This document shows, piece by piece, positions 1 to 64,000 of a stretch of 64,000 nucleotides of DNA. The translations under genes were made by a program, and so were the position numbers. The first letter of the stretch is position 1, and each line of letters opens with the position of its first letter. The DNA is from Saccharopolyspora shandongensis (GTDB lineage: Bacteria; Actinomycetota; Actinomycetes; Mycobacteriales; Pseudonocardiaceae): positions 1 through 64,000 of the forward strand of contig NZ_FNOK01000038.1 of the NCBI RefSeq assembly GCF_900106995.1. The letters run 5' to 3'. The notes under the pieces are model-generated. The model was given only the letters and a program-made list of their open reading frames with translations, was not told the origin of the DNA and made no database searches.

Positions 1-283
1 CGGGAAACTTGCCTACCACCGCCCGCTTCACCCGGGCCTGCTGCCGTGCGGTCAGCGCCTTCTGCTCCTCGGGACGCCGGCCACGTTTCCGCGCGTCCAA
101 GGCCCGGTTTCCGGCACGGTGAAACGCATTCACCCGACGCGACACCGACCGCAGCCCCACACCGAAGGTCTCCGCGACCTCCGCCTGCGTCCGCCCGGAC
201 TCGACCGCCGCGACCACCCGCCGCCGCAAATCCTCTTGCGAGGCAGGCGAAAGCCGCTTGACATCAACCACCGTCACCTTCAC
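1..283 (-). CDS. IS630-family transposase, N-terminal part cut by the window edge
   Basis: The leftward reading frame encodes a helix-turn-helix domain: residues about 10-50 read LSPASQEDLRRRVVAAVESG followed by TQAEVAETFGVGLRSVSRRV, then a basic linker with GRRPEEQKALTARQ. This is the usual N-terminus of IS630/Tc1-mariner transposases, where an HTH precedes the DDE catalytic domain. The DDE part would lie left of base 1, so whether the element is intact cannot be told. GTG codons at 283, 277 and 271 are all possible starts. The likely element end falls between 290 and 350, next to a truncated copy of a dispersed repeat. Confidence 0.75.
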   Translation of the reverse strand, partial: MKVTVVDVKRLSPASQEDLRRRVVAAVESGRTQAEVAETFGVGLRSVSRRVNAFHRAGNRALDARKRGRRPEEQKALTARQQARVKRAVVGKFP

Positions 284-348
284 ACCATAACCAACGACCA
301 CGCCACATTTGAGTTACCCATCAATAAGTCACGGCTCCCGCAGTCCAG

Positions 349-400
349 GCGGACGCTGTAACTCCCGCAGGGGGGCCGCCACCCGCACCGCCACGCAAGC
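349..400. repeat. Truncated copy of a dispersed intergenic repeat
   Basis: Positions 376-398 are identical over 23 bases to 42945-42967 in the right half of the repeat at 42766-42988; the preceding CCAGGCGG also matches. The left half of that repeat is missing here and is replaced by the IS630-side sequence. Like the other copies, it ends just beyond the stop codon of a leftward gene (stop at 417). Confidence 0.6.
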
Positions 401-416
401 CATTCTGCTACCACTC

Positions 417-1049
417 CTACGAGCATTCCTTCCACTCGAACTGGTAGGTCGTGTCGATGTTCCCGTCGGTGGAGTCCATCGACATGAAGCTCGTCTTCGA
501 CGGGTCCGAGGTGCCGGCGTCCACCCGCAATTCGGTGTTGATGTTGAAATTGCGCTGTTCACCGCACGGCTTGTAGACGATCGCGCCGATCTCGGTGGAG
601 TCGGTCACCTGCCAGTTGTCGCTCAGCGGGCCGGAGAACGGCGTCTGGAAGCGGCCCGTTTCCGACATTCCCTGGAAGTAGTAGCTCGCCTTCTCCAATC
701 CGGTCGCGCCCGGTTCGAGGTGGGCGAAACCGCGGTAGTCGGCGCTGGCGATGCCGTAGGTGAATCCCTGCGGGATGCTGACGATCAGGTTGAGCTGGCA
801 GTTCTTGCGGAATGCGGTGGGATCCGCGTCCGGGCCCACCTTGGCCAGGTAATCGCTGTAGCTCACGGTGAACGAGGTGTTGTCCGGGGACACCGCGACC
901 GCGGCGGTTCCCGCCGGGCAGCCCGATCCGTTCACCGTCGCGACATCGATGGTGATCTTGCCGGTCGGCGGCGGAACGTCGTCGTGGTAGCCCGCCGGGG
1001 AGAGCATGGTCAAAGCCGTCAAAGCGGCAGCAGAAAGAGCAGCGAACAT
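417..1049 (-). CDS. Secreted DUF4360 family protein
   Basis: This 210-residue protein starts with a typical signal peptide (MFAALSAAALTALTMLSPAG, cleavage near residue 20). The mature part is the DUF4360 domain, a family of small exported proteins of unknown function in actinomycetes and fungi; the paired cysteines near residues 44, 84, 162 and 209 fit a disulphide-stabilised beta fold. The frame (IDVATVNGSGCPAGTAAVAV, then YSDYLAKVGPDADPTAFRKN) matches the family pattern. It stands alone, with no operon partner, between the repeat and the type VII genes. The function is unknown. Confidence 0.8.
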   Translation of the reverse strand: MFAALSAAALTALTMLSPAGYHDDVPPPTGKITIDVATVNGSGCPAGTAAVAVSPDNTSFTVSYSDYLAKVGPDADPTAFRKNCQLNLIVSIPQGFTYGIASADYRGFAHLEPGATGLEKASYYFQGMSETGRFQTPFSGPLSDNWQVTDSTEIGAIVYKPCGEQRNFNINTELRVDAGTSDPSKTSFMSMDSTDGNIDTTYQFEWKECS

Positions 1050-1216
1050 GGCGAACGCCCTTCATTGAAAGCGAACAGACAAGACTTCACTGCCGTGAAT
1101 GCGATGAGAGTAGCGGCGGGGCCGTTCGCGGCACGCCTCTGAACGGGCTAAAACCGCAGAGTCCCGAAAACTGTTAATGCGCAGGGAAATTGGGACGCGG
1201 CGCTTCCCGCCGCGAA

Positions 1217-1256
1217 CACCGGATGCCCGGCGCGGTGTCGCGCCGGGCATCCGGTG
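1217..1256 (-). terminator. Strong hairpin terminator
   Basis: There is a perfect 18-base-pair stem (1217-1234 with 1239-1256) around a GTGT loop, 16 bases beyond the stop codon of the leftward WXG100 gene at 1272. No T-tract follows in the leftward direction, as is common in high-GC actinomycetes. Confidence 0.8.
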
Positions 1257-1271
1257 ATGACGAAATGTCTG

Positions 1272-1568
1272 CTAGATGTTGGTGACGATGTTGATGGCTT
1301 GCCGCAGGGTCTGGTTGCCGATGTCGCCGACGTTGCCGTAGGCATTGCCCTCCGAGTTCAGCCCCTCCTGCCAGTACCCGGTTTCCTTCTGGCGCAGCTG
1401 GTAGGACTGCGACATCTGCTGGTGGGCCTCGTCGAAGTGGTTGATGTTCATCGCTTGCTGGACCTGCCCGTCGAAGTAGTCTCCGATCTGGGCCGCCGTC
1501 TTCTGGGCATCGGACATCGCCGTGCCCATCATGTCGAAGACGATCTTGAATTCGCCGCCGGTCGACAT
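1272..1568 (-). CDS. WXG100-like type VII secretion substrate
   Basis: This 98-residue, all-helical, cysteine-free protein has the size and helix-turn-helix hairpin layout of ESX/WXG100 substrates. The turn motif is WQEG at about residues 65-68 rather than a strict WxG. It follows its upstream partner by 12 bases and has a good ribosome site (AGGGAG). The pair lies divergent from eccC, the position expected for EsxA/EsxB-like substrates that are exported as a heterodimer by the EccBCDE channel. The heterodimer is inferred from pairing. Confidence 0.75.
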   Translation of the reverse strand: MSTGGEFKIVFDMMGTAMSDAQKTAAQIGDYFDGQVQQAMNINHFDEAHQQMSQSYQLRQKETGYWQEGLNSEGNAYGNVGDIGNQTLRQAINIVTNI

Positions 1569-1580
1569 TCGCTACTCCCT

Positions 1581-1916
1581 TCAGGTCGGGTTGATGACGC
1601 TCGCGGTGCCGTAGTCCGGCGCGGCGAGCACGCTCTGGGCGGCGTCCTGGCCGCCCTGGTACGTGGAGAGCAACTGGTTGTTGTTGTCGACCAGGAGCTG
1701 GTTGTGGTCCGCGACTTTCCGCCACTGGTCGTCGCGGTTCTGGCCGACCGAGAACGCCGCGACCTGCGGCGACCCCAGCAGTCCACCCTGGACCGTCTCG
1801 CTGTTGCGCTGGCTGTGGGCCACGCTCGCGCCGTTCTGGTCGCGCTGGCTGCTCTCGGTCAGGGAGACCAGGTGCTGCATCGCCCCGTAATCGATGTGGG
1901 CCTGGTTGGAAACCAT
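1581..1916 (-). CDS. Small type VII secretion-associated protein, partner of the WXG100-like gene
   Basis: This 111-residue helical protein starts at ATG 1916 after an AGGAGG site and reads MVSNQAHIDYGAMQHLVSLT. It has no signal peptide or membrane segment; asparagine- and glutamine-rich helices flank a central GGLLGSP turn, which would take the place of the WxG turn. It sits directly upstream of the WXG100-like gene in the same transcript and is the likely second half of the exported pair. The sequence alone does not name a subfamily. Confidence 0.65.
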   Translation of the reverse strand: MVSNQAHIDYGAMQHLVSLTESSQRDQNGASVAHSQRNSETVQGGLLGSPQVAAFSVGQNRDDQWRKVADHNQLLVDNNNQLLSTYQGGQDAAQSVLAAPDYGTASVINPT

Positions 1917-2045
1917 CCACCCCTCCTCTGCTCGGCGTGCGGTTCCGATGCCGAAGCTAGAGCGCGGAACCGGGGTCGCGCCCCGGCGCGGCACGTTCCT
2001 GCCATCGCCCGCGCCCACCGCCGCCGATCGCGAACCATCTCGGGC
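1917..2045. promoter_or_regulatory. Divergent promoter region between the substrate pair and eccC
   Basis: This 129-base gap separates two genes reading outwards, so both promoters must lie here. I cannot identify -10/-35 boxes with confidence; no clear dyad was seen. Confidence 0.5.
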
Positions 2046-5000
2046 ATGGCGACAGTCGTGGTGAAGAGGCCGGCCCGCAGACCGGCGCCGGAGATGCCCG
2101 CCGGTGAGCTGGTGCTGCAGGCTCCGCCGGAGATCCCGCCGCCGCCCGCCCGGCAGTGGACGCAGGTGTTCATGGTCCTGCCCATGGTGGCGATGACGGC
2201 GGGCATGATGCTGATGTTCTCCGGATCGATGGGCGGTTCCATCCGCTTCGTCATGTACGGGCTGATGGGCGTGGCGATGCTCGGCATGGTCGTCATGGGC
2301 TTCCTGCAGAGCGGCGGCCCGAGCAAGCGCGAGATGGGCCACGCCCGGCGCAAGTACCTGCGGCACCTCGCCCAGCACCGGCAGCGGTTCCGGCGGTCGG
2401 TGCGCGGGCAGCGCGCGGCGATGGAGTACCTGCACCCGGATCCCGCCTCGCTGTGGTCGGTGGCGGCGAGCTACCGGTTGTGGGAGCGGCGCAAGGACGA
2501 CCCGGATTTCGGCGTCGCCCGGATCGGCAGCGGCGCGCAACGCCCGACCGTCACGCTGGTCGCGCCCGACACCAAACCGCTGGAGGAACTCGAACCGCTG
2601 TCCGCGCTGGCGCTGCGCAGGTTCCTCACCACCTACTCCACAGTGGACCGGTTGCCGGTCGCGATCGCGGTCAACGGTTTCAGCCGGATCTACCTGCGCG
2701 GCGACCGCGCTGCGGCGCTGGGCGCGCTGCGCGCGATGCTCGCGCAGCTGGCCACCTCGCACTCGCCGGACGACCTGCGGATCGCGGTGTGCGTGGGCGA
2801 GGACCGCCGCCCGGACTGGGACTGGATCAAGTGGCTGCCGCACGCGCTGCACCCGGAGCACACCGACGCGGTCGGGCCGGTCCGCTTGGTGGCCCAGGAG
2901 ATTCCGGCGCTGGAATCGATGCTGGAGGAGGAGCTCGCCAAGCGGCCGCGCTTCGACCCGGAGGCCGGGGCGGGCATTCCGGGCCCGCACCTGGTGGTGG
3001 TGCTCGACGGCGGCTCCGTCGCCGGTTCCGATCACCTGATGACCGGCGGCGGCGTGGAAGGCGTGACCGTGGTGGACCTGACCACCGCGCCGCCGCGGGC
3101 GCTGGACCGGAGCGCGGTGGTGCTGGACGTGGCCGCCGACGGCGAGCTGGGCAGCGAGACGATGGACGGCGCCGCCCTGGTCGGCCGGGCGGACTCGCTC
3201 GGCGCCGCCGCGGCCGAGGGCCTGGCCCGGCAGCTGGCCCCGCTGCGGCTGACCGCCGGCGTGCGCGGCGGTGAGCCGATGACCAACGAGCTGGGCCTGG
3301 CCGACCTGCTGGAGCTGGGCGACCCGTACGAGCTCGACCCGGCCGAGACCTGGGCGCCGCGGCCGAACCGGGACCGGCTGCGGGTGAAGTTCGGCATCCG
3401 GGCCGACGGCGTTCCGATCGAGATCGACCTGAAGGAGTCGGCCCAGGACGGCATGGGCCCGCACGGCCTGCTGGTCGGCGCGACCGGCTCCGGCAAGTCG
3501 GAGCTGCTGCGCACCCTCGTGCTGGCGCTGGCGGTCACCCACCCGCCGAACTCGCTGAACTTCGCGCTGGTCGACTTCAAGGGCGGCGCCACCTTCACCC
3601 GGCTGGACGCGTTGCCGCACACCAGCGCGGTGATCACCAACCTCGCCGACGAACTGCACCTGGTCGACCGGATGACCGACGCGATCAACGGCGAGCTGAT
3701 CCGCCGCCAGGAGCTGTTGCGCGCGGCGGGCGACTTCGCTTCCCTGCGCGACTACGAGAAGGCCCGCGCCGCCGGAGCCCCGCTGCCCGAGGTGCCGACG
3801 CTGCTGGTCATCTGCGACGAGTTCTCCGAACTGCTGTCCGCCAAACCGGAGTTCATCGACCTGTTCGTCCAAATAGGACGGGTCGGCCGCTCGCTCGGCG
3901 TGCACCTCCTGCTCGCCTCGCAGCGGCTGGACGAGGGCCGGTTGCGCGGCCTGGAAACCCACCTGTCCTACCGGATCGGGCTGCGCACCTTCTCCGAGAT
4001 GGAGAGCCGGGCGGTGCTCGGCGTGCCGGACGCCTTCCGGTTGCCGCGGGCCCCCGGGCACGGATTCCTCAAGGTCGGCACCGAGCCGATGGACCGGTTC
4101 CGCTCCGCCTACGTCTCCGGCGTCTACCAGAGCACAGCGGGAACAGGCGTGGCCGCCGCCTTCGGCGAACGGCTGGCGCTGCACGAGTACACGACCACGT
4201 ACCTCGCCCCGGAGCCCACTCTCGACGATGTGCCGGAGGAGCCGGAGGCCGACGAGGAGACCGCCGTCGGCGAAACGCTGCTGGACGTCATGGTGGACCG
4301 GCTGCAGGGCCGGGGCACGCCGGCGCACCAGGTGTGGCTGCCGCCGCTGTCCGACTCGCCGTCGCTGGACGCCGTGCTGCCGCCGCTGACCGCCGATCCG
4401 GTGCGCGGGTTGACCGCCGCCCCGGCGGGCACGCTCCGCCCGGTGCTCGGCATCGTCGACCGGCCGCTGGAGCAGCGGCGCGACCCGCTGGAGCTCGACC
4501 TGTCCGGCGCCGCCGGGCACCTGCTGGTGCTCGGGGCCCCGCAGACCGGCAAGAGCACCGCACTGCGCACCCTGATCACCAGCCTCGCACTCACCCACAC
4601 CCCGCGCGAAGTCCAGTTCTACTGCCTGGATTTCGGTGGCGGCACGCTCGGCTCGATCGTCGGCCTGCCACACGTCGGTGGCGTGTCGGGACGCCTGGAC
4701 ACCGGCGCGGTCCGGCGCACCGTCGCCGAGGTGGCGACGCTGCTCGCCCAGCGCGAGCGGATGTTCGCCGAGCACCAGATCGACGGCATCGCCACCTACC
4801 GCAGGCTGCGCGCCGAGGGCCGGTTCGCCGACCGCCCGCACGGCGACGTCTTCCTGGTGATCGACGGCTGGCAGACGCTGCGCAACGACTTCAGCGACCT
4901 GGAGGAGGTCGTCGGCGACATCGCCGCCCGCGGCCTGTCCTACGGCGTGCACGTGGTGGCGTCCTGCGCCCGCTCCTTCGAGCTGCGGATGAACGTCCGG

Positions 5001-6008
5001 GACCTGTTCGCCAGCAGGCTTGAGCTGAAGATCGGCGACCCGATCGACTCGATCGTCGACCGGCGCGCCGCGATGAGCGTGCCCGCCGACTCGCCCGGAC
5101 GGGGCCTCGCGATGAGCGGGCACCAGATGCTGGTGGCGCTGCCCAGGATCGACGGGGCGAGCAGCGCCGGCGATCTGGCCGGCGGCATCGGCGCGCTGGT
5201 CGAGGCGGTCGGCGCGGCCTGGCCGGGCGAGCCCGCGCCGCCGGTGCGGCTGCTGCCGGGCGTGCTGCCCTACACCGAGTTGCCCGCGACAGATGAGCTC
5301 ACCGGGGACGCGGCGGGGCTCGCGGTCGGCATCCACGAGCGCGACCTCTCCCCGATGCGGCTGGACTTCACCGCCGACCCGCACTTCTTCCTGCTGGCCG
5401 ACACCGAATCCGGCAAGACCTCGTTCCTGCGGGTGCTGGCCCGGCGGATCTGCCAGGCGTACTCGCCGAGCGAGGCGCGGATCGTGCTCGTCGACCACCG
5501 CCGCGGGCTGCTCGGCGAGATCGGCGACGAGCACCTGCTCGGCACCGGCACCAACGACGCGCACAGCCGCGGCCTGCTGGCGGAGGTGGCCGCCGAGCTG
5601 ACCAAGCGGCTGCCGGGGCAGGACATCACGCCGGAGCAGCTGCGCGCCCGGAACTGGTGGCAGGGACCGGAGATCTTCGTGCTCGTCGACGACTACGACA
5701 TGGTGGCCACGCACCAGGAACACCCGCTGATGTCGCTGCTGCCGCTGGCGGCGCAGGGCACCGACATCGGCCTGCACGTCGTGCTTGCGCGCCGCTCCGG
5801 CGGGGCCGGGCGCGGGCTGTTCGAGCCGTTCCTGGCCCGGCTGCGGGAAGTCGGCACGCCCGGCCTGATGATGTCCGGCGACCGGGACGAGGGCCCGCTG
5901 CTGGGCGGCATGCGCGCCCAGGTGCTGCCGCCGGGCCGCGGCTGGCTGGTCGACCGCCGCGGGCAGAAGGACCAGGTCCAGATCGCCTGGCTGCCGCCGG
6001 GCGCGTAG
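2046..6008 (+). CDS. eccC: Type VII secretion FtsK/SpoIIIE ATPase EccC (fused EccCa-EccCb)
   Basis: This 1320-residue motor protein drives substrate export through the ESX membrane complex. Two transmembrane helices lie at about residues 38-85 (VFMVLPMVAMTAGMMLMF, then RFVMYGLMGVAMLGMVVMGF). Three P-loop domains follow: GATGSGKSE near 477 with Walker B LLVICDEF, GAPQTGKST near 831 with VFLVIDGW, and ADTESGKTS near 1118 with IFVLVDDYD. Only the first has a full Walker B glutamate, as usual for EccC. ATG 2046 (MATVVVKRPARRPAP) is the first start in this frame that keeps family length; no strong ribosome site precedes it. Two secreted-type proteins follow on the same strand. Confidence 0.95.
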   Translation: MATVVVKRPARRPAPEMPAGELVLQAPPEIPPPPARQWTQVFMVLPMVAMTAGMMLMFSGSMGGSIRFVMYGLMGVAMLGMVVMGFLQSGGPSKREMGHARRKYLRHLAQHRQRFRRSVRGQRAAMEYLHPDPASLWSVAASYRLWERRKDDPDFGVARIGSGAQRPTVTLVAPDTKPLEELEPLSALALRRFLTTYSTVDRLPVAIAVNGFSRIYLRGDRAAALGALRAMLAQLATSHSPDDLRIAVCVGEDRRPDWDWIKWLPHALHPEHTDAVGPVRLVAQEIPALESMLEEELAKRPRFDPEAGAGIPGPHLVVVLDGGSVAGSDHLMTGGGVEGVTVVDLTTAPPRALDRSAVVLDVAADGELGSETMDGAALVGRADSLGAAAAEGLARQLAPLRLTAGVRGGEPMTNELGLADLLELGDPYELDPAETWAPRPNRDRLRVKFGIRADGVPIEIDLKESAQDGMGPHGLLVGATGSGKSELLRTLVLALAVTHPPNSLNFALVDFKGGATFTRLDALPHTSAVITNLADELHLVDRMTDAINGELIRRQELLRAAGDFASLRDYEKARAAGAPLPEVPTLLVICDEFSELLSAKPEFIDLFVQIGRVGRSLGVHLLLASQRLDEGRLRGLETHLSYRIGLRTFSEMESRAVLGVPDAFRLPRAPGHGFLKVGTEPMDRFRSAYVSGVYQSTAGTGVAAAFGERLALHEYTTTYLAPEPTLDDVPEEPEADEETAVGETLLDVMVDRLQGRGTPAHQVWLPPLSDSPSLDAVLPPLTADPVRGLTAAPAGTLRPVLGIVDRPLEQRRDPLELDLSGAAGHLLVLGAPQTGKSTALRTLITSLALTHTPREVQFYCLDFGGGTLGSIVGLPHVGGVSGRLDTGAVRRTVAEVATLLAQRERMFAEHQIDGIATYRRLRAEGRFADRPHGDVFLVIDGWQTLRNDFSDLEEVVGDIAARGLSYGVHVVASCARSFELRMNVRDLFASRLELKIGDPIDSIVDRRAAMSVPADSPGRGLAMSGHQMLVALPRIDGASSAGDLAGGIGALVEAVGAAWPGEPAPPVRLLPGVLPYTELPATDELTGDAAGLAVGIHERDLSPMRLDFTADPHFFLLADTESGKTSFLRVLARRICQAYSPSEARIVLVDHRRGLLGEIGDEHLLGTGTNDAHSRGLLAEVAAELTKRLPGQDITPEQLRARNWWQGPEIFVLVDDYDMVATHQEHPLMSLLPLAAQGTDIGLHVVLARRSGGAGRGLFEPFLARLREVGTPGLMMSGDRDEGPLLGGMRAQVLPPGRGWLVDRRGQKDQVQIAWLPPGA

Positions 6009-6183
6009 CCGGATGGCCGGTTGCTGTCGCGGCCCCCACCGCGACCGGCCGCCGTGCTTCGCTGAACAGGGGGCGGGCGATGCGCGAAAACCCGTGGCAA
6101 TCCAGCGGAAATGCCGGGCGGCCGAACCGGATCGACCAGAACCGCAAATGCGCGACACCGCGCGGGACATCGAGGAGGGGCGT

Positions 6184-6597
6184 ATGCCCGCAGCAGAGGT
6201 CAACGGCAACACCGAGGCGATGAGCGCGTTCTCCAGCCGGCTCACCGCTCCCCCGATGCCGCCGTCGCTCACGCGGCTGGGGACGCCGCCGAACCTGTCC
6301 GGCCTGTTCGAGGGGATCGCGATGTCCGTGCTGGACAAGGCCGCCACGGCGGCCATGGCCACGTACCTGACGAAGGTGACCGAGGACCTGGTGACCGACT
6401 CCGCGAAGGTCAAGGCGGCCGCGGCGACCTACAGCGCCGCCGACGTGACCAGCGCGCTCACGCTGACCGCCTCGGCCCTGAAGCTCGCGAACAAGGGTCT
6501 CGGCCTGCTGAAGAAGGCGGGCGGGACGTTCGGCCAGCAACCCGCCGCGAAGCCCGGTGACGAGACCGGAACCGCCTCCCCGACCAGCGCCGCCTGA
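6184..6597 (+). CDS. Small type VII secretion-associated helical protein
   Basis: This protein has 137 residues, with start ATG 6184 after GAGGAGGGGC. The N-terminus (MPAAEVNGNTEAMSAFSSRL) is followed by a proline-rich stretch and a long alanine-rich helical hairpin, then a charged low-complexity tail (AAKPGDETGTASPTSAA). No signal peptide is seen. Its position between eccC and a larger WXG/PPE-like gene, 10 bases from the latter, suggests an exported partner protein. The family is not recognised. Confidence 0.65.
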   Translation: MPAAEVNGNTEAMSAFSSRLTAPPMPPSLTRLGTPPNLSGLFEGIAMSVLDKAATAAMATYLTKVTEDLVTDSAKVKAAAATYSAADVTSALTLTASALKLANKGLGLLKKAGGTFGQQPAAKPGDETGTASPTSAA

Positions 6598-6607
6598 GGA
6601 GGGCACC

Positions 6608-7768
6608 ATGGCAATCCCCTACAACCTGCTGCCCATCGAGGCGCACATGGCGATGATCACCGCCGAGCAGGCCAACGTCGCCGTCCTCACCGACGCGGCG
6701 CGGATGTGGACCGAGGTCCGCGCCTGGATCGAAGAAGCCAGGGTGGAGCTGCACACCCGCGCGGGCGAGCTCACTCCACAGTGGAAGGATGACGCCGGAC
6801 GGGCGCACGAGGAGAAGGTCCAGCGGTCGCTGGCCGAGCTGACCATGTGGGCGGACCGGATCGACGCGGCCCAGCCGGTCGAGACGCTGACCACGCTGGC
6901 CGGCGCGATCCCGGAGGCGCTCGGGACCGTGACCGGCCTCTACGAGTCCTACATGCTCGCCATGTCCAACCCGCTCACCATGGGGATGGCCCCGGCGTTC
7001 CAGCAGGCGGCCGGCGCGCGGATGTCGGCCCTGGGCGCGCAGTTCGACATGTCGATGCTCAAGGTGGTCGCGGCCTCCGGGCTCCAGTCGCCGGGCGACG
7101 TGCTGCCCGCGCCGAAGGGCGGCCTCCCCGTTGTCGAAGGCTCCCCGGGCGAGTTCCTCAAGGCGGCGAACGCCGGGATGGACGTCCTGTCAGAACTGCA
7201 GAACCTGGCGTCGTCGATGACCGACGGCGCGACCGCACCGGACGTCTCCGGCGCGACCGGGCCGTCGCTGGCCGGGGCGACGCCCGTGACCGGCCCGGTC
7301 CCGAACGCGCACCTCGGTGCCGGGCTGCCATCGGTGTCCGGCCCGCCGGTGCCGTCGGGCGGGCTCGGCTGGGCGGGCGCGGCGGGCGGCGCGGGCATGA
7401 TGCCGCTGGCGAAGCCGGTAGCGGGCAAGCGGGCGCCCAGCCTGGCCGCCGAGGTGAAACCGGGAACCGCCGCCGCGGCTGGGACGAAACCGGTCGCGGG
7501 CGCGATGCCGCCGCCGATGCTCCCGCCGTCCGCAGGCCAGGGCGCGGCGGGCACGCTGCGGCCGGGCTCCGCCGAGCAGTCCGCCGGTCGTACCGAGACC
7601 AAGCGCAAGCCGACCGGAACCGACGGTGTGCCGGAGAGCCTGCGCGGCCGCTCCGGCGGCGACGCCGCCTTCCACCGGACGAGCGGCCAACGCACCCGCG
7701 AAGCAGGCCCGGCCCGGCTGCCCGACGACGATCTGTGGCAGGTGAATCCACCCACCAGGCGCAGATGA
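6608..7768 (+). CDS. PPE/WXG100-like type VII secretion substrate with proline-glycine-rich tail
   Basis: This 386-residue protein starts at ATG 6608 after GAGGAGGGCACC. Residues 1-120 form the helical secretion-type domain (AARMWTEVRAWIEEARVELH, ELTPQWKDDAGRAHEEKVQ). A methionine- and alanine-rich helical part follows, and from about residue 210 the chain is a disordered Gly/Pro/Ala-rich tail. This layout is that of large ESX substrates whose N-terminal helices pair with a small partner, here plausibly the preceding gene. The tail ends in DDDLWQVNPPTRRR. Confidence 0.7.
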   Translation: MAIPYNLLPIEAHMAMITAEQANVAVLTDAARMWTEVRAWIEEARVELHTRAGELTPQWKDDAGRAHEEKVQRSLAELTMWADRIDAAQPVETLTTLAGAIPEALGTVTGLYESYMLAMSNPLTMGMAPAFQQAAGARMSALGAQFDMSMLKVVAASGLQSPGDVLPAPKGGLPVVEGSPGEFLKAANAGMDVLSELQNLASSMTDGATAPDVSGATGPSLAGATPVTGPVPNAHLGAGLPSVSGPPVPSGGLGWAGAAGGAGMMPLAKPVAGKRAPSLAAEVKPGTAAAAGTKPVAGAMPPPMLPPSAGQGAAGTLRPGSAEQSAGRTETKRKPTGTDGVPESLRGRSGGDAAFHRTSGQRTREAGPARLPDDDLWQVNPPTRRR

Positions 7769-8109
7769 CCGTCCCACCGGTGGAGATCCCCAACACGCAC
7801 CAGACCTCGTAACCAACGGAACACGGCGACCGTTCTTGTCGCGCGGGCACATGTGAGTCGTCGCCTGGAGCGCAGGAGGTCGACTTCGCGCGAAATCGCC
7901 GCTCCCCGTGAGGGTTGGTCGGCGATTTCGCGCGAAATCGCCGCCAGTCCCGGGCGCCAGGCGGCGTTGGGACGAGCTTGCCCGGCGCCCATCCGAGACG
8001 ACACCCCGGTGGATCACGGGCGTGAGCCGGATCCGTCGAAGTGGCGAGCCGTGTGCCGCAGCGCGGACCACGTCGGCATCGAAAGCAGCGCCACGGCCGT
8101 GGCAGCGAC
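7769..8109. other. Gene-free stretch holding paired palindromes
   Basis: This stretch lies between the stop codon of the PPE-like gene and the remains of an MFS gene. It contains two copies of a TTTCGCGCGAAA-type palindrome (listed separately) and a weaker GGGCGCC/GGCGCCC dyad at 7952-7990. Short open frames here have no ribosome site or recognisable product. Confidence 0.6.
7881..7943. repeat. Two copies of the CG-rich palindromic repeat (TTCGCGCGAA core)
   Basis: 7920-7943 is a perfect 24-base palindrome centred on TTTCGCGCGAAA. 7881-7898 is a shorter copy with one mismatch, 22 bases to the left. The spacing of two copies within about 40 bases is repeated at 8810-8874. Confidence 0.8.
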
Positions 8110-8746
8110 CTAGAACCGCATGAGCAGGCCGAAGGTCCGCGCCAGGAGGCCACCGGCAAGGGCGCCCAGTGCTGCCCCGCCGAGGTCGGCGAGCCGGTAA
8201 GCACTGGTGACCCTGCCGAGCAGGTGCGGCGGGGCGAGCCGCTGCCGCGCGGTGGTCGCGGCCGTGCCCCACACGACGGCGTGCACGCCGAAGAACGCCA
8301 TCACCGCTGCGGCGGCCCAAGGGTTGGTGACCAGGGCGAGCGCGGCATAGGTGAGCGCCTCCACGATCAGGCCCGCGCGCAGGATGAAGACCATGCCGAG
8401 CCACCGTTCCAGGAATCCGTAGGCCCTCGAACCCGCGATGCCACCGAAGGCGCCGGCGGCGATGAAGAGGCCGAAACCAATTGCGAACAGACCGAGGTGC
8501 TCGCGCGCGTACAGGACCACCCAGATGGAGAATCCCCCCACCCCGGTCAGGTTCATCATGGATGAGGGCGCGCCGTTGGGCGCGAGAACACCGCAACGCA
8601 GCACGCGTTGCGGAACCGCCGCGTCGGGAACGGGAGTGGGTCAGGAGATCGAGCGCGACCGGCAGGCCCGCCGCCTGGATGAGCCAGAGCCGTCGACGAG
8701 CGTCTCCACTCAGTTGCGCACCGGGGCTCCTCCCGGTCCGGGCCAA
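8110..8746 (-). pseudogene. Remnant of an MFS transporter
   Basis: From about 8604 to 8110 the leftward frame has five hydrophobic segments typical of the C-terminal half of an MFS carrier (GGFSIWVVLYAREHLGLFAI, YAALALVTNPWAAAAVMAFF) and the basic loop TARQRLAPPHLLGRVTSAYR. The start region (GDARRRLWLIQAAGLPVALD, 8746-8600) is in another frame, and the middle of a normal 400-residue MFS protein is missing. A frameshift plus deletion is the simplest reading. It has no operon partner. Confidence 0.7.
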
Positions 8747-8809
8747 GCCATGCCGCCGACACTATAAGGCCCGCCGCCAGCGCTTTTCCTCGAAACTGGG
8801 ATCGTTCTG

Positions 8810-8874
8810 CGCCGTTTTCGCGCGAAAACGGCGTTCGCCACGCCTACCGGGCGCCGTTTTCGCGCGAAAACGCC
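8810..8874. repeat. Two copies of the CG-rich palindromic repeat (TTTTCGCGCGAAAA core)
   Basis: 8810-8833 is a perfect 24-base palindrome around TTTTCGCGCGAAAA. 8853-8874 carries the same core with one mismatched pair. They lie upstream of the decayed MFS gene, between it and the end of eccB (stop at 9036). The rest of 8747-9035 shows nothing else. Confidence 0.8.
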
Positions 8875-9035
8875 ATCCGAACCCACGGCCACAAGCGGCT
8901 TCGCCACTCCATCGACACGAGCGCCCGTACAGCACCCCCGCGCCAGCACATCCAGAGCACCCCGACGGGCTCACGGCCGTTACGTCCGCAGTCCGGCCAG
9001 CGTTGCCGCTGACCGGACGCTTCCCGGCTCGGGTG

Positions 9036-10472
9036 TCATCCGGCCGGGGCCTGTCGCATGGCGGCGTTGGGGTCCAGGGCGGGGCCTTCCGGCAGGCGGG
9101 CCACCAGGCCCGCGGGTAGCCGCACCGGGCGGGCCGAGGCGTAGCCGAGCATCCGCAGCACCTCCGGTGTCGCCAGCGGGTAGCGGCGTCCCATGTCCGT
9201 GACCACGGTCAGCGTGCCCGCCGGGGCCTGCTCCGACGGCATCGCCTCGACCACCGCGGCCCACCCCGGCGGCACGTGCACCCGGTCGGCCAGCGGCGTT
9301 CCGTTCGGGCTCCGGCGCGTGGTCGCCGTCATCGGATCAGCCGGCGGCAGCACCGGATCGACCACCAGCAGGGGCACCCCGCCCTGGCCGAAGGTGGCGC
9401 ACACCGTGGCTTCCCGGTCCCGCAGCCGAGCGACCGCCGGTCGCGTGGCGGGCGCCGAGCCCGCGGCCGCCACGACCGGATCGAGCCGCCGCGCCGTGGC
9501 CGCCAGTGACGGCGCCAGCTGAACCGCCTTCGGCTCCCCGCCGGGATAGGCGGCGAGCATCGTCTGCGCGTCCGCGAGCTGGATGTCGTGCTGCAGCTGG
9601 GTGATCGGGCGCAGCGCGTCCCGCTCCGCCAGGTAGTACTGCTGCCCGCCGCCCGAGGTCTGCACCACCAGCAGCATCCCGATCCGGATGTCGCTTCGCC
9701 CCGGCACCGCCGCGGACGGCTCACCGGCCTGCGCCACCGCGAGCGGCTCGATCGGGGCGCCTTCGGGCAGCACGTCCAGCCACGCCTGCCCCACTCTCGC
9801 CCACGGATCGGAAGTCAGCGCGAGACCGGTGCCGACGACCGCGTCGTAAGCGTTGATCTGGTGCCGCCGGCCGCGCCAGATCAGGTAGCGCTCCCCCGTT
9901 GGCGCGAGCTCCACCAGCAACGCCTGGTCGCCCAGCCCGGCGCCACCGCCCGGTTCGGCACCGGCCAGCAGCACCGACTCCTCGATCCTGCTGCCCGCCA
10001 CGTCGCTGGCCGGCACCGAGCACAGCGACCAGGAGCCGGTCAGCAGCCGGTCCGGGCCCGGCAGCGCGTCGGGCGCGCCCGGGATGCCGATGCGGGGCCC
10101 ACGGGGCACGTCGGCGAGGGAATTCCGGGAAACCTGCTGCGTGGCGCGGTGATCGCCGAGGAGCAGCAGCGCGGACGCGTAGTTGGCGACCGGGTACAGC
10201 CGGTCGTTCAGGTAGACGTACCGGGTGCCGGTCTCCTTCTCCACGATCACCGCGGCGTCCTTGCGCCAGGCGTTGTTGCCGCCCGGCACGATCATCCCGT
10301 ACACGCCGACGCAGGCCAGCGACACGATGGCCAGCGCGATGCTCGCGAGCACCGCGCCCGTCGGCCTGCGGAACGGCGGCTGCTCCGGATCGGTTTCCCT
10401 GGTGACCAGGGCGGAAATCGCCCGCTGGACGAGGAACTGGTACGCCTGCAGCTGGTCTCGCTTCGACGCCAT
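9036..10472 (-). CDS. eccB: Type VII secretion protein EccB
   Basis: This 478-residue subunit forms part of the ESX inner-membrane complex and extends into the cell envelope. It shows the family hallmark N-terminus MASKRDQLQAYQFLVQRAIS, a single transmembrane helix at about residues 43-63 (LASIALAIVSLACVGVYGMI), and a long outer domain with repeats. Two cysteines (near 149 and 342) fit the conserved disulphide. It starts 4 bases after the stop codon of eccD, so the two are surely co-translated in the order eccD-eccB. Confidence 0.95.
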   Translation of the reverse strand: MASKRDQLQAYQFLVQRAISALVTRETDPEQPPFRRPTGAVLASIALAIVSLACVGVYGMIVPGGNNAWRKDAAVIVEKETGTRYVYLNDRLYPVANYASALLLLGDHRATQQVSRNSLADVPRGPRIGIPGAPDALPGPDRLLTGSWSLCSVPASDVAGSRIEESVLLAGAEPGGGAGLGDQALLVELAPTGERYLIWRGRRHQINAYDAVVGTGLALTSDPWARVGQAWLDVLPEGAPIEPLAVAQAGEPSAAVPGRSDIRIGMLLVVQTSGGGQQYYLAERDALRPITQLQHDIQLADAQTMLAAYPGGEPKAVQLAPSLAATARRLDPVVAAAGSAPATRPAVARLRDREATVCATFGQGGVPLLVVDPVLPPADPMTATTRRSPNGTPLADRVHVPPGWAAVVEAMPSEQAPAGTLTVVTDMGRRYPLATPEVLRMLGYASARPVRLPAGLVARLPEGPALDPNAAMRQAPAG

Positions 10473-10476
10473 GCGC

Positions 10477-11853
10477 TCAGCCCCCCAGCCCGCGGACGTA
10501 GCCGTACAGGCCGAGCACGGCGCACACCACCGGGACGATCGCGACCATCACCAGGATCTCGGAGTACTCGGCGAACCGGCCCAGGTAGGGGTTCGCGGCG
10601 CGGGTGCTGAGCAGGATGCCGGCCGCGATCACCGCGGCGGCCACGACCAGCAGCAGCGGCCCGGCGAACACCAGCCCCGCCGCCGTCATGCCCGGGCCGA
10701 CAACCAGGCAGCCGACGCCGAACATCCCGGTGACCAGCAACGGCACCCGTTGCCGCAGGATCGGGTAGAGCCGCGCGCGCAGCAGGAATCCGACGGCGAG
10801 CACCGCGGTCATCACCACCGAGCTCGCATCGGCGCGGCCGACCAGCACCACCAGGCAGCACATCACCACGACCGACGCCCCGGTCAGCATCCCGGTGAGC
10901 ACCCCGTCCGCCCTGGCCACCGCGGCGTGGACCAGTTCGAGGGGCGGCGGCGGGTCGTCGCGCACCAGATCCGCCGTCGATCGCGGCAACACCGGCATCG
11001 GCACCCTGCCGAGCCGCAACGCCAGGGGAGCGAACACTGTGGACAGTGCCAGCAGCCCGCCCCCGACCACGGCCGCGACTTGGTAGCCCGCCAACCCGTC
11101 GATCGTGGCCAGCCAGCCGGCGAGCACTCCGAGCAGGCCGACGGTGACCGCCCCCGCGAACAGGGACTGGGCCGCGGTCACGCCGAGGTAACCCACCAGG
11201 CCCGCCAGCAGCAGCAACGCACCGGCGAGCATCAGGTGGCCCGCCGACAGCTCGGTCACCGGCTTCCGCCCGGCCAGCAGCAATCCCCCACCGGCGAAGG
11301 CGAACGGCAGCGCGACCCCCGCCAGCACCGCCCCGGCATCGGCATCACCGACTGCGCGGGCCAACACCACGCCCGCCGCGAGCAGCAACACGGCCGTGCC
11401 CAACGCCCACAACGCGGGCGATGTCCACGGCGGGCCCGCGCGCAACACGGCGACCAGGCCGAGCAGCACTGCCGCTGCACCGGCCGCCAGTCCCGCCACC
11501 CGGGTGTGCCGCGGCCCCCACGCCCTGCCGGTGTGTCCGGAGCCGGTGGCGATCGCGTCCACCAGGTCGTCGTACTCCAGCTCCGGCCAGCTGATCCGGC
11601 GCGGCGCCAGGTGCAGCACCTCCCCGTCCCGCACCCGGTGCGAGCCGAGCGTCCGGTCCAGGTCGAACGCCGTCCCGTCGACCCTGCGCAGCTGCCAGCC
11701 GCCGCCGGTGACGCCGTCGTCGGCCAGGCCTTCGCCCGCGCGCGCCAGCAGGCCTGGGAGGAGCTCGGCGACGGCCGCGTGCTCGGGCAACGCCATGTCG
11801 ATTCGCCGCCGCGGAGCGGCGATGGTCACTCTGACCAGGCCGGTAGTCTGCAT
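10477..11853 (-). CDS. eccD: Type VII secretion integral membrane protein EccD
   Basis: This 458-residue protein starts at ATG 11853. It begins with a ubiquitin-like domain (residues 1-90, VRVTIAAPRRRIDMALPEHA to DGEVLHLAPR), followed by about eleven transmembrane helices from residue 115 on, the standard EccD plan. EccD dimers form the hydrophobic ring of the ESX channel. A longer open frame reaching 11943 adds a non-conserved basic stretch and is unlikely. The 107-base gap to the divergent pseudokinase holds both promoters. Confidence 0.93.
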   Translation of the reverse strand: MQTTGLVRVTIAAPRRRIDMALPEHAAVAELLPGLLARAGEGLADDGVTGGGWQLRRVDGTAFDLDRTLGSHRVRDGEVLHLAPRRISWPELEYDDLVDAIATGSGHTGRAWGPRHTRVAGLAAGAAAVLLGLVAVLRAGPPWTSPALWALGTAVLLLAAGVVLARAVGDADAGAVLAGVALPFAFAGGGLLLAGRKPVTELSAGHLMLAGALLLLAGLVGYLGVTAAQSLFAGAVTVGLLGVLAGWLATIDGLAGYQVAAVVGGGLLALSTVFAPLALRLGRVPMPVLPRSTADLVRDDPPPPLELVHAAVARADGVLTGMLTGASVVVMCCLVVLVGRADASSVVMTAVLAVGFLLRARLYPILRQRVPLLVTGMFGVGCLVVGPGMTAAGLVFAGPLLLVVAAAVIAAGILLSTRAANPYLGRFAEYSEILVMVAIVPVVCAVLGLYGYVRGLGG

Positions 11854-11960
11854 GCTCGAAAGCTTCGACCGCGGCGGGCGATCGCGGGTGGCGAAGGCAG
11901 GAACCTGCCGCGTTGCGCGACTTTCGCCGAAGACCGGCCGCACTCCTGGAGAATGGGCGC

Positions 11961-13472
11961 ATGAGCATCGAGAGCAGCGGCGCGGTGGGCGACCTGAGGC
12001 TGCTCGCCGAAGGTCCGACCGCCAAGGTCTACGCGGGCCGGCTGGTCGATGATGGCCGCGCGGTCGCGATCAAGATGTTCGCCGACGGTTTCGACGCCGA
12101 CACCACGGCGTGGCTGGACCGCGAGCGCAAGGCGCTCGACGCACTGCGGGAGGTGCGGCCGATCCTGCCCGTCGACGCCGTGATCAAGCACCGCGACGGG
12201 CGCTCCGGCGTGCGGATGGAGCTGTGCCGGGGCTCGGTGGCCGGGTTGTTCGACTCCGGCGTCGCGCTGTCGCTGCGCGACGTGCTCGCCATCGGGTCGG
12301 CGATCGCCACCGCGCTCGCCGCGGCGCACCGGGCGGACATCCTGCACGGCGGTGTGACGCCGCACAACGTGCTGTACCGCCGGTCCGGCGAATTCGTCCT
12401 CGCCGACTTCGGATTGGCGCTGCGCCGCCGTTTTCCGCGCGACCCGATGCACGCGGTGGCCTACACGGCCCCCGAAACGCTGCGCGAGGACACCATTTCC
12501 GCGGCATCCGACCTGTACGGGCTGGGTGCGATCCTGCACACCGCGCTGACGGGCGCGCCGCCGTTCCCGCACCGCACCGGACAGCAGCCCGGCGAGCGGA
12601 TCCTCCAGGTGCTGCGGGAACCGGTGCCGCCGATCCGGGCCTCCGGGGTGCCGGCCGAACTGTCCGATGTGGTCGGTCGCCTGCTGGCCAAGGACCCGGC
12701 GGACCGGCCGCAGGACGCCGCGATGCTGATGACGTTGTTCGCCAGGATCCAGCGAGCGACGGGCAGCGGCGCGATCGAGCCCGGCAACGACTCCGGCGAG
12801 GCCGACGACGAGGAAGACGAGCCCGCCGCCGAGTTCGACGATTTCGCCGAGGTCGCGCAGCACCAGCCGCCAACCGCCGGACACGCCCCACCGGTGGCCG
12901 CCGGACACGCTCCACCGCCGGTCTCCGGACACGTCCCACCATTGGCCGCCGGACACGCTCCGCCTGCGGCCGAACCGGTGACACCGGGCCGAACCCTCGT
13001 CCACACCTTCGGCGGCGAGTCGAAACCCGGCAAGCGCCCGCACAACCGGCGGCGCACCGGCATCCTGATCGGCGCCGGCGTGGTCGTCCTGGGCCTGACG
13101 GCCGTGCCGCTGTTCATCGGGTCGGGCGAACCGGTGGAGCAGGCCGAATCCGCGCCCACCGCGGTCGCCGCTCCCCCGCCGCAGCAGCCGGCCGACCCGA
13201 AGCCGGACGTGAACCTCGAAGTGGCCCCACCGGAGGACCGGGGCGACCAGGTCCAGCTGACCTGGCGAGCGGACGGCGACCTCGACTTCGCGGTGGTGGT
13301 GGCGGGCGAGCGCATCGACACGATGGTCCTGGTCGCCAACCGGGACCGCACCAAGGTGGTACCGGTGGACCCGACCCGAAGGTACTGCTTCCAAGTGAGG
13401 GCGACGGAGGCAGGAAAGCACATCTACACCAGCGACCCGATCCCAATCCGGGGCGCCCGCTGCAACCTCTAG
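11961..13472 (+). CDS. Membrane-anchored serine/threonine kinase-like protein, probable pseudokinase
   Basis: This protein has 503 residues. The N-terminal 265 residues follow the Hanks kinase fold: VAIK lysine near residue 38, DFG (ADFGLAL near 155), the APE-type TAPETLRED and a DLYGLGAILH helix. The glycine loop is degenerate (EGPTAKVYAG) and the catalytic loop reads HGGVTPHN, with glycine where the catalytic aspartate of HRDxKxxN should be. A disordered region with four GH(A/V)PP repeats follows, then one transmembrane helix near 375 and a C-terminal outer beta domain with two cysteines. It is divergent from eccD. A phosphopeptide- or complex-binding role is more likely than catalysis. Confidence 0.85.
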   Translation: MSIESSGAVGDLRLLAEGPTAKVYAGRLVDDGRAVAIKMFADGFDADTTAWLDRERKALDALREVRPILPVDAVIKHRDGRSGVRMELCRGSVAGLFDSGVALSLRDVLAIGSAIATALAAAHRADILHGGVTPHNVLYRRSGEFVLADFGLALRRRFPRDPMHAVAYTAPETLREDTISAASDLYGLGAILHTALTGAPPFPHRTGQQPGERILQVLREPVPPIRASGVPAELSDVVGRLLAKDPADRPQDAAMLMTLFARIQRATGSGAIEPGNDSGEADDEEDEPAAEFDDFAEVAQHQPPTAGHAPPVAAGHAPPPVSGHVPPLAAGHAPPAAEPVTPGRTLVHTFGGESKPGKRPHNRRRTGILIGAGVVVLGLTAVPLFIGSGEPVEQAESAPTAVAAPPPQQPADPKPDVNLEVAPPEDRGDQVQLTWRADGDLDFAVVVAGERIDTMVLVANRDRTKVVPVDPTRRYCFQVRATEAGKHIYTSDPIPIRGARCNL

Positions 13473-13499
13473 AGCCCCTACGAGGCAACCTCGACTCGG

Positions 13500-13934
13500 T
13501 TACTCAGCCGGCGTCTCCGGGTAGAGGTCGCGCCATGTCACCGAAGCGGGCCGGTCGGCGGTGTGCAGGAACTCGACGAGAGTCTTGGTGAACTTCTCGA
13601 CCGGCAGACCCGATCCGGGCGGAAAGTCGTCGTCGTCGAACTCGCAGCCCTCCGATGTAGGATCTCCCTCGGGGTAGGCCTTGTCACGAGTGGCGTCTTG
13701 GTAGCTGAGGTACCCGAATCCGTCGACGACGGCAGCGAACACACCGTGATCGGGAAAGTTCGTTTCCGCGTCCCACAGCGGCCGACCGTTGTGCACCAGC
13801 CGGGCCGAGTCCGCTTGGGGATCGGAGAGTTGCTCGACGAACCCCGCGACGTCCTCCGGGGTGCCCAGGGTCGCGTTCAGCCCCTGGTACGAGCCGTCGA
13901 GACCGACAACTGCCCAACCTGCCCTAATGCTCAT
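13500..13934 (-). CDS. Imm1-family immunity-like protein
   Basis: This protein has 144 residues, with start ATG 13934 after GGAAGG. The chain resembles the Imm1 family, which neutralises deaminase and nuclease toxins of polymorphic toxin systems: DVAGFVEQLSDPQADSARLV, a central GFGYLSYQD strand and the C-terminal pattern FPPGSGLPVEKFTKTLVEFL with SVTWRDLYPE. No toxin gene is adjacent, so it is either an orphan immunity gene or protects against toxins from other cells. The family assignment rests on pattern, not on an alignment. Confidence 0.6.
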   Translation of the reverse strand: MSIRAGWAVVGLDGSYQGLNATLGTPEDVAGFVEQLSDPQADSARLVHNGRPLWDAETNFPDHGVFAAVVDGFGYLSYQDATRDKAYPEGDPTSEGCEFDDDDFPPGSGLPVEKFTKTLVEFLHTADRPASVTWRDLYPETPAE

Positions 13935-14018
13935 CCCGTCACCTTCCGACCGACGTAGGTACACCCTGCAGCACTAACGCACCCTCGGCTGATCAGCTCG
14001 CCGACGCGCGGGCCAGGT

Positions 14019-14729
14019 CTACCTTCCCAGTACGGGGACGAGTCCCCGGAGCAGGTATGCCCCGCACCACCGGGACTCGGCGTCGGAGTCCAGGAGGGTT
14101 TCCTTCGTCAGGGCCTTTGCCAGCTTCCGGGGATTCGGCGCGGTGGTCGGGTCTTTCGCAACCGCCTTGGCGGTCTCCCAGTCGTGTTGCGTCAGCTTGG
14201 ACACCTCGGACGCCAAGGACAGGAACCTGACCTTCTCGTCCGTCTCCAAGCACTCCACGATGAGCTCGATGTCCTCGCGCATCGACATCTTCGAAAGCAC
14301 CGCGAGAGCGTTCGCCCGCAGCGTCGACGTCTTCCCGGTTCGGACCCACTCCCGCAGGTGGTTCGCCCCCGACTCACCCAGCTTCGACGCGAGGAAGAAG
14401 TCGACGGCGCGGCTGGACGGCGCGGTCGCCAACACTCCGGGGTCTCCGCTGTCGATCGAACGGGCCAGCTCGGTGAGTGTCGGTCGGTCAGCCTTCATGG
14501 TGCGGGGGTGCGTGATGTCCCGGCGACGCAGCATGTCGTCTCCCAACGGGCCGAGTTCGCGTTCGTACGCCACCACGATATCGACCGTGATCGGCCGCCG
14601 ACCAGTCTCGATCAGCCCGAGGTAGGGCTTGGAGTAGTTCGTGAGCCGCGCCATCTGCGAAAGGCTGATCCCTGCGTCAACCCGCGCGGACCGAAGTTCG
14701 GCACCGACCTCATCACCGGCAGAAGACAC
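14019..14729 (-). CDS. XRE-family helix-turn-helix regulator
   Basis: The N-terminal 60 residues form a lambda-repressor-type HTH (GAELRSARVDAGISLSQMAR, then NYSKPYLGLIETGRR). The rest, about 170 residues, is helical with HEAT-like repeats (LREWVRTGKTSTLRANALAVLSK and similar) and no recognised enzyme domain. GTG 14729 is chosen because GGGGG stands 7 bases upstream; ATG 14789 would add a poor 20-residue extension. It diverges from a three-gene cassette of small proteins, which it probably controls through the repeats in the shared promoter region. Confidence 0.8.
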   Translation of the reverse strand: MSSAGDEVGAELRSARVDAGISLSQMARLTNYSKPYLGLIETGRRPITVDIVVAYERELGPLGDDMLRRRDITHPRTMKADRPTLTELARSIDSGDPGVLATAPSSRAVDFFLASKLGESGANHLREWVRTGKTSTLRANALAVLSKMSMREDIELIVECLETDEKVRFLSLASEVSKLTQHDWETAKAVAKDPTTAPNPRKLAKALTKETLLDSDAESRWCGAYLLRGLVPVLGR

Positions 14730-14780
14730 CTGTAGACCCCCAGAAGCTTCCGAGTCACTCCTCGTGATCCGAAGACTACA

Positions 14781-14822
14781 GAAAGACACCTCTCCCTTGA
14801 CCAGTAGGCGGGGTTGTCTTTC
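14781..14822. promoter_or_regulatory. Inverted repeat in the divergent XRE promoter region
   Basis: GAAAGACA at 14781-14788 is mirrored by TGTCTTTC at 14815-14822, with a 26-base gap. A third related GTGTCTTC lies at the start codon of the XRE gene (14729). The three half sites flank both transcription units and make a plausible operator for the regulator. Confidence 0.45.
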
Positions 14823-14840
14823 CAGAGATCGGGAGACGCG

Positions 14841-14954
14841 ATGTGGAAACGCTTGCTGGAAAGGCGTCAGTACCGGCGCGAGTGGGCCGCCATGCGGAAG
14901 CAGAGGAAACGGGTGGACCTGCGGAAGTGGCCTGTGCCTTGGGGGCTGCGATGA
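14841..14954 (+). CDS. Arginine-rich 37-residue microprotein
   Basis: ATG 14841 follows GGGAG at a proper distance. The product (MWKRLLERRQYRREWAAMRK and so on, ending WPVPWGLR) is strongly basic, with five tryptophans. Its stop codon overlaps the next start as ATGA (14951-14954), a strong sign that it is translated and coupled. No family is recognised; nucleic-acid or membrane binding would fit its charge but is unproven. Confidence 0.6.
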   Translation: MWKRLLERRQYRREWAAMRKQRKRVDLRKWPVPWGLR

Positions 14955-15352
14955 ACGAGCCGTTGTCGCTTGAGCTGAAGGAGCTGCTCACCGAGTTGCG
15001 CTTGCGGGGTTGGACCCTGATCCGCTGGGGTCCGGAGCACGCCCCTCAGCTCATGGCCGCGATGTTCCAGCACCCGCAGGACTGCGCAGATGTCTTCATC
15101 CTCCGCAGCCAGAACCAGGCCACCGCGTACCGCGTGCCCACGCCGGACAGCACTGGGGTGTTCAACCCGCAGGCCGTGGCTTACCAGTACCACGCCCCGC
15201 CACTGTGGACGCTTCGGGCGATTCTGGCGCTTCCAGCGCCAACACACCCGCAAGCACCGTTCTGCATCCAGGAACCGGCTCATGAGTGCTTCTTGCCGGA
15301 GGGGCTGGCTCGTCCAGTTCTGATCCGCCCGTTGTCACCGTCTGCGAGTTAG
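14951..15352 (+). CDS. Hypothetical protein in the XRE-linked cassette
   Basis: This 133-residue protein starts at the ATGA overlap with the microprotein gene. The N-terminal part is helical (LSLELKELLTELRLRGWTLI); the middle reads RWGPEHAPQLMAAMFQHPQD and a short beta segment ADVFILRSQNQATAYRV; the end is proline-rich with HAPPLWTLRAILALPAP. No membrane segment or known catalytic motif is seen. It is followed after 3 bases by another small gene. The function is unknown. Confidence 0.65.
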   Translation: MNEPLSLELKELLTELRLRGWTLIRWGPEHAPQLMAAMFQHPQDCADVFILRSQNQATAYRVPTPDSTGVFNPQAVAYQYHAPPLWTLRAILALPAPTHPQAPFCIQEPAHECFLPEGLARPVLIRPLSPSAS

Positions 15353-15355
15353 CGA

Positions 15356-15601
15356 ATGGCAAAGCTCCCGTGTCAATGGCTGTACCTGGGCGGCTTCACC
15401 TTCCGCTGGGGACGTGGGGACTCCGCTATCGACGTTCTGCGCGGTGACACCGGACCAGTGCACGAGAACCACCAACTGGTGGTTTCGATCCCGGTCGATC
15501 ACAGCTGGGACGACATCCGCGACCTTGACCAGAAAGCGCGGGCGTGGCTGCACGCCACCGCAGCGCAGCGCGCAGCCACGAGCTGGCGGAAGTCGAGATG
15601 A
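15356..15601 (+). CDS. Small hypothetical protein, last gene of the XRE-linked cassette
   Basis: This 81-residue protein starts 4 bases after the preceding stop codon. It reads like a compact alpha/beta protein (WLYLGGFTFRWGRGDSAIDV, HQLVVSIPVDHSWDDIRDLD) with a basic helix at the end. No domain is recognised. Tight spacing ties it to the two genes before it. Confidence 0.6.
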   Translation: MAKLPCQWLYLGGFTFRWGRGDSAIDVLRGDTGPVHENHQLVVSIPVDHSWDDIRDLDQKARAWLHATAAQRAATSWRKSR

Positions 15602-15617
15602 CCTCTCGGCCGATCAC

Positions 15618-17801
15618 TCAGGATCGGTCTTGCTGGCGGCCGGTGGGGAGCAGTGTGCGGAGTTCCAGTGCCGCTCTCAGTCTGGTGGACAGTGGGCGGG
15701 CCGCTAGGGCTCGCCGGACCTCTCGGACCTCTTCCCAGGCTCGTCGGGGTTGGCCGTCCGCCACCGGGACTCCTGACCACAGCGCCATGTCCAGCACCTT
15801 CGCCAGCCTTACCACCGGCTCCGCCGTTCGCTCCCCGATCATCGAGCCCGCCGACTCCGCCAGATCTCGCGGTGTCATCCCGATCCGGTACGGCACGCCG
15901 TGGGCTCGGATCCGGTCGCGGGCTTCCGCCCACGCGCCCATCACGCCATCGGCGCCGGCCAGGCGCCTCCTGCGGCGGGCTCGCACGGACTTCGCCAGCG
16001 GCACTCCGATCAGCCAGCAGGCGAGCAGGAGCAGGGCCCCGGCAACCGGAATCACCACTGCCCACAGCATCGGGGCGGCGCCGGATTCCTGTTCGCCCTC
16101 ATCTTCCTGCTGTCCCGGCGGGAGTTGAGGCGGGCGCAGCTGGTTCTCCGGCGGGAGCTGCTGCTTGGCCTGCGCGGCCGCCATGGCCAGGCCGGACTGG
16201 TCCCGGCCGGACTGGGTCGCGGTCGCGGTCGGGTCCAGCGGCACCCAGCCGACTCCCTCGACCGCCACCTCCGGCCACGCCAGCACGTCGCCGTTGCGCA
16301 CCACCTTGAAGTCGCCTTCGGTCTTGTTCGAGCCGCGGAACCCGACGACCAGCCGGGCCGGGATGCCGTTCATCCTCGCCAGGAGCACGTACGCGGCGGC
16401 GAACTGCTCGCTCGTCCCGCGCTTGCTCTCGAGGAGGAAGTGCCGCAGCTGCGGCCAGCCGTGCCCGGTCGGCAGGTGTTCGCCTACCGCGACCTGGTAG
16501 TTCTCGCTGAGGAACCGGTCGAGCTGCAGGGCCGCCTGGAACGTCGGGCGCAGCCCGCGCACCGAATCCCTGGCCAGCCGCCCGATTTCCGGTGGCACGA
16601 CGCCGAGGCCGCCGAGGCCGCCCGTCGCGTCGGGATCAACCGGGGCGACGCCGAGTCGCGCCGCGTCGATCTGGGGCGTCGACCAGCTCAGCCGGTAGGA
16701 GACCTCCTGGCCGGCGGGCACCGGCGGATCCACCAGCAGTGCGCCCGAGGACTGGTCCACCAGCGGCGCGAGCCCGGTCACGCCCATCGGAACCGGCTGG
16801 CTCGGCAACCACGGCCCGAGCCCGCCCCGCACCCGCAGATCGGCCGCGCTCTCGGTGCCGCCCGGCACCCCGTCGAGGCCGGTGCCCATCCGGCGCAGCT
16901 CCGCGCCGGTCGACCAGTTGGTCCCGTCGAAACCGTCCAGCACCACCAGGCGCCACCGGTCGACCGGTGCATCGCTGCGGTAGCGGAACACCTCCCGCTC
17001 GCGGTCGCCCAGCCGCGCCGCGACCTGGTCCAGCGGATTGCTGAGCCGGTTCTGCTGCAGCGGCGCCAGGCGGCCGTCCGCCAGGCGGTACGGATCGCCG
17101 CCGACCGGATCGAAGCCACCGATGAGGACGGAACCGGCGACCACGCCCACGATCGTCGGCACCACGAGCAGAATCCGCGCCTTGGATGCCCGGCGCGCCG
17201 GTTGGAGCCCACCGCGGGGACGGGCGCCCGGGCGCCCGGGGCGCTCCGCCCAGAGCACCACTCCGGCCGGGACCGCATAGGCGATCGCCGCCAGCAGTGC
17301 GGCGAACCCGGTCAGCGCCTGGTACGCCTGGCCGAGCGCGACCACGGCCAGGCCCGGCAGCAACGCCACCATCGGCTTTCGCAGGCGCAGCAACAATTCC
17401 AGGCCGAGCACGACGGCGAGCAGCACCGCCAGCGGGACGAACAACAGCTGCTCGGCATCCGGTCTGGCGGGCCAGGTCGACTGCAGGGTGAGCAGCCAGC
17501 CCTCGGTCAGCCCGCGCTCCAGCACCCGCAGCGTCTCCCCGGTGGGTACGCCCACGACGGTGGTCGGGAACAGGACCGACTCGATCAGCCCGAGGAGAGC
17601 CCCCAGCAGCACCAGAACCGGGCGCCACGGCACGAGTTTCGGCCACCTCACGGCCATTTCCACGCAGCCGTAGCCGACGAGCACCACGACCAGGACCGGG
17701 ACGATCAGCGGAGCCAAACCGAAGACCGGGGCGAACATGAACCCGGAAACCGCAGCGGCACAGAGCAATCCGGCGACCGCCAGCCGGTTGCGCGCGGTCA
17801 T
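15618..17801 (-). CDS. TgpA-like DUF3488/transglutaminase-fold membrane protein without catalytic Cys and His
   Basis: This 727-residue protein has six or seven N-terminal transmembrane helices (residues 1-205), an outer transglutaminase-like domain, another helix near 610 and a cytoplasmic tail. ATG 17801 overlaps the DUF58 stop as ATGA. In the transglutaminase core the usual GxCxxFA nucleophile motif reads GTSEQFAAAYVLLAR (near residue 460), and the usual HAWPEV motif reads VLAWPEVAVEG; only the aspartate of LDPTAT remains. The family works with MoxR and DUF58 proteins in envelope assembly. The missing Cys and His suggest a structural or binding role. Confidence 0.88.
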   Translation of the reverse strand: MTARNRLAVAGLLCAAAVSGFMFAPVFGLAPLIVPVLVVVLVGYGCVEMAVRWPKLVPWRPVLVLLGALLGLIESVLFPTTVVGVPTGETLRVLERGLTEGWLLTLQSTWPARPDAEQLLFVPLAVLLAVVLGLELLLRLRKPMVALLPGLAVVALGQAYQALTGFAALLAAIAYAVPAGVVLWAERPGRPGARPRGGLQPARRASKARILLVVPTIVGVVAGSVLIGGFDPVGGDPYRLADGRLAPLQQNRLSNPLDQVAARLGDREREVFRYRSDAPVDRWRLVVLDGFDGTNWSTGAELRRMGTGLDGVPGGTESAADLRVRGGLGPWLPSQPVPMGVTGLAPLVDQSSGALLVDPPVPAGQEVSYRLSWSTPQIDAARLGVAPVDPDATGGLGGLGVVPPEIGRLARDSVRGLRPTFQAALQLDRFLSENYQVAVGEHLPTGHGWPQLRHFLLESKRGTSEQFAAAYVLLARMNGIPARLVVGFRGSNKTEGDFKVVRNGDVLAWPEVAVEGVGWVPLDPTATATQSGRDQSGLAMAAAQAKQQLPPENQLRPPQLPPGQQEDEGEQESGAAPMLWAVVIPVAGALLLLACWLIGVPLAKSVRARRRRRLAGADGVMGAWAEARDRIRAHGVPYRIGMTPRDLAESAGSMIGERTAEPVVRLAKVLDMALWSGVPVADGQPRRAWEEVREVRRALAARPLSTRLRAALELRTLLPTGRQQDRS

Positions 17802-18919
17802 GCCGGACCCGCCTGCAAGGCGTTCCACTTCGCCGCGGCGTCGGCCGCATCCGACGCGGCGATCAGCCCGTTGCCCGCCGACGATTGCCGGGCGCCGAGC
17901 CGGACCAGCACGTCCGGCCGCCAGCGGTGCGCGGCTACATCGGCGTCCGGCCCGGTGAGCACGACCAGGATGCCGCCGGGTCGCGCTGCGGCGAGCGCGG
18001 CCGGCACCAGCGGCTCATCCGCCGCCGCGTCCTGGCCGACCAGGCACAACTCGTCCAGCAACGACCTGACCGCCCGCAGGCCGCTGTCGACCGGCGTGTC
18101 GATGCCGTGCGAGGTGATCAACCGGCAGTGCTGCCCGGCCGACGCCGACGCGTACAGCAGCGAGGCCGCCACCTCGACGGCTTCCTCGAAAACGGCCGGG
18201 CTCATCGCGGCGGGCCGGGTGTCGAGCACCGCCGTGAACCGCAGCTGCGCCGGGTCGGCGTACTCGCGCACCATGAGCTGACCGGTCCGGGCCGTCGCTT
18301 TCCAGTGCAGGAAGCGCACTTCGTCGCCGATCACGTACGGCCGGACGGCGCGCAGGTCCGCCGAACCGCGCAGCGGCGGATCGGTGATCGGCCCGTCGTG
18401 GTGGTGCCGTGGATAGCCGGCCCGCGCGGGGCGCACCTGGTGCCGGCGCGGATGTGCCCACAGGTGCGCGGTGCCGCCCGCGGTCCGGTCGCCGTGGGCG
18501 AGTCCGAAGGGATCGAACCGGCTCAGCACGAGCGGGCCGACCTGGAGCCGGCCGCGCGCCGTGGTGAGCAGCTCGTAGTGGTAGGTGGCCTCCGCGCCGG
18601 GCGCGAGCGGGCGGACCTGCACCTCGTTCACCTCGGTGCCGACCCGGTCGGCCGCGGCGAAACCGCCGTGCCGGCGGGTGGTGCCGTTGCGGACCACCAG
18701 CGACGCCAGCGCGGGCTTGCCCCGCTCGACCCGGTCCGGCGTGACGGAGCGGACGACCTCCACCTTCGGCTGGACGAAGGTAGTGGCCACGGCGGCCAGC
18801 ACCGCGCCGACCGCGGCCCCTGCCAGAGCCCGGAACAGCGGGTACCCGGCCACCTCGCCGAAGGCGAAACACATTGCGGCCCCGAGGAGAACGAGGATGC
18901 CGCGGCGGGTGAGCCGCAC
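17798..18919 (-). CDS. DUF58 (von Willebrand A-like) membrane protein
   Basis: This 373-residue protein starts at GTG 18919, directly after the MoxR stop and with GGAGG 8 bases upstream. Two transmembrane helices lie within residues 8-50. The DUF58 signature follows in the middle: RPYVIGDEVRFLHWKATART then GQLMVREYADP, and a vWA-like C-terminal part with ILVVLTGPDAD. DUF58 proteins act with MoxR ATPases in complex maturation at the membrane. It is the fourth gene of a five-gene overlapping operon. Confidence 0.92.
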   Translation of the reverse strand: MRLTRRGILVLLGAAMCFAFGEVAGYPLFRALAGAAVGAVLAAVATTFVQPKVEVVRSVTPDRVERGKPALASLVVRNGTTRRHGGFAAADRVGTEVNEVQVRPLAPGAEATYHYELLTTARGRLQVGPLVLSRFDPFGLAHGDRTAGGTAHLWAHPRRHQVRPARAGYPRHHHDGPITDPPLRGSADLRAVRPYVIGDEVRFLHWKATARTGQLMVREYADPAQLRFTAVLDTRPAAMSPAVFEEAVEVAASLLYASASAGQHCRLITSHGIDTPVDSGLRAVRSLLDELCLVGQDAAADEPLVPAALAAARPGGILVVLTGPDADVAAHRWRPDVLVRLGARQSSAGNGLIAASDAADAAAKWNALQAGPA

Positions 18920-18921
18920 CC

Positions 18922-19875
18922 CTACCTCCTCGCCGGGTCCGTCGGCACGGCGGTGTCCGCCAGCAGCTCCGCCACCACGTCGCTCGCCTGCCGCTGGCTC
19001 AGTTCCGCGTCGGGGGTGAGCACGAGGCGGTGGGCGAGCACCGGGACCGCCACGTCCTTCACGTCGTCCGGTGTCACGAAGTCGCGGCCGTGGGTGGCGG
19101 CGAGCGCCTGGGCCGCCCGGATCAGGGCGATGCTGCCGCGCGGGCTGGCGCCGTAGCGGACCGCCGGATGGGTCCGGCTCGACGCGGCCAGCCGCACCGC
19201 GTAGGAGATGATCTCGGGCGCCAGGCGCGACTTCCGCACCTCGGCGATCACCTGCTGCACGCCGCTGATGTCGATCACCGGCTGCAGCTCGTCCGGGCTC
19301 ACCCCGGCGCAGTCGCCCATCACCACGCGCACCTCGGCGTCGTGATCCGGGTAGCCGACCGACAGGCGCATCAGGAACCGGTCCAGCTGCGCCTCGGGCA
19401 GCCGGTAGGTGCCTTCCATCTCGATCGGGTTCTGCGTGGCCACGACGAGGAACGGCCGGGGCACGTCCTGGCTGACCGAGTCGACGGTCACCCGGCGCTC
19501 GGCCATCACCTCCAGCAGCGCGGCCTGGGTCTTCGGCGTGCCCCGGTTGATCTCGTCCGCCAGCACCACGTTGGCGAAGATCGCGCCGGGGTGGAACTGG
19601 AACCGCTCGGCGTTCTGGTGGTACACCATCACGCCGGTGATGTCGCCGGGCAGCAGGTCGGGCGTGAACTGGATGCGGCTCCACCCGCCACCGATGCTGG
19701 CCGCGATGCACCGCGCCATGGTCGTCTTCCCGACCCCGGGCACGTCCTCGATCAGCAGGTGCCCCTCGGCGAACAGGGCGGCCACCGCGAGCCGGACGGC
19801 GTCCTCCTTGCCGCGCATCACCACCTGCACGTTCTCGGCGATGAGGTCGTAGGCGACCTTGGGGGTGGGTGTCAC
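18922..19875 (-). CDS. MoxR-family AAA+ ATPase
   Basis: This 317-residue AAA+ chaperone-like ATPase has Walker A GVGKTTMAR (near residue 47), Walker B VVLADEINR (near 107), sensor VVATQNPIEMEGTYRLPEAQ and arginine finger DRFLMR. GTG 19875 overlaps the stop codon of a 30-residue ORF (19872-19964) as GTGA. MoxR proteins remodel or insert cofactors into vWA-domain partners, here the DUF58 protein next to it. Confidence 0.95.
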   Translation of the reverse strand: MTPTPKVAYDLIAENVQVVMRGKEDAVRLAVAALFAEGHLLIEDVPGVGKTTMARCIAASIGGGWSRIQFTPDLLPGDITGVMVYHQNAERFQFHPGAIFANVVLADEINRGTPKTQAALLEVMAERRVTVDSVSQDVPRPFLVVATQNPIEMEGTYRLPEAQLDRFLMRLSVGYPDHDAEVRVVMGDCAGVSPDELQPVIDISGVQQVIAEVRKSRLAPEIISYAVRLAASSRTHPAVRYGASPRGSIALIRAAQALAATHGRDFVTPDDVKDVAVPVLAHRLVLTPDAELSQRQASDVVAELLADTAVPTDPARR

Positions 19876-19964
19876 AGCAGTTCCTCGTCCTTTCCTCGAC
19901 GCAAACCCGCCAGCAGAGCCGGCCCGATCCAGAACACGACGCCCTGGATCCGCCCGGCTATCAC
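19872..19964 (-). CDS. Coupled 30-residue microprotein between the FN3 and MoxR genes
   Basis: GTG 19964 overlaps the stop of the FN3 gene (GTGA), and its own TGA overlaps the GTG start of MoxR in the same way. The product reads VIAGRIQGVVFWIGPALLAG then LRRGKDEELL: a hydrophobic stretch of about 15 residues followed by a charged tail, as in a small membrane-associated peptide. The double overlap is the evidence for translation; without it this would be dismissed as noise. The function is unknown. Confidence 0.55.
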   Translation of the reverse strand: MIAGRIQGVVFWIGPALLAGLRRGKDEELL

Positions 19965-21988
19965 GGCTCTCCCGTCCAGTTGTCCGTGGCCTGACCCAGC
20001 GGGGTCGTGATGGTGACAGTGATCTTGACCCTGCCGATCCAGGTGACGTTGTTGATGGCGATCTCGGAAGGCCCGTCGCAGGGCGCAGAGGTCGGAAAGA
20101 GGCCCATGAAGCGCGCCTCGCAGGTGGCCGACGAGCCCTTGGCGTCGGCGTTGACGCTCACGATCAGCCTGTTGCCGCCCTCGCCTCGCACCCCGGTGAT
20201 CTCCACGGTGGGCGGGCCCGACGGCACGGTGACGCTCTGCTTGCCGGGCTTCCCCGTGAGCACGGGAGAACCGGACGGACCGTACCGGGTGACCGCGCGG
20301 ACGGTGATGGTGGTGGTGCCCGTGATCCCCTGGAATTCCGTGCTCTGGCCGGAAATCTCGCGTTCGCCCTTGCCGGACGCGCTCACCAGGTAGTGCACCA
20401 GGTTCGCGCCGTGAAGGTCTGGCTCGGTCCAGGTCACCGAGACCCGCCCGTCGGCGCTCGCCTTCGCGGTGACCTTCGGCGCTTCGGCCGCGCGTCCCGG
20501 CACCACTGCCTTGGCGCTGGCGCCCGAGCCCCGGCCCGCCGAGTTCTCCGCGGTCACGGTGATCACGTAGGACCTGCCGTTGGTCAACCCGCTCACGGTG
20601 GCGCTCGACGCCGAGCCGTCGACCGTGGTCGACCCTCCCGACCAGCTCAGCCGGTACCTGGTGATCCGCGCGCCGTTGTTCGCGGCGGCGCCCCAGGACA
20701 CCGTGGCCGAGCTGTCGCCGGCGACCGCCTTGACGTTGCGGGGCGCGCCGGGCGGCGTCGCGGGCGCGACGACATCCGACAGCACGCCGGGCACCAGCGG
20801 CTCGGAGTCCGGGGGCTCCTCGGCGGTCGCCTCGTCGGCCGTCCCGTTGCGGGCGGCGTCGTCGATGGACACCTCGGCCGCCGATCCGTCCTCGCCGTCG
20901 ACCACCAGCACCCGCGAGCCGTCCGAGGTGTCGACGTAGATCCGGTTGTCCTCGCCCAGCGCCGGTCGCGGCGGTTCGCCGTTCTCCGGAAGCTTCTTCG
21001 AGCTCTTCAGCTGGCCCTTGCTGTCGTAGGTGAGCACTTCGTGCCGGGTCTCGTCGACCACCATGACGACGTGCGAGGCCGCGACGGGTCCGGCGATCTT
21101 GCCGTCCCTGGGCAGGTCGACCGAGACGGGCCGGGCGGTCGGGCCGTTCTTCTCCAGCCCGGCGGTGTCGATCAGGTGCAGCTGCTTGCGGTCCGGGTCG
21201 ACGACGGCGAGCCGCCCGTCGACGGCTCTGTTGGCGACCTGCGCCGTGGGCGGCAGTTTCAGCCCGATCTCGGCGGATCCGCCGAGCCCGTCGCCGCTGA
21301 TGGTGTGCAGCGTGTCCGCCGTCGTGTCGATCACGACCGCCCGGTCGCCGACGACGGCCAACGCGCCGCCGTGGCCCTTGGGCAATTCCGCGGGACAGGC
21401 GAGCCGGGTGGCGCCGCGCGGCAGCTGGCAGATCGAACCGGTGTCGATCCGGTGCAGCCACACCGTTCCGTCCGAGGTCGCCACCGGCGTGGACAGCGGG
21501 CCGCCCGCCGGGACGGTGGCCGTCGGGTCGCCGAGGCGCGCCACCCGGCCCGCGTTGCGGTAGACCAGGTACGGGCCGCCCGCGACCTCCAGCACGACCG
21601 GTCGCTCGGCGGCGGGTGGGGCGACGCTGTTCTCGACGCTCAGCGTCGACTTGCTGAACTCCGTGATCCGCGACCGCTCGACGACGTATCCGGAGCGCTC
21701 GCCCTGCACGACCTGGCTGCCCGGCTCCGCGCCGGGCACGTTCGCCCGCGCGTCTACCTGGCCGGTCGATCCGTCGACGTGGAACGCCGACTGCGAGGCG
21801 TTGTTGTAGACCCAGTGGCCGACCTGGACGAACTGCAGGCCGGGCGGAACCGACGCCTGTCCGGTCACGGCCAGGCCGACCAGCCCCACGCAGCCGGCGA
21901 CCAGCAGCGCGATCGCCGCGCGGCCGCGCGCGACGGCGCGAAGCCGCTGCAAGGCCGGGGATTTCGAGCCGGACGTGTCGTCAGTCAC
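19961..21988 (-). CDS. Membrane-anchored beta-propeller protein with two fibronectin type III domains
   Basis: This 675-residue protein starts at GTG 21988. There is one transmembrane anchor at about residues 26-46 (AAIALLVAGCVGLVGLAVTG). Residues 60-370 form repeated propeller-like blades (GTVWLHRIDTGSICQLPRGA, RAVVIDTTADTLHTISGDGL). Two FN3 domains follow (PGAPRNVKAVAGDSSATVSW; EAPKVTAKASADGRVSVTWT), then a C-terminal beta domain with two cysteines. Proteins of this plan head the MoxR/DUF58/TgpA operon in actinomycetes and probably bind envelope components outside the cell. Confidence 0.85.
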   Translation of the reverse strand: MTDDTSGSKSPALQRLRAVARGRAAIALLVAGCVGLVGLAVTGQASVPPGLQFVQVGHWVYNNASQSAFHVDGSTGQVDARANVPGAEPGSQVVQGERSGYVVERSRITEFSKSTLSVENSVAPPAAERPVVLEVAGGPYLVYRNAGRVARLGDPTATVPAGGPLSTPVATSDGTVWLHRIDTGSICQLPRGATRLACPAELPKGHGGALAVVGDRAVVIDTTADTLHTISGDGLGGSAEIGLKLPPTAQVANRAVDGRLAVVDPDRKQLHLIDTAGLEKNGPTARPVSVDLPRDGKIAGPVAASHVVMVVDETRHEVLTYDSKGQLKSSKKLPENGEPPRPALGEDNRIYVDTSDGSRVLVVDGEDGSAAEVSIDDAARNGTADEATAEEPPDSEPLVPGVLSDVVAPATPPGAPRNVKAVAGDSSATVSWGAAANNGARITRYRLSWSGGSTTVDGSASSATVSGLTNGRSYVITVTAENSAGRGSGASAKAVVPGRAAEAPKVTAKASADGRVSVTWTEPDLHGANLVHYLVSASGKGEREISGQSTEFQGITGTTTITVRAVTRYGPSGSPVLTGKPGKQSVTVPSGPPTVEITGVRGEGGNRLIVSVNADAKGSSATCEARFMGLFPTSAPCDGPSEIAINNVTWIGRVKITVTITTPLGQATDNWTGEP

Positions 21989-22121
21989 CCGATGACATTA
22001 ACAAGCGGTCGATGAAGATTTGATGATAATGGCCAACTTCGGGCGGGAGCGGTCCGCTGTCACCGAATCCTCATTTTCCCTACGGACACTGGGGCTGGGG
22101 AAGGCACGAGGAGGCAGCACG

Positions 22122-23339
22122 GTGACCGATCCAGGCGCTACCCGAGCCGGCGTGCGAATCAACGCACCGGCGATCCCGCAACCGCGACCGATTCCGGCGT
22201 GGCAACCGGAGCACCCGGTCGCCGGCCCAGCACAGAAGCCACCCGCTCGCCCTGCCGCGGGGCCGCCGGAAACGACGCCCGCTCAAGCACGTCCGCTCGG
22301 CGGGATCGGCGTGCTGCAGGTCATCTGCTGGCAGCTCGTGCTGATCGCGGTCGCGCTGGCCATCGGCCGCCCGTGGCCCGCGGTCGCCGCGGTCGTCGTG
22401 GCAGCCGCGATCGTCCTGGCGCTGACCGCGGTCCGCACCCGCGGCCGCTGGCTGTACGAATGGCTCGCGTTGTCCTGGAAGTACTTGCTGCGCAAGCGCG
22501 ACCGGGATCTGCGGAACGCGGACGAGGCCGGGCGCGCGCTGCTGCGCCTGATCTCGCCGGAATCGGTGTGGCTCGTGGACGACGTCGGCGACGACGTGGT
22601 GTCGATGCTCAGCCGGACCGCCGGGATCTCCGCGGTGCTGCAACCGAGAACGACCGCACGCGCCCCGAAACCGATGCCGCCGCCGGAGACCATGCTGCCA
22701 CCGCTGAGCGAGCAGGCACCGGCGTTCGCCGTGCAAGTGGTGCACCACGCGGGGTTCAGCCAGGCTCACGCACCGCGCGTCTGGCTGACCCTGCAAGTCC
22801 TGCGCACGGTCGAAGTGCATCGGGACGCGGAAGTCCGGCAAGCTCTCGGCAACGCCGTCCGGCGGGTGAAGCGCCAGCTCCGCCGCGACGGCGCGCCCAC
22901 CAGAGGACTTACCGAGCACGAGGTCCTCGGCGCCATCTCCTCGCTCGCGCACGTCACGGCCGACCGCAGCCGCGTCCGGGAGCAGTGGCGGCTCTGGCAC
23001 GCCGGACCGGTCTCGCAGGCGACCTTCGAACTCGAAGGCTGGTCGGGTCTTTCCCCCGCGGTCACGACGCAGGCATTGCACCGGCTGCTCGCGGCCCCGC
23101 ACGCGGCGGTGACGATCGCCGTCACGGCACACCGGTCGACGACCGACACCGAGCCCAGCGTGAAGGCGACGATGCGCATCGCGGCGGCGAACCTCCAAGC
23201 GCTGGAGCACACGACGCAGGCGCTGACCGGGCTGGCCCGCAGCTGGGGCATCGGCCTGGAACGCCTCGACGGCAGGCACGCGCAGGGCGTGGCAGGCACC
23301 CTGCCGATCGGTCTCACCGACGCACAGCAGCACCGCTGA
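22122..23339 (+). CDS. eccE: Type VII secretion protein EccE
   Basis: This 405-residue protein starts at GTG 22122 after AGGAGG. A proline-rich N-terminus is followed by two transmembrane helices at about 65-105 (VICWQLVLIAVALAIGRPWP, AVAAVVVAAAIVLALTAVRT), the short motif RWLYEWLALSWKYLLRKRDR, and a cytoplasmic alpha/beta domain, the EccE plan. EccE sits at the periphery of the ESX membrane complex. It lies about 10 kb from eccD, behind the FN3/MoxR operon, so the ESX locus is split. Longer starts upstream lack a ribosome site. Confidence 0.82.
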   Translation: MTDPGATRAGVRINAPAIPQPRPIPAWQPEHPVAGPAQKPPARPAAGPPETTPAQARPLGGIGVLQVICWQLVLIAVALAIGRPWPAVAAVVVAAAIVLALTAVRTRGRWLYEWLALSWKYLLRKRDRDLRNADEAGRALLRLISPESVWLVDDVGDDVVSMLSRTAGISAVLQPRTTARAPKPMPPPETMLPPLSEQAPAFAVQVVHHAGFSQAHAPRVWLTLQVLRTVEVHRDAEVRQALGNAVRRVKRQLRRDGAPTRGLTEHEVLGAISSLAHVTADRSRVREQWRLWHAGPVSQATFELEGWSGLSPAVTTQALHRLLAAPHAAVTIAVTAHRSTTDTEPSVKATMRIAAANLQALEHTTQALTGLARSWGIGLERLDGRHAQGVAGTLPIGLTDAQQHR

Positions 23340-23444
23340 ACTCGGACGTTACTGTCCACATCGGACCCTTCGACCGAAGGGCATCGGTTTTCGCCATGGC
23401 GGGCATCCGGCGCAGCCCCGACGAGACCTGCGCCGCGCGTGGTG

Positions 23445-24161
23445 TCAGCTCAGCGACCGGATGCCCCAGACCTCTTCGAGCACTCGCGGGGTCAGGACGG
23501 CACCGGGCGCGCCCGCGGCGATCAGCCTTCCGCCGTTGAGCACCAAGCAGTGATCCGCGCGCATCGCTTCGGCGAAGTCGTGGGTCACCTGAACCACCGT
23601 CGTCCCTTGTGCTTTGGCGTTCTCGAGGGCCGCTGAGATCAGGCGTCGCGCCTCGGCATCCAGACCGGAACCCGGTTCGTCGAGCAGGAGCAGGCCGGAC
23701 TCCTGGGCGAGCCCTTGCGCCAGCAGGGCGCGCTGGCGCTGGCCGCCCGACAGCGAGCCGAGCCTGCGGGCCGCCACCGGGAGGAGTTCCAGGCCGGCCA
23801 GGCACTTCTCGACGACGGCCCAGTCTTGGGCGGTCAGGCGCCGCCACGGGCCGCGGTGCGCCCACCGCCCCATGGACACCGCGTCGCGGACGCTGATCGG
23901 CAGCGAATCGGACACCGCGCTTCGTTGCGCGACGAACGCGGGTTCCCGGTCGGCCGCCCGCTCGACCGAACCCGCGGCAGGCCGGAGCACCCCCGCGATC
24001 ACGCCGAGCAACGTCGACTTCCCGGAACCGTTGGGGCCGATGACGGCCGTCATCCGCCCCCTCGGGAACGTGGCGCTGAGGCCGCGCAGCACCGGTTCGC
24101 GCGTGTAGCCGACCGTCAGGTCGCGGACGGCGATCTCCGGTTGATCTCGGGTGATCGTCAC
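23445..24161 (-). CDS. aztA: Zinc ABC transporter ATPase (AztA type)
   Basis: This 238-residue ABC ATPase starts at GTG 24161. Walker A is GPNGSGKST (near residue 42), the signature is LSGGQRQRALLAQ (near 139), Walker B LLLLDEPGSGLD, and the H-loop VTHDF. It is closest in type to metal-ion (Zn/Mn) ATPases of the ZnuC/AztA group. It diverges from the permease gene, and both share a Zur-like site. The C-terminal end (VLEEVWGIRSLS) has no extra regulatory domain. Confidence 0.85.
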   Translation of the reverse strand: MTITRDQPEIAVRDLTVGYTREPVLRGLSATFPRGRMTAVIGPNGSGKSTLLGVIAGVLRPAAGSVERAADREPAFVAQRSAVSDSLPISVRDAVSMGRWAHRGPWRRLTAQDWAVVEKCLAGLELLPVAARRLGSLSGGQRQRALLAQGLAQESGLLLLDEPGSGLDAEARRLISAALENAKAQGTTVVQVTHDFAEAMRADHCLVLNGGRLIAAGAPGAVLTPRVLEEVWGIRSLS

Positions 24162-24206
24162 AGCACTCCTCGCGCAGTGTTCGGCGTCACCGAACTGTAC
24201 CTACAA

Positions 24207-24221
24207 TGATAATCATTTTCA
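24207..24221. promoter_or_regulatory. Zur-like operator (zinc uptake regulator box)
   Basis: TGATAATCATTTTCA is a near-perfect 7-1-7 dyad with one mismatch to TGAAAATnATTTTCA, the AT-rich form of Zur boxes in actinomycetes. It stands out strongly against 70% GC DNA and lies in the divergent promoter region of the aztA and aztB genes, where a zinc-responsive repressor would be expected. Confidence 0.75.
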
Positions 24222-24238
24222 TCATAGGATCCGTGCTC

Positions 24239-25084
24239 ATGGATTGGCTGTTCGTCCCGTTCGAGGTGTCGTTCGTGGCGCGGGCGCTGTGGGCCGGGAC
24301 GCTTGTCTCGTCGATCTGCGCGCTCGTCGGCACGTGGGTCGTCCTGCGCGGCATGGCGTTCCTCGGCGACGCCATGTCCCACGGGATGCTCCCCGGTGTC
24401 GCGCTGGCCTCGCTGCTGGGCGGGAACCTGCTGCTCGGAGCGGCGCTCAGCGCGGGCGCGATGACGCTCGGCGTGACCGCGCTCGGCCGGTCGTCGCGGC
24501 TGTCGCAGGACACCGCCATCGGGCTGCTGTTCGTCGGGATGCTGTCGCTGGGCGTGATCATCGTTTCGCACTCGCAGTCCTTCGCGGTCGACCTGACCGG
24601 CTTCCTCTTCGGCGACGTGCTGGCGGTGCGCGGGCAGGACCTGGGCTACCTCGCGGCGGCGCTGGTCGTCGCCGCGTGGGTGTCCGCGCTCGGCCACCGC
24701 TCGTTCGTCGCGCTCGCCTTCGACCCGCGGAAGGCACAAACGCTCGGCCTGCGGCCCCGTTTGGCCCACGCCTGCCTGCTCGGCCTGATCACGCTGGCGA
24801 TCGTCGCCTCGTTCCACGTCGTCGGAACGTTGCTGGTGTTCAGCCTTCTCATCGCGCCGCCCGCCGCAGCCGTTCTCTGGGTCGACCGGATTCCCGCGAT
24901 CATGCTCGTCGCGGCGTTGATCGGCACCGCCGCGACGGTCATCGGGCTGGTCGGCTCGTGGCACTGGGGCACCGCGGCCGGAGCGACGATCTCGGCGGCC
25001 GCGGTCGCGCTGTTCTTCCTCTCCGCGCTCGGTGCGGAAATCCGCCACCGCATGCGGCGGATCTCAACCACAACAGGCGAGTAG
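24239..25084 (+). CDS. aztB: Zinc ABC transporter permease (AztB type)
   Basis: This 281-residue protein has about eight transmembrane helices, of the ABC-3 (ZnuB/MntB) permease family: LVSSICALVGTWVVLRGMAF at the start, LGDAMSHGMLPGVALASLLG with the conserved histidine, and GTLLVFSLLIAPPAAAVLW near residue 200. ATG 24239 is preferred over ATG 24206, because the latter lies within the Zur-like box and lacks a ribosome site. The gene leads a rightward unit with the propeller and solute-binding genes. Confidence 0.88.
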   Translation: MDWLFVPFEVSFVARALWAGTLVSSICALVGTWVVLRGMAFLGDAMSHGMLPGVALASLLGGNLLLGAALSAGAMTLGVTALGRSSRLSQDTAIGLLFVGMLSLGVIIVSHSQSFAVDLTGFLFGDVLAVRGQDLGYLAAALVVAAWVSALGHRSFVALAFDPRKAQTLGLRPRLAHACLLGLITLAIVASFHVVGTLLVFSLLIAPPAAAVLWVDRIPAIMLVAALIGTAATVIGLVGSWHWGTAAGATISAAAVALFFLSALGAEIRHRMRRISTTTGE

Positions 25085-25106
25085 AAGCCGGAATCGAGAG
25101 GGGATC

Positions 25107-26312
25107 GTGAACTACATCAGGAAGAAATCCGCTGCCTTCGCGGGATTGTCGGTCGCAGCAGTGGTCCTCGCGGGATGCGGGCCGGACGCGTCGACGCCCG
25201 CCGAAGAAGTTCCGCACGGCTACGTCGAAGGCGCGGAGGAGGCCGCCGAGGCGCAGTCGCGCCTGGTGGTCGCCGACGCGCAGTCCGGGACCGTGCGCGT
25301 GCTGGACCTGATCACCGGCGATGCCGCGGAGGCAGGTCAGGTGCACGGCGTCGAAGAGGTCGTCGGCGACGGGCGGTTCGCCTACCTGGCGGCGGGCCCG
25401 TCGGTCCGGATCGTCGACAGCGGCTCCTGGATGGTCGACCACGGCGATCACGTGCACTACTACCGCGCCGCCGTTCGCGAGGTCGGCACGATCCCGGGCA
25501 CCGGGCCGGTGCGCGCGTACCGCGATCCAGCGGTCGTCGCGGTGTCGTTCGGCGACGGCACGGCCAGCTTGCTCGATCGCGCCGAGCTGGAGGCGGGCAC
25601 GATCGCCGAGACGGGCAAGATCGAGGACGTGGCTCGCGGCGCGGCGGTGCTGCCCTTCGACGGCCACGTCCTCGTGCCGGTGGAGCAGCCCGGCCGGGCG
25701 GGCGCGTTGCAGGTCCGCAGCCGGGACGGTCGGCCGGTCACGACCATCGATCAGCCCTGCCCCGGCCCCGCCGGTGCCGCTGTCACCCGGCGAGGCGCCG
25801 TGTTCGGTTGCGCCGACGGCGCTCTCCTCGTCGACTCGAAGGACGGCAGGTTCAGCGGCGAAAAGATTCCGTACCCGCGGCCGGTCTCCGAGGACGAGCG
25901 CGCGCAGGAGTTCGACCACCGGCCGGGCAGCGACACGCTCGCGGCGAAAGCCGGTGCGACCGGCGTCTGGTCGCTCGACGTCGCGCACCGCAAGTGGACG
26001 CACATCGCCACCGGCCCGGTTCTGACGGCCAACGCGGTCGGCGCCGGCGGGCCCGTTCTGGCCCTCACCGCGGATGGGGCTCTGCGCGCGTTCGACGGCG
26101 AAACCGGCCAGGAGACGGCGGTCGTACCGCTGCTGAGCGATCCGGTGGCGGGCGGGGTTGCGCCGACGATCGAGATCGACACCAGCCGCGCCTACATCAA
26201 CGACGCGACCGCGGGTGTCGTCCACGAAATCGACTACAACGACGCCCTCCGCCGCGCTCGCACCCTCGAACTCGGCGGCCGGGTCACCCACCTGGTGGAG
26301 ACGGGACGATGA
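25107..26312 (+). CDS. aztD: AztD-like lipoprotein beta-propeller, probable zinc metallochaperone
   Basis: This 401-residue protein starts at GTG 25107 after GAGAGGGG. A lipoprotein signal (SVAAVVLAGC, cysteine at residue 22) is followed by a beta-propeller with blades such as SRLVVADAQSGTVRVLDLIT. The metal-rich motif DHGDHVHYYRA (near residues 113-123) matches the histidine site of AztD chaperones, which pass zinc to the AztC binding protein. It overlaps the AztC gene as ATGA. A second AztD-like gene follows AztC; they differ in sequence and in which histidines they keep. Confidence 0.8.
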   Translation: MNYIRKKSAAFAGLSVAAVVLAGCGPDASTPAEEVPHGYVEGAEEAAEAQSRLVVADAQSGTVRVLDLITGDAAEAGQVHGVEEVVGDGRFAYLAAGPSVRIVDSGSWMVDHGDHVHYYRAAVREVGTIPGTGPVRAYRDPAVVAVSFGDGTASLLDRAELEAGTIAETGKIEDVARGAAVLPFDGHVLVPVEQPGRAGALQVRSRDGRPVTTIDQPCPGPAGAAVTRRGAVFGCADGALLVDSKDGRFSGEKIPYPRPVSEDERAQEFDHRPGSDTLAAKAGATGVWSLDVAHRKWTHIATGPVLTANAVGAGGPVLALTADGALRAFDGETGQETAVVPLLSDPVAGGVAPTIEIDTSRAYINDATAGVVHEIDYNDALRRARTLELGGRVTHLVETGR

Positions 26313-27238
26313 GCGCTGGAACGCGAAGCAGCCGGCTCCTCATCACCTCCGGAATCGCATTCCTCCTTGTGCTCACCGGCTGCACCGCCCCGGCGCAGGG
26401 CCGTTCGGGCGTGGTCGTCACGACCAACATCCTCGGCGACATCACCCGGCAGATCGTCGGCGGCGAAGCCGAGGTGACGGTGCTGATGAAGCCCGACGCG
26501 GACCCGCACTCCTTCGGGATCTCGGCGCAGCAGGCGGCGAAGCTGGAACAGGCCGGTCTCGTCGTCCACAATGGATTGGGCCTGGAGGAGGGTGTCGCGC
26601 GCAACGTCCAGGCGGCGGAAGCCGCCGGGGTCCCGACCCTCGCCGTGGGCGCCGAGGTGGATCCCGTCCGCTACACCGCGGGGAGCACCGACGGCCGTCT
26701 CGACCCGCACTTCTGGACCGACCCCCGGCGCGTGAGCCGAGCGGTCGACCTGATCGCCGAGCAGGTCATCGCGCACGTCGACGGCGTCGATCCGCAGGTC
26801 GTGCGCGCCAACGCGGCGCAGTACCGGGGCGCCGTCGACCGGCTCGACGCCGAAATGGGCCGGCAGTTCGCCGACATCCCGACCGAACGCCGCAAGCTGG
26901 TGACCAACCACCACGTGTTCGGATACCTCGCGCAGCGGTACGGCTTCGAGGTCGTCGGCGCGGTGATTCCCAGCGGAACAACGCTCGCCTCGCCCAGCGC
27001 GTCGGACCTGAAGTCCCTCGCGGACACGGTTCGCGCGGCAGGCGTTCCGGCGATCTTCGCCGACTCCTCCCAGCCGGACCGCCTCGCGCGAGTCCTCGCC
27101 GACCAGGCCGGCCTGCACGTCGAGGTCGTGTCGCTGTTCTCCGAATCGCTGAGCCGACCGGGACGGGGCGCCGGCGACTACCTGGAAATGATGCGGTCCA
27201 ACGCCGAGTCCATCGCGCGGGGGCTCGGCCGGGACTGA
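26309..27238 (+). CDS. aztC: Zinc-binding lipoprotein (AztC-type ABC solute-binding protein)
   Basis: This 309-residue cluster A-I solute-binding protein has a lipobox FLLVLTGC. Expected zinc ligands are present: histidine in KPDADPHSFGIS (near residue 70), in RLDPHFWTDP (near 135) and in TNHHVFGYLAQRYG (near 200), plus the aspartate of IFADSSQ (near 250). The long histidine-rich loop of ZnuA is short or absent, as in AztC. It captures zinc outside the membrane for the AztB channel. Confidence 0.87.
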   Translation: MSAGTRSSRLLITSGIAFLLVLTGCTAPAQGRSGVVVTTNILGDITRQIVGGEAEVTVLMKPDADPHSFGISAQQAAKLEQAGLVVHNGLGLEEGVARNVQAAEAAGVPTLAVGAEVDPVRYTAGSTDGRLDPHFWTDPRRVSRAVDLIAEQVIAHVDGVDPQVVRANAAQYRGAVDRLDAEMGRQFADIPTERRKLVTNHHVFGYLAQRYGFEVVGAVIPSGTTLASPSASDLKSLADTVRAAGVPAIFADSSQPDRLARVLADQAGLHVEVVSLFSESLSRPGRGAGDYLEMMRSNAESIARGLGRD

Positions 27239-27291
27239 GCCGCGCGAGCCCGCCGCCCCGGGCACTCCTGGATCCGTCCGTCCGAAGTGGA

Positions 27292-28479
27292 ATGGAAATG
27301 ATGATGGTGAATACCGTTTCCCGCAAGAAGATCGCCGCGGCGTCCGCGGCGTTATCCCTCACTGCCGCGCTGGGTGCCTGCAGCACCGCGCAGGCACCAC
27401 CCCAGGAGAACGCGGCCGCCGCACCGGCCGTGGTGGCCGATCCGGTCACCGTCACCTACGACGGTGGCGTCTACGTCCTCGATGGCAGGACCTTGGAGGT
27501 GGTCGAGGACCTGCCGCTGGTGGGCTTCAACCGCCTCAACCCGGCCGGCGACGACCGCCACGTCCTGGTTTCCACGGCGACGGGTTTCCGCGTGCTCGAC
27601 GCGGCCGGCGCGATCCTGAGCGACGTCGAGTTCAAGGGCGCCAAGCCGGGTCACGTCGTGCCGCACGCCGGCAGGACCGTGCTCTTCTCCGACGGCACCG
27701 GCGAAGTCACGGTCTTCGATCCCGAAGCGCTCGGTGCCGGCATGCCGCCGACCGAGGTGTACCGGACGCCCGAACCGCACCACGGCGTCGCGATCGAGCT
27801 GTCCAACGGCGAGCTCGTGGTCACGATCGGAAACGAGGAGGAGCGGGTCGGCATCAGGGTGCTCGACGCCGCACGCAAGGAGATCGCGCGCAGCGAGGAC
27901 TGCCCCGGCGTGCACGGTGAAGCGACCGCGCAGGGCGAGGCCGTCGTGATCGGCTGCGAGAACGGCGCGCTGATCTACCGCGGCGGCACCATCACGAAGG
28001 TCACCAGCCCCACCGAGTACGGCCGGATCGGCAACCAGGCCGGCTCCGCCGCGTCGCCGATCGTGCTGGGCGACTACAAGAAGGACGAGCACGCCGAACT
28101 GGAGCGCCCCCAGCAGGTTTCGCTCATCGACACCACCAACGGGAGCCTGCGGCTGGTCGACATCGGCACCAGCTACACCTTCCGCTCCCTCGCCAGGGGG
28201 CCGCGGGGCGAGGCCCTGGTCCTGGGCACCGACGGCGCGATCCACCAGATCGACCCGGCGACCGCCCAGGTCACGCGGACGATTCCGGTCCTGGCCCCGT
28301 GGCAGGAGCCGCTGGAGTGGCAGCAGCCGCGGCCCGCGATCTTCGTCCGCGGCGGCACCGCCTACATCACGGATCCGGCGGGGAAGAAGATCCACGCGAT
28401 CGATCTGGCCTCGGGGAACGCCCTCGCCACCGGCGACCTGCCCGCGATCCCGAACGAACTCAGCGGCGTCCGCTCCTGA
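27292..28479 (+). CDS. aztD: Second AztD-like lipoprotein beta-propeller
   Basis: This protein has about 395 residues. Four ATG codons lie at the start (27292, 27298, 27301, 27304), and which one is used cannot be decided. Lipobox LTAALGAC is followed by propeller blades (GGVYVLDGRTLEVVEDLPLV; SLIDTTNGSLRLVDIGTSYT). It keeps the AztD pattern PEPHHGVAIELSNGELVVTI and GNEEERVGIRVLD, and CPGVHGEA, which supply histidines and cysteines near a metal site. It ends the zinc operon before a strong terminator. A frame difference of 53 bases from aztC suggests read-through transcription. Confidence 0.8.
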   Translation: MEMMMVNTVSRKKIAAASAALSLTAALGACSTAQAPPQENAAAAPAVVADPVTVTYDGGVYVLDGRTLEVVEDLPLVGFNRLNPAGDDRHVLVSTATGFRVLDAAGAILSDVEFKGAKPGHVVPHAGRTVLFSDGTGEVTVFDPEALGAGMPPTEVYRTPEPHHGVAIELSNGELVVTIGNEEERVGIRVLDAARKEIARSEDCPGVHGEATAQGEAVVIGCENGALIYRGGTITKVTSPTEYGRIGNQAGSAASPIVLGDYKKDEHAELERPQQVSLIDTTNGSLRLVDIGTSYTFRSLARGPRGEALVLGTDGAIHQIDPATAQVTRTIPVLAPWQEPLEWQQPRPAIFVRGGTAYITDPAGKKIHAIDLASGNALATGDLPAIPNELSGVRS

Positions 28480-28507
28480 CGCTCCAACACCTCGTTGCGC
28501 CGCTGGA

Positions 28508-28559
28508 CCCGCCCGGCGGTGGCCGCGGCTCACGACGAGCCGGGCCACCGCCGGGCGGG
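28508..28559. terminator. Bidirectional hairpin terminator
   Basis: A perfect 17-base-pair stem (28508-28524 with 28543-28559), with further inner pairing, lies between the convergent aztD-like gene and the three-module AAA+ gene and can serve both. Confidence 0.75.
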
Positions 28560-28618
28560 CAGCCGCTCTTACCGCCCCTCCTCCACCGGGCGCGGTGAAA
28601 TGACGGCGCAGCAGACCA

Positions 28619-31600
28619 TCAGAGGTATTGGCCGAACTGGTCGGTTCGGTTCGCCAGGTGGCTGATGTGGACGCCGGACAGGTCCGCCGGGCGGAGGAGG
28701 CCGACCTCCGCCGCGTCCTGCCGTTCGGATGCCGTGATCCGCTCGCCCTGCAGCGCGATCGCCCGGTCTAGGAGGTTTCTGACGACCCGGCCGTTGCCGA
28801 ACGACTCGTCCCGGCTCGTCGCCCGCAGGATTCGGCGGACCTCCGCGCCGACTTCTTCGTGGACGGTGAATCCCGCCATGCTCGCCAGGCTTTCGAAGAT
28901 CTCGACGAGCTCCGCCTCGTCGTAGTCCGGGAAGTGCACCACCGAGGGGAAGCGCGAGGCCAGGCCGGGGTTGGTGCGCAGGAACTCCGTCATCCGGCTC
29001 TCGTACCCGGCCGCGATCACCACCAGGTCGTCGCGGTGCTCCTCCATCAGCCGCAGCAGCTCCGCGATCGCCTCCGGGCCGTAGGAGTGCCTGCCGTCCG
29101 GCGGCGTCAGCGCGTAGGCCTCGTCGATGAACAGGACGCCGCCCCGCGCTCGCTCCACCGCGGCGCGGACCTTCGGCGCGGTCTGGCCGATGTACTCGGC
29201 GATCAGGTCCGCGTGCGAGACCTCCACCAGGTGGCCGGAGGACAGCAGGCCGAGCTTCGCGTACACCGCCGCGACCAGCCTGGCGACCGTCGTCTTCGCC
29301 GTGCCCGGATTGCCGGTGAACACCAGGTGCCGGGTGCGGGCCGCGAGCGGCAGCCCGGCGCCACGGCGCAGCCGGTCCGCTTCCGCTTCGGCGACCAGCA
29401 GGCGCACTTCGCGCTTCACCGACTCCAGCCCGATCAGGCCGTCGATCGCCGCCAGCGGGTCCGCCGGGAGGTCCGCGTGCACCGGTTCGACCGGGGTGTC
29501 GGGCACGTCCACGGCGTCGATCCGGTGCAGCGACTCGTCCGCGCCGACCACACCGTCCGCGAGGATTCGCCTGGACTGCAGCGAAACCGCGCGTTCCAGC
29601 AGGTTCACCGCGAGGCGGCCGTTGGTCATCGCCGCGTCGCGGCGCGCCATGCGGACCACCGCCCGGGCCTTCTCCGCCACCCCGTCGCCGAGCGCGAAGC
29701 CCGCCGCCGCGGCCTTGCGCTCGAACAGCTCCACGACCTGCTCGTCGGTCAGGTCCGGGAAGCGCACCACCTTCGGGAAGCAGGCCGCCAGTTCCGGGGT
29801 CGCCTTGAGCAGGCCGTTCACCGCGGCGTCCGGGCCGCACAGGACCACCAGCAGATCCGCCGAGCGCGATTGCAGGCCCGCCAGCAGCGCGTCGATCACG
29901 CCCTGGTTGCGGGCCCGGTCGACGTCGATGCCGGGCCGGGCGAGCGTGCCCGCGTCCTCGACGCACAGCACGCCGCCCATGGCCCTGTCGAGCGCACGCT
30001 GCACCCCGGTCGCCGCCTCCGCCACGTGCCGCCCGGCGAGGTCCGCGCAGTCGACCACCACCAGATGCCCGGAGGACAGCAGGCCGAGATCCGCGCAGGT
30101 CCGGCCGAGGACCCCGGCCACGGTCGTCTTCCCGGTCCCCGGCGCGCCGGTGAACACCAGGTGCCGCGGGCGCACCGCGCCTGGCATCCCGGCCTCCCGG
30201 CGCAGCTTCGCGGCCCGGACCTCGGCGAGGACCAGGTCCAGTTCGCGGCGGACCGAGTCCAGGCCGACGCAGTCCGCCAGGTCGGTGCCGGTCGAATGCT
30301 CCGGCAGGTCGCGGCCGAGCACCTCCACCGGTCCTCCGCTGTTGCGGGCGCGAGCCGCGTCGACGCCGCGCTGCGCCAGGTCCTCGATCAGCCGGGCGCC
30401 GCGCATGTTCTGCGGCCCCACCGCCGCCAGCCGCGCAGCCGACTGCGCGACCTCGTCCGCTGCGACTGCGTCCCGCCGGGCCACCGCGCGCCGGAACAGC
30501 TCGGCGAGGTCCTCCGGCGCGAAGTCGGCGGTCCTGGCGACCCGGAACTTCTGGAGCAGCGCCGGATTCACCGCGCCCACCCGGTCGTCTCCCCCGGCCC
30601 GGCACACCGCGATGACGTGCAGCTCCGGCAGCCGCTTCACCAGCCGCCGCAATTCCTCCAGCAGCGCGGTCCCGGACCGCTCCAGGCCCGCCAGCTGGTC
30701 GAGACCGTTCACGACCAGCACGTCGTGAGCGCCGAGGCCCTGCGTCTTCTGCTGCAGGTGCACCACCGCGTTGCTGACGTCGAGGCTGGCGAACTCGGCC
30801 TCGGAAACCCAGGCTTCGGTGCGGTTGCCGCCCGCCTTGAGCAGCATTCCGCGCAGCACTCCCGCAGCCGTGCCGCGCCCCGTGCTTTCCGGACCGGTCA
30901 ACAACATCCGCACCACCCTGGTGCGGCCGTGCCGGAAATCCGCCAGCTCGGCGCGGACCGCCTCGGCCAGCTCCGGCTGGCCCACCAGGGCCGCCGCCGG
31001 GTCCGCGGCCGCCGAGTGCAGTTCCTCGCCGCCGACCAGCTTCGGCACCAGCAGGTTGAGCACCCTGCGCGGCCGGGCCAGCACCCGCAGTTGCCGCTGG
31101 AAGTCCCGCACCGGGACGAAGCAGCTCGGCGTCACGACGCCGTCCGGCAGGCCCTGCACCACGCCGCTGATCCGCATCGCCATGTCCAGCCAGGCGCGGC
31201 AGACGTCCACCTCACCCGCCAGCACCGCGCGCCCCAACCAGGCGAGCACGAGGTTGTGCCATCGGTCGCCGTCGAAGTTCTCCTTGAGCCGGACGAACAT
31301 GGCCTGCACGACCTCGAACATCGCGTGGCCCGTGGTGAGCGCCAGTTCGACCGGCACCTCGACCAGCTCGGCCTGCAGCATCAGGCCGGCCAGCGCGATC
31401 TCGTGCTCCACCGAGTAGTCGATGTCGGGGATCGGGCCGGCGCCCGCGACGCCCGGTGACCGCTCCAGCAGCCGCTGGTGCGCGGCCAGGAACCCCGAGC
31501 ACGCCCAGTCCAGGTAGCCGGCCGGGCCGCTGAGCTCGGGCAGCGCCGCCAGGATCGACTCGTCGGCGCGCTGCGCCCACAGGTCCGCCAGCCTCCCGAC

Positions 31601-32164
31601 CGGCGCGACGAGGTCCTGCTTGGCCAGCGCCGGGTCGGCCGCGCGCATGTCGTGCAGCGCGATCAGCGCCTGGCGGCGTGGTTCGAGCGGCTCGATCCCG
31701 GCGAACACGTCCAGGCAGCGGCGGGCGACGTCGAACGCCAGCTCGCGCAGATCGGGGTCGTCCCCGGCACCGTCGAGCAGCCACTCCACCGGCGGCCGGA
31801 ACCGGGACGCGCTCGCGCTCCAGGACCAGGTGCGGTTGGGCCGCCAGGGCTGGGCCGCGAAGCCGCCCATGGTCTCCCGCTGCAGGTCGGCGGCGTTGCC
31901 GCCGCGCACCGCCGCCGTGCCGACCAGGAACTCCAGCAGGAACCACAGCTCGGCGCCGATGACGGTGGTGTCCTCGGCGAAGAACTCCGGCAGTTCCACG
32001 GCCAGCGCCTCCGCGGCCGGATCGCGGTTGAGCTCGACCGCGCGCTCCCCGATCTCCTCGTACAGCCCGTCCGGAACCCGCCACGGACCGTGGGAGTACA
32101 CGTCCAGCACGGGCTCGTCGGACAGCAGCAGCCGGAGGTGCTCGGGCAGCAAGGAGCGATCCAC
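28619..32164 (-). CDS. Triple-module AAA+ protein of the CbxX/CfxQ (EccA-like) group
   Basis: The protein has about 1181 residues. The first 400 residues are helical and may act as a TPR-like adaptor. Three AAA+ modules follow. Module 1 has no usable P-loop (GPESTGRGT near residue 425). Module 2 has GAPGTGKTT (near 672), but its Walker B reads VLCVEDAG instead of hhhhDE. Module 3 has GNPGTAKTT (near 950) and the canonical VLFIDEAYAL, with arginine finger LASRFPS. CbxX-type AAA+ proteins include EccA of ESX systems. GTG 32164 is chosen; GTG 32224 would add 20 residues. The type VII genes upstream make a secretion-linked role plausible but unproven. Confidence 0.85.
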   Translation of the reverse strand: MDRSLLPEHLRLLLSDEPVLDVYSHGPWRVPDGLYEEIGERAVELNRDPAAEALAVELPEFFAEDTTVIGAELWFLLEFLVGTAAVRGGNAADLQRETMGGFAAQPWRPNRTWSWSASASRFRPPVEWLLDGAGDDPDLRELAFDVARRCLDVFAGIEPLEPRRQALIALHDMRAADPALAKQDLVAPVGRLADLWAQRADESILAALPELSGPAGYLDWACSGFLAAHQRLLERSPGVAGAGPIPDIDYSVEHEIALAGLMLQAELVEVPVELALTTGHAMFEVVQAMFVRLKENFDGDRWHNLVLAWLGRAVLAGEVDVCRAWLDMAMRISGVVQGLPDGVVTPSCFVPVRDFQRQLRVLARPRRVLNLLVPKLVGGEELHSAAADPAAALVGQPELAEAVRAELADFRHGRTRVVRMLLTGPESTGRGTAAGVLRGMLLKAGGNRTEAWVSEAEFASLDVSNAVVHLQQKTQGLGAHDVLVVNGLDQLAGLERSGTALLEELRRLVKRLPELHVIAVCRAGGDDRVGAVNPALLQKFRVARTADFAPEDLAELFRRAVARRDAVAADEVAQSAARLAAVGPQNMRGARLIEDLAQRGVDAARARNSGGPVEVLGRDLPEHSTGTDLADCVGLDSVRRELDLVLAEVRAAKLRREAGMPGAVRPRHLVFTGAPGTGKTTVAGVLGRTCADLGLLSSGHLVVVDCADLAGRHVAEAATGVQRALDRAMGGVLCVEDAGTLARPGIDVDRARNQGVIDALLAGLQSRSADLLVVLCGPDAAVNGLLKATPELAACFPKVVRFPDLTDEQVVELFERKAAAAGFALGDGVAEKARAVVRMARRDAAMTNGRLAVNLLERAVSLQSRRILADGVVGADESLHRIDAVDVPDTPVEPVHADLPADPLAAIDGLIGLESVKREVRLLVAEAEADRLRRGAGLPLAARTRHLVFTGNPGTAKTTVARLVAAVYAKLGLLSSGHLVEVSHADLIAEYIGQTAPKVRAAVERARGGVLFIDEAYALTPPDGRHSYGPEAIAELLRLMEEHRDDLVVIAAGYESRMTEFLRTNPGLASRFPSVVHFPDYDEAELVEIFESLASMAGFTVHEEVGAEVRRILRATSRDESFGNGRVVRNLLDRAIALQGERITASERQDAAEVGLLRPADLSGVHISHLANRTDQFGQYL

Positions 32165-32332
32165 GGTCCGCCACCTTACTTCCGCCCGCCGGCTGCCTGA
32201 TTCCAGGCGACGAACACCGATCACTCGCCCGCCGGGAAGTCCTCGTCATCGAATGACCACCGGTAGTCGGGGCGTCACTGTCGGTCCAGCTTCGGCGCCG
32301 CTGGCTGCTCCTCTCCGCGCATGCTCGAACAC

Positions 32333-32360
32333 TGGGAATGACATTCCCATTAAATGGGAA
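32333..32360. promoter_or_regulatory. Candidate IclR operator with three half sites
   Basis: TGGGAAT (32333-32339), ATTCCCA (32343-32349) and TGGGAA (32355-32360) form two overlapping dyads; TTCCCATT-A-AATGGGAA is a perfect palindrome. The site lies about 45 bases upstream of the IclR start and fits autoregulation and control of the operon. Confidence 0.65.
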
Positions 32361-32403
32361 GAATTGCTGGGCAGCAGGTCACCGCCGACGTAGCGTGCCC
32401 GCC

Positions 32404-33147
32404 GTGACAAGCCCGGAAACGAACCGGAAAGCCGGTACGCGAGCAGCGCGGATCCTTGCCGTGTTCGCCGAACGGGAGAGCGCGACGGCGGACGAGATCT
32501 CCGCTGTCACCGGGATCCCGTCGAGCGCCGTGTACCGGCACTTGACGACGTTCGTCGAGATCGGGCTGGTGCACCAGGCACGCACCCGCGGCCGCTACTG
32601 CGCGGGGTCGCTGACGGTGCAGATGGCCGAGAACTACCGCCGCGAGGTGCTCAGCCAGGGCGGCGTGAAGCGCCGCCTCCGGCGGCTGGCGACCGACACC
32701 GACGAGCTCGCCGCGTTCCTCATCGCCCGCGACAACGACGTGCTCTGCGTCGAAGCGGCCGAGGGGACGCGGGTCGTCCGGTGCAGCTTCTCCCCCGGGC
32801 TGAGCAAGCCGCTCACCTTCGGCGCGAGCGCCCAAGCCCTGCTGGCGCACCTGCCCGAAGAGCGGGTCGCGCGCGCCGCCGCGGCGCACGGGCTGACCCC
32901 GCCGCAGGTCCACAAGTTGGAGGTCGACCTGCGGCGGGTCCGGGGCAAGGGCTTCGCGGTGAGCGTCGGTCAGGTCGATCCGGGCGTGTGGGGCGTGAGC
33001 GTGCCCGTGTTGGACCGGAAGCAGAACCTCGTCGGCGTGGTCAGCACGATGGCCCCGGACTTCCGCGTCCGGCCTCGGCACGAATCCCTCGTGACGCTCA
33101 CGCACGCCGCAGCGCAGGACATCAGCAGACTGGAGGAGTACGCGTGA
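32404..33147 (+). CDS. IclR-family transcriptional regulator
   Basis: This 247-residue protein has an N-terminal winged helix (ARILAVFAERESATADEISA, VTGIPSSAVYRHLTTFVEIG) and a C-terminal ligand-binding domain (LSKPLTFGASAQALLAHLPE; FAVSVGQVDPGVWGVSVPVL). GTG 32404 gives the usual family length; GTG 32395 and ATG 32338 are possible, but ATG 32338 lies inside the operator. The stop codon overlaps hutG as GTGA, so it is the first gene of the operon and probably senses an intermediate of histidine or a related amino acid. Confidence 0.9.
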   Translation: MTSPETNRKAGTRAARILAVFAERESATADEISAVTGIPSSAVYRHLTTFVEIGLVHQARTRGRYCAGSLTVQMAENYRREVLSQGGVKRRLRRLATDTDELAAFLIARDNDVLCVEAAEGTRVVRCSFSPGLSKPLTFGASAQALLAHLPEERVARAAAAHGLTPPQVHKLEVDLRRVRGKGFAVSVGQVDPGVWGVSVPVLDRKQNLVGVVSTMAPDFRVRPRHESLVTLTHAAAQDISRLEEYA

Positions 33148-34094
33148 GCACATCCGTTCCCAGGTGGACCGGACGCGTCGACGGCCCGGGTCCGGAACAT
33201 CGCCGGTGGCACAACGCCATCGACGAGTCGCCCGGCGCCACCGGCGTTTCGCTGATCGGTTTTCCCAGCGACATCGGCGTCCGCCGCAACGGCGGTCGTC
33301 CGGGGGCGCAGGCGGGCCCGGGCGCGATCCGCGCGGCCCTGGGTTCGTTCGCGATCCAGCCGGAGGTCGTCGTGCAGGACGCCGGTGACGTCGCGGTCGC
33401 CGGCGACGACCTCGAAGCGGCGCAGGACGGCCTCGCCGAGGCGGTCGCGGACCAGCTCCGCGCCGGGAACCTCCCGGTCGTGCTCGGCGGCGGGCACGAG
33501 ACCGCCTACGGCTCCTACCTCGGGCTCGCCCGCAGCGGCCTGCTGGACGGGCGGCGGCTGGGCGTGCTCAACCTCGATGCGCACTTCGACCTGCGAGAGG
33601 CCGATCGCCCGTCGTCCGGCACCCCGTTCCGGCAGATCGCCGTCGGAGAGACCGAGCGCGGCGCCGAATTCACCTACGCGGTGATCGGGATCAGCCAGCC
33701 CAGCAACACCGCCGCGTTGTTCGCCACGGCGACCGAGCTCGGCGTCCGCCACCTTCACGACCTCGACTGCCAGGAACGGCACATCGAGGACGTCCTCGAA
33801 TTCGTCCGGGCCTTCATCGCGGACGTCGACGCGCTGTACCTGTCGATCGATCTCGACGTGCTCCCCGCCGCACAAGCGCCGGGAGTCAGCGCTCCTTCGA
33901 CCCTCGGCGTACCCGCCGCTGTCGTCATCGAAGTGTGCCGGTTGGTCGGCAGCGACCCGAAGCTCGCCCTGTCCGACATCACCGAACTGAACAGCTCCTA
34001 CGACATCGACAACCGCACCGCTCGGATCGCGGCCCGCCTCGTGCACACGATCGTGACGAGCGCCGCCGACCGGTCTGTCCCGGAAGGACACTGA
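33144..34094 (+). CDS. hutG: Formimidoylglutamase (ureohydrolase family)
   Basis: This 316-residue arginase-fold enzyme hydrolyses N-formimidoyl-L-glutamate to glutamate and formamide, the last step of one histidine degradation route. Manganese ligands are in place: GGGHETAYG (near residue 119), LNLDAHFDLRE (near 148) and SIDLDVLPAAQAPGVSAPST (near 237). The C-terminal pattern DITELNSSYDIDNRTARIAA is that of HutG rather than agmatinase. hutU, hutI and hutH are not in this window. It is co-translated with the regulator before it and followed directly by an amino acid transporter. Confidence 0.8.
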   Translation: MSTSVPRWTGRVDGPGPEHRRWHNAIDESPGATGVSLIGFPSDIGVRRNGGRPGAQAGPGAIRAALGSFAIQPEVVVQDAGDVAVAGDDLEAAQDGLAEAVADQLRAGNLPVVLGGGHETAYGSYLGLARSGLLDGRRLGVLNLDAHFDLREADRPSSGTPFRQIAVGETERGAEFTYAVIGISQPSNTAALFATATELGVRHLHDLDCQERHIEDVLEFVRAFIADVDALYLSIDLDVLPAAQAPGVSAPSTLGVPAAVVIEVCRLVGSDPKLALSDITELNSSYDIDNRTARIAARLVHTIVTSAADRSVPEGH

Positions 34095-35573
34095 ATGCAC
34101 CGTCAGCGAACCTGGGCGCGGCTCGCGACCGCGCTCGTCGCATGCCTGCTCGTGCTCGTGCCCACGAGCGCGGCGTCCGCGGCAGAACCCCCCACCAAGC
34201 TCGACGCGTTGCGGTCCGGGCAGGCCACGCTCCGGGTCGGCACCGACGCGACGTTCCCGCCGTTCGAGTTCACCGACGCCCAGGGGAACCAGCTCGGTTT
34301 CGACATCGACCTGGTCCGGGCGCTGGCCGCGCGGGCCGGCATCAAGAACGTCGAATTCGTCCAGATGCCGTTCGGCAACATCGTTCCCGCGCTGCAGGCG
34401 GACCAGATCGACGTGGGCGCCTCGGCGATCTACATCAGCGCCGAACGCGCCAAAGCCGTTGATTTCACGGACATCTACTACCCCGGCGGCCTCGCCATCT
34501 TCGCCGGCGAGAAGGACAACGGCATCGCCTCGCTCGGGGACCTCGCGGGCAAGCGGGTCGCCGTCCAGGTGGGCACGAAGTCCGTCGAGTGGGTCAAGCA
34601 GCACCAGCCCGCGGCACAGCTGATCACGGTGCAGACCAACGAGCAGATGTTCTCGTCGGTGCGGCTGGGACAGGCGGACGCCGTCGTGACCGGCGCGCCC
34701 GCCGGTAAGTACTTCATCGCCCAGCAGGGCGGCCTCAAGCAGGTCGGCGAACGCCTGACCGACGAGAACTACGGCTACGCCTTCCAGAAGGCCGATGCGG
34801 ATGTGCGCGGCGCGTTCAACACCGCGCTCAAGCAGATGCACGACGACGGCTCCTACGCGCAGGTCACCGAGAAGTGGTTCGGCGCGGAGACCACGGCGGC
34901 CAAGCCGGGCGGGCACCCCCTGTTCAACGTGGCCACCATCGTCGAGTCCTCGGGGCAGATCTGGCAGGGCCTCCTCGTCAGCATCCAGGTCATCCTGAGC
35001 GCACTGGTGCTCAGCCTGCTGCTCGGTGCCATCGGCGGTTTCGCCAAGCTCAGCCGGATCGCGCCGCTGCGGTGGCTCGGCAACGCCTACGTCTCGGTCA
35101 TCCGCGGGACGCCGTTCGTGGTGCAGCTGTTCTTCATCTACTTCGGGCTCCCCCAGCTCGGCCTGCAACTTCCGCCGATGGCCGCCGGGATCATCTCGCT
35201 CGGGCTCTACAGCGGCTCGTACGTGACCGAGATCTTCCGCGGTGCCGTGCAGTCCGTCGACCGCGGTCAGCTGGAGGCGTCGCGGTCGTGCGGGATGTCG
35301 CACGCCTCGGCCATGCGCCACGTGATCATCCCGCAGGCCTTCCTGCGCATGCTCCCGCCGCTGGGCAACGAGTTCGTCTCGATGACGAAGAACTCGGCGC
35401 TGGTGTCCTTCGTGACCATCCACGAGTTGTTCCTCGTGGGGCAGACCATCATCTCCCGCACCTTCGACGCGCTGACGGTCTACCTGTTCATCGGCCTCCT
35501 CTACTACCTGATGACCAACCTCATCGGTTTCGCGACGAGCACCATCGAGAAGAAGATGGCGGTGTACATCTGA
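34095..35573 (+). CDS. Polar amino acid ABC transporter: fused solute-binding and permease protein
   Basis: This 492-residue protein starts right after the hutG stop. A signal peptide ([20 protein letters not shown]) leads into a cluster-F solute-binding domain (residues 35-275; [40 protein letters not shown]). A His/Glu/Gln permease domain follows at about 290-490, with the EAA loop [20 protein letters not shown] and five helices. Fused binding-permease proteins of this type are known for glutamine and other polar amino acids. Context suggests histidine, formimidoylglutamate or glutamate as substrate. Confidence 0.93.
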
Positions 35574-36304
35574 TGGCACTACTGGAAGTCCGGGACCTGA
35601 CCAAGGTCTACGGCGACGTCAAGGTGCTCGACGGGATCGACTTCACGATCGAACCCGGCCAGGTTGTCGCGGTGATCGGCCCCAGCGGCGGCGGGAAGTC
35701 CACCTTCCTGCGCTGCCTCAACCTGCTGGAAACCCCGGCCTCCGGCAGCGTGCGGTTCGACGGCGACGAGCTGACCGGACGCGGTGTCGATCTCGACCGG
35801 CTGCGGTCGCGGATGGGCATGGTGTTCCAGCACTTCAACCTGTTCCCCAACATGACGGTGCTGCGCAACATCGTGCTGCCCCAGGTGAACGTGCTCAAGC
35901 GCTCGAAGGCCGAGGCCGAGGCGAAAGCACGCGGTCTGCTGCAGCGCGTCGGCATGCTCGAACGCGCGGACGCTTACCCGAACAGGTTGTCCGGCGGGCA
36001 GAAGCAGCGCGTCGCGATCGTCCGCGCCGCCGCGATGGACCCGAAGCTGATGCTCTTCGACGAGCCGACGTCCGCGCTGGACCCCGAGGTCGTCCAGGAC
36101 GTCCTCGACATCATGTCCGAGCTCGCCCGCGACGGCATGACCATGGTCGTCGTCACCCACGAGATGGGCTTCGCCCGCAAGGTCGCCGACCGCGTGGTGT
36201 TCGTCGACGGCGGGAAGATCGCCGCCGACCTGCCGCCGGAGGACTTCTTCTCGGAGGGCAACGCGAATCCCCGCATCCGCACCTTCCTGGACAAGGTGCT
36301 CTGA
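35573..36304 (+). CDS. Polar amino acid ABC transporter ATPase
   Basis: This 243-residue GlnQ/HisP-type ATPase overlaps the permease stop as TGATG. Walker A is GPSGGGKST (near residue 38), the Q-loop [13 protein letters not shown], the signature [14 protein letters not shown] (near 141), Walker [15 protein letters not shown] and the switch [11 protein letters not shown]. It completes the transporter and is the last gene of the IclR operon, just before a terminator hairpin. Confidence 0.95.
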
Positions 36305-36314
36305 CCGGCTCGGG

Positions 36315-36345
36315 CCCGGACGCGCCTGCGCAAGGCGCGTCCGGG
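36315..36345 (+). terminator. Hairpin terminator of the hutG-transporter operon
   Basis: CCCGGACGCGCC (36315-36326) pairs perfectly with GGCGCGTCCGGG (36334-36345) over a 7-base loop, 10 bases after the ATPase stop codon. Confidence 0.75.
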
Positions 36346-36448
36346 CGGCGGGCCAGCCCGGGCGGATCGGGTTCGGTGCGGGCGACGGCTGCACACCGAA
36401 TCCGAACACCGCCGAGCCTTCTACGGCATCTTCGCCGTGGCGGCGCCG

Positions 36449-36538
36449 TCAGGAGAAGTCCAGCACCAATCTCCCGCGCAGGCCGCCCGCCTCTAGCAGG
36501 CGGTGGGCCTCGGCCGCCTCCTCGCCTGGCCTGTACCG
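36449..36538 (-). pseudogene. C-terminal scrap of a zinc-type quinone/alcohol oxidoreductase
   Basis: The leftward frame ending at 36449 reads YRPGEEAAEAHRLLEAGGLR then GRLVLDFS and a stop, which is the conserved last 28 residues of medium-chain NADP-dependent quinone oxidoreductases. Nothing of the upstream 300 residues remains; the sequence is interrupted near 36540. The remaining gap sequence 36346-36448 shows nothing. Confidence 0.7.
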
Positions 36539-36583
36539 GCCTCCTCAAGAAGCTAGGTGAAACAGTCGAAGTATGCCGCCGAT

Positions 36584-37507
36584 CTACTCGTGGAATCGGG
36601 TCAGACGCTCGCTCAGGACCCGGTCGAGCGCCGCCCGTCCCGCCGGACCCCACGCCGGCTTGCCGCCGGGCAGGCCGCGGTCCCCGTTCTGGCCCATCAG
36701 CATCAGGAAGAGGCTCTTCAGCGCGGCCAGCCCGCGGGCGCGCCGGACCATCGCCTCGTCAGCCTCCGCGTACGCGGCGAAGAAGCGTGCGGCCGCGCCC
36801 GCCGGCAGCAGCACCCAGGCGGCCGCCAGGTCCGACGCCGGGTCGCCGACGAACAGGTCGCCGAAGTCGACAACGCCCGCCAGCGTCCCGTCCGCGACGA
36901 CGATGTTCGCGGGATGCAGGTCGCCGTGCACCCACACCGGCGGACCCTCCCATGCGGGGGCCGCGACGGCGTCGTCCCAGACGGCCCGGACGTCGGCGGC
37001 GTCGGAGCCGATCGCGTCAGCGTCGACGGAGTCGAAGAACTGGTCGAAGCCGTCCGTGCAGTCCTTGGGATGCGCGCCGCGGCCCGTATCAACCGGTGCG
37101 TCGGCGGGCGCTGCCACGTGCAGCGCCCGGAGGAATGCCGCCAGGGTGTCGGCCGCGTGCTCGCCGCGGGTGATCGACCCGTGGTCCAGCGGCAGGCCCG
37201 GCACCCACGTCATGACCGTCCAAATCTTGGGGAAACGCTCGGAGGGCGCACCACTCCGCACCGGCACGGGGATTGGCAGCGGCAGGCGTGGGGCGAGCAG
37301 CGGCAGCCACCGGCGCTCCTTGAGCTGGTGATCGGGGCCGGTGTCCATGCGCTGGATCCGCACGGCCAGCTCGTCCCCGAGGCGCCACATCTGGTTGCCC
37401 CAGCCGCCCTCCACCTCGCGGAGGGGCAGCTCGGCCAGGTCCGGATGCTGGTCCCGCAGCAGGTCGCGGATGAGACCCGCGGTGATCTCGGTCTCGATCT
37501 CGGTCAT
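36584..37507 (-). CDS. Aminoglycoside phosphotransferase-fold kinase (APH family)
   Basis: This protein has 307 residues, with start ATG 37507. Kinase-like motifs are intact: the catalytic loop VWVHGDLHPANIVV (near residue 195) and the metal-binding VVDFGDLFVGDPASDLAAAW (near 213). The N-terminus MTEIETEITAGLIRDLLRDQ and the RLPLPIPVPVRSGAPS segment mark the subfamily of APH(3'')-like proteins found widely in actinomycetes, whose substrates are mostly unknown. A close relative lies at 52614-53501 with the same motif order. It need not confer antibiotic resistance. Confidence 0.9.
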   Translation of the reverse strand: MTEIETEITAGLIRDLLRDQHPDLAELPLREVEGGWGNQMWRLGDELAVRIQRMDTGPDHQLKERRWLPLLAPRLPLPIPVPVRSGAPSERFPKIWTVMTWVPGLPLDHGSITRGEHAADTLAAFLRALHVAAPADAPVDTGRGAHPKDCTDGFDQFFDSVDADAIGSDAADVRAVWDDAVAAPAWEGPPVWVHGDLHPANIVVADGTLAGVVDFGDLFVGDPASDLAAAWVLLPAGAAARFFAAYAEADEAMVRRARGLAALKSLFLMLMGQNGDRGLPGGKPAWGPAGRAALDRVLSERLTRFHE

Positions 37508-37588
37508 GCGGAGCAACCATACTGGGTTCGACCACGACAACGTTGTCCGACCGTTCCGACGTGCGATCGATGCGCGAGCTCCAGAGCA

Positions 37589-37795
37589 TCACACCATCGC
37601 TGCTGCCCCAAGTAACCATATGGACTGCATGCACAGTCCGGCGCTGTAGGCCGTCATGTCGTTGTTGGCCATCGTGTTCACCACGACGGCGATGACGAAG
37701 ACCGGGGCGATCCAGGCGGGCATGATGCTCGCCAGCGCGGCCTGGGGATCGCTCATGTCCAGGGCCGTCGCCGCCAGGGCGCCCCCGCGACAGCC
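37589..37795 (-). pseudogene. Remnant of an NCS1 purine/cytosine permease
   Basis: The leftward frame reads GALAATALDMSDPQAALASI, then PAWIAPVFVIAVVVNTMANN and AYSAGLCMQSIWLLG before a stop. This matches the central part of nucleobase:cation symporter-1 carriers (the AN..YS.GL pattern). Only about 68 residues of a 450-residue protein remain, without a start and with no continuation. Together with the oxidoreductase scrap it marks this area as a decaying junction. Confidence 0.65.
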
Positions 37796-37916
37796 TGCTC
37801 CGCGCCGGCGAACCGGACACCGCCGGTTGAGCAGGAGCGTCGGCCTGGATGTCCTGTCGCACCGGATTAGGGCTGTTCACGGTTGGCCGGGAGGGGTGAT
37901 CGGTAGATTGTCCGGC

Positions 37917-38780
37917 ATGCCCAGCGGTGATCTTCCAGTCGAGGTCTGTCGGAGTGCGGAGCTGTTCCTGACTGCCGTGGATGAGTTGGCACCGGGCTTG
38001 GTCACCGGCTTCTACCTGGTCGGATCGGTGGCCTTGGGCGACTTTCACCCCTCCGGCGCCGGTCGCGGCCGGCTCAGCACGGCCAGCGATATCGACTTCG
38101 TTGTGGTAACCGACCGCCGTGTGGAGTCCGGGTCACGGGAGATGGCGGCGTTGGCCGAGGCCCACGCCCGCACCGTGGCCTGCTTCCCCCGGCCGCACTT
38201 CGATGGCGCGGTGCTCACCTGGACCGACCTCGCGACCGGGCCGGACCACTGCCCCGACGTTCCCTGTGCGCAGGAGAGCCGGTTCGCACCGGCCGGCCGG
38301 TCCGGCATCAACCCGGTGACGTTCTGCGAGCTTGCCTGGCACGGGATTCCGGTGCGCGGGCCCCACCCGACCGACGTGGACCTGTGGGCCGACCAGAATG
38401 CCTTGCGCGCGTTCACCGTCGACAACCTCCGCACCTACTGGCGGCCGTGGTGGCAGCAGATGCGGCAGCAACGCCCGCTGGCCGTCGTCGTCGGGCTCAC
38501 TGCGTGGTTCCCGGTGTGGGCGGTTCTCGGTGTGAGCCGACTGCACCACGTGATCGCTACCGGAACGATGACCTCCAAAACCGGTGCCGGTCGGTACGCC
38601 CAGAAGGCGTTCGACCCACGCTGGCAGCGCATCATCGCCGAAAGCCTGAGCCTGCGCACCGGCGGCGCCGAGGGCCGTCGGGGCTATCGCAACCCGCTGG
38701 CCCGTCGCCGCGACACACTCGCCTTCCTGGACACCACGATCGAGACCGCACTCGCGCTCCCCGCCGAAAGCCCCGAATAG
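37917..38780 (+). CDS. Nucleotidyltransferase with aminoglycoside adenylyltransferase-like domain
   Basis: This protein has 287 residues; ATG 37917 (MPSGDLPVEVCRSAELFLTA) is chosen because upstream codons read through the NCS1 remnant. The nucleotidyltransferase motif GSVALGDFHP (near residue 33), then SDIDFVVVTD (near 52), supplies the two metal-binding aspartates. The C-terminal helical half (VFPV-like VVVGLTAWFPVWAVLGVSRL, then KTGAGRYAQKAF) resembles the AadA-type domain. The family modifies small molecules with AMP; the substrate here is unknown. Confidence 0.8.
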   Translation: MPSGDLPVEVCRSAELFLTAVDELAPGLVTGFYLVGSVALGDFHPSGAGRGRLSTASDIDFVVVTDRRVESGSREMAALAEAHARTVACFPRPHFDGAVLTWTDLATGPDHCPDVPCAQESRFAPAGRSGINPVTFCELAWHGIPVRGPHPTDVDLWADQNALRAFTVDNLRTYWRPWWQQMRQQRPLAVVVGLTAWFPVWAVLGVSRLHHVIATGTMTSKTGAGRYAQKAFDPRWQRIIAESLSLRTGGAEGRRGYRNPLARRRDTLAFLDTTIETALALPAESPE

Positions 38781-38923
38781 CCACTGCGTGTTCGTGGTCG
38801 TTCTCCGTTGATGCTGTCCTGGACGGCGGTCAACGACACGAACGCGCGATCGTTGCCGAGCTGCCCCGGGGTCGACGCCATCGGCTGACCCGCGTTCTGT
38901 CCTGTTCGGACACTGCGCGCGTG

Positions 38924-38961
38924 CGAACGGCCCTGCCGCGCGAGCGCAGCAGGGCCGTTCG
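38924..38961 (-). terminator. Hairpin terminator after the MFS transporter operon
   Basis: CGAACGGCCCTGC (38924-38936) pairs perfectly with GCAGGGCCGTTCG (38949-38961). It lies 50 bases beyond the stop codon of the leftward MFS gene and ends the aromatic catabolism operon. Confidence 0.75.
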
Positions 38962-39012
38962 TGACCTACCTGCCGGACCGGTCTTGAAACGACCTGCCAT
39001 CACCGGGCATCG

Positions 39013-40395
39013 TCACGGCGAAAGCTCTTCGAGCGTGCGCCCCTTGGTCTCCTCGGCGAAGACCGCCGTGACGAGCGTCCCGACGAGTGTGATGCCGCCG
39101 ATCAGCAGGAACACCGCCGACAGACCCGTGCCGCCCGCGTAGACCAGGGCGACCAGGATCGGGCCGATGATGATGCCCAGCCGGTTGAGGACGCCGCCCA
39201 GGCTGCAACCGAGCGCCCGGCTGCGGGTCGGGTAGAGCTCCGGCGTGTAGAGGTAGAGGCTGATGTTGGCCGCGAAGCTGAACATCGCCGCGAACGCGGA
39301 GAACACCGCGAGCTGCCCCGCGGAGTTCGCGCCGAGCACCGCCAGCACGCCCATCGCCACCGTGGTGCCGCCCAGCCCGATGCTCAGCACCATCCGCCGG
39401 CCGAGCCGGTCGATGGTCAAAGCCGCCAGCACGCAGCCGGCCAGCCCGGCCACCGACGCCAGGGTGCTGTACCAGAGCGAGACGTCGATCGGCAGGCCGA
39501 ACACCTGCTTGTAGAGCGTCGGCAGCCACGAGGTGAGCCCGTAGTTGGCCAGGTAGCCGACGAACCAGATCGTCCAGACCACCAGGGTGCGGCGCCGGTA
39601 GCGACCGGTGAACAGGTCGCGCAGCGCGCCGGTGCGCGCGGACTCCGAACCGACGACCGCGGGAGCCGGTGCGGGCGGCGGCAGGTCCCGGCCGGTGGAG
39701 CGGCGGACGTTCTCCTCGATCCGCGTCATCACCTCCTGCGCCTCGGCGGACCTGCCGCGGGCGGCCAGCCAACGCGGCGACTCGGGCACCCTGCGCTGCA
39801 GGAAGAACGCGGCGACGCCGGGGATCGCGGCGATCAGGAACAGCGTGCGCCAGCCCCAGTGCGGCACGATCCACGCCGACGCCAGCGCGCCGACGGTCAG
39901 GCCGGCCGGGAAGACCACCTCGTACATCAGCACGAAACGGCCGCGGCGCTTGGCCCGGCTGAGCTCGGCGATGTAGGACGCCGCGGTGGGCACTTCGCCG
40001 CCGATGGCGAGCCCCTGGATGAACCGCAGGACCAGGAACGGCAGCAGCGCCGGGCTCAGCGCCATGCCCAGGTTGCCGAGCGCGGTGATCACCAGGCACA
40101 GCGTGATCACCCGGACCCGGCCGATGCGGTCGGCGAGCCAGCCGGAGGCCAGCGCCCCGAGCAGCATGCCGATCGAGCCGACGGTCAGGGTCGCGGTGGC
40201 GCCTGCCGTGGACAGGCCCCACTCGCGGGAGATCTCGGGCAGCGAGAAGGCGATGAGCAGTTGGTCGAACGCCTCGAAGAACGTGACGACGCCGATGATC
40301 AGCCGCACGCTGACGTGCCAGCGCGACATCGGCAGCCGCTCCAGACGAGCGGCGACGTCCTGCTGGACGGTGTGGTCGGGGGCCGTGATGCTCAT
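39013..40395 (-). CDS. MFS transporter, aromatic acid/metabolite:H+ symporter type
   Basis: This 460-residue protein starts at ATG 40395 after GGAGGGACGC. There are twelve transmembrane helices with the MFS loop motifs GWLADRIGRVRV (loop 2-3, near residue 85) and a second copy LTIDRLGRRMV (near 315), and the sugar/acid-porter motif RVPESPRWL. VTFFEAFDQLLIAFSLPEIS at the start matches the aromatic acid:H+ symporter group. It is the last gene of the catabolic operon and would import the growth substrate. Confidence 0.9.
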   Translation of the reverse strand: MSITAPDHTVQQDVAARLERLPMSRWHVSVRLIIGVVTFFEAFDQLLIAFSLPEISREWGLSTAGATATLTVGSIGMLLGALASGWLADRIGRVRVITLCLVITALGNLGMALSPALLPFLVLRFIQGLAIGGEVPTAASYIAELSRAKRRGRFVLMYEVVFPAGLTVGALASAWIVPHWGWRTLFLIAAIPGVAAFFLQRRVPESPRWLAARGRSAEAQEVMTRIEENVRRSTGRDLPPPAPAPAVVGSESARTGALRDLFTGRYRRRTLVVWTIWFVGYLANYGLTSWLPTLYKQVFGLPIDVSLWYSTLASVAGLAGCVLAALTIDRLGRRMVLSIGLGGTTVAMGVLAVLGANSAGQLAVFSAFAAMFSFAANISLYLYTPELYPTRSRALGCSLGGVLNRLGIIIGPILVALVYAGGTGLSAVFLLIGGITLVGTLVTAVFAEETKGRTLEELSP

Positions 40396-40419
40396 GCGTC
40401 CCTCCTTCGTTGGGACACG

Positions 40420-40441
40420 CATGCCACGAGTGCGTGGCATG
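40420..40441. promoter_or_regulatory. Palindromic operator candidate before the MFS gene
   Basis: CATGCCACG and CGTGGCATG form a perfect 9-base inverted repeat around AGTG. It lies 25 bases upstream of the MFS start and 90 bases after the stop of the DLH-like gene, which suggests separate control of the transporter within the operon. Confidence 0.6.
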
Positions 40442-40530
40442 GAACGGTAGTTGCCGGGAGGTTCGGCGAGCGCGGTGGACTCGCGTCTGGCGCCCCCTGG
40501 GTCGGGAGGCGACCGGTGGGGCCGATGTGG

Positions 40531-41061
40531 TCAGGGCATCCGGGCGTCGAATAGCCGGATCGCCCGGGCGGGGTCGGCGGCCGGGGACTCGTCGAGCGGA
40601 TCGCACTCGACCGCCGCGGCCAGGTCGTGTTCGGCGGCGGCCCGGGTCGCGAGCGGGCCGGTCTCTCCCACCCCGAGCGCGCCGGTCGCGCGGGCGGGGA
40701 TGCCGAGCCGGGAGGCCAGGTGGTCGAGGGCCCCGGCGATGTCCGCGGCGAGGTCGTCGGCCGCCAGCAAGGACATCGCGGCGCGCGCGGTTTCCTCGTT
40801 CTCCGGGCGGAACTCCTTGCCGCCGGTCTCGTAGTACAGGTAGGGGGCGGCCGCGACGTGCCCGTTGCGGGCCAGCGCCCGGCAGCAGTGCTCGATCGGT
40901 TCGGTCAGCCCGTAGGCGTCGTGCAGCACTACCACGGCCGTGCGCAGCCGGGTTCGCGGGAACCGCACGAACAGCGGTGCCGCGGTGCGCAGCACCCGGC
41001 GGCCCCGGTTGGCGGGTCCGTGGGCGTGGTGGTGGTCGTGGTGGGCCGGTTCGGCAGGCAT
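40531..41061 (-). CDS. Short dienelactone-hydrolase-like protein lacking the catalytic cysteine
   Basis: This 176-residue protein opens with a histidine-rich tail (HHDHHHAHG) and then follows the DLH fold: RTAVVVLHDAYGLTEPIEHC, then AAAPYLYYETGGKEF. Where true enzymes have GxCxGG, it reads ALGVGETGPLATRAAAEH, without the cysteine nucleophile, and the chain ends before the usual Asp and His. It is therefore unlikely to hydrolyse dienelactone. Either it has another role in the operon or it is decaying. It ends 12 bases from the ThDP gene. Confidence 0.75.
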   Translation of the reverse strand: MPAEPAHHDHHHAHGPANRGRRVLRTAAPLFVRFPRTRLRTAVVVLHDAYGLTEPIEHCCRALARNGHVAAAPYLYYETGGKEFRPENEETARAAMSLLAADDLAADIAGALDHLASRLGIPARATGALGVGETGPLATRAAAEHDLAAAVECDPLDESPAADPARAIRLFDARMP

Positions 41062-41073
41062 CTCGGATCCTGT

Positions 41074-42708
41074 TCAGCTGGGCACGTGGACCGGGGGCAC
41101 GAACGGCGACGGCGTCGGTTCGAGCGCGGTGACGTCGACCTCGATCAGGACCGGGCGGTGCTCCGCCACCGCCTTGGCGAACGTCTCGGCGAACGATTCC
41201 GCCCTGTTGACCAGCGCGTACGGCATGTCCAGCGCGTCGGCCAGGCCCCCGAAGTTCGGCGTGAACAGGTCGACGCCGGAGCGCCGGTTCGCGTGCTTGT
41301 CCTGCATGTTGCGCAGCACGCCGTAGCCGCCGTCGTTGAACACCACCAGCACCAGCCACGGCTGCTCCTGGGCCAGCGTGGCGAGCTCGCCGAGGTGCAC
41401 CGTGAGCCCGCCGTCCCCGGCGAACACCACGGTCGGCGCCTGCGGCACGCCGATCGCCGCGCCGATGCCGGTGGCCAAGCCCTGCCCGATGCCGCCGCCG
41501 ACCGGGAAGACGTTGGTGTTCGGCCGGTAGATCTCCAGCAGCCGGTTGCCCCACTGGCTGGACGGGATCGTCACGTCCCGCGCGATCACCGACTCGGCCG
41601 GGAGCGCCTGCCGCATCGCATCGCAGATCAGCGCGTACTTGCCGATCGCCGCGCGCAGGTGCGCGCGCACCCGCGCGCGAGTGCCGGTGACCTTCTCGCG
41701 CCAGCCGGCCTCGGCGCCCACCACCCCGGTCAGCTCCGCGAGCAGCTGCGGGAGCACCTGCTCCGCAGCACCGGTCAAGCCGACCTCGGCCGGGTGGACG
41801 CGGCCGATCGCCGCCGGGTCGACGTCGATCTGCACGTGGTTTCCGGGCAGTTCCAGCGCGTAGTGCCTGGTTTCGTTGGAGCGGAAGTGCGTTCCGATGG
41901 AGATCAGCAGGTCGGCCTCGGCGAGCAGCGGCCCGGCCTCGGGATTGGCGGCGAAGTTGCCGATCACCAGCTCGTGGTCCTCCGGCACGCTGCCGCGGCC
42001 GGAGTTGCTGGTCAGCACTCCCGCCCCGAGCAGCTCCGCCAGCTCGCGAACGCGCTCGCCGGCGCCGGTGCCACCGCCGCCTACCCACAGGATCGGCCGC
42101 TCGGCGCTGCGGATGATCTCGGCGGCACGGCGCACCGCCCCCGGATCGACCGGCGGCGCGGCCTCGCCCCGCTCCGCAGGAGCGGCCTGGCATCGCTGCT
42201 CGGCGTACTGGAGGTCGATCGGCCATTCCACGCTCGATGGTCCACAAGGGAGCGACAAGGCGCTGCGAACCGCTTGGCGGAGCACGGATTCCGCCGCATC
42301 GGACGAGTTCACGGTGGCGGAATGCTTGGACACGGCGGCGAGCATCGCGGCCTGGTCCTTGGTCTCGTGGATGACGCCGCGGCCCTGCCCGAGGAACGGC
42401 GAGTCGATCTGGCCGGTCACGTGCAGCACCCGGCTGCCCGCGGTCAGCGCCTCGACCATCGCGCCGGCCGCGTTGCCCGCTCCGGTGCCGGTGCTGGTGA
42501 TCGCCACCCCGAGGCCGCCGGTCGTCCGGGCGTAGCCGTCGGCGGCGTTGACCGCCGCCGCTTCGTGGCGCACCGGGACGAAGCGCAGCTCTCGGCTCAC
42601 CGCCTCCACCAGGGGCAGGTTGTGCACGCTGACCACGCCGAAGGCGGTGTCGACGCCGTTGTCGCGCATGACCTGGACGAGCAGATCGCCGCCGTTGGTA
42701 CTGGGCAT
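41074..42708 (-). CDS. Thiamine diphosphate-dependent enzyme (benzoylformate decarboxylase/acetolactate synthase type)
   Basis: This 544-residue protein has its start at ATG 42708 after AAAGGAC. The N-terminal PYR domain has the catalytic glutamate in FVPVRHEAAAVNAADGYART (near residue 48). The central domain reads ILWVGGGGTGAGERV. The C-terminal PP domain has the ThDP motif FAGDGGLTVHLGELATLAQE then FNDGGYGVLRN (near 430-460). The family decarboxylates 2-keto acids or joins them to aldehydes. In an aromatic operon, a substrate such as an aryl 2-oxoacid or a pyruvate-type cleavage product is plausible; the exact reaction is not clear. Confidence 0.88.
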   Translation of the reverse strand: MPSTNGGDLLVQVMRDNGVDTAFGVVSVHNLPLVEAVSRELRFVPVRHEAAAVNAADGYARTTGGLGVAITSTGTGAGNAAGAMVEALTAGSRVLHVTGQIDSPFLGQGRGVIHETKDQAAMLAAVSKHSATVNSSDAAESVLRQAVRSALSLPCGPSSVEWPIDLQYAEQRCQAAPAERGEAAPPVDPGAVRRAAEIIRSAERPILWVGGGGTGAGERVRELAELLGAGVLTSNSGRGSVPEDHELVIGNFAANPEAGPLLAEADLLISIGTHFRSNETRHYALELPGNHVQIDVDPAAIGRVHPAEVGLTGAAEQVLPQLLAELTGVVGAEAGWREKVTGTRARVRAHLRAAIGKYALICDAMRQALPAESVIARDVTIPSSQWGNRLLEIYRPNTNVFPVGGGIGQGLATGIGAAIGVPQAPTVVFAGDGGLTVHLGELATLAQEQPWLVLVVFNDGGYGVLRNMQDKHANRRSGVDLFTPNFGGLADALDMPYALVNRAESFAETFAKAVAEHRPVLIEVDVTALEPTPSPFVPPVHVPS

Positions 42709-42765
42709 GACAGTCCTTTCTCTCGTGAGCGCGAAAACCCTTTCGCACTCACGACCGGAGGGCTC

Positions 42766-42988
42766 AGAGCCTGTTAGCGAATGTCGTTTTGTTCTTTGTC
42801 TTTGAAGCGGCGCCAGCCGCTTAGCCCACCTAAGCAACTTGCACCGCCGCGGGTTCTCAGACGTCGTCTGGCGAGGACAGCCCGTTTGCCGCGTATTGGA
42901 CATACGTAAAAACGGGATCCCACAGCCAGGCGGCGTCTGAGGTTCCGCCACCCGCACCGCCACGCAAAACGAGCCCACCAACAGGCTT
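42766..42988. repeat. MITE-like hairpin element with terminal inverted repeats
   Basis: The 223-base element lies between the second SDR gene (stop codon from 42989) and the ThDP gene. AGCCTGTT at 42768-42775 is mirrored by AACAGGCT at 42980-42987. Inside, TCTCAGACG...CTGGC...CCCGTTT pairs with AAACGGG...GCCAGGCGGCGTCTGAG to make a long imperfect hairpin. TTGCACCGCC(G)CGGGTTCTCAG also occurs, with two changes, in the element at 47041-47204. No open frame or transposase is present. Confidence 0.75.
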
Positions 42989-43759
42989 TCAGAGGTAGCG
43001 GGCGATGCCGCCGCCGACGTCGACGGCGGAGCCGGTGATGTAGGAGGCGCGCGGGGAGAGCAGCGACGCGATCGGGAAGGCGACCTCGTCGGCGGTGCCC
43101 AGCCGCCCCAGCGGGATGCCGCGGTCGGCGGCCAGTTCCGCGCTCCACGCGGCGAAATCCGCTGCGGAGCCGGACTGCTCGTAGCGGCGCCGCCACTGCC
43201 CCGTGTCGATCAGGCCGAGGCACACCGAGTTGACCCGGATCCCGTCGGCGGCGAGCTCACCGGCGAGCGTCTTGGTCAGGTTGAGCAGCGCGGCCCGCGC
43301 CGCCGAGGTGGCCGCCAGGCGCGCTTCGGGCTGCCGCGCCAGGATCGCGTTGATGTTGACCACCGATGCGGCGTCGGAGGCGCGCAGCCACGGCTGCGCG
43401 GCCCGGATCACGTGCAGGACGCTGAAGATCTTCAGCTCCAGTTCGTCGCACCACTGCCGGTCGGCGGTTTCGGACAGCCGCGCCATCAGGGAGCGCCCGG
43501 CGTTGTTGACCACGCCGTCGATCCCGCCGAAGGCATCGGCGGCACCCGCGACGAACTCCTGCACGGCCTCTTCGTCCAGGACGTCGCAGGCACCGATGTG
43601 CACCGGCAGCCCGTCCAGCGCGGCCTTCAGCCGGTCGGCGTCGCGTGCGCACGCGGCGACGTTGGCTCCCTCGGCGAGCAGCATCTTGGTGGTCGCCAGG
43701 CCGACGCCGGAACTCGCGCCGGTCACCACCACGGTGCGGCCGGTCAACCCAAGATCCAT
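42989..43759 (-). CDS. Atypical short-chain dehydrogenase/reductase lacking the YxxxK motif
   Basis: This 256-residue SDR starts at ATG 43759 after AGGAGG. The Rossmann motif TGASSGVG (near residue 13) and NNAG (near 88) are intact. The catalytic motif, usually YxxxK, reads RLAATSAARAALLNLTK (near 150): threonine for tyrosine and arginine for lysine. Such SDRs occur as a distinct group in actinomycetes. The C-terminus (SYITGSAVDVGGGIA) is normal. It lies 10 bases after the other SDR gene. Confidence 0.85.
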   Translation of the reverse strand: MDLGLTGRTVVVTGASSGVGLATTKMLLAEGANVAACARDADRLKAALDGLPVHIGACDVLDEEAVQEFVAGAADAFGGIDGVVNNAGRSLMARLSETADRQWCDELELKIFSVLHVIRAAQPWLRASDAASVVNINAILARQPEARLAATSAARAALLNLTKTLAGELAADGIRVNSVCLGLIDTGQWRRRYEQSGSAADFAAWSAELAADRGIPLGRLGTADEVAFPIASLLSPRASYITGSAVDVGGGIARYL

Positions 43760-43769
43760 CGTTTCCTCC

Positions 43770-44519
43770 TCATCGGCAGACGAAGCCGCCGTCTACGAGC
43801 AGCGTCTGGCCGGTGATGTACGCGGCCGCGTCGGACAGCAGGAACCGCACCGCGCCCACGAGGTCCTCGGGTTGCTGCGGCCGGGCGAGCGCGCGGTTGA
43901 TCCGGTACAGCTCGTGCCGTTCGGCCGGAACCGCCTGGGTGGCCTCGCATTCGGTGATGCCCGGGGCGACGGCGTTCACGGTGATCCCGTCGGGACCGGC
44001 GTCGCGGGCCATCGCGCGCGTCATGGCCACGATCGCGCCCTTGGAGGCCACGTAGTGCATCAGCCGGGGCGGGCCGTAGAACGCGACGTCCGAGGCGATG
44101 TTGAGGATCCGGCCGTCTCCCCTGGCCCGCAGCTGCGGGTAGAGCGCCTTCGAAACCAGCCAGGTGCCGCGCAGGTTGACCGACATGATCCGGTCGAACT
44201 CGTCGGGCTCGATGTCGCAGAAGTGCTTCCCGCCGACGCCGTCGGCCAGCGCCGCGTTGTTGACCACGCCGTAGGCCCCGCCGAGCTCGGCGACCCGGTC
44301 GGCGAACCGCTGCACCGAGCCGGGGTCGGACACGTCGGTATCCACGCGGTGCACTGGAACGCCGTGCTCGGCGAGTTCGGCTACCGCCGTGGCGGCGAAG
44401 CCGGAATTCCGCTCGGCGATCACGAGGTGCGCCCCGGCGGCGGCGAGGTCGTGGGCGATCGCGAGCCCCAGGCCGCGGCCGGCGCCGGTGACCACGACCA
44501 GTCGTCCGGTGAGCGTCAC
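43770..44519 (-). CDS. Short-chain dehydrogenase/reductase
   Basis: This 249-residue classical SDR starts at GTG 44519, overlapping the hydrolase stop. TGAGRGLG (cofactor loop), NNAA, LNIASDVAF (catalytic serine region), YVASK (near residue 154) and the C-terminal ITGQTLLVDGGF are all present. It would oxidise or reduce a hydroxyl or keto group in the aromatic pathway, for example rearomatising a cis-diol, but the substrate cannot be read from sequence. Confidence 0.9.
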   Translation of the reverse strand: MTLTGRLVVVTGAGRGLGLAIAHDLAAAGAHLVIAERNSGFAATAVAELAEHGVPVHRVDTDVSDPGSVQRFADRVAELGGAYGVVNNAALADGVGGKHFCDIEPDEFDRIMSVNLRGTWLVSKALYPQLRARGDGRILNIASDVAFYGPPRLMHYVASKGAIVAMTRAMARDAGPDGITVNAVAPGITECEATQAVPAERHELYRINRALARPQQPEDLVGAVRFLLSDAAAYITGQTLLVDGGFVCR

Positions 44520-45313
44520 AGCACTCCTCCCCTGACGTCGAGTTCGGCCAGGAACGTCCGCACCGCCGCGTTGAACTCGGCGGGGCGCTCCTGGTTGGCG
44601 GCATGCCCGGCGCCGGGGATCTCGACCAGCCGGGCGTCGGGGATCTGCTCGGCCAGCACCCGGCTTTCGGCCACGCCGGTCACGGTGTCCTCGCCGCCGA
44701 CGACCACCAGCGTCGGCGTGGTGATCACCGCCAGCTGCGCGGAGTGGTCGGTCGCGGCCATCACCCGGGCGGCGTTGCGGTAGCCGCGCGGCCGGACCCG
44801 CGACATCAGCGCCACGACCTTCTCCCGCACCGCCGCGTCCGCACCGGGCGCCACCAGGCGCGGTCCACGGGCGGCCGCGAACTCGTCCGCGCCGCGGGCG
44901 GCGAGCTCCCGGACCCGCGCCGCCATCGCCTTGCGGCCGTCGGCCGTCCGGCCGGAGCCGCGCGAGGAGTCGGCGAGGATCAGCGACCGCAGCACCTCCG
45001 GTGCCTTGATCGCCACCCGCGTCGCGATCACCCCGCCCCAGGAAACCCCGAGCAGGTGCGCCGGTTCGGCGTCCAGTCCGCGCAGCGCCGACACGACCGC
45101 GTCGGCGTACGCGTCCAGGTCCGGCTCGCCGGGCAGGTCGGCCGAGCCGCCGTAGCCGGGCGCGTCCCAGGCGATGACCCGGTGGTCGCCGGCCAGCCCG
45201 GACAGCTGCGCGTCGAACGCGTCGGCGGCGCCGCCGATGCCGTGCAGCAACACCAGCGGCGTGCCGCTACCCGCCACCACGAAGTCCACATCGGACACCT
45301 TCGTCCGGATCAT
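44516..45313 (-). CDS. Alpha/beta hydrolase, meta-cleavage product hydrolase type
   Basis: This 265-residue protein has the oxyanion motif LVLLHGIGG (near residue 22), the nucleophile elbow LLGVSWGGV (near 90), the acid in VVVGGEDTVTG (near 210) and the histidine in IPGAGHAANQERPAEFNAAV (near 238). It overlaps both neighbours by four bases. Following an extradiol dioxygenase, it is a natural candidate for hydrolysing the ring-fission product (C-C hydrolase). Confidence 0.87.
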   Translation of the reverse strand: MIRTKVSDVDFVVAGSGTPLVLLHGIGGAADAFDAQLSGLAGDHRVIAWDAPGYGGSADLPGEPDLDAYADAVVSALRGLDAEPAHLLGVSWGGVIATRVAIKAPEVLRSLILADSSRGSGRTADGRKAMAARVRELAARGADEFAAARGPRLVAPGADAAVREKVVALMSRVRPRGYRNAARVMAATDHSAQLAVITTPTLVVVGGEDTVTGVAESRVLAEQIPDARLVEIPGAGHAANQERPAEFNAAVRTFLAELDVRGGVL

Positions 45314-46092
45314 GCGAACGCTCCGGTCGGCGCGGCGAGCCGGCCCACCGCGGCCAGCACCGCGTGCGGAACCACGCCGCTGGTGGCCGGATTCGCCGGG
45401 GACGGGTGGTTGCGGATCTCAAAGCGGTAGTCGCCCGCGCTGCCTTCGGCCGTGATCACGTGGCTGGTCAGCGGGGCCTCCGGGTCGGCGACGACGGCGG
45501 CCTCCACCAGGTCCCAGTCCCCCACCGCCAGCGCGACCGATGCCGCGACGTTGGCCGAGGCCGGGAAGGCGGCGGTGACCGCGCGGGCCGGTGCGCGCAT
45601 CAACTCGACAGGCTCGACGGCGGTGCGCAGCCGCTGCGCGGCGGGCTCGTCCATCCACTTCTGGATCAGCGTGGTCGCCTTCTTGGTGGTCACGATGCGC
45701 ACCTCCGACAGCCCGCCCATCCGGGCGGCCGCCGCGAGCACGTCCAGGCCGCCGATCGCGCCGCTGCACAGGTGCAGCCGGCCGGGCCCGGTGTCGCGCA
45801 GCTTCGCCAGCAGGGCGTCATCGGCCAGCGCGCCGACCGACACCACCAGCAGATCCGTGCCGGCGGCCACGATGGACGGCCCGAGCTCGGCGAGCGCGCG
45901 CTGGCCCGCGCACTCGACGATCAGGTCCGCCTGCTCGATCGCGGCTTCGACGTCCAGCACCGGCAGTCCCGGCGGGTCGGTGCGCTCGGCGTGCACGACG
46001 CCGACCAGCTCGGCCCCCGGGACTTCGCCGTCCCGCACCGCGCGCGCCACGACGCCGCCGATCGCGCCGCAGCCGAGGATCGCCACCTTCAT
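45310..46092 (-). CDS. Aspartate dehydrogenase-like NAD(P) oxidoreductase
   Basis: This 260-residue protein starts at ATG 46092, overlapping the dioxygenase stop. The N-terminal Rossmann fold (VAILGCGAIGGVVARAV), VECAGQRALAELGPSIVAAG and the C-terminal domain with LHLCSGAIGGLDVLAAAARM and VAASVALAVGDWDLVEAAVV match L-aspartate dehydrogenases. In aromatic operons such proteins probably act on an amino or aldehyde intermediate rather than on aspartate for NAD synthesis; this is inference from context. Confidence 0.85.
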   Translation of the reverse strand: MKVAILGCGAIGGVVARAVRDGEVPGAELVGVVHAERTDPPGLPVLDVEAAIEQADLIVECAGQRALAELGPSIVAAGTDLLVVSVGALADDALLAKLRDTGPGRLHLCSGAIGGLDVLAAAARMGGLSEVRIVTTKKATTLIQKWMDEPAAQRLRTAVEPVELMRAPARAVTAAFPASANVAASVALAVGDWDLVEAAVVADPEAPLTSHVITAEGSAGDYRFEIRNHPSPANPATSGVVPHAVLAAVGRLAAPTGAFA

Positions 46093-47024
46093 GCGCGCAC
46101 CAGCTCCCGGTAACCGGCGTCGGGCTTGCCCGCCATGTGCGCACGCGCGTCCTTGGACGGCGGGCCCGCGGTGCCCCACTGGTCGGAGAGCTCGGCGGTG
46201 CGCCGCCACACCCGGCACAGCCAGGCGTCCTCCTCGACCTGCGCGACGTCGGAGGTGTACTCGCAGACCAGTCCGGCCGGATCGGCGAAGTAGGAGAAGG
46301 TGTTGGATCCCGGGCCGTGCCGCCCCGGGCCCCACAGCGGGGTGATCCCGTTGTGCTTCAGCCGCCCGATGCCGCGCATGAAGTGGTCCATCGACGGCAT
46401 CTCGTAGGCCACGTGGTTGACCGAGGTCCACCGCGCCTGGTTGAACGCGATCACGTGGTGGTCGGAATTGCACCGCAGGAACGCCATCTGGTGCTCCGAC
46501 CAGTCCGAGATCCGCATCCCCAGCACGCGCGTGTAGAACTCGCAGGCGGCGTCGATGTCGACGGTGTTGAGCACGACGTGCGCCACCTTGCGGGGCACCG
46601 CGGGCAGGCCGCCCGGATCTTGCGCGACGACGGCTTCCACGTTGCAGGACAGCTCGACCAGCCGGCCTTCGGGATCGACGAACCGCAGCCCGTAGCCGCC
46701 GCCGATCTGGTCCAGCGGGCCGGGTTCGGCGAGCATCGGGACGCCGAGCGCGGCCAGCCGCCGCCCGGCCTCGTCGATCTCGGCGGGCGTGCCGACCGCG
46801 AACGCGATCTTGCCCAACCCGTTCTGCTCGGCCTGCCGCAGCTCGACGATGTGGTGTTCCGAGCCGGTTCCGCGCAGCCACGCGGCGTCCCGGTCGGTCT
46901 CCACCGGGGTCAGGCCCCAGATCTCGCGGTAGAACTCGGCGGCCTCGGCGAACCGCTCGGTGCGCAAGCCGACCGACCGCAGCGACCGGAGCCGCACCAC
47001 CGGTTCGGCGTCGGGGAATTGCAT
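46089..47024 (-). CDS. Extradiol ring-cleavage dioxygenase (type I, VOC fold)
   Basis: This 311-residue protein starts at ATG 47024 after TTGGAGTG. Two VOC modules occur in tandem: residues 10-130 (VGLRTERFAEAAEFYREIWG) and 140-290. The iron ligands fall in the second: histidine in KVAHVVLNTVDIDAACEFYT, histidine in SVNHVAYEMPS, glutamate in GLVCEYTSDVAQV. It opens a catecholic ring next to a hydroxyl, using O2. The product would pass to the overlapping downstream genes. Confidence 0.9.
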   Translation of the reverse strand: MQFPDAEPVVRLRSLRSVGLRTERFAEAAEFYREIWGLTPVETDRDAAWLRGTGSEHHIVELRQAEQNGLGKIAFAVGTPAEIDEAGRRLAALGVPMLAEPGPLDQIGGGYGLRFVDPEGRLVELSCNVEAVVAQDPGGLPAVPRKVAHVVLNTVDIDAACEFYTRVLGMRISDWSEHQMAFLRCNSDHHVIAFNQARWTSVNHVAYEMPSMDHFMRGIGRLKHNGITPLWGPGRHGPGSNTFSYFADPAGLVCEYTSDVAQVEEDAWLCRVWRRTAELSDQWGTAGPPSKDARAHMAGKPDAGYRELVRA

Positions 47025-47040
47025 GGTGTGCACTCCAATC

Positions 47041-47204
47041 AGAGACTGTCTTCGAAGCGCCGGAGGCGCTTGGCCCGCCCTCGCGACTTGCACCGCCACG
47101 GGTTCCCAGGAGCCTTCTCGCCGATGCCGCGTGGACATCCCAGAGCCGAGAAGGCTTCAGGGGTTCCGACCGGCAGCGCCAGGCAGAAGCGGTTCGGAGA
47201 CAAG
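47041..47204. repeat. Second hairpin element of the interspersed repeat family
   Basis: CTTCGAAGACAG-like ends (CTGTCTTCGAA at 47046-47056 against TTCGGAGACAAG at 47193-47204) flank the element. The box CTTGCACCGCC(A)CGGGTTC(C)CAG is shared with the copy at 42766-42988. GAGCCTTCTCG pairs with CGAGAAGGCTTC inside. It starts three bases beyond the Rieske oxygenase stop and ends 17 bases before the dioxygenase start, so the transcript must cross it. Confidence 0.65.
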
Positions 47205-47207
47205 CAA

Positions 47208-48251
47208 TCAGCGGGCGGCCGCGCGGACGGGTTCGCGCTCGGCTCGGGCGGCCGCTTGGCGCTTGGCTTCCGCGCGCAGCATCCGGCGCAGCCGGACGAG
47301 GGCGATGTCGTGCTGGTAGAGGTTCTCCCGCGCCCAGGCGTCGTCGGGCATCGCCTCGGCCATGACGCGGTCCTGCTCCAGCACCTGCCAGTGCCGCGCC
47401 TCGATCCGGTTCTTGTACAGGAACCGCCAGCTGTCCCGCTGCCAGCCGCTGACCTTGCGGCAGCGCCAGAAGAACCCGGCGTGCTGGCGCTCGTTGATCG
47501 CCGTCACGCAGGCGACGATGGTGAACGGCCCGCCCGGCCCGGCGGTGTCCGGGTACGGGATGTCCAGCGTGACCGATTGCAGCCCGCCGGTGTCGAGCCA
47601 CTCCGACCAGTCGAAGTTGACGCCGCGCTGGTCGGTCTTCTCGAACACGAAACCGGTGTCGGTGTCCCGGATCTGGAACGCCGCCTCCCGCTTCCCGGTG
47701 TACATGGTGTGGCTGTTGCGGTGCAGGAACGCGCCGTGCATGGGGTCGAGCAGGTTGTCCAGCGAGAGCAAGTAGGAGGCGTCCCACTCGACGTAGCAGA
47801 GGAAGTCGTCCCACTCGGCGCCGGCGATCGGCGCGGGCACCTGCAGCGGGGTCGGCTCGGCGGACTCGTCCGCGCCGAACCAGGCGAAGATCGCCCCGGC
47901 GTGCTCCTGCGCCGGGAAGGTGCGCAACGCCTTGCGGCCTTCCAGCGCGCAGCCCGGGCTGCCCGGCACCGAGGCCACGACGCCGTCGCCGTCGAGCTGA
48001 ACACCGTGGTAGTTGCAGGCGATCCGGTCGCCCATGTGCACGCCCAGCGACAGCCGCGCGGAGCGGTGCGGACACCGGTCCTCCTGCACGTGCACGACAC
48101 CGGAACTGTCGCGCCACAGCAGCAATTCCTCGCCCGCGCGCTCCAGCCGGGTCAGCTCGCCCGCCCGGACCCGGTGGGACGGGCACAGCGGGTACCAGCG
48201 GTCCCGCAGCCCGAGCAGCAGGAGGTCTTCCTCGTTCCGCAGCCTGGTCAT
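47208..48251 (-). CDS. Rieske non-haem iron aromatic ring oxygenase (alpha subunit)
   Basis: This 347-residue protein starts at ATG 48251 after AAGGAGAT. The Rieske cluster motif is CPHRSARLSLGVHMGDRIAC then NYHG (near residues 59-85). The mononuclear iron site is LDNLLDPMHGAFLHRN (near 160-175). Length and single-subunit layout fit the phthalate/vanillate oxygenase-type group, which works with a separate FMN/2Fe-2S reductase; that reductase gene lies 1 kb upstream. It starts the oxidation of the aromatic substrate. Confidence 0.93.
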   Translation of the reverse strand: MTRLRNEEDLLLLGLRDRWYPLCPSHRVRAGELTRLERAGEELLLWRDSSGVVHVQEDRCPHRSARLSLGVHMGDRIACNYHGVQLDGDGVVASVPGSPGCALEGRKALRTFPAQEHAGAIFAWFGADESAEPTPLQVPAPIAGAEWDDFLCYVEWDASYLLSLDNLLDPMHGAFLHRNSHTMYTGKREAAFQIRDTDTGFVFEKTDQRGVNFDWSEWLDTGGLQSVTLDIPYPDTAGPGGPFTIVACVTAINERQHAGFFWRCRKVSGWQRDSWRFLYKNRIEARHWQVLEQDRVMAEAMPDDAWARENLYQHDIALVRLRRMLRAEAKRQAAARAEREPVRAAAR

Positions 48252-48253
48252 CG

Positions 48254-48478
48254 TCAGATCTCCTTCGCGCCGAGGCGGGCGAGCTCGGCGGTGAACGCCT
48301 GCTCGGTCCAGTCGGAGCCGTCGGCCGGGCGGACTCCGGTCTCGTTGAGCGCGGCAACGACGCCGGGCAGGTCGTGCACGCCCCGGCCGTAGATCGCCTC
48401 CAGTTCGTCGGCGAAGGCATCCGCATAGCTCGTGGTGGGCCCGAGCCGGGTCTGCACCGGCTCCAAGGTCAGCGACAT
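48254..48478 (-). CDS. Small helical protein (recombinase-like HTH type) linked to Rieske oxygenase
   Basis: This 74-residue protein starts at ATG 48478 after GGAGGAGAACC and ends 2 bases before the oxygenase start. YADAFADELEAIYGRGVHDL, then ALNETGVRPADGSDWTEQAF has the pattern of the recombinase-like helix-turn-helix domain that occurs beside actinomycete Rieske oxygenases. It may assist or regulate the oxygenase; its exact role is not known. Confidence 0.65.
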   Translation of the reverse strand: MSLTLEPVQTRLGPTTSYADAFADELEAIYGRGVHDLPGVVAALNETGVRPADGSDWTEQAFTAELARLGAKEI

Positions 48479-48538
48479 ATCGGTTCTCCTCCAGTGTTTC
48501 CAACGGGACACCGGCACCCGGGTCTTTGCGGGGTCGTA

Positions 48539-48611
48539 TCCGCACGCGGTGCGGGATTCAATCGGGCTGCCGGACGTGCACGACTCGGGAATCCCGGAGT
48601 CCAGCCGGCAG
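48539..48611. promoter_or_regulatory. Two dyads in the gap before the oxygenase genes
   Basis: TCCGCACGCGGTGCGGGA (CCGCAC/GTGCGG arms, from about 48539) and GACTCGGGAATCCCGGAGTC (48591-48610) lie in the 143-base gap between two genes of the operon. They could be a regulator site for an internal promoter or transcript-processing hairpins; I cannot tell which. Confidence 0.4.
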
Positions 48612-48621
48612 TCAAAAGCCT

Positions 48622-48864
48622 CTAATGCAGTGCCGCCCGGCCGAGATCGGTCAGGGCCGCGGTCACGCGCCGGCCGCTCGCGCCGGGCGGGGCCGCGCGC
48701 AGCAGGCCGGTCTGCACCAGCTCCCGGGCGCTGCCCTGGTCGCAGCACGGCAACCCGTCGACGTACAGGTCGGGTTCGCAGCTGCAGGTGATCTCGGCCC
48801 GGCCACCGGCGACGGCCCGCAGCATGGCCAGCTGGCGGTGGTTGAGCACAGCGATGACGGTCAT
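48622..48864 (-). CDS. Small cysteine-bearing hypothetical protein
   Basis: This 80-residue protein starts 13 bases after the reductase stop. The chain resembles a small winged helix: MTVIAVLNHRQLAMLRAVAG, then GSARELVQTGLLRAAPPGAS and RVTAALTDLGRAAL. Four cysteines (CSC...CC) between residues 27 and 41 could bind a metal ion. It may be a small sensor or regulator inside the operon. No family is recognised. Confidence 0.55.
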   Translation of the reverse strand: MTVIAVLNHRQLAMLRAVAGGRAEITCSCEPDLYVDGLPCCDQGSARELVQTGLLRAAPPGASGRRVTAALTDLGRAALH

Positions 48865-48876
48865 GATCGCACTCGT

Positions 48877-49815
48877 TCACAAGTCCAGCACCAGCTCGGC
48901 CGAACGGCAGCGGGACACGCAGATCATCATCGTTTCCCCGGCATCCCGTTCTGCCTGGCTGAGCACGAAGTCGCGGTGCTCCGGCTCGCCGCCGAGCACC
49001 TTGGTCTCGCAGGTGCCGCACACGCCTTCCTGGCAGGAGTTCGGCACCTGCACCCCGGCGTCGGACAGCGCGTCGAGCACCGAGACGTCCGGGCCGACGA
49101 ACACCCGCGTGCCGGAGGCTTTGCAGGTCACCTCGAAGCCGTCGTCCGAAGTGGACGCTGTCGCCTCCGGGGCCCGGAACCGCTCGACGCGCAGCACCGA
49201 CGGATCGGGCAGCGCCGATTCCACCGCGCTGATCAGCGGTTCGGGGCCGCAGCAGTACACCAGCGCGCCGGGCGGCAGGTCGGCGAGTTCGGCACCGAGG
49301 TCCGGCGGCCCGCCGTGCTCGTCGTCGGCGTGGACGCGGACCCGGTCACCACCGATCTCCCGCAGCTGCGGCAGGAAGGCCATGCTCTCGCGGGACCGTC
49401 CGCAGTAGAGCATCCGCCAGTCGGCGCCGCGGTCGGCGAGTTCGCCGGCCATGGCCCGCATCGGCGTCACGCCGATGCCGCCCGCGATGAGGAGGTGGCG
49501 CTCGGCGGGTTCCAGCGGGAAGTTGTTGCGCGGCCCGTCGACCGTCAGCAGGGTGCCCGCGGTCAACCGCTCGTGCACCCAGCTGCTGCCGCCGCGCGAG
49601 TTCGGCTCGCGCAGCACCGCGACCGTCCAGCTGCGCCGGTCGGCCGGGTCGCCGCACAGCGAGTACTCCCGCGTCATCCCGTTGGCCAACTGCAGTGCGA
49701 GGTGCGCCCCCGGTTCCCATGCCGGGAGGTCGCCCCCGGCCGGATCCCGGAATTCCACCTGCACCACCCCGGATGCCAGCCACGTCGTGCTGTGCACCCG
49801 AACCCCGTGCGCCAT
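48877..49815 (-). CDS. Ferredoxin reductase of the Rieske oxygenase (FMN/NAD/2Fe-2S, phthalate dioxygenase reductase type)
   Basis: This 312-residue protein starts at ATG 49815 after GAGGAG. The flavin-binding domain (WEPGAHLALQLANGMTREYS with LCGDPADRRS) precedes the NAD domain (LLIAGGIGVTPMRAMAGELA, then YCCGPEPLI). The plant-type 2Fe-2S domain lies at the C-terminus, with CQEGVCGTCETKVLGGEPEH and the last ligand in MMICVSRC. It carries electrons from NADH to the oxygenase. Confidence 0.93.
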   Translation of the reverse strand: MAHGVRVHSTTWLASGVVQVEFRDPAGGDLPAWEPGAHLALQLANGMTREYSLCGDPADRRSWTVAVLREPNSRGGSSWVHERLTAGTLLTVDGPRNNFPLEPAERHLLIAGGIGVTPMRAMAGELADRGADWRMLYCGRSRESMAFLPQLREIGGDRVRVHADDEHGGPPDLGAELADLPPGALVYCCGPEPLISAVESALPDPSVLRVERFRAPEATASTSDDGFEVTCKASGTRVFVGPDVSVLDALSDAGVQVPNSCQEGVCGTCETKVLGGEPEHRDFVLSQAERDAGETMMICVSRCRSAELVLDL

Positions 49816-49892
49816 GCTCCTCACCCCGGGCCTTCCTCGACCGACGTCTGTTCTCCAATGCGGCGCGGAGCCGCTCGCGGCGTGGACTCGCT

Positions 49893-50414
49893 TCAGTCGC
49901 GGGTGACGCCGTGCACCGGCGAGGTGGCCGGGTAGGTCGGCAGCTGCGGCTTCTGGGCGCCGATGACGACGCAGAACAGCGCGTCGGTGTCGCCGATGGC
50001 CTTCAGGCTGCGCGGCACCCCGGCAGGCACCCGGATCAGGTCGCGGTAGCCGAGCACGCGGGTCGCGGTCTTGGTGCCGTCCTCGACGTCGTGGACGCTG
50101 ACCTCGAGCTGCCCCTCCAGCACGAAGAACACCTCCTCCACGTCGTGGTGGGTGTGCTCCGGGCCGATCGCGCCCAGCGGCAGGCGCATGTTGGAGAAGG
50201 TGAAGTGCTCCGACGGCAGCGTGCGGCTGTCGCCATCGTGGTTGCCGGTGGCGCCGGAACCGATGTAGCGGATCTGCGCGCGGCGGAACTCGTCGCCGGC
50301 CTTGGCCTGGAACGCGAGGGTGTCCCAGTCCTCGTGGCGGCTCTCCCGCGAGGCGATGCAGGAGTCGATCAGGTCTTCCAGGCCGGTGTGGGTCTTGGCG
50401 TCTGCAGCGGTCAT
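49893..50414 (-). CDS. Cupin-domain protein
   Basis: This 173-residue single-cupin protein starts at ATG 50414 after GGAGG. The metal site is in GPEHTHHDVEEVFFVLEGQL (two histidines, one glutamate near residues 87-97), with the last histidine region replaced by VPAGVPRSLKAIG. It may be a dioxygenase or a sensor of a pathway intermediate. It is the first gene of the leftward operon. Only 20 bases separate it from the divergent, truncated ALDH frame, which leaves no room for a normal divergent promoter region. Confidence 0.85.
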   Translation of the reverse strand: MTAADAKTHTGLEDLIDSCIASRESRHEDWDTLAFQAKAGDEFRRAQIRYIGSGATGNHDGDSRTLPSEHFTFSNMRLPLGAIGPEHTHHDVEEVFFVLEGQLEVSVHDVEDGTKTATRVLGYRDLIRVPAGVPRSLKAIGDTDALFCVVIGAQKPQLPTYPATSPVHGVTRD

Positions 50415-50434
50415 CGGGCGACCTCCAGAATCTC

Positions 50435-51799
50435 TTAGCCGCCACACCGGAGGACGTCGACGAAGCCGCCCGCGCCGGGTCCGCCGCCGCGGCGGACCCG
50501 GCCTGGCGGGACCTGCTCCCGCACGAACGCGCCCGGCTGCTCACCCGGGTCGGCGACCTGATCGAGCAGCACGCCGGCGAACTCGCCCTCCTGCAGACCC
50601 GCAACACCGGCAAGGCGCTGGCCGAGACGCGCGCGCTGGTGGGCAGCGCCGCGGGCACTTTCCGGTTCTACGCCGCCGCTTTGGAGACCACCGAGACCCC
50701 GCTGCCCCCGCAACGCGGCCCCTACCTGACGATGAGCGTGCCGGAGCCGATCGGCGTGGTCGGCGCGATCACGCCGTGGAACTCCCCCATCGCGAGCGAC
50801 GCGCAGAAGGTCGCGCCGGCACTGGCCGCGGGCAACGCCGTGCTGCTCAAGCCCGCCGAAGCCACCCCGCTGGTGTCGCTGGCGCTCGCGCGGCTGGTGG
50901 TCGAGGCCGGGGTGCCTCCGGCGCTGTTCTCGGTGCTGCCCGGCAAGGGGTCGGTGGTCGGCGACGCGATCGTCCGGCATCCGGCGGTGGGCAAGGTCTC
51001 CTTCACCGGCGGCACCGACACCGGCCGCGCCATCGGCCGGCTGGCCGCGGCCAAGTTCATGCCGCTGACCAGCGAACTCGGCGGCAAGTCCCCGACGATC
51101 GTGTTCGACGACGCCGACCTGGACCAGGCCGTGGCCGGGATCCTGTTCGGGATCTTCTCCTCCAGCGGGCAGAGCTGCATCGCCGGATCCCGGATCTTCG
51201 TACCGGAGCGGATCTACGCGGAGTTCGTCGAGCGCCTGGTCGCCGGGGCGCGGCGGCTGCGGGTCGGCCCCGGCACCGACCCGGCCAGCCAGGTCGGGCC
51301 GCTGGCCACCTTCGCGCACCGCGATCGGGTGGCCGCGCTGGTCGACCGCGCCCGCGAGGAAGGCGCCAACGTGCTCTGCGGCGGCGGAATCCCCGACGAT
51401 CCGGAGTTGGCGCGCGGCGCTTACTACCTGCCGACGCTGCTGGACGGGCTGCCCAACGACGCGCGCACGTGCCAGGAGGAGATCTTCGGCCCGGTCGGCG
51501 TCGTGCTGCCCTTCCGCGACGAGGAAGAGCTGATCGCCCGGGCGAACGACACGATCTTCGGCCTGGCCTGCGGGATCTGGACCCGGGACTACCGGCGGGC
51601 CTGGCGGGTGGCCCGGCGCATCGACGCGGGCACCGTGTGGATCAACACCTACAAGCAGTTCAGCATCGCCACGCCGTTCAGCGGGATGAAGGCCAGCGGC
51701 GTGGGCACCGACAAGGGCCGGGACGCGATCCTGCGCTACACCCGGCAGAAGAGCCTCTACTGGGGCCTCGACGAAGCCCCGCTTCCCTGGGCCACCTGA
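50435..51799 (+). pseudogene. Aldehyde dehydrogenase with missing start and N-terminal end
   Basis: The frame reads LAATPEDVDEAARAGSAAAD at its beginning and follows the ALDH family to the end, with catalytic residues intact: ELGGKSPTIVF (glutamate), SSGQSCIAGSRIFVP (cysteine), EEIFGPVGVVLPF. About 35-40 residues normally found before this point are missing. There is no ATG or GTG in frame until GTG 50639, which would remove 68 more residues. Its remaining length is 454 codons. A deletion that joined it to the cupin gene explains both the lost start and the short gap. It might still be made from a non-standard start. Confidence 0.65.
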
Positions 51800-51814
51800 C
51801 CCGCCGCCCCACCG

Positions 51815-51850
51815 GAGGTCGGCAGTTTCAATTGAAACTGCGGAGACCTC
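51815..51850. terminator. Bidirectional palindromic terminator between ALDH and MarR genes
   Basis: GCAGTTTCAATTGAAACTGC (51822-51841) is a perfect 20-base palindrome, extended by GAGGTC/GACCTC arms. It stands between convergent genes. The AT-rich centre is unusual here, and a protein-binding role cannot be excluded. Confidence 0.65.
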
Positions 51851-51895
51851 GGGCTCCATGCGTGCCGCGGTGATCTTCCGGCCCTCGCCGGAAGA

Positions 51896-52429
51896 TCACT
51901 CGCCGGCGCGCCTGGCCACCGCGTGGTCGAGGGAGCCTTCGAGCCTGCTGAGCAGGTCCGCGAGGCGCTCCTGCTCCGTGGCGGACAGGCCGCTGAGCAT
52001 CTCGCGCTCGTTGGCGAAGTGGGCCTCGCTGACCTTGTCGGTGAAGGCGAGGCCCTCCTCGGTCAGCTGCACGTGAACGGTGCGCCGGTCATGGGCGTCG
52101 CGCTCCCGCCGCACCAGGCCGGCGGCTTCGAGCTTGTCGACGCGCTGGGTGATCCCGCCCGTGGTCACCAACGCGGCGTCGGCGAGCTCGCCCGCAGTGC
52201 GCCGGTACGGGCTGCCCGCCCGGCGCAGCGACGCGAGGATGCTGAACCCGGCCATGGTCAGGTCGAAGGACTGGAAGATCCGGTTCAGCTGGTCCTGGTA
52301 GCGGTGGTAGGCGCGGTGCAGGCGGCCGAACACGGCCATGCCGGAGGCGTCGACGTCCGGAACCTCGCGGCGCCACTCCGCCAGCATGAAGTCGACCGCG
52401 TCCGGCCGGGACCGGTTGCGTCGGACCAC
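51896..52429 (-). CDS. MarR-family transcriptional regulator
   Basis: This protein has about 177 residues. The winged helix is clear: GFSILASLRRAGSPYRRTAG, then LVTTGGITQRVDKLEAAGLV and DRRTVHVQLTEEG. The N-terminal part (RPDAVDFMLAEWRREVPDVD) is typical for the group. GTG 52429 gives full length; ATG 52387 would remove 14 residues. Its upstream region is AT-rich and holds a dyad. As the nearest regulator to the aromatic operon and ALDH remnant, it may control them or itself. Confidence 0.88.
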   Translation of the reverse strand: MVRRNRSRPDAVDFMLAEWRREVPDVDASGMAVFGRLHRAYHRYQDQLNRIFQSFDLTMAGFSILASLRRAGSPYRRTAGELADAALVTTGGITQRVDKLEAAGLVRRERDAHDRRTVHVQLTEEGLAFTDKVSEAHFANEREMLSGLSATEQERLADLLSRLEGSLDHAVARRAGE

Positions 52430-52473
52430 CTTCGCCCACCACCCGAAACTCGACGAACAAGAAGTACTAAGAA

Positions 52474-52484
52474 TAGCAGAGCTA
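52474..52484. promoter_or_regulatory. Dyad in the AT-rich upstream region of the MarR gene
   Basis: TAGC-AGA-GCTA lies 45 bases upstream of the MarR start in the only clearly AT-rich stretch of this area (52455-52495), which also has repeated CTAAG at 52467 and 52482. It could be an autoregulatory site. Confidence 0.4.
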
Positions 52485-52613
52485 AGGAATTTCCCGACGA
52501 GCGCCGTGCCAGGACAGCAGCCCTGGGAACCGTGCTCCTCGGCGCGAACTCGATGCTCACAGGTGGTGCGACGCGTGCCGGACCCGCACCGTCCTCGACG
52601 CGCGGCCGCGCGA

Positions 52614-53501
52614 TCAGTTCGCCGCCAGGACCCGTTCAAGTGTTGCGTAGCCCGCCGGTTCCCAGGTCGGTTTACCCCCGGGCAGACCGAGCCTGCCACG
52701 CTGTCCGATCCAGATCAGGCCCAGAGCGCGCGCGACGGCCCAGCCTCGGGCCCGGGCGACGGTGGCTTCGTCGGCGTGCTCGTAAGCGTCGAAGAACCGA
52801 CTTGCCGCGCCGGCGGGCAGCAGGATCCAAGCGGCCGAAAGATCAGTCGTGGGATCACCTGCGCACATCTCGCCGAAGTCGATCACCCCGGCGAGCATCC
52901 CGTCCCGGACGACCACGTTGGCCGGATGCAAGTCACCGTGCAGCCAGAGCGGCGCGCCCTGCCAGGCGGGCGCCGCGACGGCGTTCTCCCACACTTCCCG
53001 CGCAGCGTCAGCGTCCGCGTAGTCGGCGATGACCTCGAGCCAGCCGTCGACCTCCTGCCGCAAACCGGCCAGCGGGATGCCGCGCGTCGGGTTGGCAGGG
53101 GCGTCAGCCGGCGCCTGGTGATGCAGCGCCCCGAGGAACCCAGCGAGGACCTCGGCCGCCTCGATGCGCCTGATCGGCGTGTGATCGGCCGGCTCACCCT
53201 CGACCCAGCGCGCGATCGTCCAGGTGTGCTCGAACAGGCCCGAAGGCTTGCCGATGCGAACCGGCACGGGCGTTGGCAGCGGCAGGCGCTCGGCCAACAC
53301 CGGCAGCCACGTCTGCTCCCCCTGCAGCAGAGCCGGCGCTCGCTCGGTGCGCGGCAAGCGCACGGCCAGCTCCTCCCCGAGGCGCCACTGCTGGTTGTCC
53401 CCGCCTCCGTTGACGTCTCGGAGCTCGAGGTCCGCGAGATCCGGATGCTGATCCCGCAACAGCGCCCGCACCAGGTTTCGCTCGAACTTCAACCCGTCCA
53501 T
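52614..53501 (-). CDS. Aminoglycoside phosphotransferase-fold kinase, relative of the gene at 36584
   Basis: This 295-residue protein starts at ATG 53501 after GGAGG. The catalytic loop is LWLHGDLHPANVVV (near residue 182) and the metal-binding loop VIDFGEMCAGDPTTDLSAAW (near 200). Segments such as LLRDQHPDLADLELRDVNGG, RLPLPTPVPVRIGKPSG and AAWILLPAGAASRFF repeat those of the first APH gene almost word for word. The two are paralogues or were acquired from the same family. The substrate is unknown. Confidence 0.9.
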   Translation of the reverse strand: MDGLKFERNLVRALLRDQHPDLADLELRDVNGGGDNQQWRLGEELAVRLPRTERAPALLQGEQTWLPVLAERLPLPTPVPVRIGKPSGLFEHTWTIARWVEGEPADHTPIRRIEAAEVLAGFLGALHHQAPADAPANPTRGIPLAGLRQEVDGWLEVIADYADADAAREVWENAVAAPAWQGAPLWLHGDLHPANVVVRDGMLAGVIDFGEMCAGDPTTDLSAAWILLPAGAASRFFDAYEHADEATVARARGWAVARALGLIWIGQRGRLGLPGGKPTWEPAGYATLERVLAAN

Positions 53502-54008
53502 CGAGGAGCCTCCGATCACCGGCATGCGCAGGCACGCTAGCACCGGTCGAACCAGCAGACGGAAGCCGCACGTGTCCTGGCGCGGCCGACGATTCCGCTC
53601 CTTCGAATCCTCCCGGTACGCAGATACCCCGCGCTCATTGCCCGACGAGCAGTTCGCCGACCAGGCTGAAACCGTTGACTTGCATGGCTCCACGGTGCCG
53701 ACTCCGCCGGATGCCGATCACAACACCGCCCGTCCACCACGGATCACCTTTAGTCCTTTGCGGACATTCACACGAAATGAGCCCCTAGGGCTGGACGTCC
53801 ATGAGGTCGAGGTCGCCCCACAGCTTCTGGGCGTCTCCGGACGCGCGCGGAGTCGTCGTCCGCCATCTCCGCGAGGACGGCCCACACCGCCGCGACCATG
53901 GCGGTGAGAGACGGGCCCGCCTGGACGCCCTCGATCGGTGTGGCGATCAGGTGGTGCGCGTCGTCGGCCAACGGCGAGGAACGCAGGTGCAGGCGGGCGT
54001 GAGCGAGG
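53502..54008. other. Gene-poor stretch with decayed reading frames
   Basis: No intact gene is seen over about 500 bases. On the minus strand, 53990-53788 reads ADDAHHLIATPIEGVQAGPS, then LTAMVAAVWAVLAEMADDD, and after a frame change DAQKLWGDLDLMDVQP before a stop. That looks like the C-terminal end of some lost gene, but I cannot name it. Confidence 0.4.
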
Positions 54009-54359
54009 CTTCGTACCGCAAGATCTTCGACGTTCGGCACGCGGGCCTCGACGCACTGGAGAAGGCGCACCGAGCAGGGGTGAACATCGCCTACGGAACG
54101 GACCTCCTGGGCCCGATGCACGCCCACCAACTCGACGAGTTCGCCCTCCGCGCGGAGGTCCAGCCCAACGCAGACCTGATCCGGTCGGCGACGACGACGG
54201 CGGCGCGCCTGCTGGGCATGACCGGCCAGATCGGCACGCTCGCGAAGGGAGTCCACGTGGACCTCCTCGTGGTCGAGGAACCCACTCGAAGACCTAGCGG
54301 CCCTGACCAAACCCACCAAGAACCTCAAGCACGTCATCAAAGCAGCCAGAACGATCTGA
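54009..54359 (+). pseudogene. C-terminal remnant of an amidohydrolase (imidazolonepropionase/prolidase-like)
   Basis: The frame reads SEASYRKIFDVRHAGLDALE, then AGVNIAYGTDLLGPMHAHQL with the metal-site aspartate, and IRSATTTAARLLGMTGQIGT and KGVHVDLLVVE, all typical of the last 120 residues of metal-dependent amidohydrolases. After VVEE near 54281 a frameshift leads to NPLEDLAALTKPTKNLKHVI in another frame before the stop at 54357-54359. The N-terminal 300 residues are absent. Confidence 0.75.
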
Positions 54360-54377
54360 CCCGACCGCCCCGAGCAA

Positions 54378-54417
54378 ACCGGCGCTGTCGGAGGTCAAGG
54401 ATTCGGACAGCGCCGGT
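54378..54417. terminator. Hairpin terminator
   Basis: ACCGGCGCTGTC (54378-54389) pairs perfectly with GACAGCGCCGGT (54406-54417). It lies 19 bases after the amidohydrolase remnant. The following 190 bases to the NTPase gene show nothing else. Confidence 0.65.
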
Positions 54418-54609
54418 AGGCGCTCAGCAAAGTCCAAGCGGAGCATGCCGCACACCGGGATGATCTGCGACACCCAGGACAACCGACCGCCCAAGGCAGA
54501 GGCCGATCAACGCAGAAGAACCGCCGGGAGAGCAGGCCCCGAAACTGCGACTCCTCGAAAGCCCGAGGCGGGGCTCCTTTGACATCCTTCCCGGAAGAAG
54601 CTTGACACT

Positions 54610-56634
54610 TCAGTTGATCGCGCCCTCTCGCCCGCGGTTCACACGCGATAGCCGGCGTTGACACTTTCGCGTCGTCTTCAAAAGACTTCGGATCTGCGAA
54701 CGCTTCGTCGGGTGGTAGAGGCCGAGCACGGAAACGGCACGACGGCGACGCCGCCACCGCAGGTCAGGAATGGCGAGTTCGATCAGGCGGACCAGTTCCG
54801 CCGCCTTGTCCTGGTCCCACTGGGACTGGATTGCCAGCGCAGACAGGCGCTCAATGGCTATCCCCCCGAAGTCAGGATCCTCGAGCACAAGCCGCATGAG
54901 CACACGCACGTGGTAGTCGAATGTCTCGTATACCTCGGCAGCGTCGAACCACTCGACGCGGTCCAGCCCGGTCAACCACAACCCCAGACTCAGAGCTACG
55001 GCGCGCAACCCCTTGCGGCGATACTTCGGCTCCGACCACGACAGGACGCGATCCATCACGAGCTCCTGGATGTCGGGATTCTGCAGCATGCCCAACACAC
55101 CCGCGACCACCGCGTTCTGCGGCGCTTGGTAAGTAGACTGCCCGATCTTCGCGAGCCGGGTCAGTGCTCCGCGTATGTCCCGCTGCCCGAAAGATGATGT
55201 GTACACAACTGCCGCAGTCCACTGCTGGTACGCACCGCCGTACTCGGTCCAGTCCTCCAATGTCTCTTCTACGAGCGGTTGCAGGTTGTGGTCGTCCGCC
55301 AAAGTAGTGAGGGTTGCCGCTGCCAGGAGCCGATCAGCGTATCTTCTCTTCGCCGCAAGCTCATTCACGAAGCGCAGCGGCTCGTGCGCAGGAACCTTCG
55401 CGGTAATCGTGCACAGCGCACGGCGTGCGGCGTCGCCTGGGACGCAGACCAACCACTTGTGCAGAATCGGGTGGATGGAAGGGTACTCGCGCCACACATG
55501 GCAGAGCAGCGCAACGGCCCAGCCTTCACGTTTGAAGCGCACTGTTTCTTCTCGCAGGCCGGTGTGCCGAGGATGTTGACGCTCTACCGTCTCGGTCTGG
55601 ATGTCGTCCAGCAACTGCTGCTTCGGCTTCTCGAATACCCGACGAGGGCGCAACTTCTTGTCCTCGGGAAGCTGAGCCTTGCGGATCCCCTCGTCCAGCA
55701 GGGTGGCGTGCGCCACGACCCTGTCGTAGGGCTCGTTCTCCAACACCGCGACCGCCAAGGACATCGCGTACTCCCGCACTGACGAGACCTGCCAAGCTTC
55801 GAACCAGCGAGCTACCGCATTCCCGATATCCTCGCGCAAGCCTGCCAACGCCTCGTCAACCGACGCCTCACCGTGAAAGGCACGCAGCGCCCACTCAGCG
55901 GCTCGTACTGCCTTCTCCGGAGGATCCCCTTTCTCCAACGCATTGCGAAGGTCTGATTTGAGCACCACCGCCGGCCCTTCAGCCCCATATCGGCAACGCC
56001 ACCTGAGAGCGCAAAGAGCCACCTCGACGAGGTCCGGAGCCGCTAGCTCCACCGTCTTGCTCGATGCCGTGGAGCAGGACTGCGAGCGATGATCAAGCAC
56101 GATAACCAGCCGGCAACCCTCGTCTTTGAACAAGCTTGCACATTGCTCGAATTCCCAGTCCAAGAAAGGCTTGCCGCCATCGTCGCCAACCGACCAGATG
56201 TAGCCAAGACCCGCTTCCAGATCACTCGCACGCACCGACTGGAGTTTCCGCTGCCGGTTCATCTCAACGATGGCGCTCGCACCGCAATCGTCGAGCAGCC
56301 TCCGAGCGGTGAACGACCTTCCGGTGCCGGGCCCGCACAGCACCACCACGTTGTGCTCCCACAGAATGCGTTTGGCGGTGGCGAAACCCCCGGGCTCGAC
56401 AAACTGCTTCCGCGCCTGTTCGACCTCGTCATCAGTCGCACGGCGGACGAGCAGCTCCGGCTCCTTGGGAGAGCTGAAGCTGTTCATCGTGACATCGCCA
56501 TTGAGGATCCCCGTTTGGACGCCGTTCTGGTCGCGATATGCCGTGTTCTGCGTGGACCCCTGCTTGAAATTCGGGACGTAGCGGACGCCGCCGAGTTCTT
56601 CCTCAGTCGTTTCGTTGTTGGATTCCTCGCTCAT
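54610..56634 (-). CDS. STAND-like P-loop NTPase with N-terminal RHIM-like amyloid motif
   Basis: This 674-residue protein starts at ATG 56634, overlapping the cyclase-like gene as ATGA. Residues 1-29 are acidic and disordered; residues 30-50 hold a short motif (NTAY...NGVQTGILNGDVTM) that matches the C-terminus of the neighbour. The NTPase follows: Walker A GPGTGRSFTARRLL (near 108), Walker B RLVIVLDHRSQ (near 190). From about 320 to 640 the chain is helical, with HEAT-like repeats that could sense a ligand. NTPases of this plan act as NLR-like switches in bacterial conflict systems. GC content is visibly lower than in the flanking genes. The function is inferred. Confidence 0.7.
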   Translation of the reverse strand: MSEESNNETTEEELGGVRYVPNFKQGSTQNTAYRDQNGVQTGILNGDVTMNSFSSPKEPELLVRRATDDEVEQARKQFVEPGGFATAKRILWEHNVVVLCGPGTGRSFTARRLLDDCGASAIVEMNRQRKLQSVRASDLEAGLGYIWSVGDDGGKPFLDWEFEQCASLFKDEGCRLVIVLDHRSQSCSTASSKTVELAAPDLVEVALCALRWRCRYGAEGPAVVLKSDLRNALEKGDPPEKAVRAAEWALRAFHGEASVDEALAGLREDIGNAVARWFEAWQVSSVREYAMSLAVAVLENEPYDRVVAHATLLDEGIRKAQLPEDKKLRPRRVFEKPKQQLLDDIQTETVERQHPRHTGLREETVRFKREGWAVALLCHVWREYPSIHPILHKWLVCVPGDAARRALCTITAKVPAHEPLRFVNELAAKRRYADRLLAAATLTTLADDHNLQPLVEETLEDWTEYGGAYQQWTAAVVYTSSFGQRDIRGALTRLAKIGQSTYQAPQNAVVAGVLGMLQNPDIQELVMDRVLSWSEPKYRRKGLRAVALSLGLWLTGLDRVEWFDAAEVYETFDYHVRVLMRLVLEDPDFGGIAIERLSALAIQSQWDQDKAAELVRLIELAIPDLRWRRRRRAVSVLGLYHPTKRSQIRSLLKTTRKCQRRLSRVNRGREGAIN

Positions 56635-57365
56635 CGCGGCACTGCTCCGAACGTCACCCCACCGTTGACGGTATGGGCTTGGACCCCCTGATTGGTCCCG
56701 TACGACGTGTTGGACACCTGGACACTGGGCCGCTGCGCACCCTCTTCGCTGCGCGGTGAGACGAACGAGTCCAAGCTTCGCGGATCGAAACCCGGGACCC
56801 TGACCCAAGCCGTGTCGCTGTGCTCCTTGTTGCGGAGGGGTAGTGCCGCGAAGTCACTGCGTCGAACCAGATCGGTGTGGTCACCACCGAAGGCAGCACC
56901 CAGCACCTTTTCAGAAACGATGAGCGCGGAGCTCGCAACGTCGCCAGGCCTCTCCTCTCGACATCGGCCGAACAGAGCCTTGAACTCCTTCGCCTCCAGC
57001 ATCCTGCTGAGTGCGATCTTGGCGGCGTAGAAGCCAGGCCTTCCGCCCACTGGTCCGATTTCGATCGCGATGCGGAGACAGATCTCGGGCTTCTGCCATC
57101 GATTCCGGACTGCGGCGAGTGCATCGAGATGCTGGGAGCAGTCCAGCAAACGTCCAAGATATCTGCTGGGGAGCGCGAGCAGTGCCCCGTCTCCGGTTGA
57201 CTCCCAGTCCACCACCTCGTGACGGGGGATGCTGCTTGTTGCCAGCGCCTCGCACAGCAACTCGTCGACGCACTCGGCTACGGCGTTCAGATGATATCCA
57301 GGATTGCTCGCCGAGCCGACGACGTCGACGCCGAGCAGCGCGCGATGCTCCGGAATCAGGTTCAC
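56631..57365 (-). CDS. Class III nucleotidyl cyclase-like protein with C-terminal RHIM-like motif
   Basis: This protein has 244 residues. GTG 57365 is chosen because GGAGG stands 5 bases upstream; the longer frame to 57392 has no ribosome site. The fold follows class III cyclases: LLGVDVVGSASNPGYHLNAV (first metal aspartate near residue 15), WESTGDGALLALPSRY (second, near 62), CLRIAIEIGPVGGRPGF, and SALIVSEKVLGAAFGG. The usual N-x-x-x-R pair is not obvious (FYAAKIALSRMLEAKE), so activity is uncertain. Residues 219-239 (NTSY...GVQAHTVNGGVTF) match the N-terminal motif of the NTPase. Confidence 0.7.
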   Translation of the reverse strand: MNLIPEHRALLGVDVVGSASNPGYHLNAVAECVDELLCEALATSSIPRHEVVDWESTGDGALLALPSRYLGRLLDCSQHLDALAAVRNRWQKPEICLRIAIEIGPVGGRPGFYAAKIALSRMLEAKEFKALFGRCREERPGDVASSALIVSEKVLGAAFGGDHTDLVRRSDFAALPLRNKEHSDTAWVRVPGFDPRSLDSFVSPRSEEGAQRPSVQVSNTSYGTNQGVQAHTVNGGVTFGAVPR

Positions 57366-57447
57366 GGGTACCTCCATACGGGCGCTTGCCATTGGGCAAT
57401 CAGTGTGAAGCGGGGCTGACGACCGTTCTCCCGGTTTTCAGGGATAT

Positions 57448-58113
57448 CTACTGATCCGTCTGGGACTCGGTGAGGACAGCAAGCGATTCCATCGCTTGCG
57501 GATCGAGCACCTGGTACCAAAGCCGCCCCGTCCGGAGCAGCCCGGATGCGCGGAAACGCGCAAGGACGGCATCCACCGTCTTATCCGAGGCACATACGGC
57601 CTGGGCTATGTCCAGCTGGCTCACACCGCGCATCAGCAGCCCTGACTCGGTCGGCCGACCGAAGGCACGCGCCCAGCTGAGAAGCGTCGTCGCGACTCTC
57701 GTGCGGACATCACGGGTTTGGGAGAGTTGCCGGGCATCGGCATTTCGTTGCCGCTGCCACCAGGATTCGTCGAGCAGCGCCCTGACATCGTCGTCCCGCT
57801 GTTGCATCAGCCGGAACACGTCACCGGGAACGCGCACGACGATCCCTGATGTCAATGCGACGATATGCGCACTCCGCGGACGGTGGCCAACCACTCCGAT
57901 CTCCCCGAGCAGGTCACCTGCCCCAAAGAGGCCGACCACGGGCTCGGCGCCGTCCCGGTCCGGGAGAACGGCCTTGACCAGGCCCTCCTCGACCAGCAGC
58001 ACCTCGACGCTGGCCGACCCTGCGACGATCAACCGGTCACCACGGCGGAAGGAAGCCGACCGGCCAGCCGAACGCAGCGCTAGCCGCCCTCTCTCTCGAC
58101 TATCATCCTGCAC
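57448..58113 (-). CDS. Crp/Fnr-family regulator with cyclic-nucleotide-binding domain
   Basis: This 221-residue protein starts at GTG 58113. Residues 15-125 form the cNMP-binding fold, with the phosphate-binding cassette FGAGDLLGEIGVVGHRPRSA (glycine-glutamate and arginine-serine-alanine in place, near 67-86). The long helix and the winged HTH follow (GVSQLDIAQAVCASDKTVDA, then FRASGLLRTGRLWY). It lies 82 bases upstream of the cyclase-like gene on the same strand, so a cyclic nucleotide made by that protein is its natural ligand. A TTGCC-ATTG-GGCAA dyad at 57386-57399 sits between the two genes. Confidence 0.85.
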   Translation of the reverse strand: MQDDSRERGRLALRSAGRSASFRRGDRLIVAGSASVEVLLVEEGLVKAVLPDRDGAEPVVGLFGAGDLLGEIGVVGHRPRSAHIVALTSGIVVRVPGDVFRLMQQRDDDVRALLDESWWQRQRNADARQLSQTRDVRTRVATTLLSWARAFGRPTESGLLMRGVSQLDIAQAVCASDKTVDAVLARFRASGLLRTGRLWYQVLDPQAMESLAVLTESQTDQ

Positions 58114-58316
58114 GGTCGATCATCGTCCCCCCAGCCAAGGCAACTCAGGCTTGATCCACGCTCGTTCACTCGTTGAGAGCAGAGGCACTTGCGCGCGATC
58201 TTCGGTGTGGCTGGTGTCCGTCGCCGGGGACGACGGCGGCTGCAGGGCGGCCGCCGACGAGGTCATGCCGGTCGTCTCGCCCGGCATCCGCGCAGTGAAC
58301 GCCAGTAAGTCGTCCG
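58114..58316. promoter_or_regulatory. Divergent upstream region of the Crp-like gene
   Basis: The region must hold the promoter of the Crp/cyclase/NTPase unit. I see no clear TGTGA-N6-TCACA site. Short open frames are not convincing. Confidence 0.35.
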
Positions 58317-58445
58317 ATGCCCCAGCCCTACTGCCGCCACAGCGTGGTCCTGCAAGTAAGCCAGGCCATCGAAACCGCGGTGGCCCACGGCGGTGCGGAC
58401 CACGCGGTGCACCGGCTGACGCAGTCACAGGAGAGATCGTCATGA
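58317..58445 (+). CDS. Possible 42-residue ORF coupled to the YCII gene
   Basis: ATG 58317 opens a frame (MPQPYCRHSVVLQVSQAIET and so on) whose TGA overlaps the ATG of the next gene. There is no clear ribosome site, and the product matches nothing I recognise. The overlap is the only support. Confidence 0.25.
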   Translation: MPQPYCRHSVVLQVSQAIETAVAHGGADHAVHRLTQSQERSS

Positions 58446-58774
58446 AGTTCGCCCTGCTCTACCAGTACGACCCCACCAAGACTGGCCCGACCGACGGTGA
58501 GATCGACGACTGGCTGGCGCTCGACAAGCAGATCCGCGACGCCGGCATCTTCGTGTACGAGGCCGGCTTTCATCCCGCCGAGGCCGCCCGCATGGTGACC
58601 GTCCGGGACGACGCCGCGGCCACGACCGACGGCATCGAGCACCGCACGGGCGAATACCTGGCCGGCCTGTACGTCATCGAGGTTGCCGACCTCGACGCGG
58701 CGACGAAGTGGGCCGAGCAGATCCCCACCGGCCGCTACGGCAGCGTCGAGGTGCGCCAGGTCGTCGAGTACTGA
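58442..58774 (+). CDS. YCII/DGPF-domain protein
   Basis: This 110-residue ferredoxin-like-fold protein starts at ATG 58442 after CAGGAGAG. MKFALLYQYDPTKTGPTDGE, GIFVYEAGFHPAEAARMVTV, GEYLAGLYVIEVADLDAATK and IPTGRYGSVEVRQVVE match the YCII-related (DGPF) family. These genes usually precede an ECF sigma factor, but none follows here; a strong terminator ends the unit. The biochemical role is not established. Confidence 0.9.
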   Translation: MKFALLYQYDPTKTGPTDGEIDDWLALDKQIRDAGIFVYEAGFHPAEAARMVTVRDDAAATTDGIEHRTGEYLAGLYVIEVADLDAATKWAEQIPTGRYGSVEVRQVVEY

Positions 58775-58789
58775 GGCCGGGAAAGCGCG

Positions 58790-58828
58790 GAGGGGTGGCA
58801 GGTCCGGCGGACCTGCCACCCCTCTTTT
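58790..58828. terminator. Strong intrinsic terminator between YCII and ABC-F genes
   Basis: A perfect 16-base-pair stem (58790-58805 with 58809-58824) around a 3-base loop is followed by TTTT on the + strand. It serves the YCII gene and, in the other direction, the end of the ABC-F gene. Confidence 0.88.
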
Positions 58829-58867
58829 CGTCCACAAGGGACAGTTCGGCTACGGGCACAGCCCGAT

Positions 58868-60505
58868 TCAGGCCGTGGCCGGTTCCCGGATCGTGCTCAG
58901 CTCCTCGTCGAGCAGGACCCATCGGGTGATGCCGATCGATTCGAGGAACGGCATGTCGTGGCTGGCCACGATCAACGCCCCTTCGTACGACCTCAGGGCC
59001 GCGACCAGCTGACGGGCGCTGGCCATGTCGAGGTTGTTCGTCGGCTCGTCCAGCATGAGCAGCTGCGGCGCCGGCTCGGCGAGCATGAGCGCGGCGAGGG
59101 CCGCGCGGAAGCGCTCGCCTCCGGACAGCGTCGCCGCCTGCTGGTCGGCCCGCGCCCCCTTGAAGAGGAAGCGGGCCAGGCGGGCCCGGATCTCGTTGTT
59201 GGTCGAACCCGGCGCGAACCGCGCCACGTTCTCGGCGACGCTCCTCTCCTCCGCCAGGACGTCGAGCCGCTGGGGCAGGAAGCGCAGCGGTACGTGCACA
59301 ATGGCCTCCCCCTCCAGCGGTTCCAGTTCCCCGGCGATCGTGCGCAGCAACGTCATCTTGCCCGAGCCGTTCCGGCCCAGCAACGCGACCCGTTCGGGCC
59401 CGCGCAGGTCGAACTCGCCCCGCACCTGCGCCCCGTAACGCAGGCGCAGGTCGCGCAGGGTCAGGACGGTCCGGCCGAGCGGCACCGCGGTGTGCGGCAG
59501 ATCGACCCGGATCTCGTCGTCGTCGCGCACCGCCTCCGCCGCCTCGCCGAGCCGCTCCTTCGCCTCGGCGAGCTTCTCCTCGTGCATGATGCGGTGCTTG
59601 CCTGCGGAGACCTGGGCCTGCCGCTTGCGCTCGCTCATCACCACCTTGGGTTCGCGCTTGGTGTCCCACATCTTCTGGCCGTACCGCTTCCGGCGGGCCA
59701 GCTTGATGTGCGCATCGGCGAGTTCACGCTTCTGCCTCCGCAGATCGGTCTCGGCGACGCGGACCATCCGCTGCGCCGCCTCCTGCTCGACGGCGAGCGC
59801 CTCCTCGTAGGCGGCGAGGTTGCCGCCGTACCAGCCGATCTCGCCGTCCCGGAGGTCTGCGATCTGGTCCACCCGCTGCAGCAGTTCGCGGTCGTGGCTG
59901 ACCACGACCAGCACGCCCGACCAGTTCTCGACCGCCTCGTACAGCCGTCGCCTGGCGTGCAGGTCCAGGTTGTTGGTCGGCTCGTCGAGCAGCAGGACGT
60001 CCGGCCGCGTCAGCAGCAGCGCGGCCAGCCGGAGCAGCACCGACTCGCCGCCGGAGACCTCGCCGATGGTGCGGTCGAGACCGATGTGGCCCAGACCGAG
60101 AGCGGCGAGCATCGCCGTGGCGCGCTCCTCGACATCCCAGTCGTCGCCGATCGTGGTGAAGTGCTCCTCGCGCACGTCACCGGTGGCGATGGCGTTCAGC
60201 GCGGCGCGGATCCCGGCTATGCCCAGGGCCTCGTCGACGCGCATCCTGGTGTCCAGGGCGACGTTCTGGGGCAGGTAGCCGACATCGCCGGACACGCGGA
60301 CCGCGCCGCCGGTCGGCGCGAGCTCGCCCGCCACCAGCTTCAGCAGAGTGGACTTGCCCGACCCGTTGAGCCCGATGAGGCCGGTGCGGCCGGGCCCGAA
60401 CGCCGCCTGCAGTCCGTCGAAGACCCGGCTGCCGTCCGGCCAGGCGTAGCCGAGCTCGGTGCAGGTGATGGCGGCGGTGCCGGGCAGGTGCGTGGAAGTA
60501 GACAT
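58868..60505 (-). CDS. ABC-F ATPase with unusual second Walker A motif
   Basis: This 545-residue cytosolic protein has two ATPase domains and no membrane segment, like the ABC-F factors that act on the ribosome and often protect it from antibiotics. Domain 1 has GLNGSGKST (near residue 45) and VSGGESVLLRLA; domain 2 has LSGGERFRAALAAL and LLMLDEPTNNLD. Its Walker A reads GRNGSGKMT: methionine replaces the magnesium-binding serine. The linker between domains (RRKRYGQKMWDTKREPKVVM) is long and basic, as in resistance types. ATG 60505 has GAGG upstream; the same frame stays open without a stop to GTG 60598. Confidence 0.88.
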   Translation of the reverse strand: MSTSTHLPGTAAITCTELGYAWPDGSRVFDGLQAAFGPGRTGLIGLNGSGKSTLLKLVAGELAPTGGAVRVSGDVGYLPQNVALDTRMRVDEALGIAGIRAALNAIATGDVREEHFTTIGDDWDVEERATAMLAALGLGHIGLDRTIGEVSGGESVLLRLAALLLTRPDVLLLDEPTNNLDLHARRRLYEAVENWSGVLVVVSHDRELLQRVDQIADLRDGEIGWYGGNLAAYEEALAVEQEAAQRMVRVAETDLRRQKRELADAHIKLARRKRYGQKMWDTKREPKVVMSERKRQAQVSAGKHRIMHEEKLAEAKERLGEAAEAVRDDDEIRVDLPHTAVPLGRTVLTLRDLRLRYGAQVRGEFDLRGPERVALLGRNGSGKMTLLRTIAGELEPLEGEAIVHVPLRFLPQRLDVLAEERSVAENVARFAPGSTNNEIRARLARFLFKGARADQQAATLSGGERFRAALAALMLAEPAPQLLMLDEPTNNLDMASARQLVAALRSYEGALIVASHDMPFLESIGITRWVLLDEELSTIREPATA

Positions 60506-60967
60506 GAGGGCCTCGCAGTTGCTCGAAGTAGCGATGTGGGTGCAACGCGTTCGAGACGCCGCGAGCGACAGCAGGCGAAGCGGGAAACGCCGACTCACAG
60601 CCCGTTGTCTGGGCGGAGGCGGAGGAACGGCTCACATCGCAGAGGTCGCGACCGGGTCAGCGCTTCGGAACGAGCGTGACGCGCGGCGTCTCAGGACCTC
60701 AGATGAGCAACGTCCCTCTCCAATCGACGGCAGCAGAAGCCCGACCACTCTACGGTCCGCTTTGGAAGAAAGTCAACGGAATAAACGAGTCCTTCCGTCG
60801 TCAACGGTAGAAGATCGTCGACGGATCACCCGAGTACCAGGTGGCGTCGACCTCGATCCGGCTCAGTGGCGCCTGACACCGAGGGCGATTTCGCGCGAAA
60901 TCGCCCTCGGCGTCAGGCACCGGGTGGCTTCGGGATGAGCCGGGGTGGAGCCATTTTGGAACGACTC
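60506..60967. other. Upstream region of the ABC-F gene and LysR 3' flank
   Basis: The first 93 bases upstream (60598-60506) encode MSRRFPLRLLSLAASRTRCT and so on in frame with the ABC-F gene, which may be a leader or an extension. The rest shows no gene. A long palindrome lies at 60871-60918. Confidence 0.5.
60871..60918. repeat. Extended copy of the CG-rich palindromic repeat
   Basis: A 48-base inverted repeat with a single mismatched pair surrounds the core TTTCGCGCGAAA (60889-60900), the same core as at 7920-7943. Its position 50 bases beyond the stop codon of the leftward LysR gene fits a terminator. Confidence 0.85.
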
Positions 60968-61954
60968 CTAGTCGGCTGGGTTCATCGCGCGGTGTACGTC
61001 GTCGTAGGCGGCGTCGGCCGCGTCGATCAGGCTCGCTCCTTCGGCTTGGAGGTCTTCGATGGCGGCGTACCAGGTGTCGAGGGTGGCCTTGCACTGGCTG
61101 ACCACCTCCTCCGCCGCCGGGCTCAGCGCGCCGCGCCGGTGGACCACACCGAAGGGCACCGACACCAGCGGGTCGGTTTCGATCACGACCGCGCCGAGCC
61201 GCCGCGCCTGAACTGCCATCCGCAGCGGGAGGAAGGCGTGCACACCTCCGCCGAGGACGAGCGTGAGCTGCGCGTGGCGATTGGGCATGCTCGCGATCAG
61301 CCGCGGCTCCACCCCCACATCCCGCAGCGCCGTCGCGACCCGGTCGTTCTCGCGCTGCGCGAGCGCGCAGATCGTCAGCGGCAGGTCACCGAGGGCGTCG
61401 AGCGGCAGCCGCCCGGTCGGCGGCGCCGGCGAACCCGGCGGCATCACCAGCAGCAACCGCTGCACCCCGAGCTGGACGAAGTCCAGGCTTTCGGTGGGGA
61501 CGGGCCGGGTGGTGAACCCGAGCTCGTACCGGCCGGCGACGACCTCGCCGCACAGCGCCCGGACGCCGGCGGCCTCGGCGATGTCCAGCCGCACGTCCGG
61601 ATGCCGGGCCCGGAACGACGTGATCCAGGAGGCGACCGCGTCGCTGGACATCTCCGGCATCGTGCCGATGGAGACCGAGCCCGCCTTGAGATCCCGGGCA
61701 CGGCTCATGGCGTCCCGGGCGGCCACGACGCCGTCGAGGATCGCCCGCGCCTTCGGGACCAGCAGCGTTCCCGCCGGGGTCAGGACGAGGCTGCGCCGCG
61801 CCACGCGCTGGAACAGCTCCACGCCGAGCTCGCGTTCGAGCGCCTGGATCGCCTGGGAGAGCGCCGGCTGGGAGACGTAGAGGCGCTGCGCGGCCCGGTT
61901 CAGCCCCTCGTGCTCGACCACGGCCAGGAAGTACTCGATCTGGCGCAGCTCCAT
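60968..61954 (-). CDS. LysR-family transcriptional regulator
   Basis: This 328-residue protein starts at ATG 61954 after AGGAGG. The HTH (LRQIEYFLAVVEHEGLNRAA, QRLYVSQPALSQAIQALERE) leads a normal substrate-binding domain (SVSIGTMPEMSSDAVASWIT; LPLTICALAQRENDRVATAL). It lies 48 bases after the acyl-CoA dehydrogenase gene on the same strand, so it is probably co-transcribed with it rather than divergent as usual. Confidence 0.93.
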   Translation of the reverse strand: MELRQIEYFLAVVEHEGLNRAAQRLYVSQPALSQAIQALERELGVELFQRVARRSLVLTPAGTLLVPKARAILDGVVAARDAMSRARDLKAGSVSIGTMPEMSSDAVASWITSFRARHPDVRLDIAEAAGVRALCGEVVAGRYELGFTTRPVPTESLDFVQLGVQRLLLVMPPGSPAPPTGRLPLDALGDLPLTICALAQRENDRVATALRDVGVEPRLIASMPNRHAQLTLVLGGGVHAFLPLRMAVQARRLGAVVIETDPLVSVPFGVVHRRGALSPAAEEVVSQCKATLDTWYAAIEDLQAEGASLIDAADAAYDDVHRAMNPAD

Positions 61955-62002
61955 CGTCCCTCCTCCGATCGTCCGGGGCCGACGCGCTCCCGCGGACGAG
62001 CC

Positions 62003-63181
62003 CTAACGTACGCGGTAGCTGTCCGGCAGCACCCCGTCCGCCGCGACCGACCGGACCATCGCGCGGCCCAAGTTCCGCTCGTGGATCGCGGACGCGCCCT
62101 CGTAGATGCGCAAGGTGCGGACGTCGCGCCACATCCGGGGCACCGGGTGCGGCCCGACGATGCCCTCCCCGCCGAGCAGCTGCACGCACCGGTCGGCGAC
62201 CCTGCCGACCATCTCCGAGCAGTACAGCTTCGCCGCCGAAATCCGCTGTCGGGGAACGGTTCCGGCGTCGAACGCGCGGGCAGCGTCCAGGGCCAGGGCC
62301 CGTCCGGCCTCCAGCTCGGAGTAGCACCGGCCCAGTTCGGCCCGCACGACGCCGAGATCGGCGAGCGGGGCGCCGAACTGGTGGCGCTCGCTGACGTGGC
62401 GGGTGGTCTCCTCCAGCATCCTGGTCGCCTGGCCGACGCAGGTCGCGGCGACGTGGAGCCGGGCGTGGTTGATCCCGCGCATCGCGGCCGCGAGCCCGGT
62501 GCCGGGCACGCCGCCGAGCAGCCGGTTCTCGGCGACGACCACCGACTTCAGGTCGATCTCGGCGACGGGGCCCTCGGCGTGGCCGTTCATGAGGTCCGGG
62601 ATCCGGGTCGACACGCCGGGCGCGGTCCGGTCCACGATGAACGCGGACACCTCGGCGCCGTCGGTGCGCGCGAAGACGAGCAGCGCATCCGCCCAGTGCG
62701 CGTTGGTGATGTAGCGCTTCGTCCCGTCCAGAACCCACCCGTCGCCGGTGCGCCGGGCGGTGGTCTGGACGTTGGTGGCGTCGGAGCCCGCCTCCGGCTC
62801 GGTCAGCGCGAACGACGTGACCCGCCGGCCGGCCGCCATTTCCGGCAGCATCTCGCGGCGCTGCTCTTCCGTGCCGTGGTCGAGGATCGCCTGCGAGCAG
62901 AGCCCGATCACGGTCGAGAAGCGGGACCGGTACACGCACGACGCCCTGGTGAACTCGAACGTCAGCAGCACCTGCTGCTCCATGGTCCAGCCGAGGCCGC
63001 CGTAGGCGGGCGGGATCGAGATGCCGAACAGCCCGAGCTCGGCCATGCGCCGCACGATCGCATCCGGAACCTGCCCCGCCGCGACCATTTCGGCCTCGGC
63101 GGGGATCAGCTCGTCGTCGGTGAACGCGGCGATCGTGCGCAGGTACGCGTCGAAGTCGGGCTTGCCGGCGGCGCGGGTCAT
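62003..63181 (-). CDS. Acyl-CoA dehydrogenase
   Basis: This 392-residue flavoenzyme starts at ATG 63181, overlapping the CoA-transferase stop. FAD and substrate motifs are in place: VTSFALTEPEAGSDATNVQT (near residue 120), KRYITNAHWADALLVFARTD, GQATRMLEETTRHVSERHQF then GAPLADLGVVR, and the C-terminal catalytic glutamate region LRIYEGASAIHERNLGRAM. It oxidises an acyl-CoA to the 2,3-enoyl-CoA, probably the one made by the adjacent CoA-transferase. The exact acyl chain is not known. Confidence 0.93.
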   Translation of the reverse strand: MTRAAGKPDFDAYLRTIAAFTDDELIPAEAEMVAAGQVPDAIVRRMAELGLFGISIPPAYGGLGWTMEQQVLLTFEFTRASCVYRSRFSTVIGLCSQAILDHGTEEQRREMLPEMAAGRRVTSFALTEPEAGSDATNVQTTARRTGDGWVLDGTKRYITNAHWADALLVFARTDGAEVSAFIVDRTAPGVSTRIPDLMNGHAEGPVAEIDLKSVVVAENRLLGGVPGTGLAAAMRGINHARLHVAATCVGQATRMLEETTRHVSERHQFGAPLADLGVVRAELGRCYSELEAGRALALDAARAFDAGTVPRQRISAAKLYCSEMVGRVADRCVQLLGGEGIVGPHPVPRMWRDVRTLRIYEGASAIHERNLGRAMVRSVAADGVLPDSYRVR

Positions 63182-64000
63182 CGTGTCTCCATCCCTGGTC
63201 GCGGTTGCTCCGGCAAGGCGACGACGCCGTCGTCGGCCAGCCGGTCGATCTCGTCCTCGCTGCGCCCGAGTTCGCGCAGCACGTCGCGGGTGTGGGCGCC
63301 CAGCCGGGGCGCGGCCGACGTCCGGCCGCGGGCCGCCCCGTCGACCCGGAAGGGCGCGGCCGGGGCGTCGATCCCGAGCTCGTCCAGCTCGACGACCAGG
63401 CCCGATGCGGCGAGGTCGGCGTCCTTCACGAGCTCGTCGAACGACCGCACCGAGCCGCACACGATCCCCCGCGAAGCCAACAGCGCGATGGCCTCGGCGC
63501 GGGTGAGGTGGCCGAGCGCGGAACTCAGAACTTCCTTCAGCGCCAACCGATTCGCGACCCTCGATCCGTTGTCCGCGAAGCGCGGGTCGGCCGCGAGCTC
63601 GGGCCTGCCGATCGCCGAGCACAGCGCGGCCCACTTGGTCGCGGTGTAGGCGGAGACCACGACGGCGCCGTCGACGGTCTGCACGAGATCCGCTGCGGGC
63701 GCCACCGCGGGCTGGCCGTTGCCCGTCCGCCGGGGCGCCTCGCCGGTGAGGCGGTAGCTCGTCCACTGCGTCGCCTGGGCCGAAACCACCGCTTCCATCA
63801 GCGAGGTCTCGACGATCGCGCCGCGCCCGGTTCGGGCGCGCCGGACCAGCGCGGCGAGCACCCCGGCCGCCAAGGCGTTCGCGGCCAGCACGTCGGCGAC
63901 GGTGAAGCCGACGCGCTGCGGTTCGCCGTCGGCGTCGCCGGTGGTGTGCATGATCCCGAACTCGGCCTGGGCCGCGATGTCCAGTCCCGCGCGTCCCGCC
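63178..64000 (-). CDS. Family III (CaiB/BaiF) CoA-transferase, cut by the window edge
   Basis: The C-terminal 274 residues are visible. GLDIAAQAEFGIMHTTGDAD, TVADVLAANALAAGVLAALV, GAIVETSLMEAVVSAQ and LGAHTRDVLRELGRSEDEID are typical of CaiB-type enzymes, which move CoA from one acid to another. The catalytic aspartate lies further upstream, outside the window. The gene overlaps the acyl-CoA dehydrogenase start (ATGA), so the two form one catabolic unit with LysR. Confidence 0.9.
   Translation of the reverse strand, partial: AGRAGLDIAAQAEFGIMHTTGDADGEPQRVGFTVADVLAANALAAGVLAALVRRARTGRGAIVETSLMEAVVSAQATQWTSYRLTGEAPRRTGNGQPAVAPAADLVQTVDGAVVVSAYTATKWAALCSAIGRPELAADPRFADNGSRVANRLALKEVLSSALGHLTRAEAIALLASRGIVCGSVRSFDELVKDADLAASGLVVELDELGIDAPAAPFRVDGAARGRTSAAPRLGAHTRDVLRELGRSEDEIDRLADDGVVALPEQPRPGMETR

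Follow-up and report, generated by a model that had tools for sequence, protein, structure and literature searches.

Does a STAND-type NTPase switch on the cyclase-like protein encoded beside it through a shared amyloid-type motif, with a Crp/Fnr regulator as output? A three-gene unit at 54610..58113 of the window, a 64,000-nucleotide stretch of the Saccharopolyspora shandongensis genome, raises this question, and an original prediction had proposed just such a circuit within a mobile defence or self-recognition system. The genes and coordinates are as it described: all three genes lie on the minus strand (Table 1), the Crp/Fnr gene is upstream of the cyclase-like gene, and at 56634-56631 the four bases ATGA contain both the start of the STAND gene and the stop of the cyclase gene. 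The operon has a GC content of 0.630, versus 0.713 in the remaining window, and because an amidohydrolase fragment adjoins it, "beside remnants" is a fair description of its setting.

Table 1. Features of the three-gene unit and its flank, in window coordinates.
Feature	Position	Strand	Basis
Amidohydrolase fragment	53801-54460		PF01979 profile positions 220-320 of 345
STAND-type NTPase, helical repeats, 674 aa	54610..56634	-	Weak nSTAND3 match, AF2, Foldseek
P-loop GPGTGRS of STAND, residues 101-107, Arg replacing the usual Lys	56314..56334	-	R106 in 11/11 subfamily members
N-terminal amyloid-type motif of STAND, NTAYRDQNGVQTGILNGDVT, residues 30-49	56488..56547	-	Matches to cyclase motif and BASS3 peptide
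Class III nucleotidyl-cyclase-like protein with C-terminal motif	56631..57392	-	Family profile, AF2, Foldseek
C-terminal amyloid-type motif of cyclase, NTSYGTNQGVQAHTVNGGVT, residues 228-247	56652..56711	-	BLASTP match to STAND motif
Arg130, predicted catalytic Arg	57003..57005	-	R in 132/135 family members
Gly67-Asp68-Gly69, Asp68 predicted second metal ligand	57186..57194	-	Asp68: D in 135/135 family members
Asp23, predicted first metal ligand	57324..57326	-	D in 135/135 family members
Crp/Fnr family cNMP-binding transcription regulator, 221 aa	57448..58113	-	cNMP_binding (PF00027) 2.7e-15; HTH_Crp_2 (PF13545) 1.6e-08
Phosphate-binding-cassette-like stretch of Crp, GEIGVVGHRPRSA, residues 70-82	57868..57906	-	Sequence and position

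The cyclase-like protein has no match to Pfam, PADLOC, or NCBIfam models at E-values up to 10. Searched against the PDB, its family profile retrieved class III cyclases (best hit 3mr7, E = 1.1e-08), as did a Foldseek search with the predicted fold (best hit Ma1120, E = 2.8e-07), and this fold, together with the two predicted metal-binding Asp residues conserved in the family alignment, speaks for a class III nucleotidyl cyclase. In the alignment columns that we take to hold the adenylyl-type Lys and the transition-state Asn and Arg, the base-recognition Lys occurs in none of the 135 family members and the Asn in 28 (the window copy has Ile); the Arg alone is kept. The protein comprises 253 aa from the ATG at 57392 or 244 aa from the GTG at 57365, and the GTG, accompanied by GGAGG at 57375-57371, is the likelier start. 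The AF2 model has a core mostly above pLDDT 80 and a tail, carrying the motif, of low confidence; this tail and the STAND head are probably disordered in the models.

The STAND protein matches Pfam nSTAND3 with E = 0.0018 and 18.4 bits, below the 27.2 cut-off; matches at E up to 10 occur in eight of eleven members of its subfamily, and one relative (L150) reaches 33.4 bits. Its AF2 model consists of an alpha/beta NTPase-like part followed by helices. Foldseek returned AAA+, NLRC4, and HEAT/ARM chains with query TM-scores of at most 0.24 among the best 50 matches listed, and owing to these low whole-length scores we used the search as support only; the STAND profile found two PDB matches (E of 0.43 and 1.4), which are not meaningful. 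The Walker A Lys is replaced by an Arg that is invariant across the subfamily, and a count of Walker-A patterns over 82 STAND loci left 19 without assignment. Another STAND of the same kind in this genome pairs with a TIR protein via a different matched motif.

Both domains found in the Pfam search identify the remaining gene product as a Crp/Fnr regulator, and a PADLOC PycTIR match (1.6e-06) is confined to its cNMP-binding part. Its sequence includes a putative cNMP-type cassette, in which GE and RSA presumably have the meaning they have in E. coli CRP. Six-base palindromes and TGTGA-type sites are scattered upstream of the operon, and a comparison of the window with ten relatives found no Crp-type palindrome common to their upstream sequences; a Crp site upstream of the operon was accordingly rejected.

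Aligned without gaps, the two motifs are identical at 10 of 20 positions, the same ones singled out in the original prediction. When the whole cyclase was compared with the whole STAND, BLASTP placed the motif pair first (E = 0.003, 10/25 identical), and the pair stands at z = 5.8 relative to shuffles of the tail. Across 15 close relatives, conservation of N228, G232, Q238, and G244 of the cyclase motif is 90% or higher. The proposal that these are amyloid motifs finds a known counterpart on one side: the STAND motif resembles the BASS3 peptide ORT49035.1_103_123 (score 42, z 7.4, rank 2 of 164), for which Congo red staining and FTIR spectra of aggregates are reported (PMC8086366), but the cyclase motif by itself ranks 128 of 164 against the same peptide and does not resemble it. 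A RHIM-like tetrad pattern occurs in both motifs of just seven of the 82 pairs in the family, the window pair being one of the seven. Elsewhere in the family, the tail of locus L046 matches the fungal NACHT_sigma motif weakly (PF17106, E = 0.011, below cut-off).

The cyclase family occurs in 90 of the 394 genomes of the class, and we surveyed 135 distinct cyclase loci. The expected co-occurrence of the three genes was found: a STAND-like gene lies directly downstream in 82 loci, at most 60 bases from the stop of the cyclase gene in 81 of them and with the 4-base overlap of the window in 48, and a Crp gene lies upstream in 64 of the 82. No upstream Crp was found in the other 18, two of which have fewer than 300 bases of upstream sequence. 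Judged by their sequences, motif types vary widely across the family, yet partners match: cognate motif scores add up to 5633, whereas shuffling the partners gives 2946 +/- 93 and no more than 3335 in 10,000 permutations. A single generic motif shared family-wide was rejected, the mean permuted sum being about half of the cognate sum. The own partner ranks first for 36 of 82 tails and in the top 5% for 57; the other 25 pairs rank outside the top 5%, and 12 pairs score within about 1 sd of their own shuffles (L021, L024, L043, L047, L048, L052, L060, L063, L109, L116, L124, and L143). Among 21 representatives with less than 40% core identity, the own partner comes first in 16, with a cognate sum of 1342 versus 755 +/- 48 shuffled (maximum of 20,000, 978). 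Nine genomes have two or three of the 82 STAND-linked systems, and in these the own STAND is the best match for all 20 tails, although the tail in the window does so by a small margin (50 vs 43).

Within the window subfamily the matching is not pair-specific: the cognate pair ranks 4 of 11 for the window and 10 of 11 for L042, and pair-specific co-evolution was not seen at this level. Four of the 14 named close relatives (L033, L037, L040, and L041) have the tail motif but no adjoining STAND. Genome searches for the subfamily STAND found none for L033, weak matches for L037 and L040, and, for L041, one strong hit that is the partner of L034 by contig and position. A separately placed ORF in the L037 genome (L149) has a matching motif and a shortened NTPase region.

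PycTM genes cluster with the family: 19 of 33 PycTM copies have a family cyclase at a distance of 10 kb or less, where 0.12 would be expected. No PycTM-like gene was found in the window between 48001 and 64000, and none of 19 family cyclases matched any PADLOC model, the PycC model included. There are nine plasmid matches; we examined the neighbourhoods of three, the third of which is a record without annotation, and found relatives adjoining PycTM and transposases. These plasmid relatives and the low GC of the operon lend indirect support to the idea of mobile defence. Two points were not visible to the original reader: the large size of the family to which the unit belongs, with its many motif types, and the link that PycTM makes between this family and Pycsar.

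On balance, we consider it probable, though far from assured, that the unit works as a second-messenger system gated by a sensor, running from STAND through motif assembly and cyclase to Crp and, elsewhere, PycTM. The STAND would sense an invader or damage through its helical repeats and oligomerise, its clustered N-terminal motifs would nucleate an amyloid-like beta assembly, and the matching cyclase tail motif would be recruited by templating. The active site of class III cyclases requires two subunits, so gathering the cyclase domains into active dimers could switch them on; in a Pycsar cyclase, dimers form head-to-tail and the interface holds both active sites (PMC11224242). A cyclic nucleotide, made by an enzyme without the adenylyl-cyclase lysine, might then bind the co-encoded Crp, which may alter transcription, perhaps of its own operon; at sister loci, the product would also act on the PycTM membrane effector. 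We favour this circuit because of the co-occurrence of STAND and Crp, the cognate matching, the insulation within genomes, the BASS3 likeness of the STAND motif, the TIR-paired STAND, the class III fold with its Asp/Asp/Arg residues, the PycTM clustering, and the dimers of a Pycsar cyclase. Counted against it were the cyclase motif unlike BASS3, the within-subfamily ranks, the low-scoring pairs, and the tail motifs without a STAND, as well as the Lys and Asn absences, the zero PADLOC matches, the window without PycTM, the lack of a common palindrome, and the Crp-less loci. The original interpretation as a whole is partly supported: the conserved pairing, the cognate matching, and the BASS3 likeness of the STAND motif favour it, but the cyclase motif alone does not share that likeness, and amyloid assembly, cyclase switching, and a Crp output would be further steps of the predicted circuit.

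That two Gly/Asn-rich low-complexity segments in adjacent genes resemble each other by chance would suit the window pair, which by itself reaches E = 0.003 at best, but this was rejected at the family level by the permutations over the 82 loci and the 21 diverse representatives, and we regard it as next to negligible. The motifs could instead form a homotypic non-amyloid adaptor, in which short disordered segments become ordered when they meet, forming a beta assembly of small, limited size that would join a single cyclase dimer to a single STAND oligomer. Specific pairing alone would suffice for the observed matching and insulation, tail and head are of low confidence and probably disordered in the models, and most motif types of the family are not RHIM-like by simple pattern; an adaptor of this kind nevertheless seems unlikely to us given the Congo red and aggregate FTIR behaviour reported in PMC8086366 for the peptide that the STAND motif resembles, and given the NACHT_sigma match of the L046 tail, weak as it is.

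It is quite improbable that the cyclase-like protein is a weak or dead enzyme serving as a nucleotide-binding adaptor, with Crp a bystander regulator of the operon: no library model labels it a cyclase, and the base-recognition Lys and most of the transition-state Asn residues are missing, but a dead enzyme would be unlikely to retain the Asp pair in all 135 members and the Arg in 132, and it shares gene clusters with both Crp and PycTM. More plausible, if still somewhat unlikely, is that the same circuit signals in development or self-recognition and not in defence against phages. The Crp output would be transcriptional, and the family is common in a class that includes many filamentous, developing bacteria; the PycTM clustering, the plasmid copies adjoining transposases, the low GC of the window copy, and the similar STAND that is paired with a TIR protein all speak for defence instead.

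Extended beyond the window, the sensor-gated cyclase circuit suggests, tentatively and with somewhat less than even confidence, a large actinobacterial family of NLR-gated cyclase immunity with an amyloid on-switch, Crp and PycTM outputs, and motifs that act as barcodes. Here the polymer would supply the subunit pairing for the class III cyclase, whose product is possibly not cAMP; dozens of mutually insulated motif types would separate paralogous systems within one cell, and the barcodes would serve both cyclase and TIR effectors. The unit points to a little-explored bacterial route for triggering an alarm signal. If the circuit is real, it would give amyloid signalling an easily measured small-molecule readout, explain how the cyclase stays off before the sensor fires, and bring the NLR amyloid and Pycsar fields together within a single operon. 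With its many matched motif types, the family also offers a natural data set for learning about pairing specificity.

BASS motifs of bacterial NLR amyloid signalosomes were reportedly described by Dyrka et al. in 2020. According to PMC7889193, the genes of such signalosomes are adjacent or overlapping, the motif is at the effector C-terminus and the NLR N-terminus, the pairs match, actinobacteria are the main hosts, and the effectors named are BELL, with CHAT and TIR less frequent. The unit shares the gene adjacency and overlap, the motif placement, and, at the family level, the pairwise matching, but pairs a nucleotidyl cyclase fold and a Crp with the STAND in place of BELL, CHAT, or TIR effectors. 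Pycsar consists of a PycC cyclase with PycTM, a membrane effector, or PycTIR. Shared with it are the class III cyclase with its conserved Asp pair and, near many family members, PycTM; it differs in that the PADLOC PycC model is unmatched here, the cyclase comes with a STAND and a matched pair of motifs, and the window copy has Crp and no adjoining PycTM. In the STAND/VMAP conflict systems of Kaur et al. (2020, 2021), CRP-like genes are also reported and some effectors are cNMP cyclases (PMC7159879, PMC8195603), but there the linkage is by direct fusion, EAD, or death-like domains; "amyloid" and "RHIM" are absent from the main text of the former, and "amyloid" occurs only in a reference in the latter. 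Among the literature matches listed, we found no publication on a cyclase partnered with an amyloid signalling motif, and "Pycsar" and "amyloid" occur together in one preprint, whose subject is a bacterial immune protein and its horizontal transfer. The unit appears to be a variant of bacterial NLR amyloid signalling in which the new element is a cyclase as the motif-coupled partner.

The C-terminal tail of the window's cyclase-like protein and the N-terminal head of its STAND NTPase are alike, as the original prediction held, and their likeness is the top BLASTP match between the two whole proteins (E = 0.003). Across 15 aligned close cyclases, the tail varies at all but a few positions (N228, G232, Q238, and G244, at least 90%), and all 11 aligned STAND proteins keep G38 and G46 in the head; judged from these alignments, tail and head appear as small conserved islands within otherwise free linkers. 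Confidence of the predicted models is very low at cyclase residues 214–253 and STAND residues 1–17 and 24–58, as expected if the segments are disordered until assembly. Among ten STAND-linked named relatives, a head variant of NxxxGxMxG[VI]Q[AT]GxVxGxxxF is recognisable in nine, with a changed core in loci L032 and L034, and is not recognisable in Pseudonocardia acaciae (L043).

The three-gene make-up read from the window sequence is the one originally described, and the lower GC content was borne out (0.630 for the operon versus 0.713 in the remaining window). The GTG, which has GGAGG 5 bases upstream and lies where alignment conservation of close relatives begins, is a likelier cyclase start than the ATG. 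An amidohydrolase C-terminal fragment (PF01979, 4.6e-10), the N-terminal part of which is absent, adjoins the operon.

Positions of the features discussed, in the window and in two other loci of the same genome
Feature	Sequence	Position	Strand
Crp/Fnr regulator	window	57448–58113	minus
Class III nucleotidyl-cyclase-like protein	window	56631–57392	minus
Cyclase start, ATG	window	57392	minus
Cyclase start, GTG	window	57365	minus
Cyclase tail motif	cyclase	residues 228–247
STAND-type NTPase	window	54610–56634	minus
STAND P-loop	window	56314–56334	minus
STAND head motif	STAND	residues 30–49
Amidohydrolase fragment	window	53801–54460
L046, second Crp-cyclase-STAND unit	contig C127	around 175185–177231
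L150, TIR-STAND pair	contig C26	around 7746

The named close relatives (n = 14) were found in Umezawaea, Saccharothrix, Lentzea, Actinokineospora, Pseudonocardia, and a strain filed as Nocardia; ten keep the 4-base overlap with the following STAND gene, and four have the tail motif with no adjoining STAND. Within the order, the single window protein had a match in 27 of 298 genomes (E ≤ 1e-3; a few matches are probably spurious); within the class, a sequence profile of the cyclase family (A1) had one in 90 of 394 (E ≤ 1e-8). The window, the 14 named loci, 29 order-level loci, and 99 class-level places, mostly the best-scoring among the matches listed, made up 143 sources, 142 of which had a profile hit, giving 135 distinct loci. 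The proposed co-occurrence of the genes was recovered in this survey: a STAND-like gene lies downstream of the cyclase in 82 of the 135 loci (within 60 bases in 81, with a gap of −4 in 48), and a Crp gene lies upstream in 64 of these 82. The simple pattern GE...R[STC]A was found in 46 of the 64 upstream Crp proteins. In L005–L009, L011, and L014, Crp adjoins the cyclase, the tail motif is not evident, and STAND was not found; these loci may represent a two-gene form that is ancestral or has a housekeeping role. In Saccharothrix algeriensis (L149), the motif of an ORF whose NTPase region is shorter around the P-loop matches the tail of the orphan cyclase L037, more than 500 kb away provided that contig C1 is the named contig.

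We scored the last 90 cyclase residues against the first 180 STAND residues at all 82 loci, including doubtful ones. Cognate pairs (tail and head from one locus) summed to 5633, versus a mean of 2946 (sd 93, maximum 3335) in 10,000 permutations; the own partner ranks first for 36 loci and in the top 5% for 57, and 12 pairs have practically no signal above shuffles. With relatedness reduced to 21 loci (core identity <40%), 16 rank first and the sum is 1342 versus 755 ± 48 (maximum 978; 20,000 permutations). Across nine genomes with two or three of the 82 systems, the own STAND is the top-scoring partner for 20 of 20 tails; the window's genome is one of the nine, with L046 as its second system. 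The margin is small for the window tail (50 with its own head, 43 with that of L046); the L046 pair, whose motif differs from the window's, scores 84 versus a cross score of 27. Within the window subfamily, scores gave no pair-specificity (the window cognate ranks 4 of 11). By score, motifs are interchangeable there, so pairing is carried by motif type, not by individual sequence.

The Frankia BASS3 RHIM-like peptide, which according to PMC8086366 binds Congo red and gives aggregate spectra, scores best among 164 heads and tails with heads of the window subfamily (L044, 44; window, 42, z 7.4; L039, 42; L038, 41; L036, 39), but the window tail ranks 128 of 164. The amyloid-motif assignment is therefore supported, as BASS3-like, for the STAND side, and reaches the cyclase side only through partner similarity. 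Both partners carry a RHIM-like tetrad pattern in 7 of the 82 pairs, all from the window subfamily; one partner carries it in 12 pairs and neither does in 63, so most motif types in the family are of other kinds. L046, which has a sigma-like stretch (GSGDQFN), gives the printed sigma peptide its highest score (58, z 5.4) and weakly matches NACHT_sigma (PF17106, E = 0.011, below cut-off); the printed archaeal peptide matched nothing convincingly among the 164 (best score 33).

The window's own genome also encodes a TIR protein whose gene overlaps the next one, which codes for a STAND of the same kind (L150; subfamily STAND profile, E = 9.0e-9; TIR_2, 1.5e-08; nSTAND3, 4.5e-08). Their matching segments, FHDTRDSQIHTGTGDLHVS and FHETQDSQIHTGSGDLNVN, are nearly identical. 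The TIR tail has further motif-like stretches, one containing LIQAG. TIR and CHAT are described as partners of BASS motifs in PMC7889193, which does not use the word cyclase.

The cyclase-like protein is expected to be an active enzyme. Profile A1 matched 3mr7 (1.1e-08) and Ma1120 (8.5e-07) in the PDB, and a Foldseek search with the predicted fold placed Ma1120 first (E 2.8e-07, TM 0.73 by target) and listed an Anabaena uridylate cyclase 14th. All 135 family members have Asp23 and Asp68, and 132 have Arg130; the transition-state Asn occurs in 28 and is absent from the window copy. No member of the 135 has Lys at the base-recognition column (Q 54, E 27, R 16, A 13, others 25). Class III cyclase activity requires two subunits. 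PMC11224242 describes a head-to-tail cyclase dimer whose two active sites lie at its interface, and leaves open oligomerisation as activation. In the P-loop of the window STAND, as throughout its subfamily (11 of 11), Arg replaces Lys; across the 82 family STANDs, 49 have Arg, 14 have Lys, and 19 are without assignment. The Arg suggests unusual nucleotide handling, perhaps, as a guess, binding without efficient hydrolysis, which would fit a one-way trigger.

In two Streptomyces plasmid records, a "Pycsar system effector family protein" (PF18967, 2.8e-07 and 9.1e-21) adjoins a Crp gene and a cyclase homologue; on one plasmid, a short STAND-like ORF and then a transposase follow. Among 52 genomes picked for holding cyclase-family members, 25 carry 33 copies of the Pycsar membrane effector PycTM. 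A listed family cyclase lies no more than 5 kb from 16 of these copies and no more than 10 kb from 19, with 0.12 expected under uniform placement. PycTM-like genes, some of them weak, were found with an iterated profile in 8 of 82 STAND-linked loci versus 0 of 53 others, perhaps a lower bound because flanks are short; in L043, one lies behind the STAND below cut-off (E 0.02). The single PycTM match of the window's own genome adjoins L046, not the window unit; acting in trans, the window unit's messenger could reach this PycTM.

The component genes, the conservation of their order, and the motif matches are read directly from sequence. By analogy with known systems, the STAND repeats would most likely sense a trigger, whereupon the STAND would oligomerise and its heads nucleate motif assembly, recruiting cyclase tails. 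The recruited cyclase domains would then pair and make a cyclic nucleotide that would act on Crp and, in other loci, also on PycTM.

The literature searched, in which coverage of the main primary papers and preprints is incomplete, gave no prior description of a cyclase-coupled unit. NLR amyloid signalosomes have the same architecture, from which the window family differs by a new effector class, the cyclase; the likeness to Pycsar lies in the Pycsar-like output of the window unit's sister loci.
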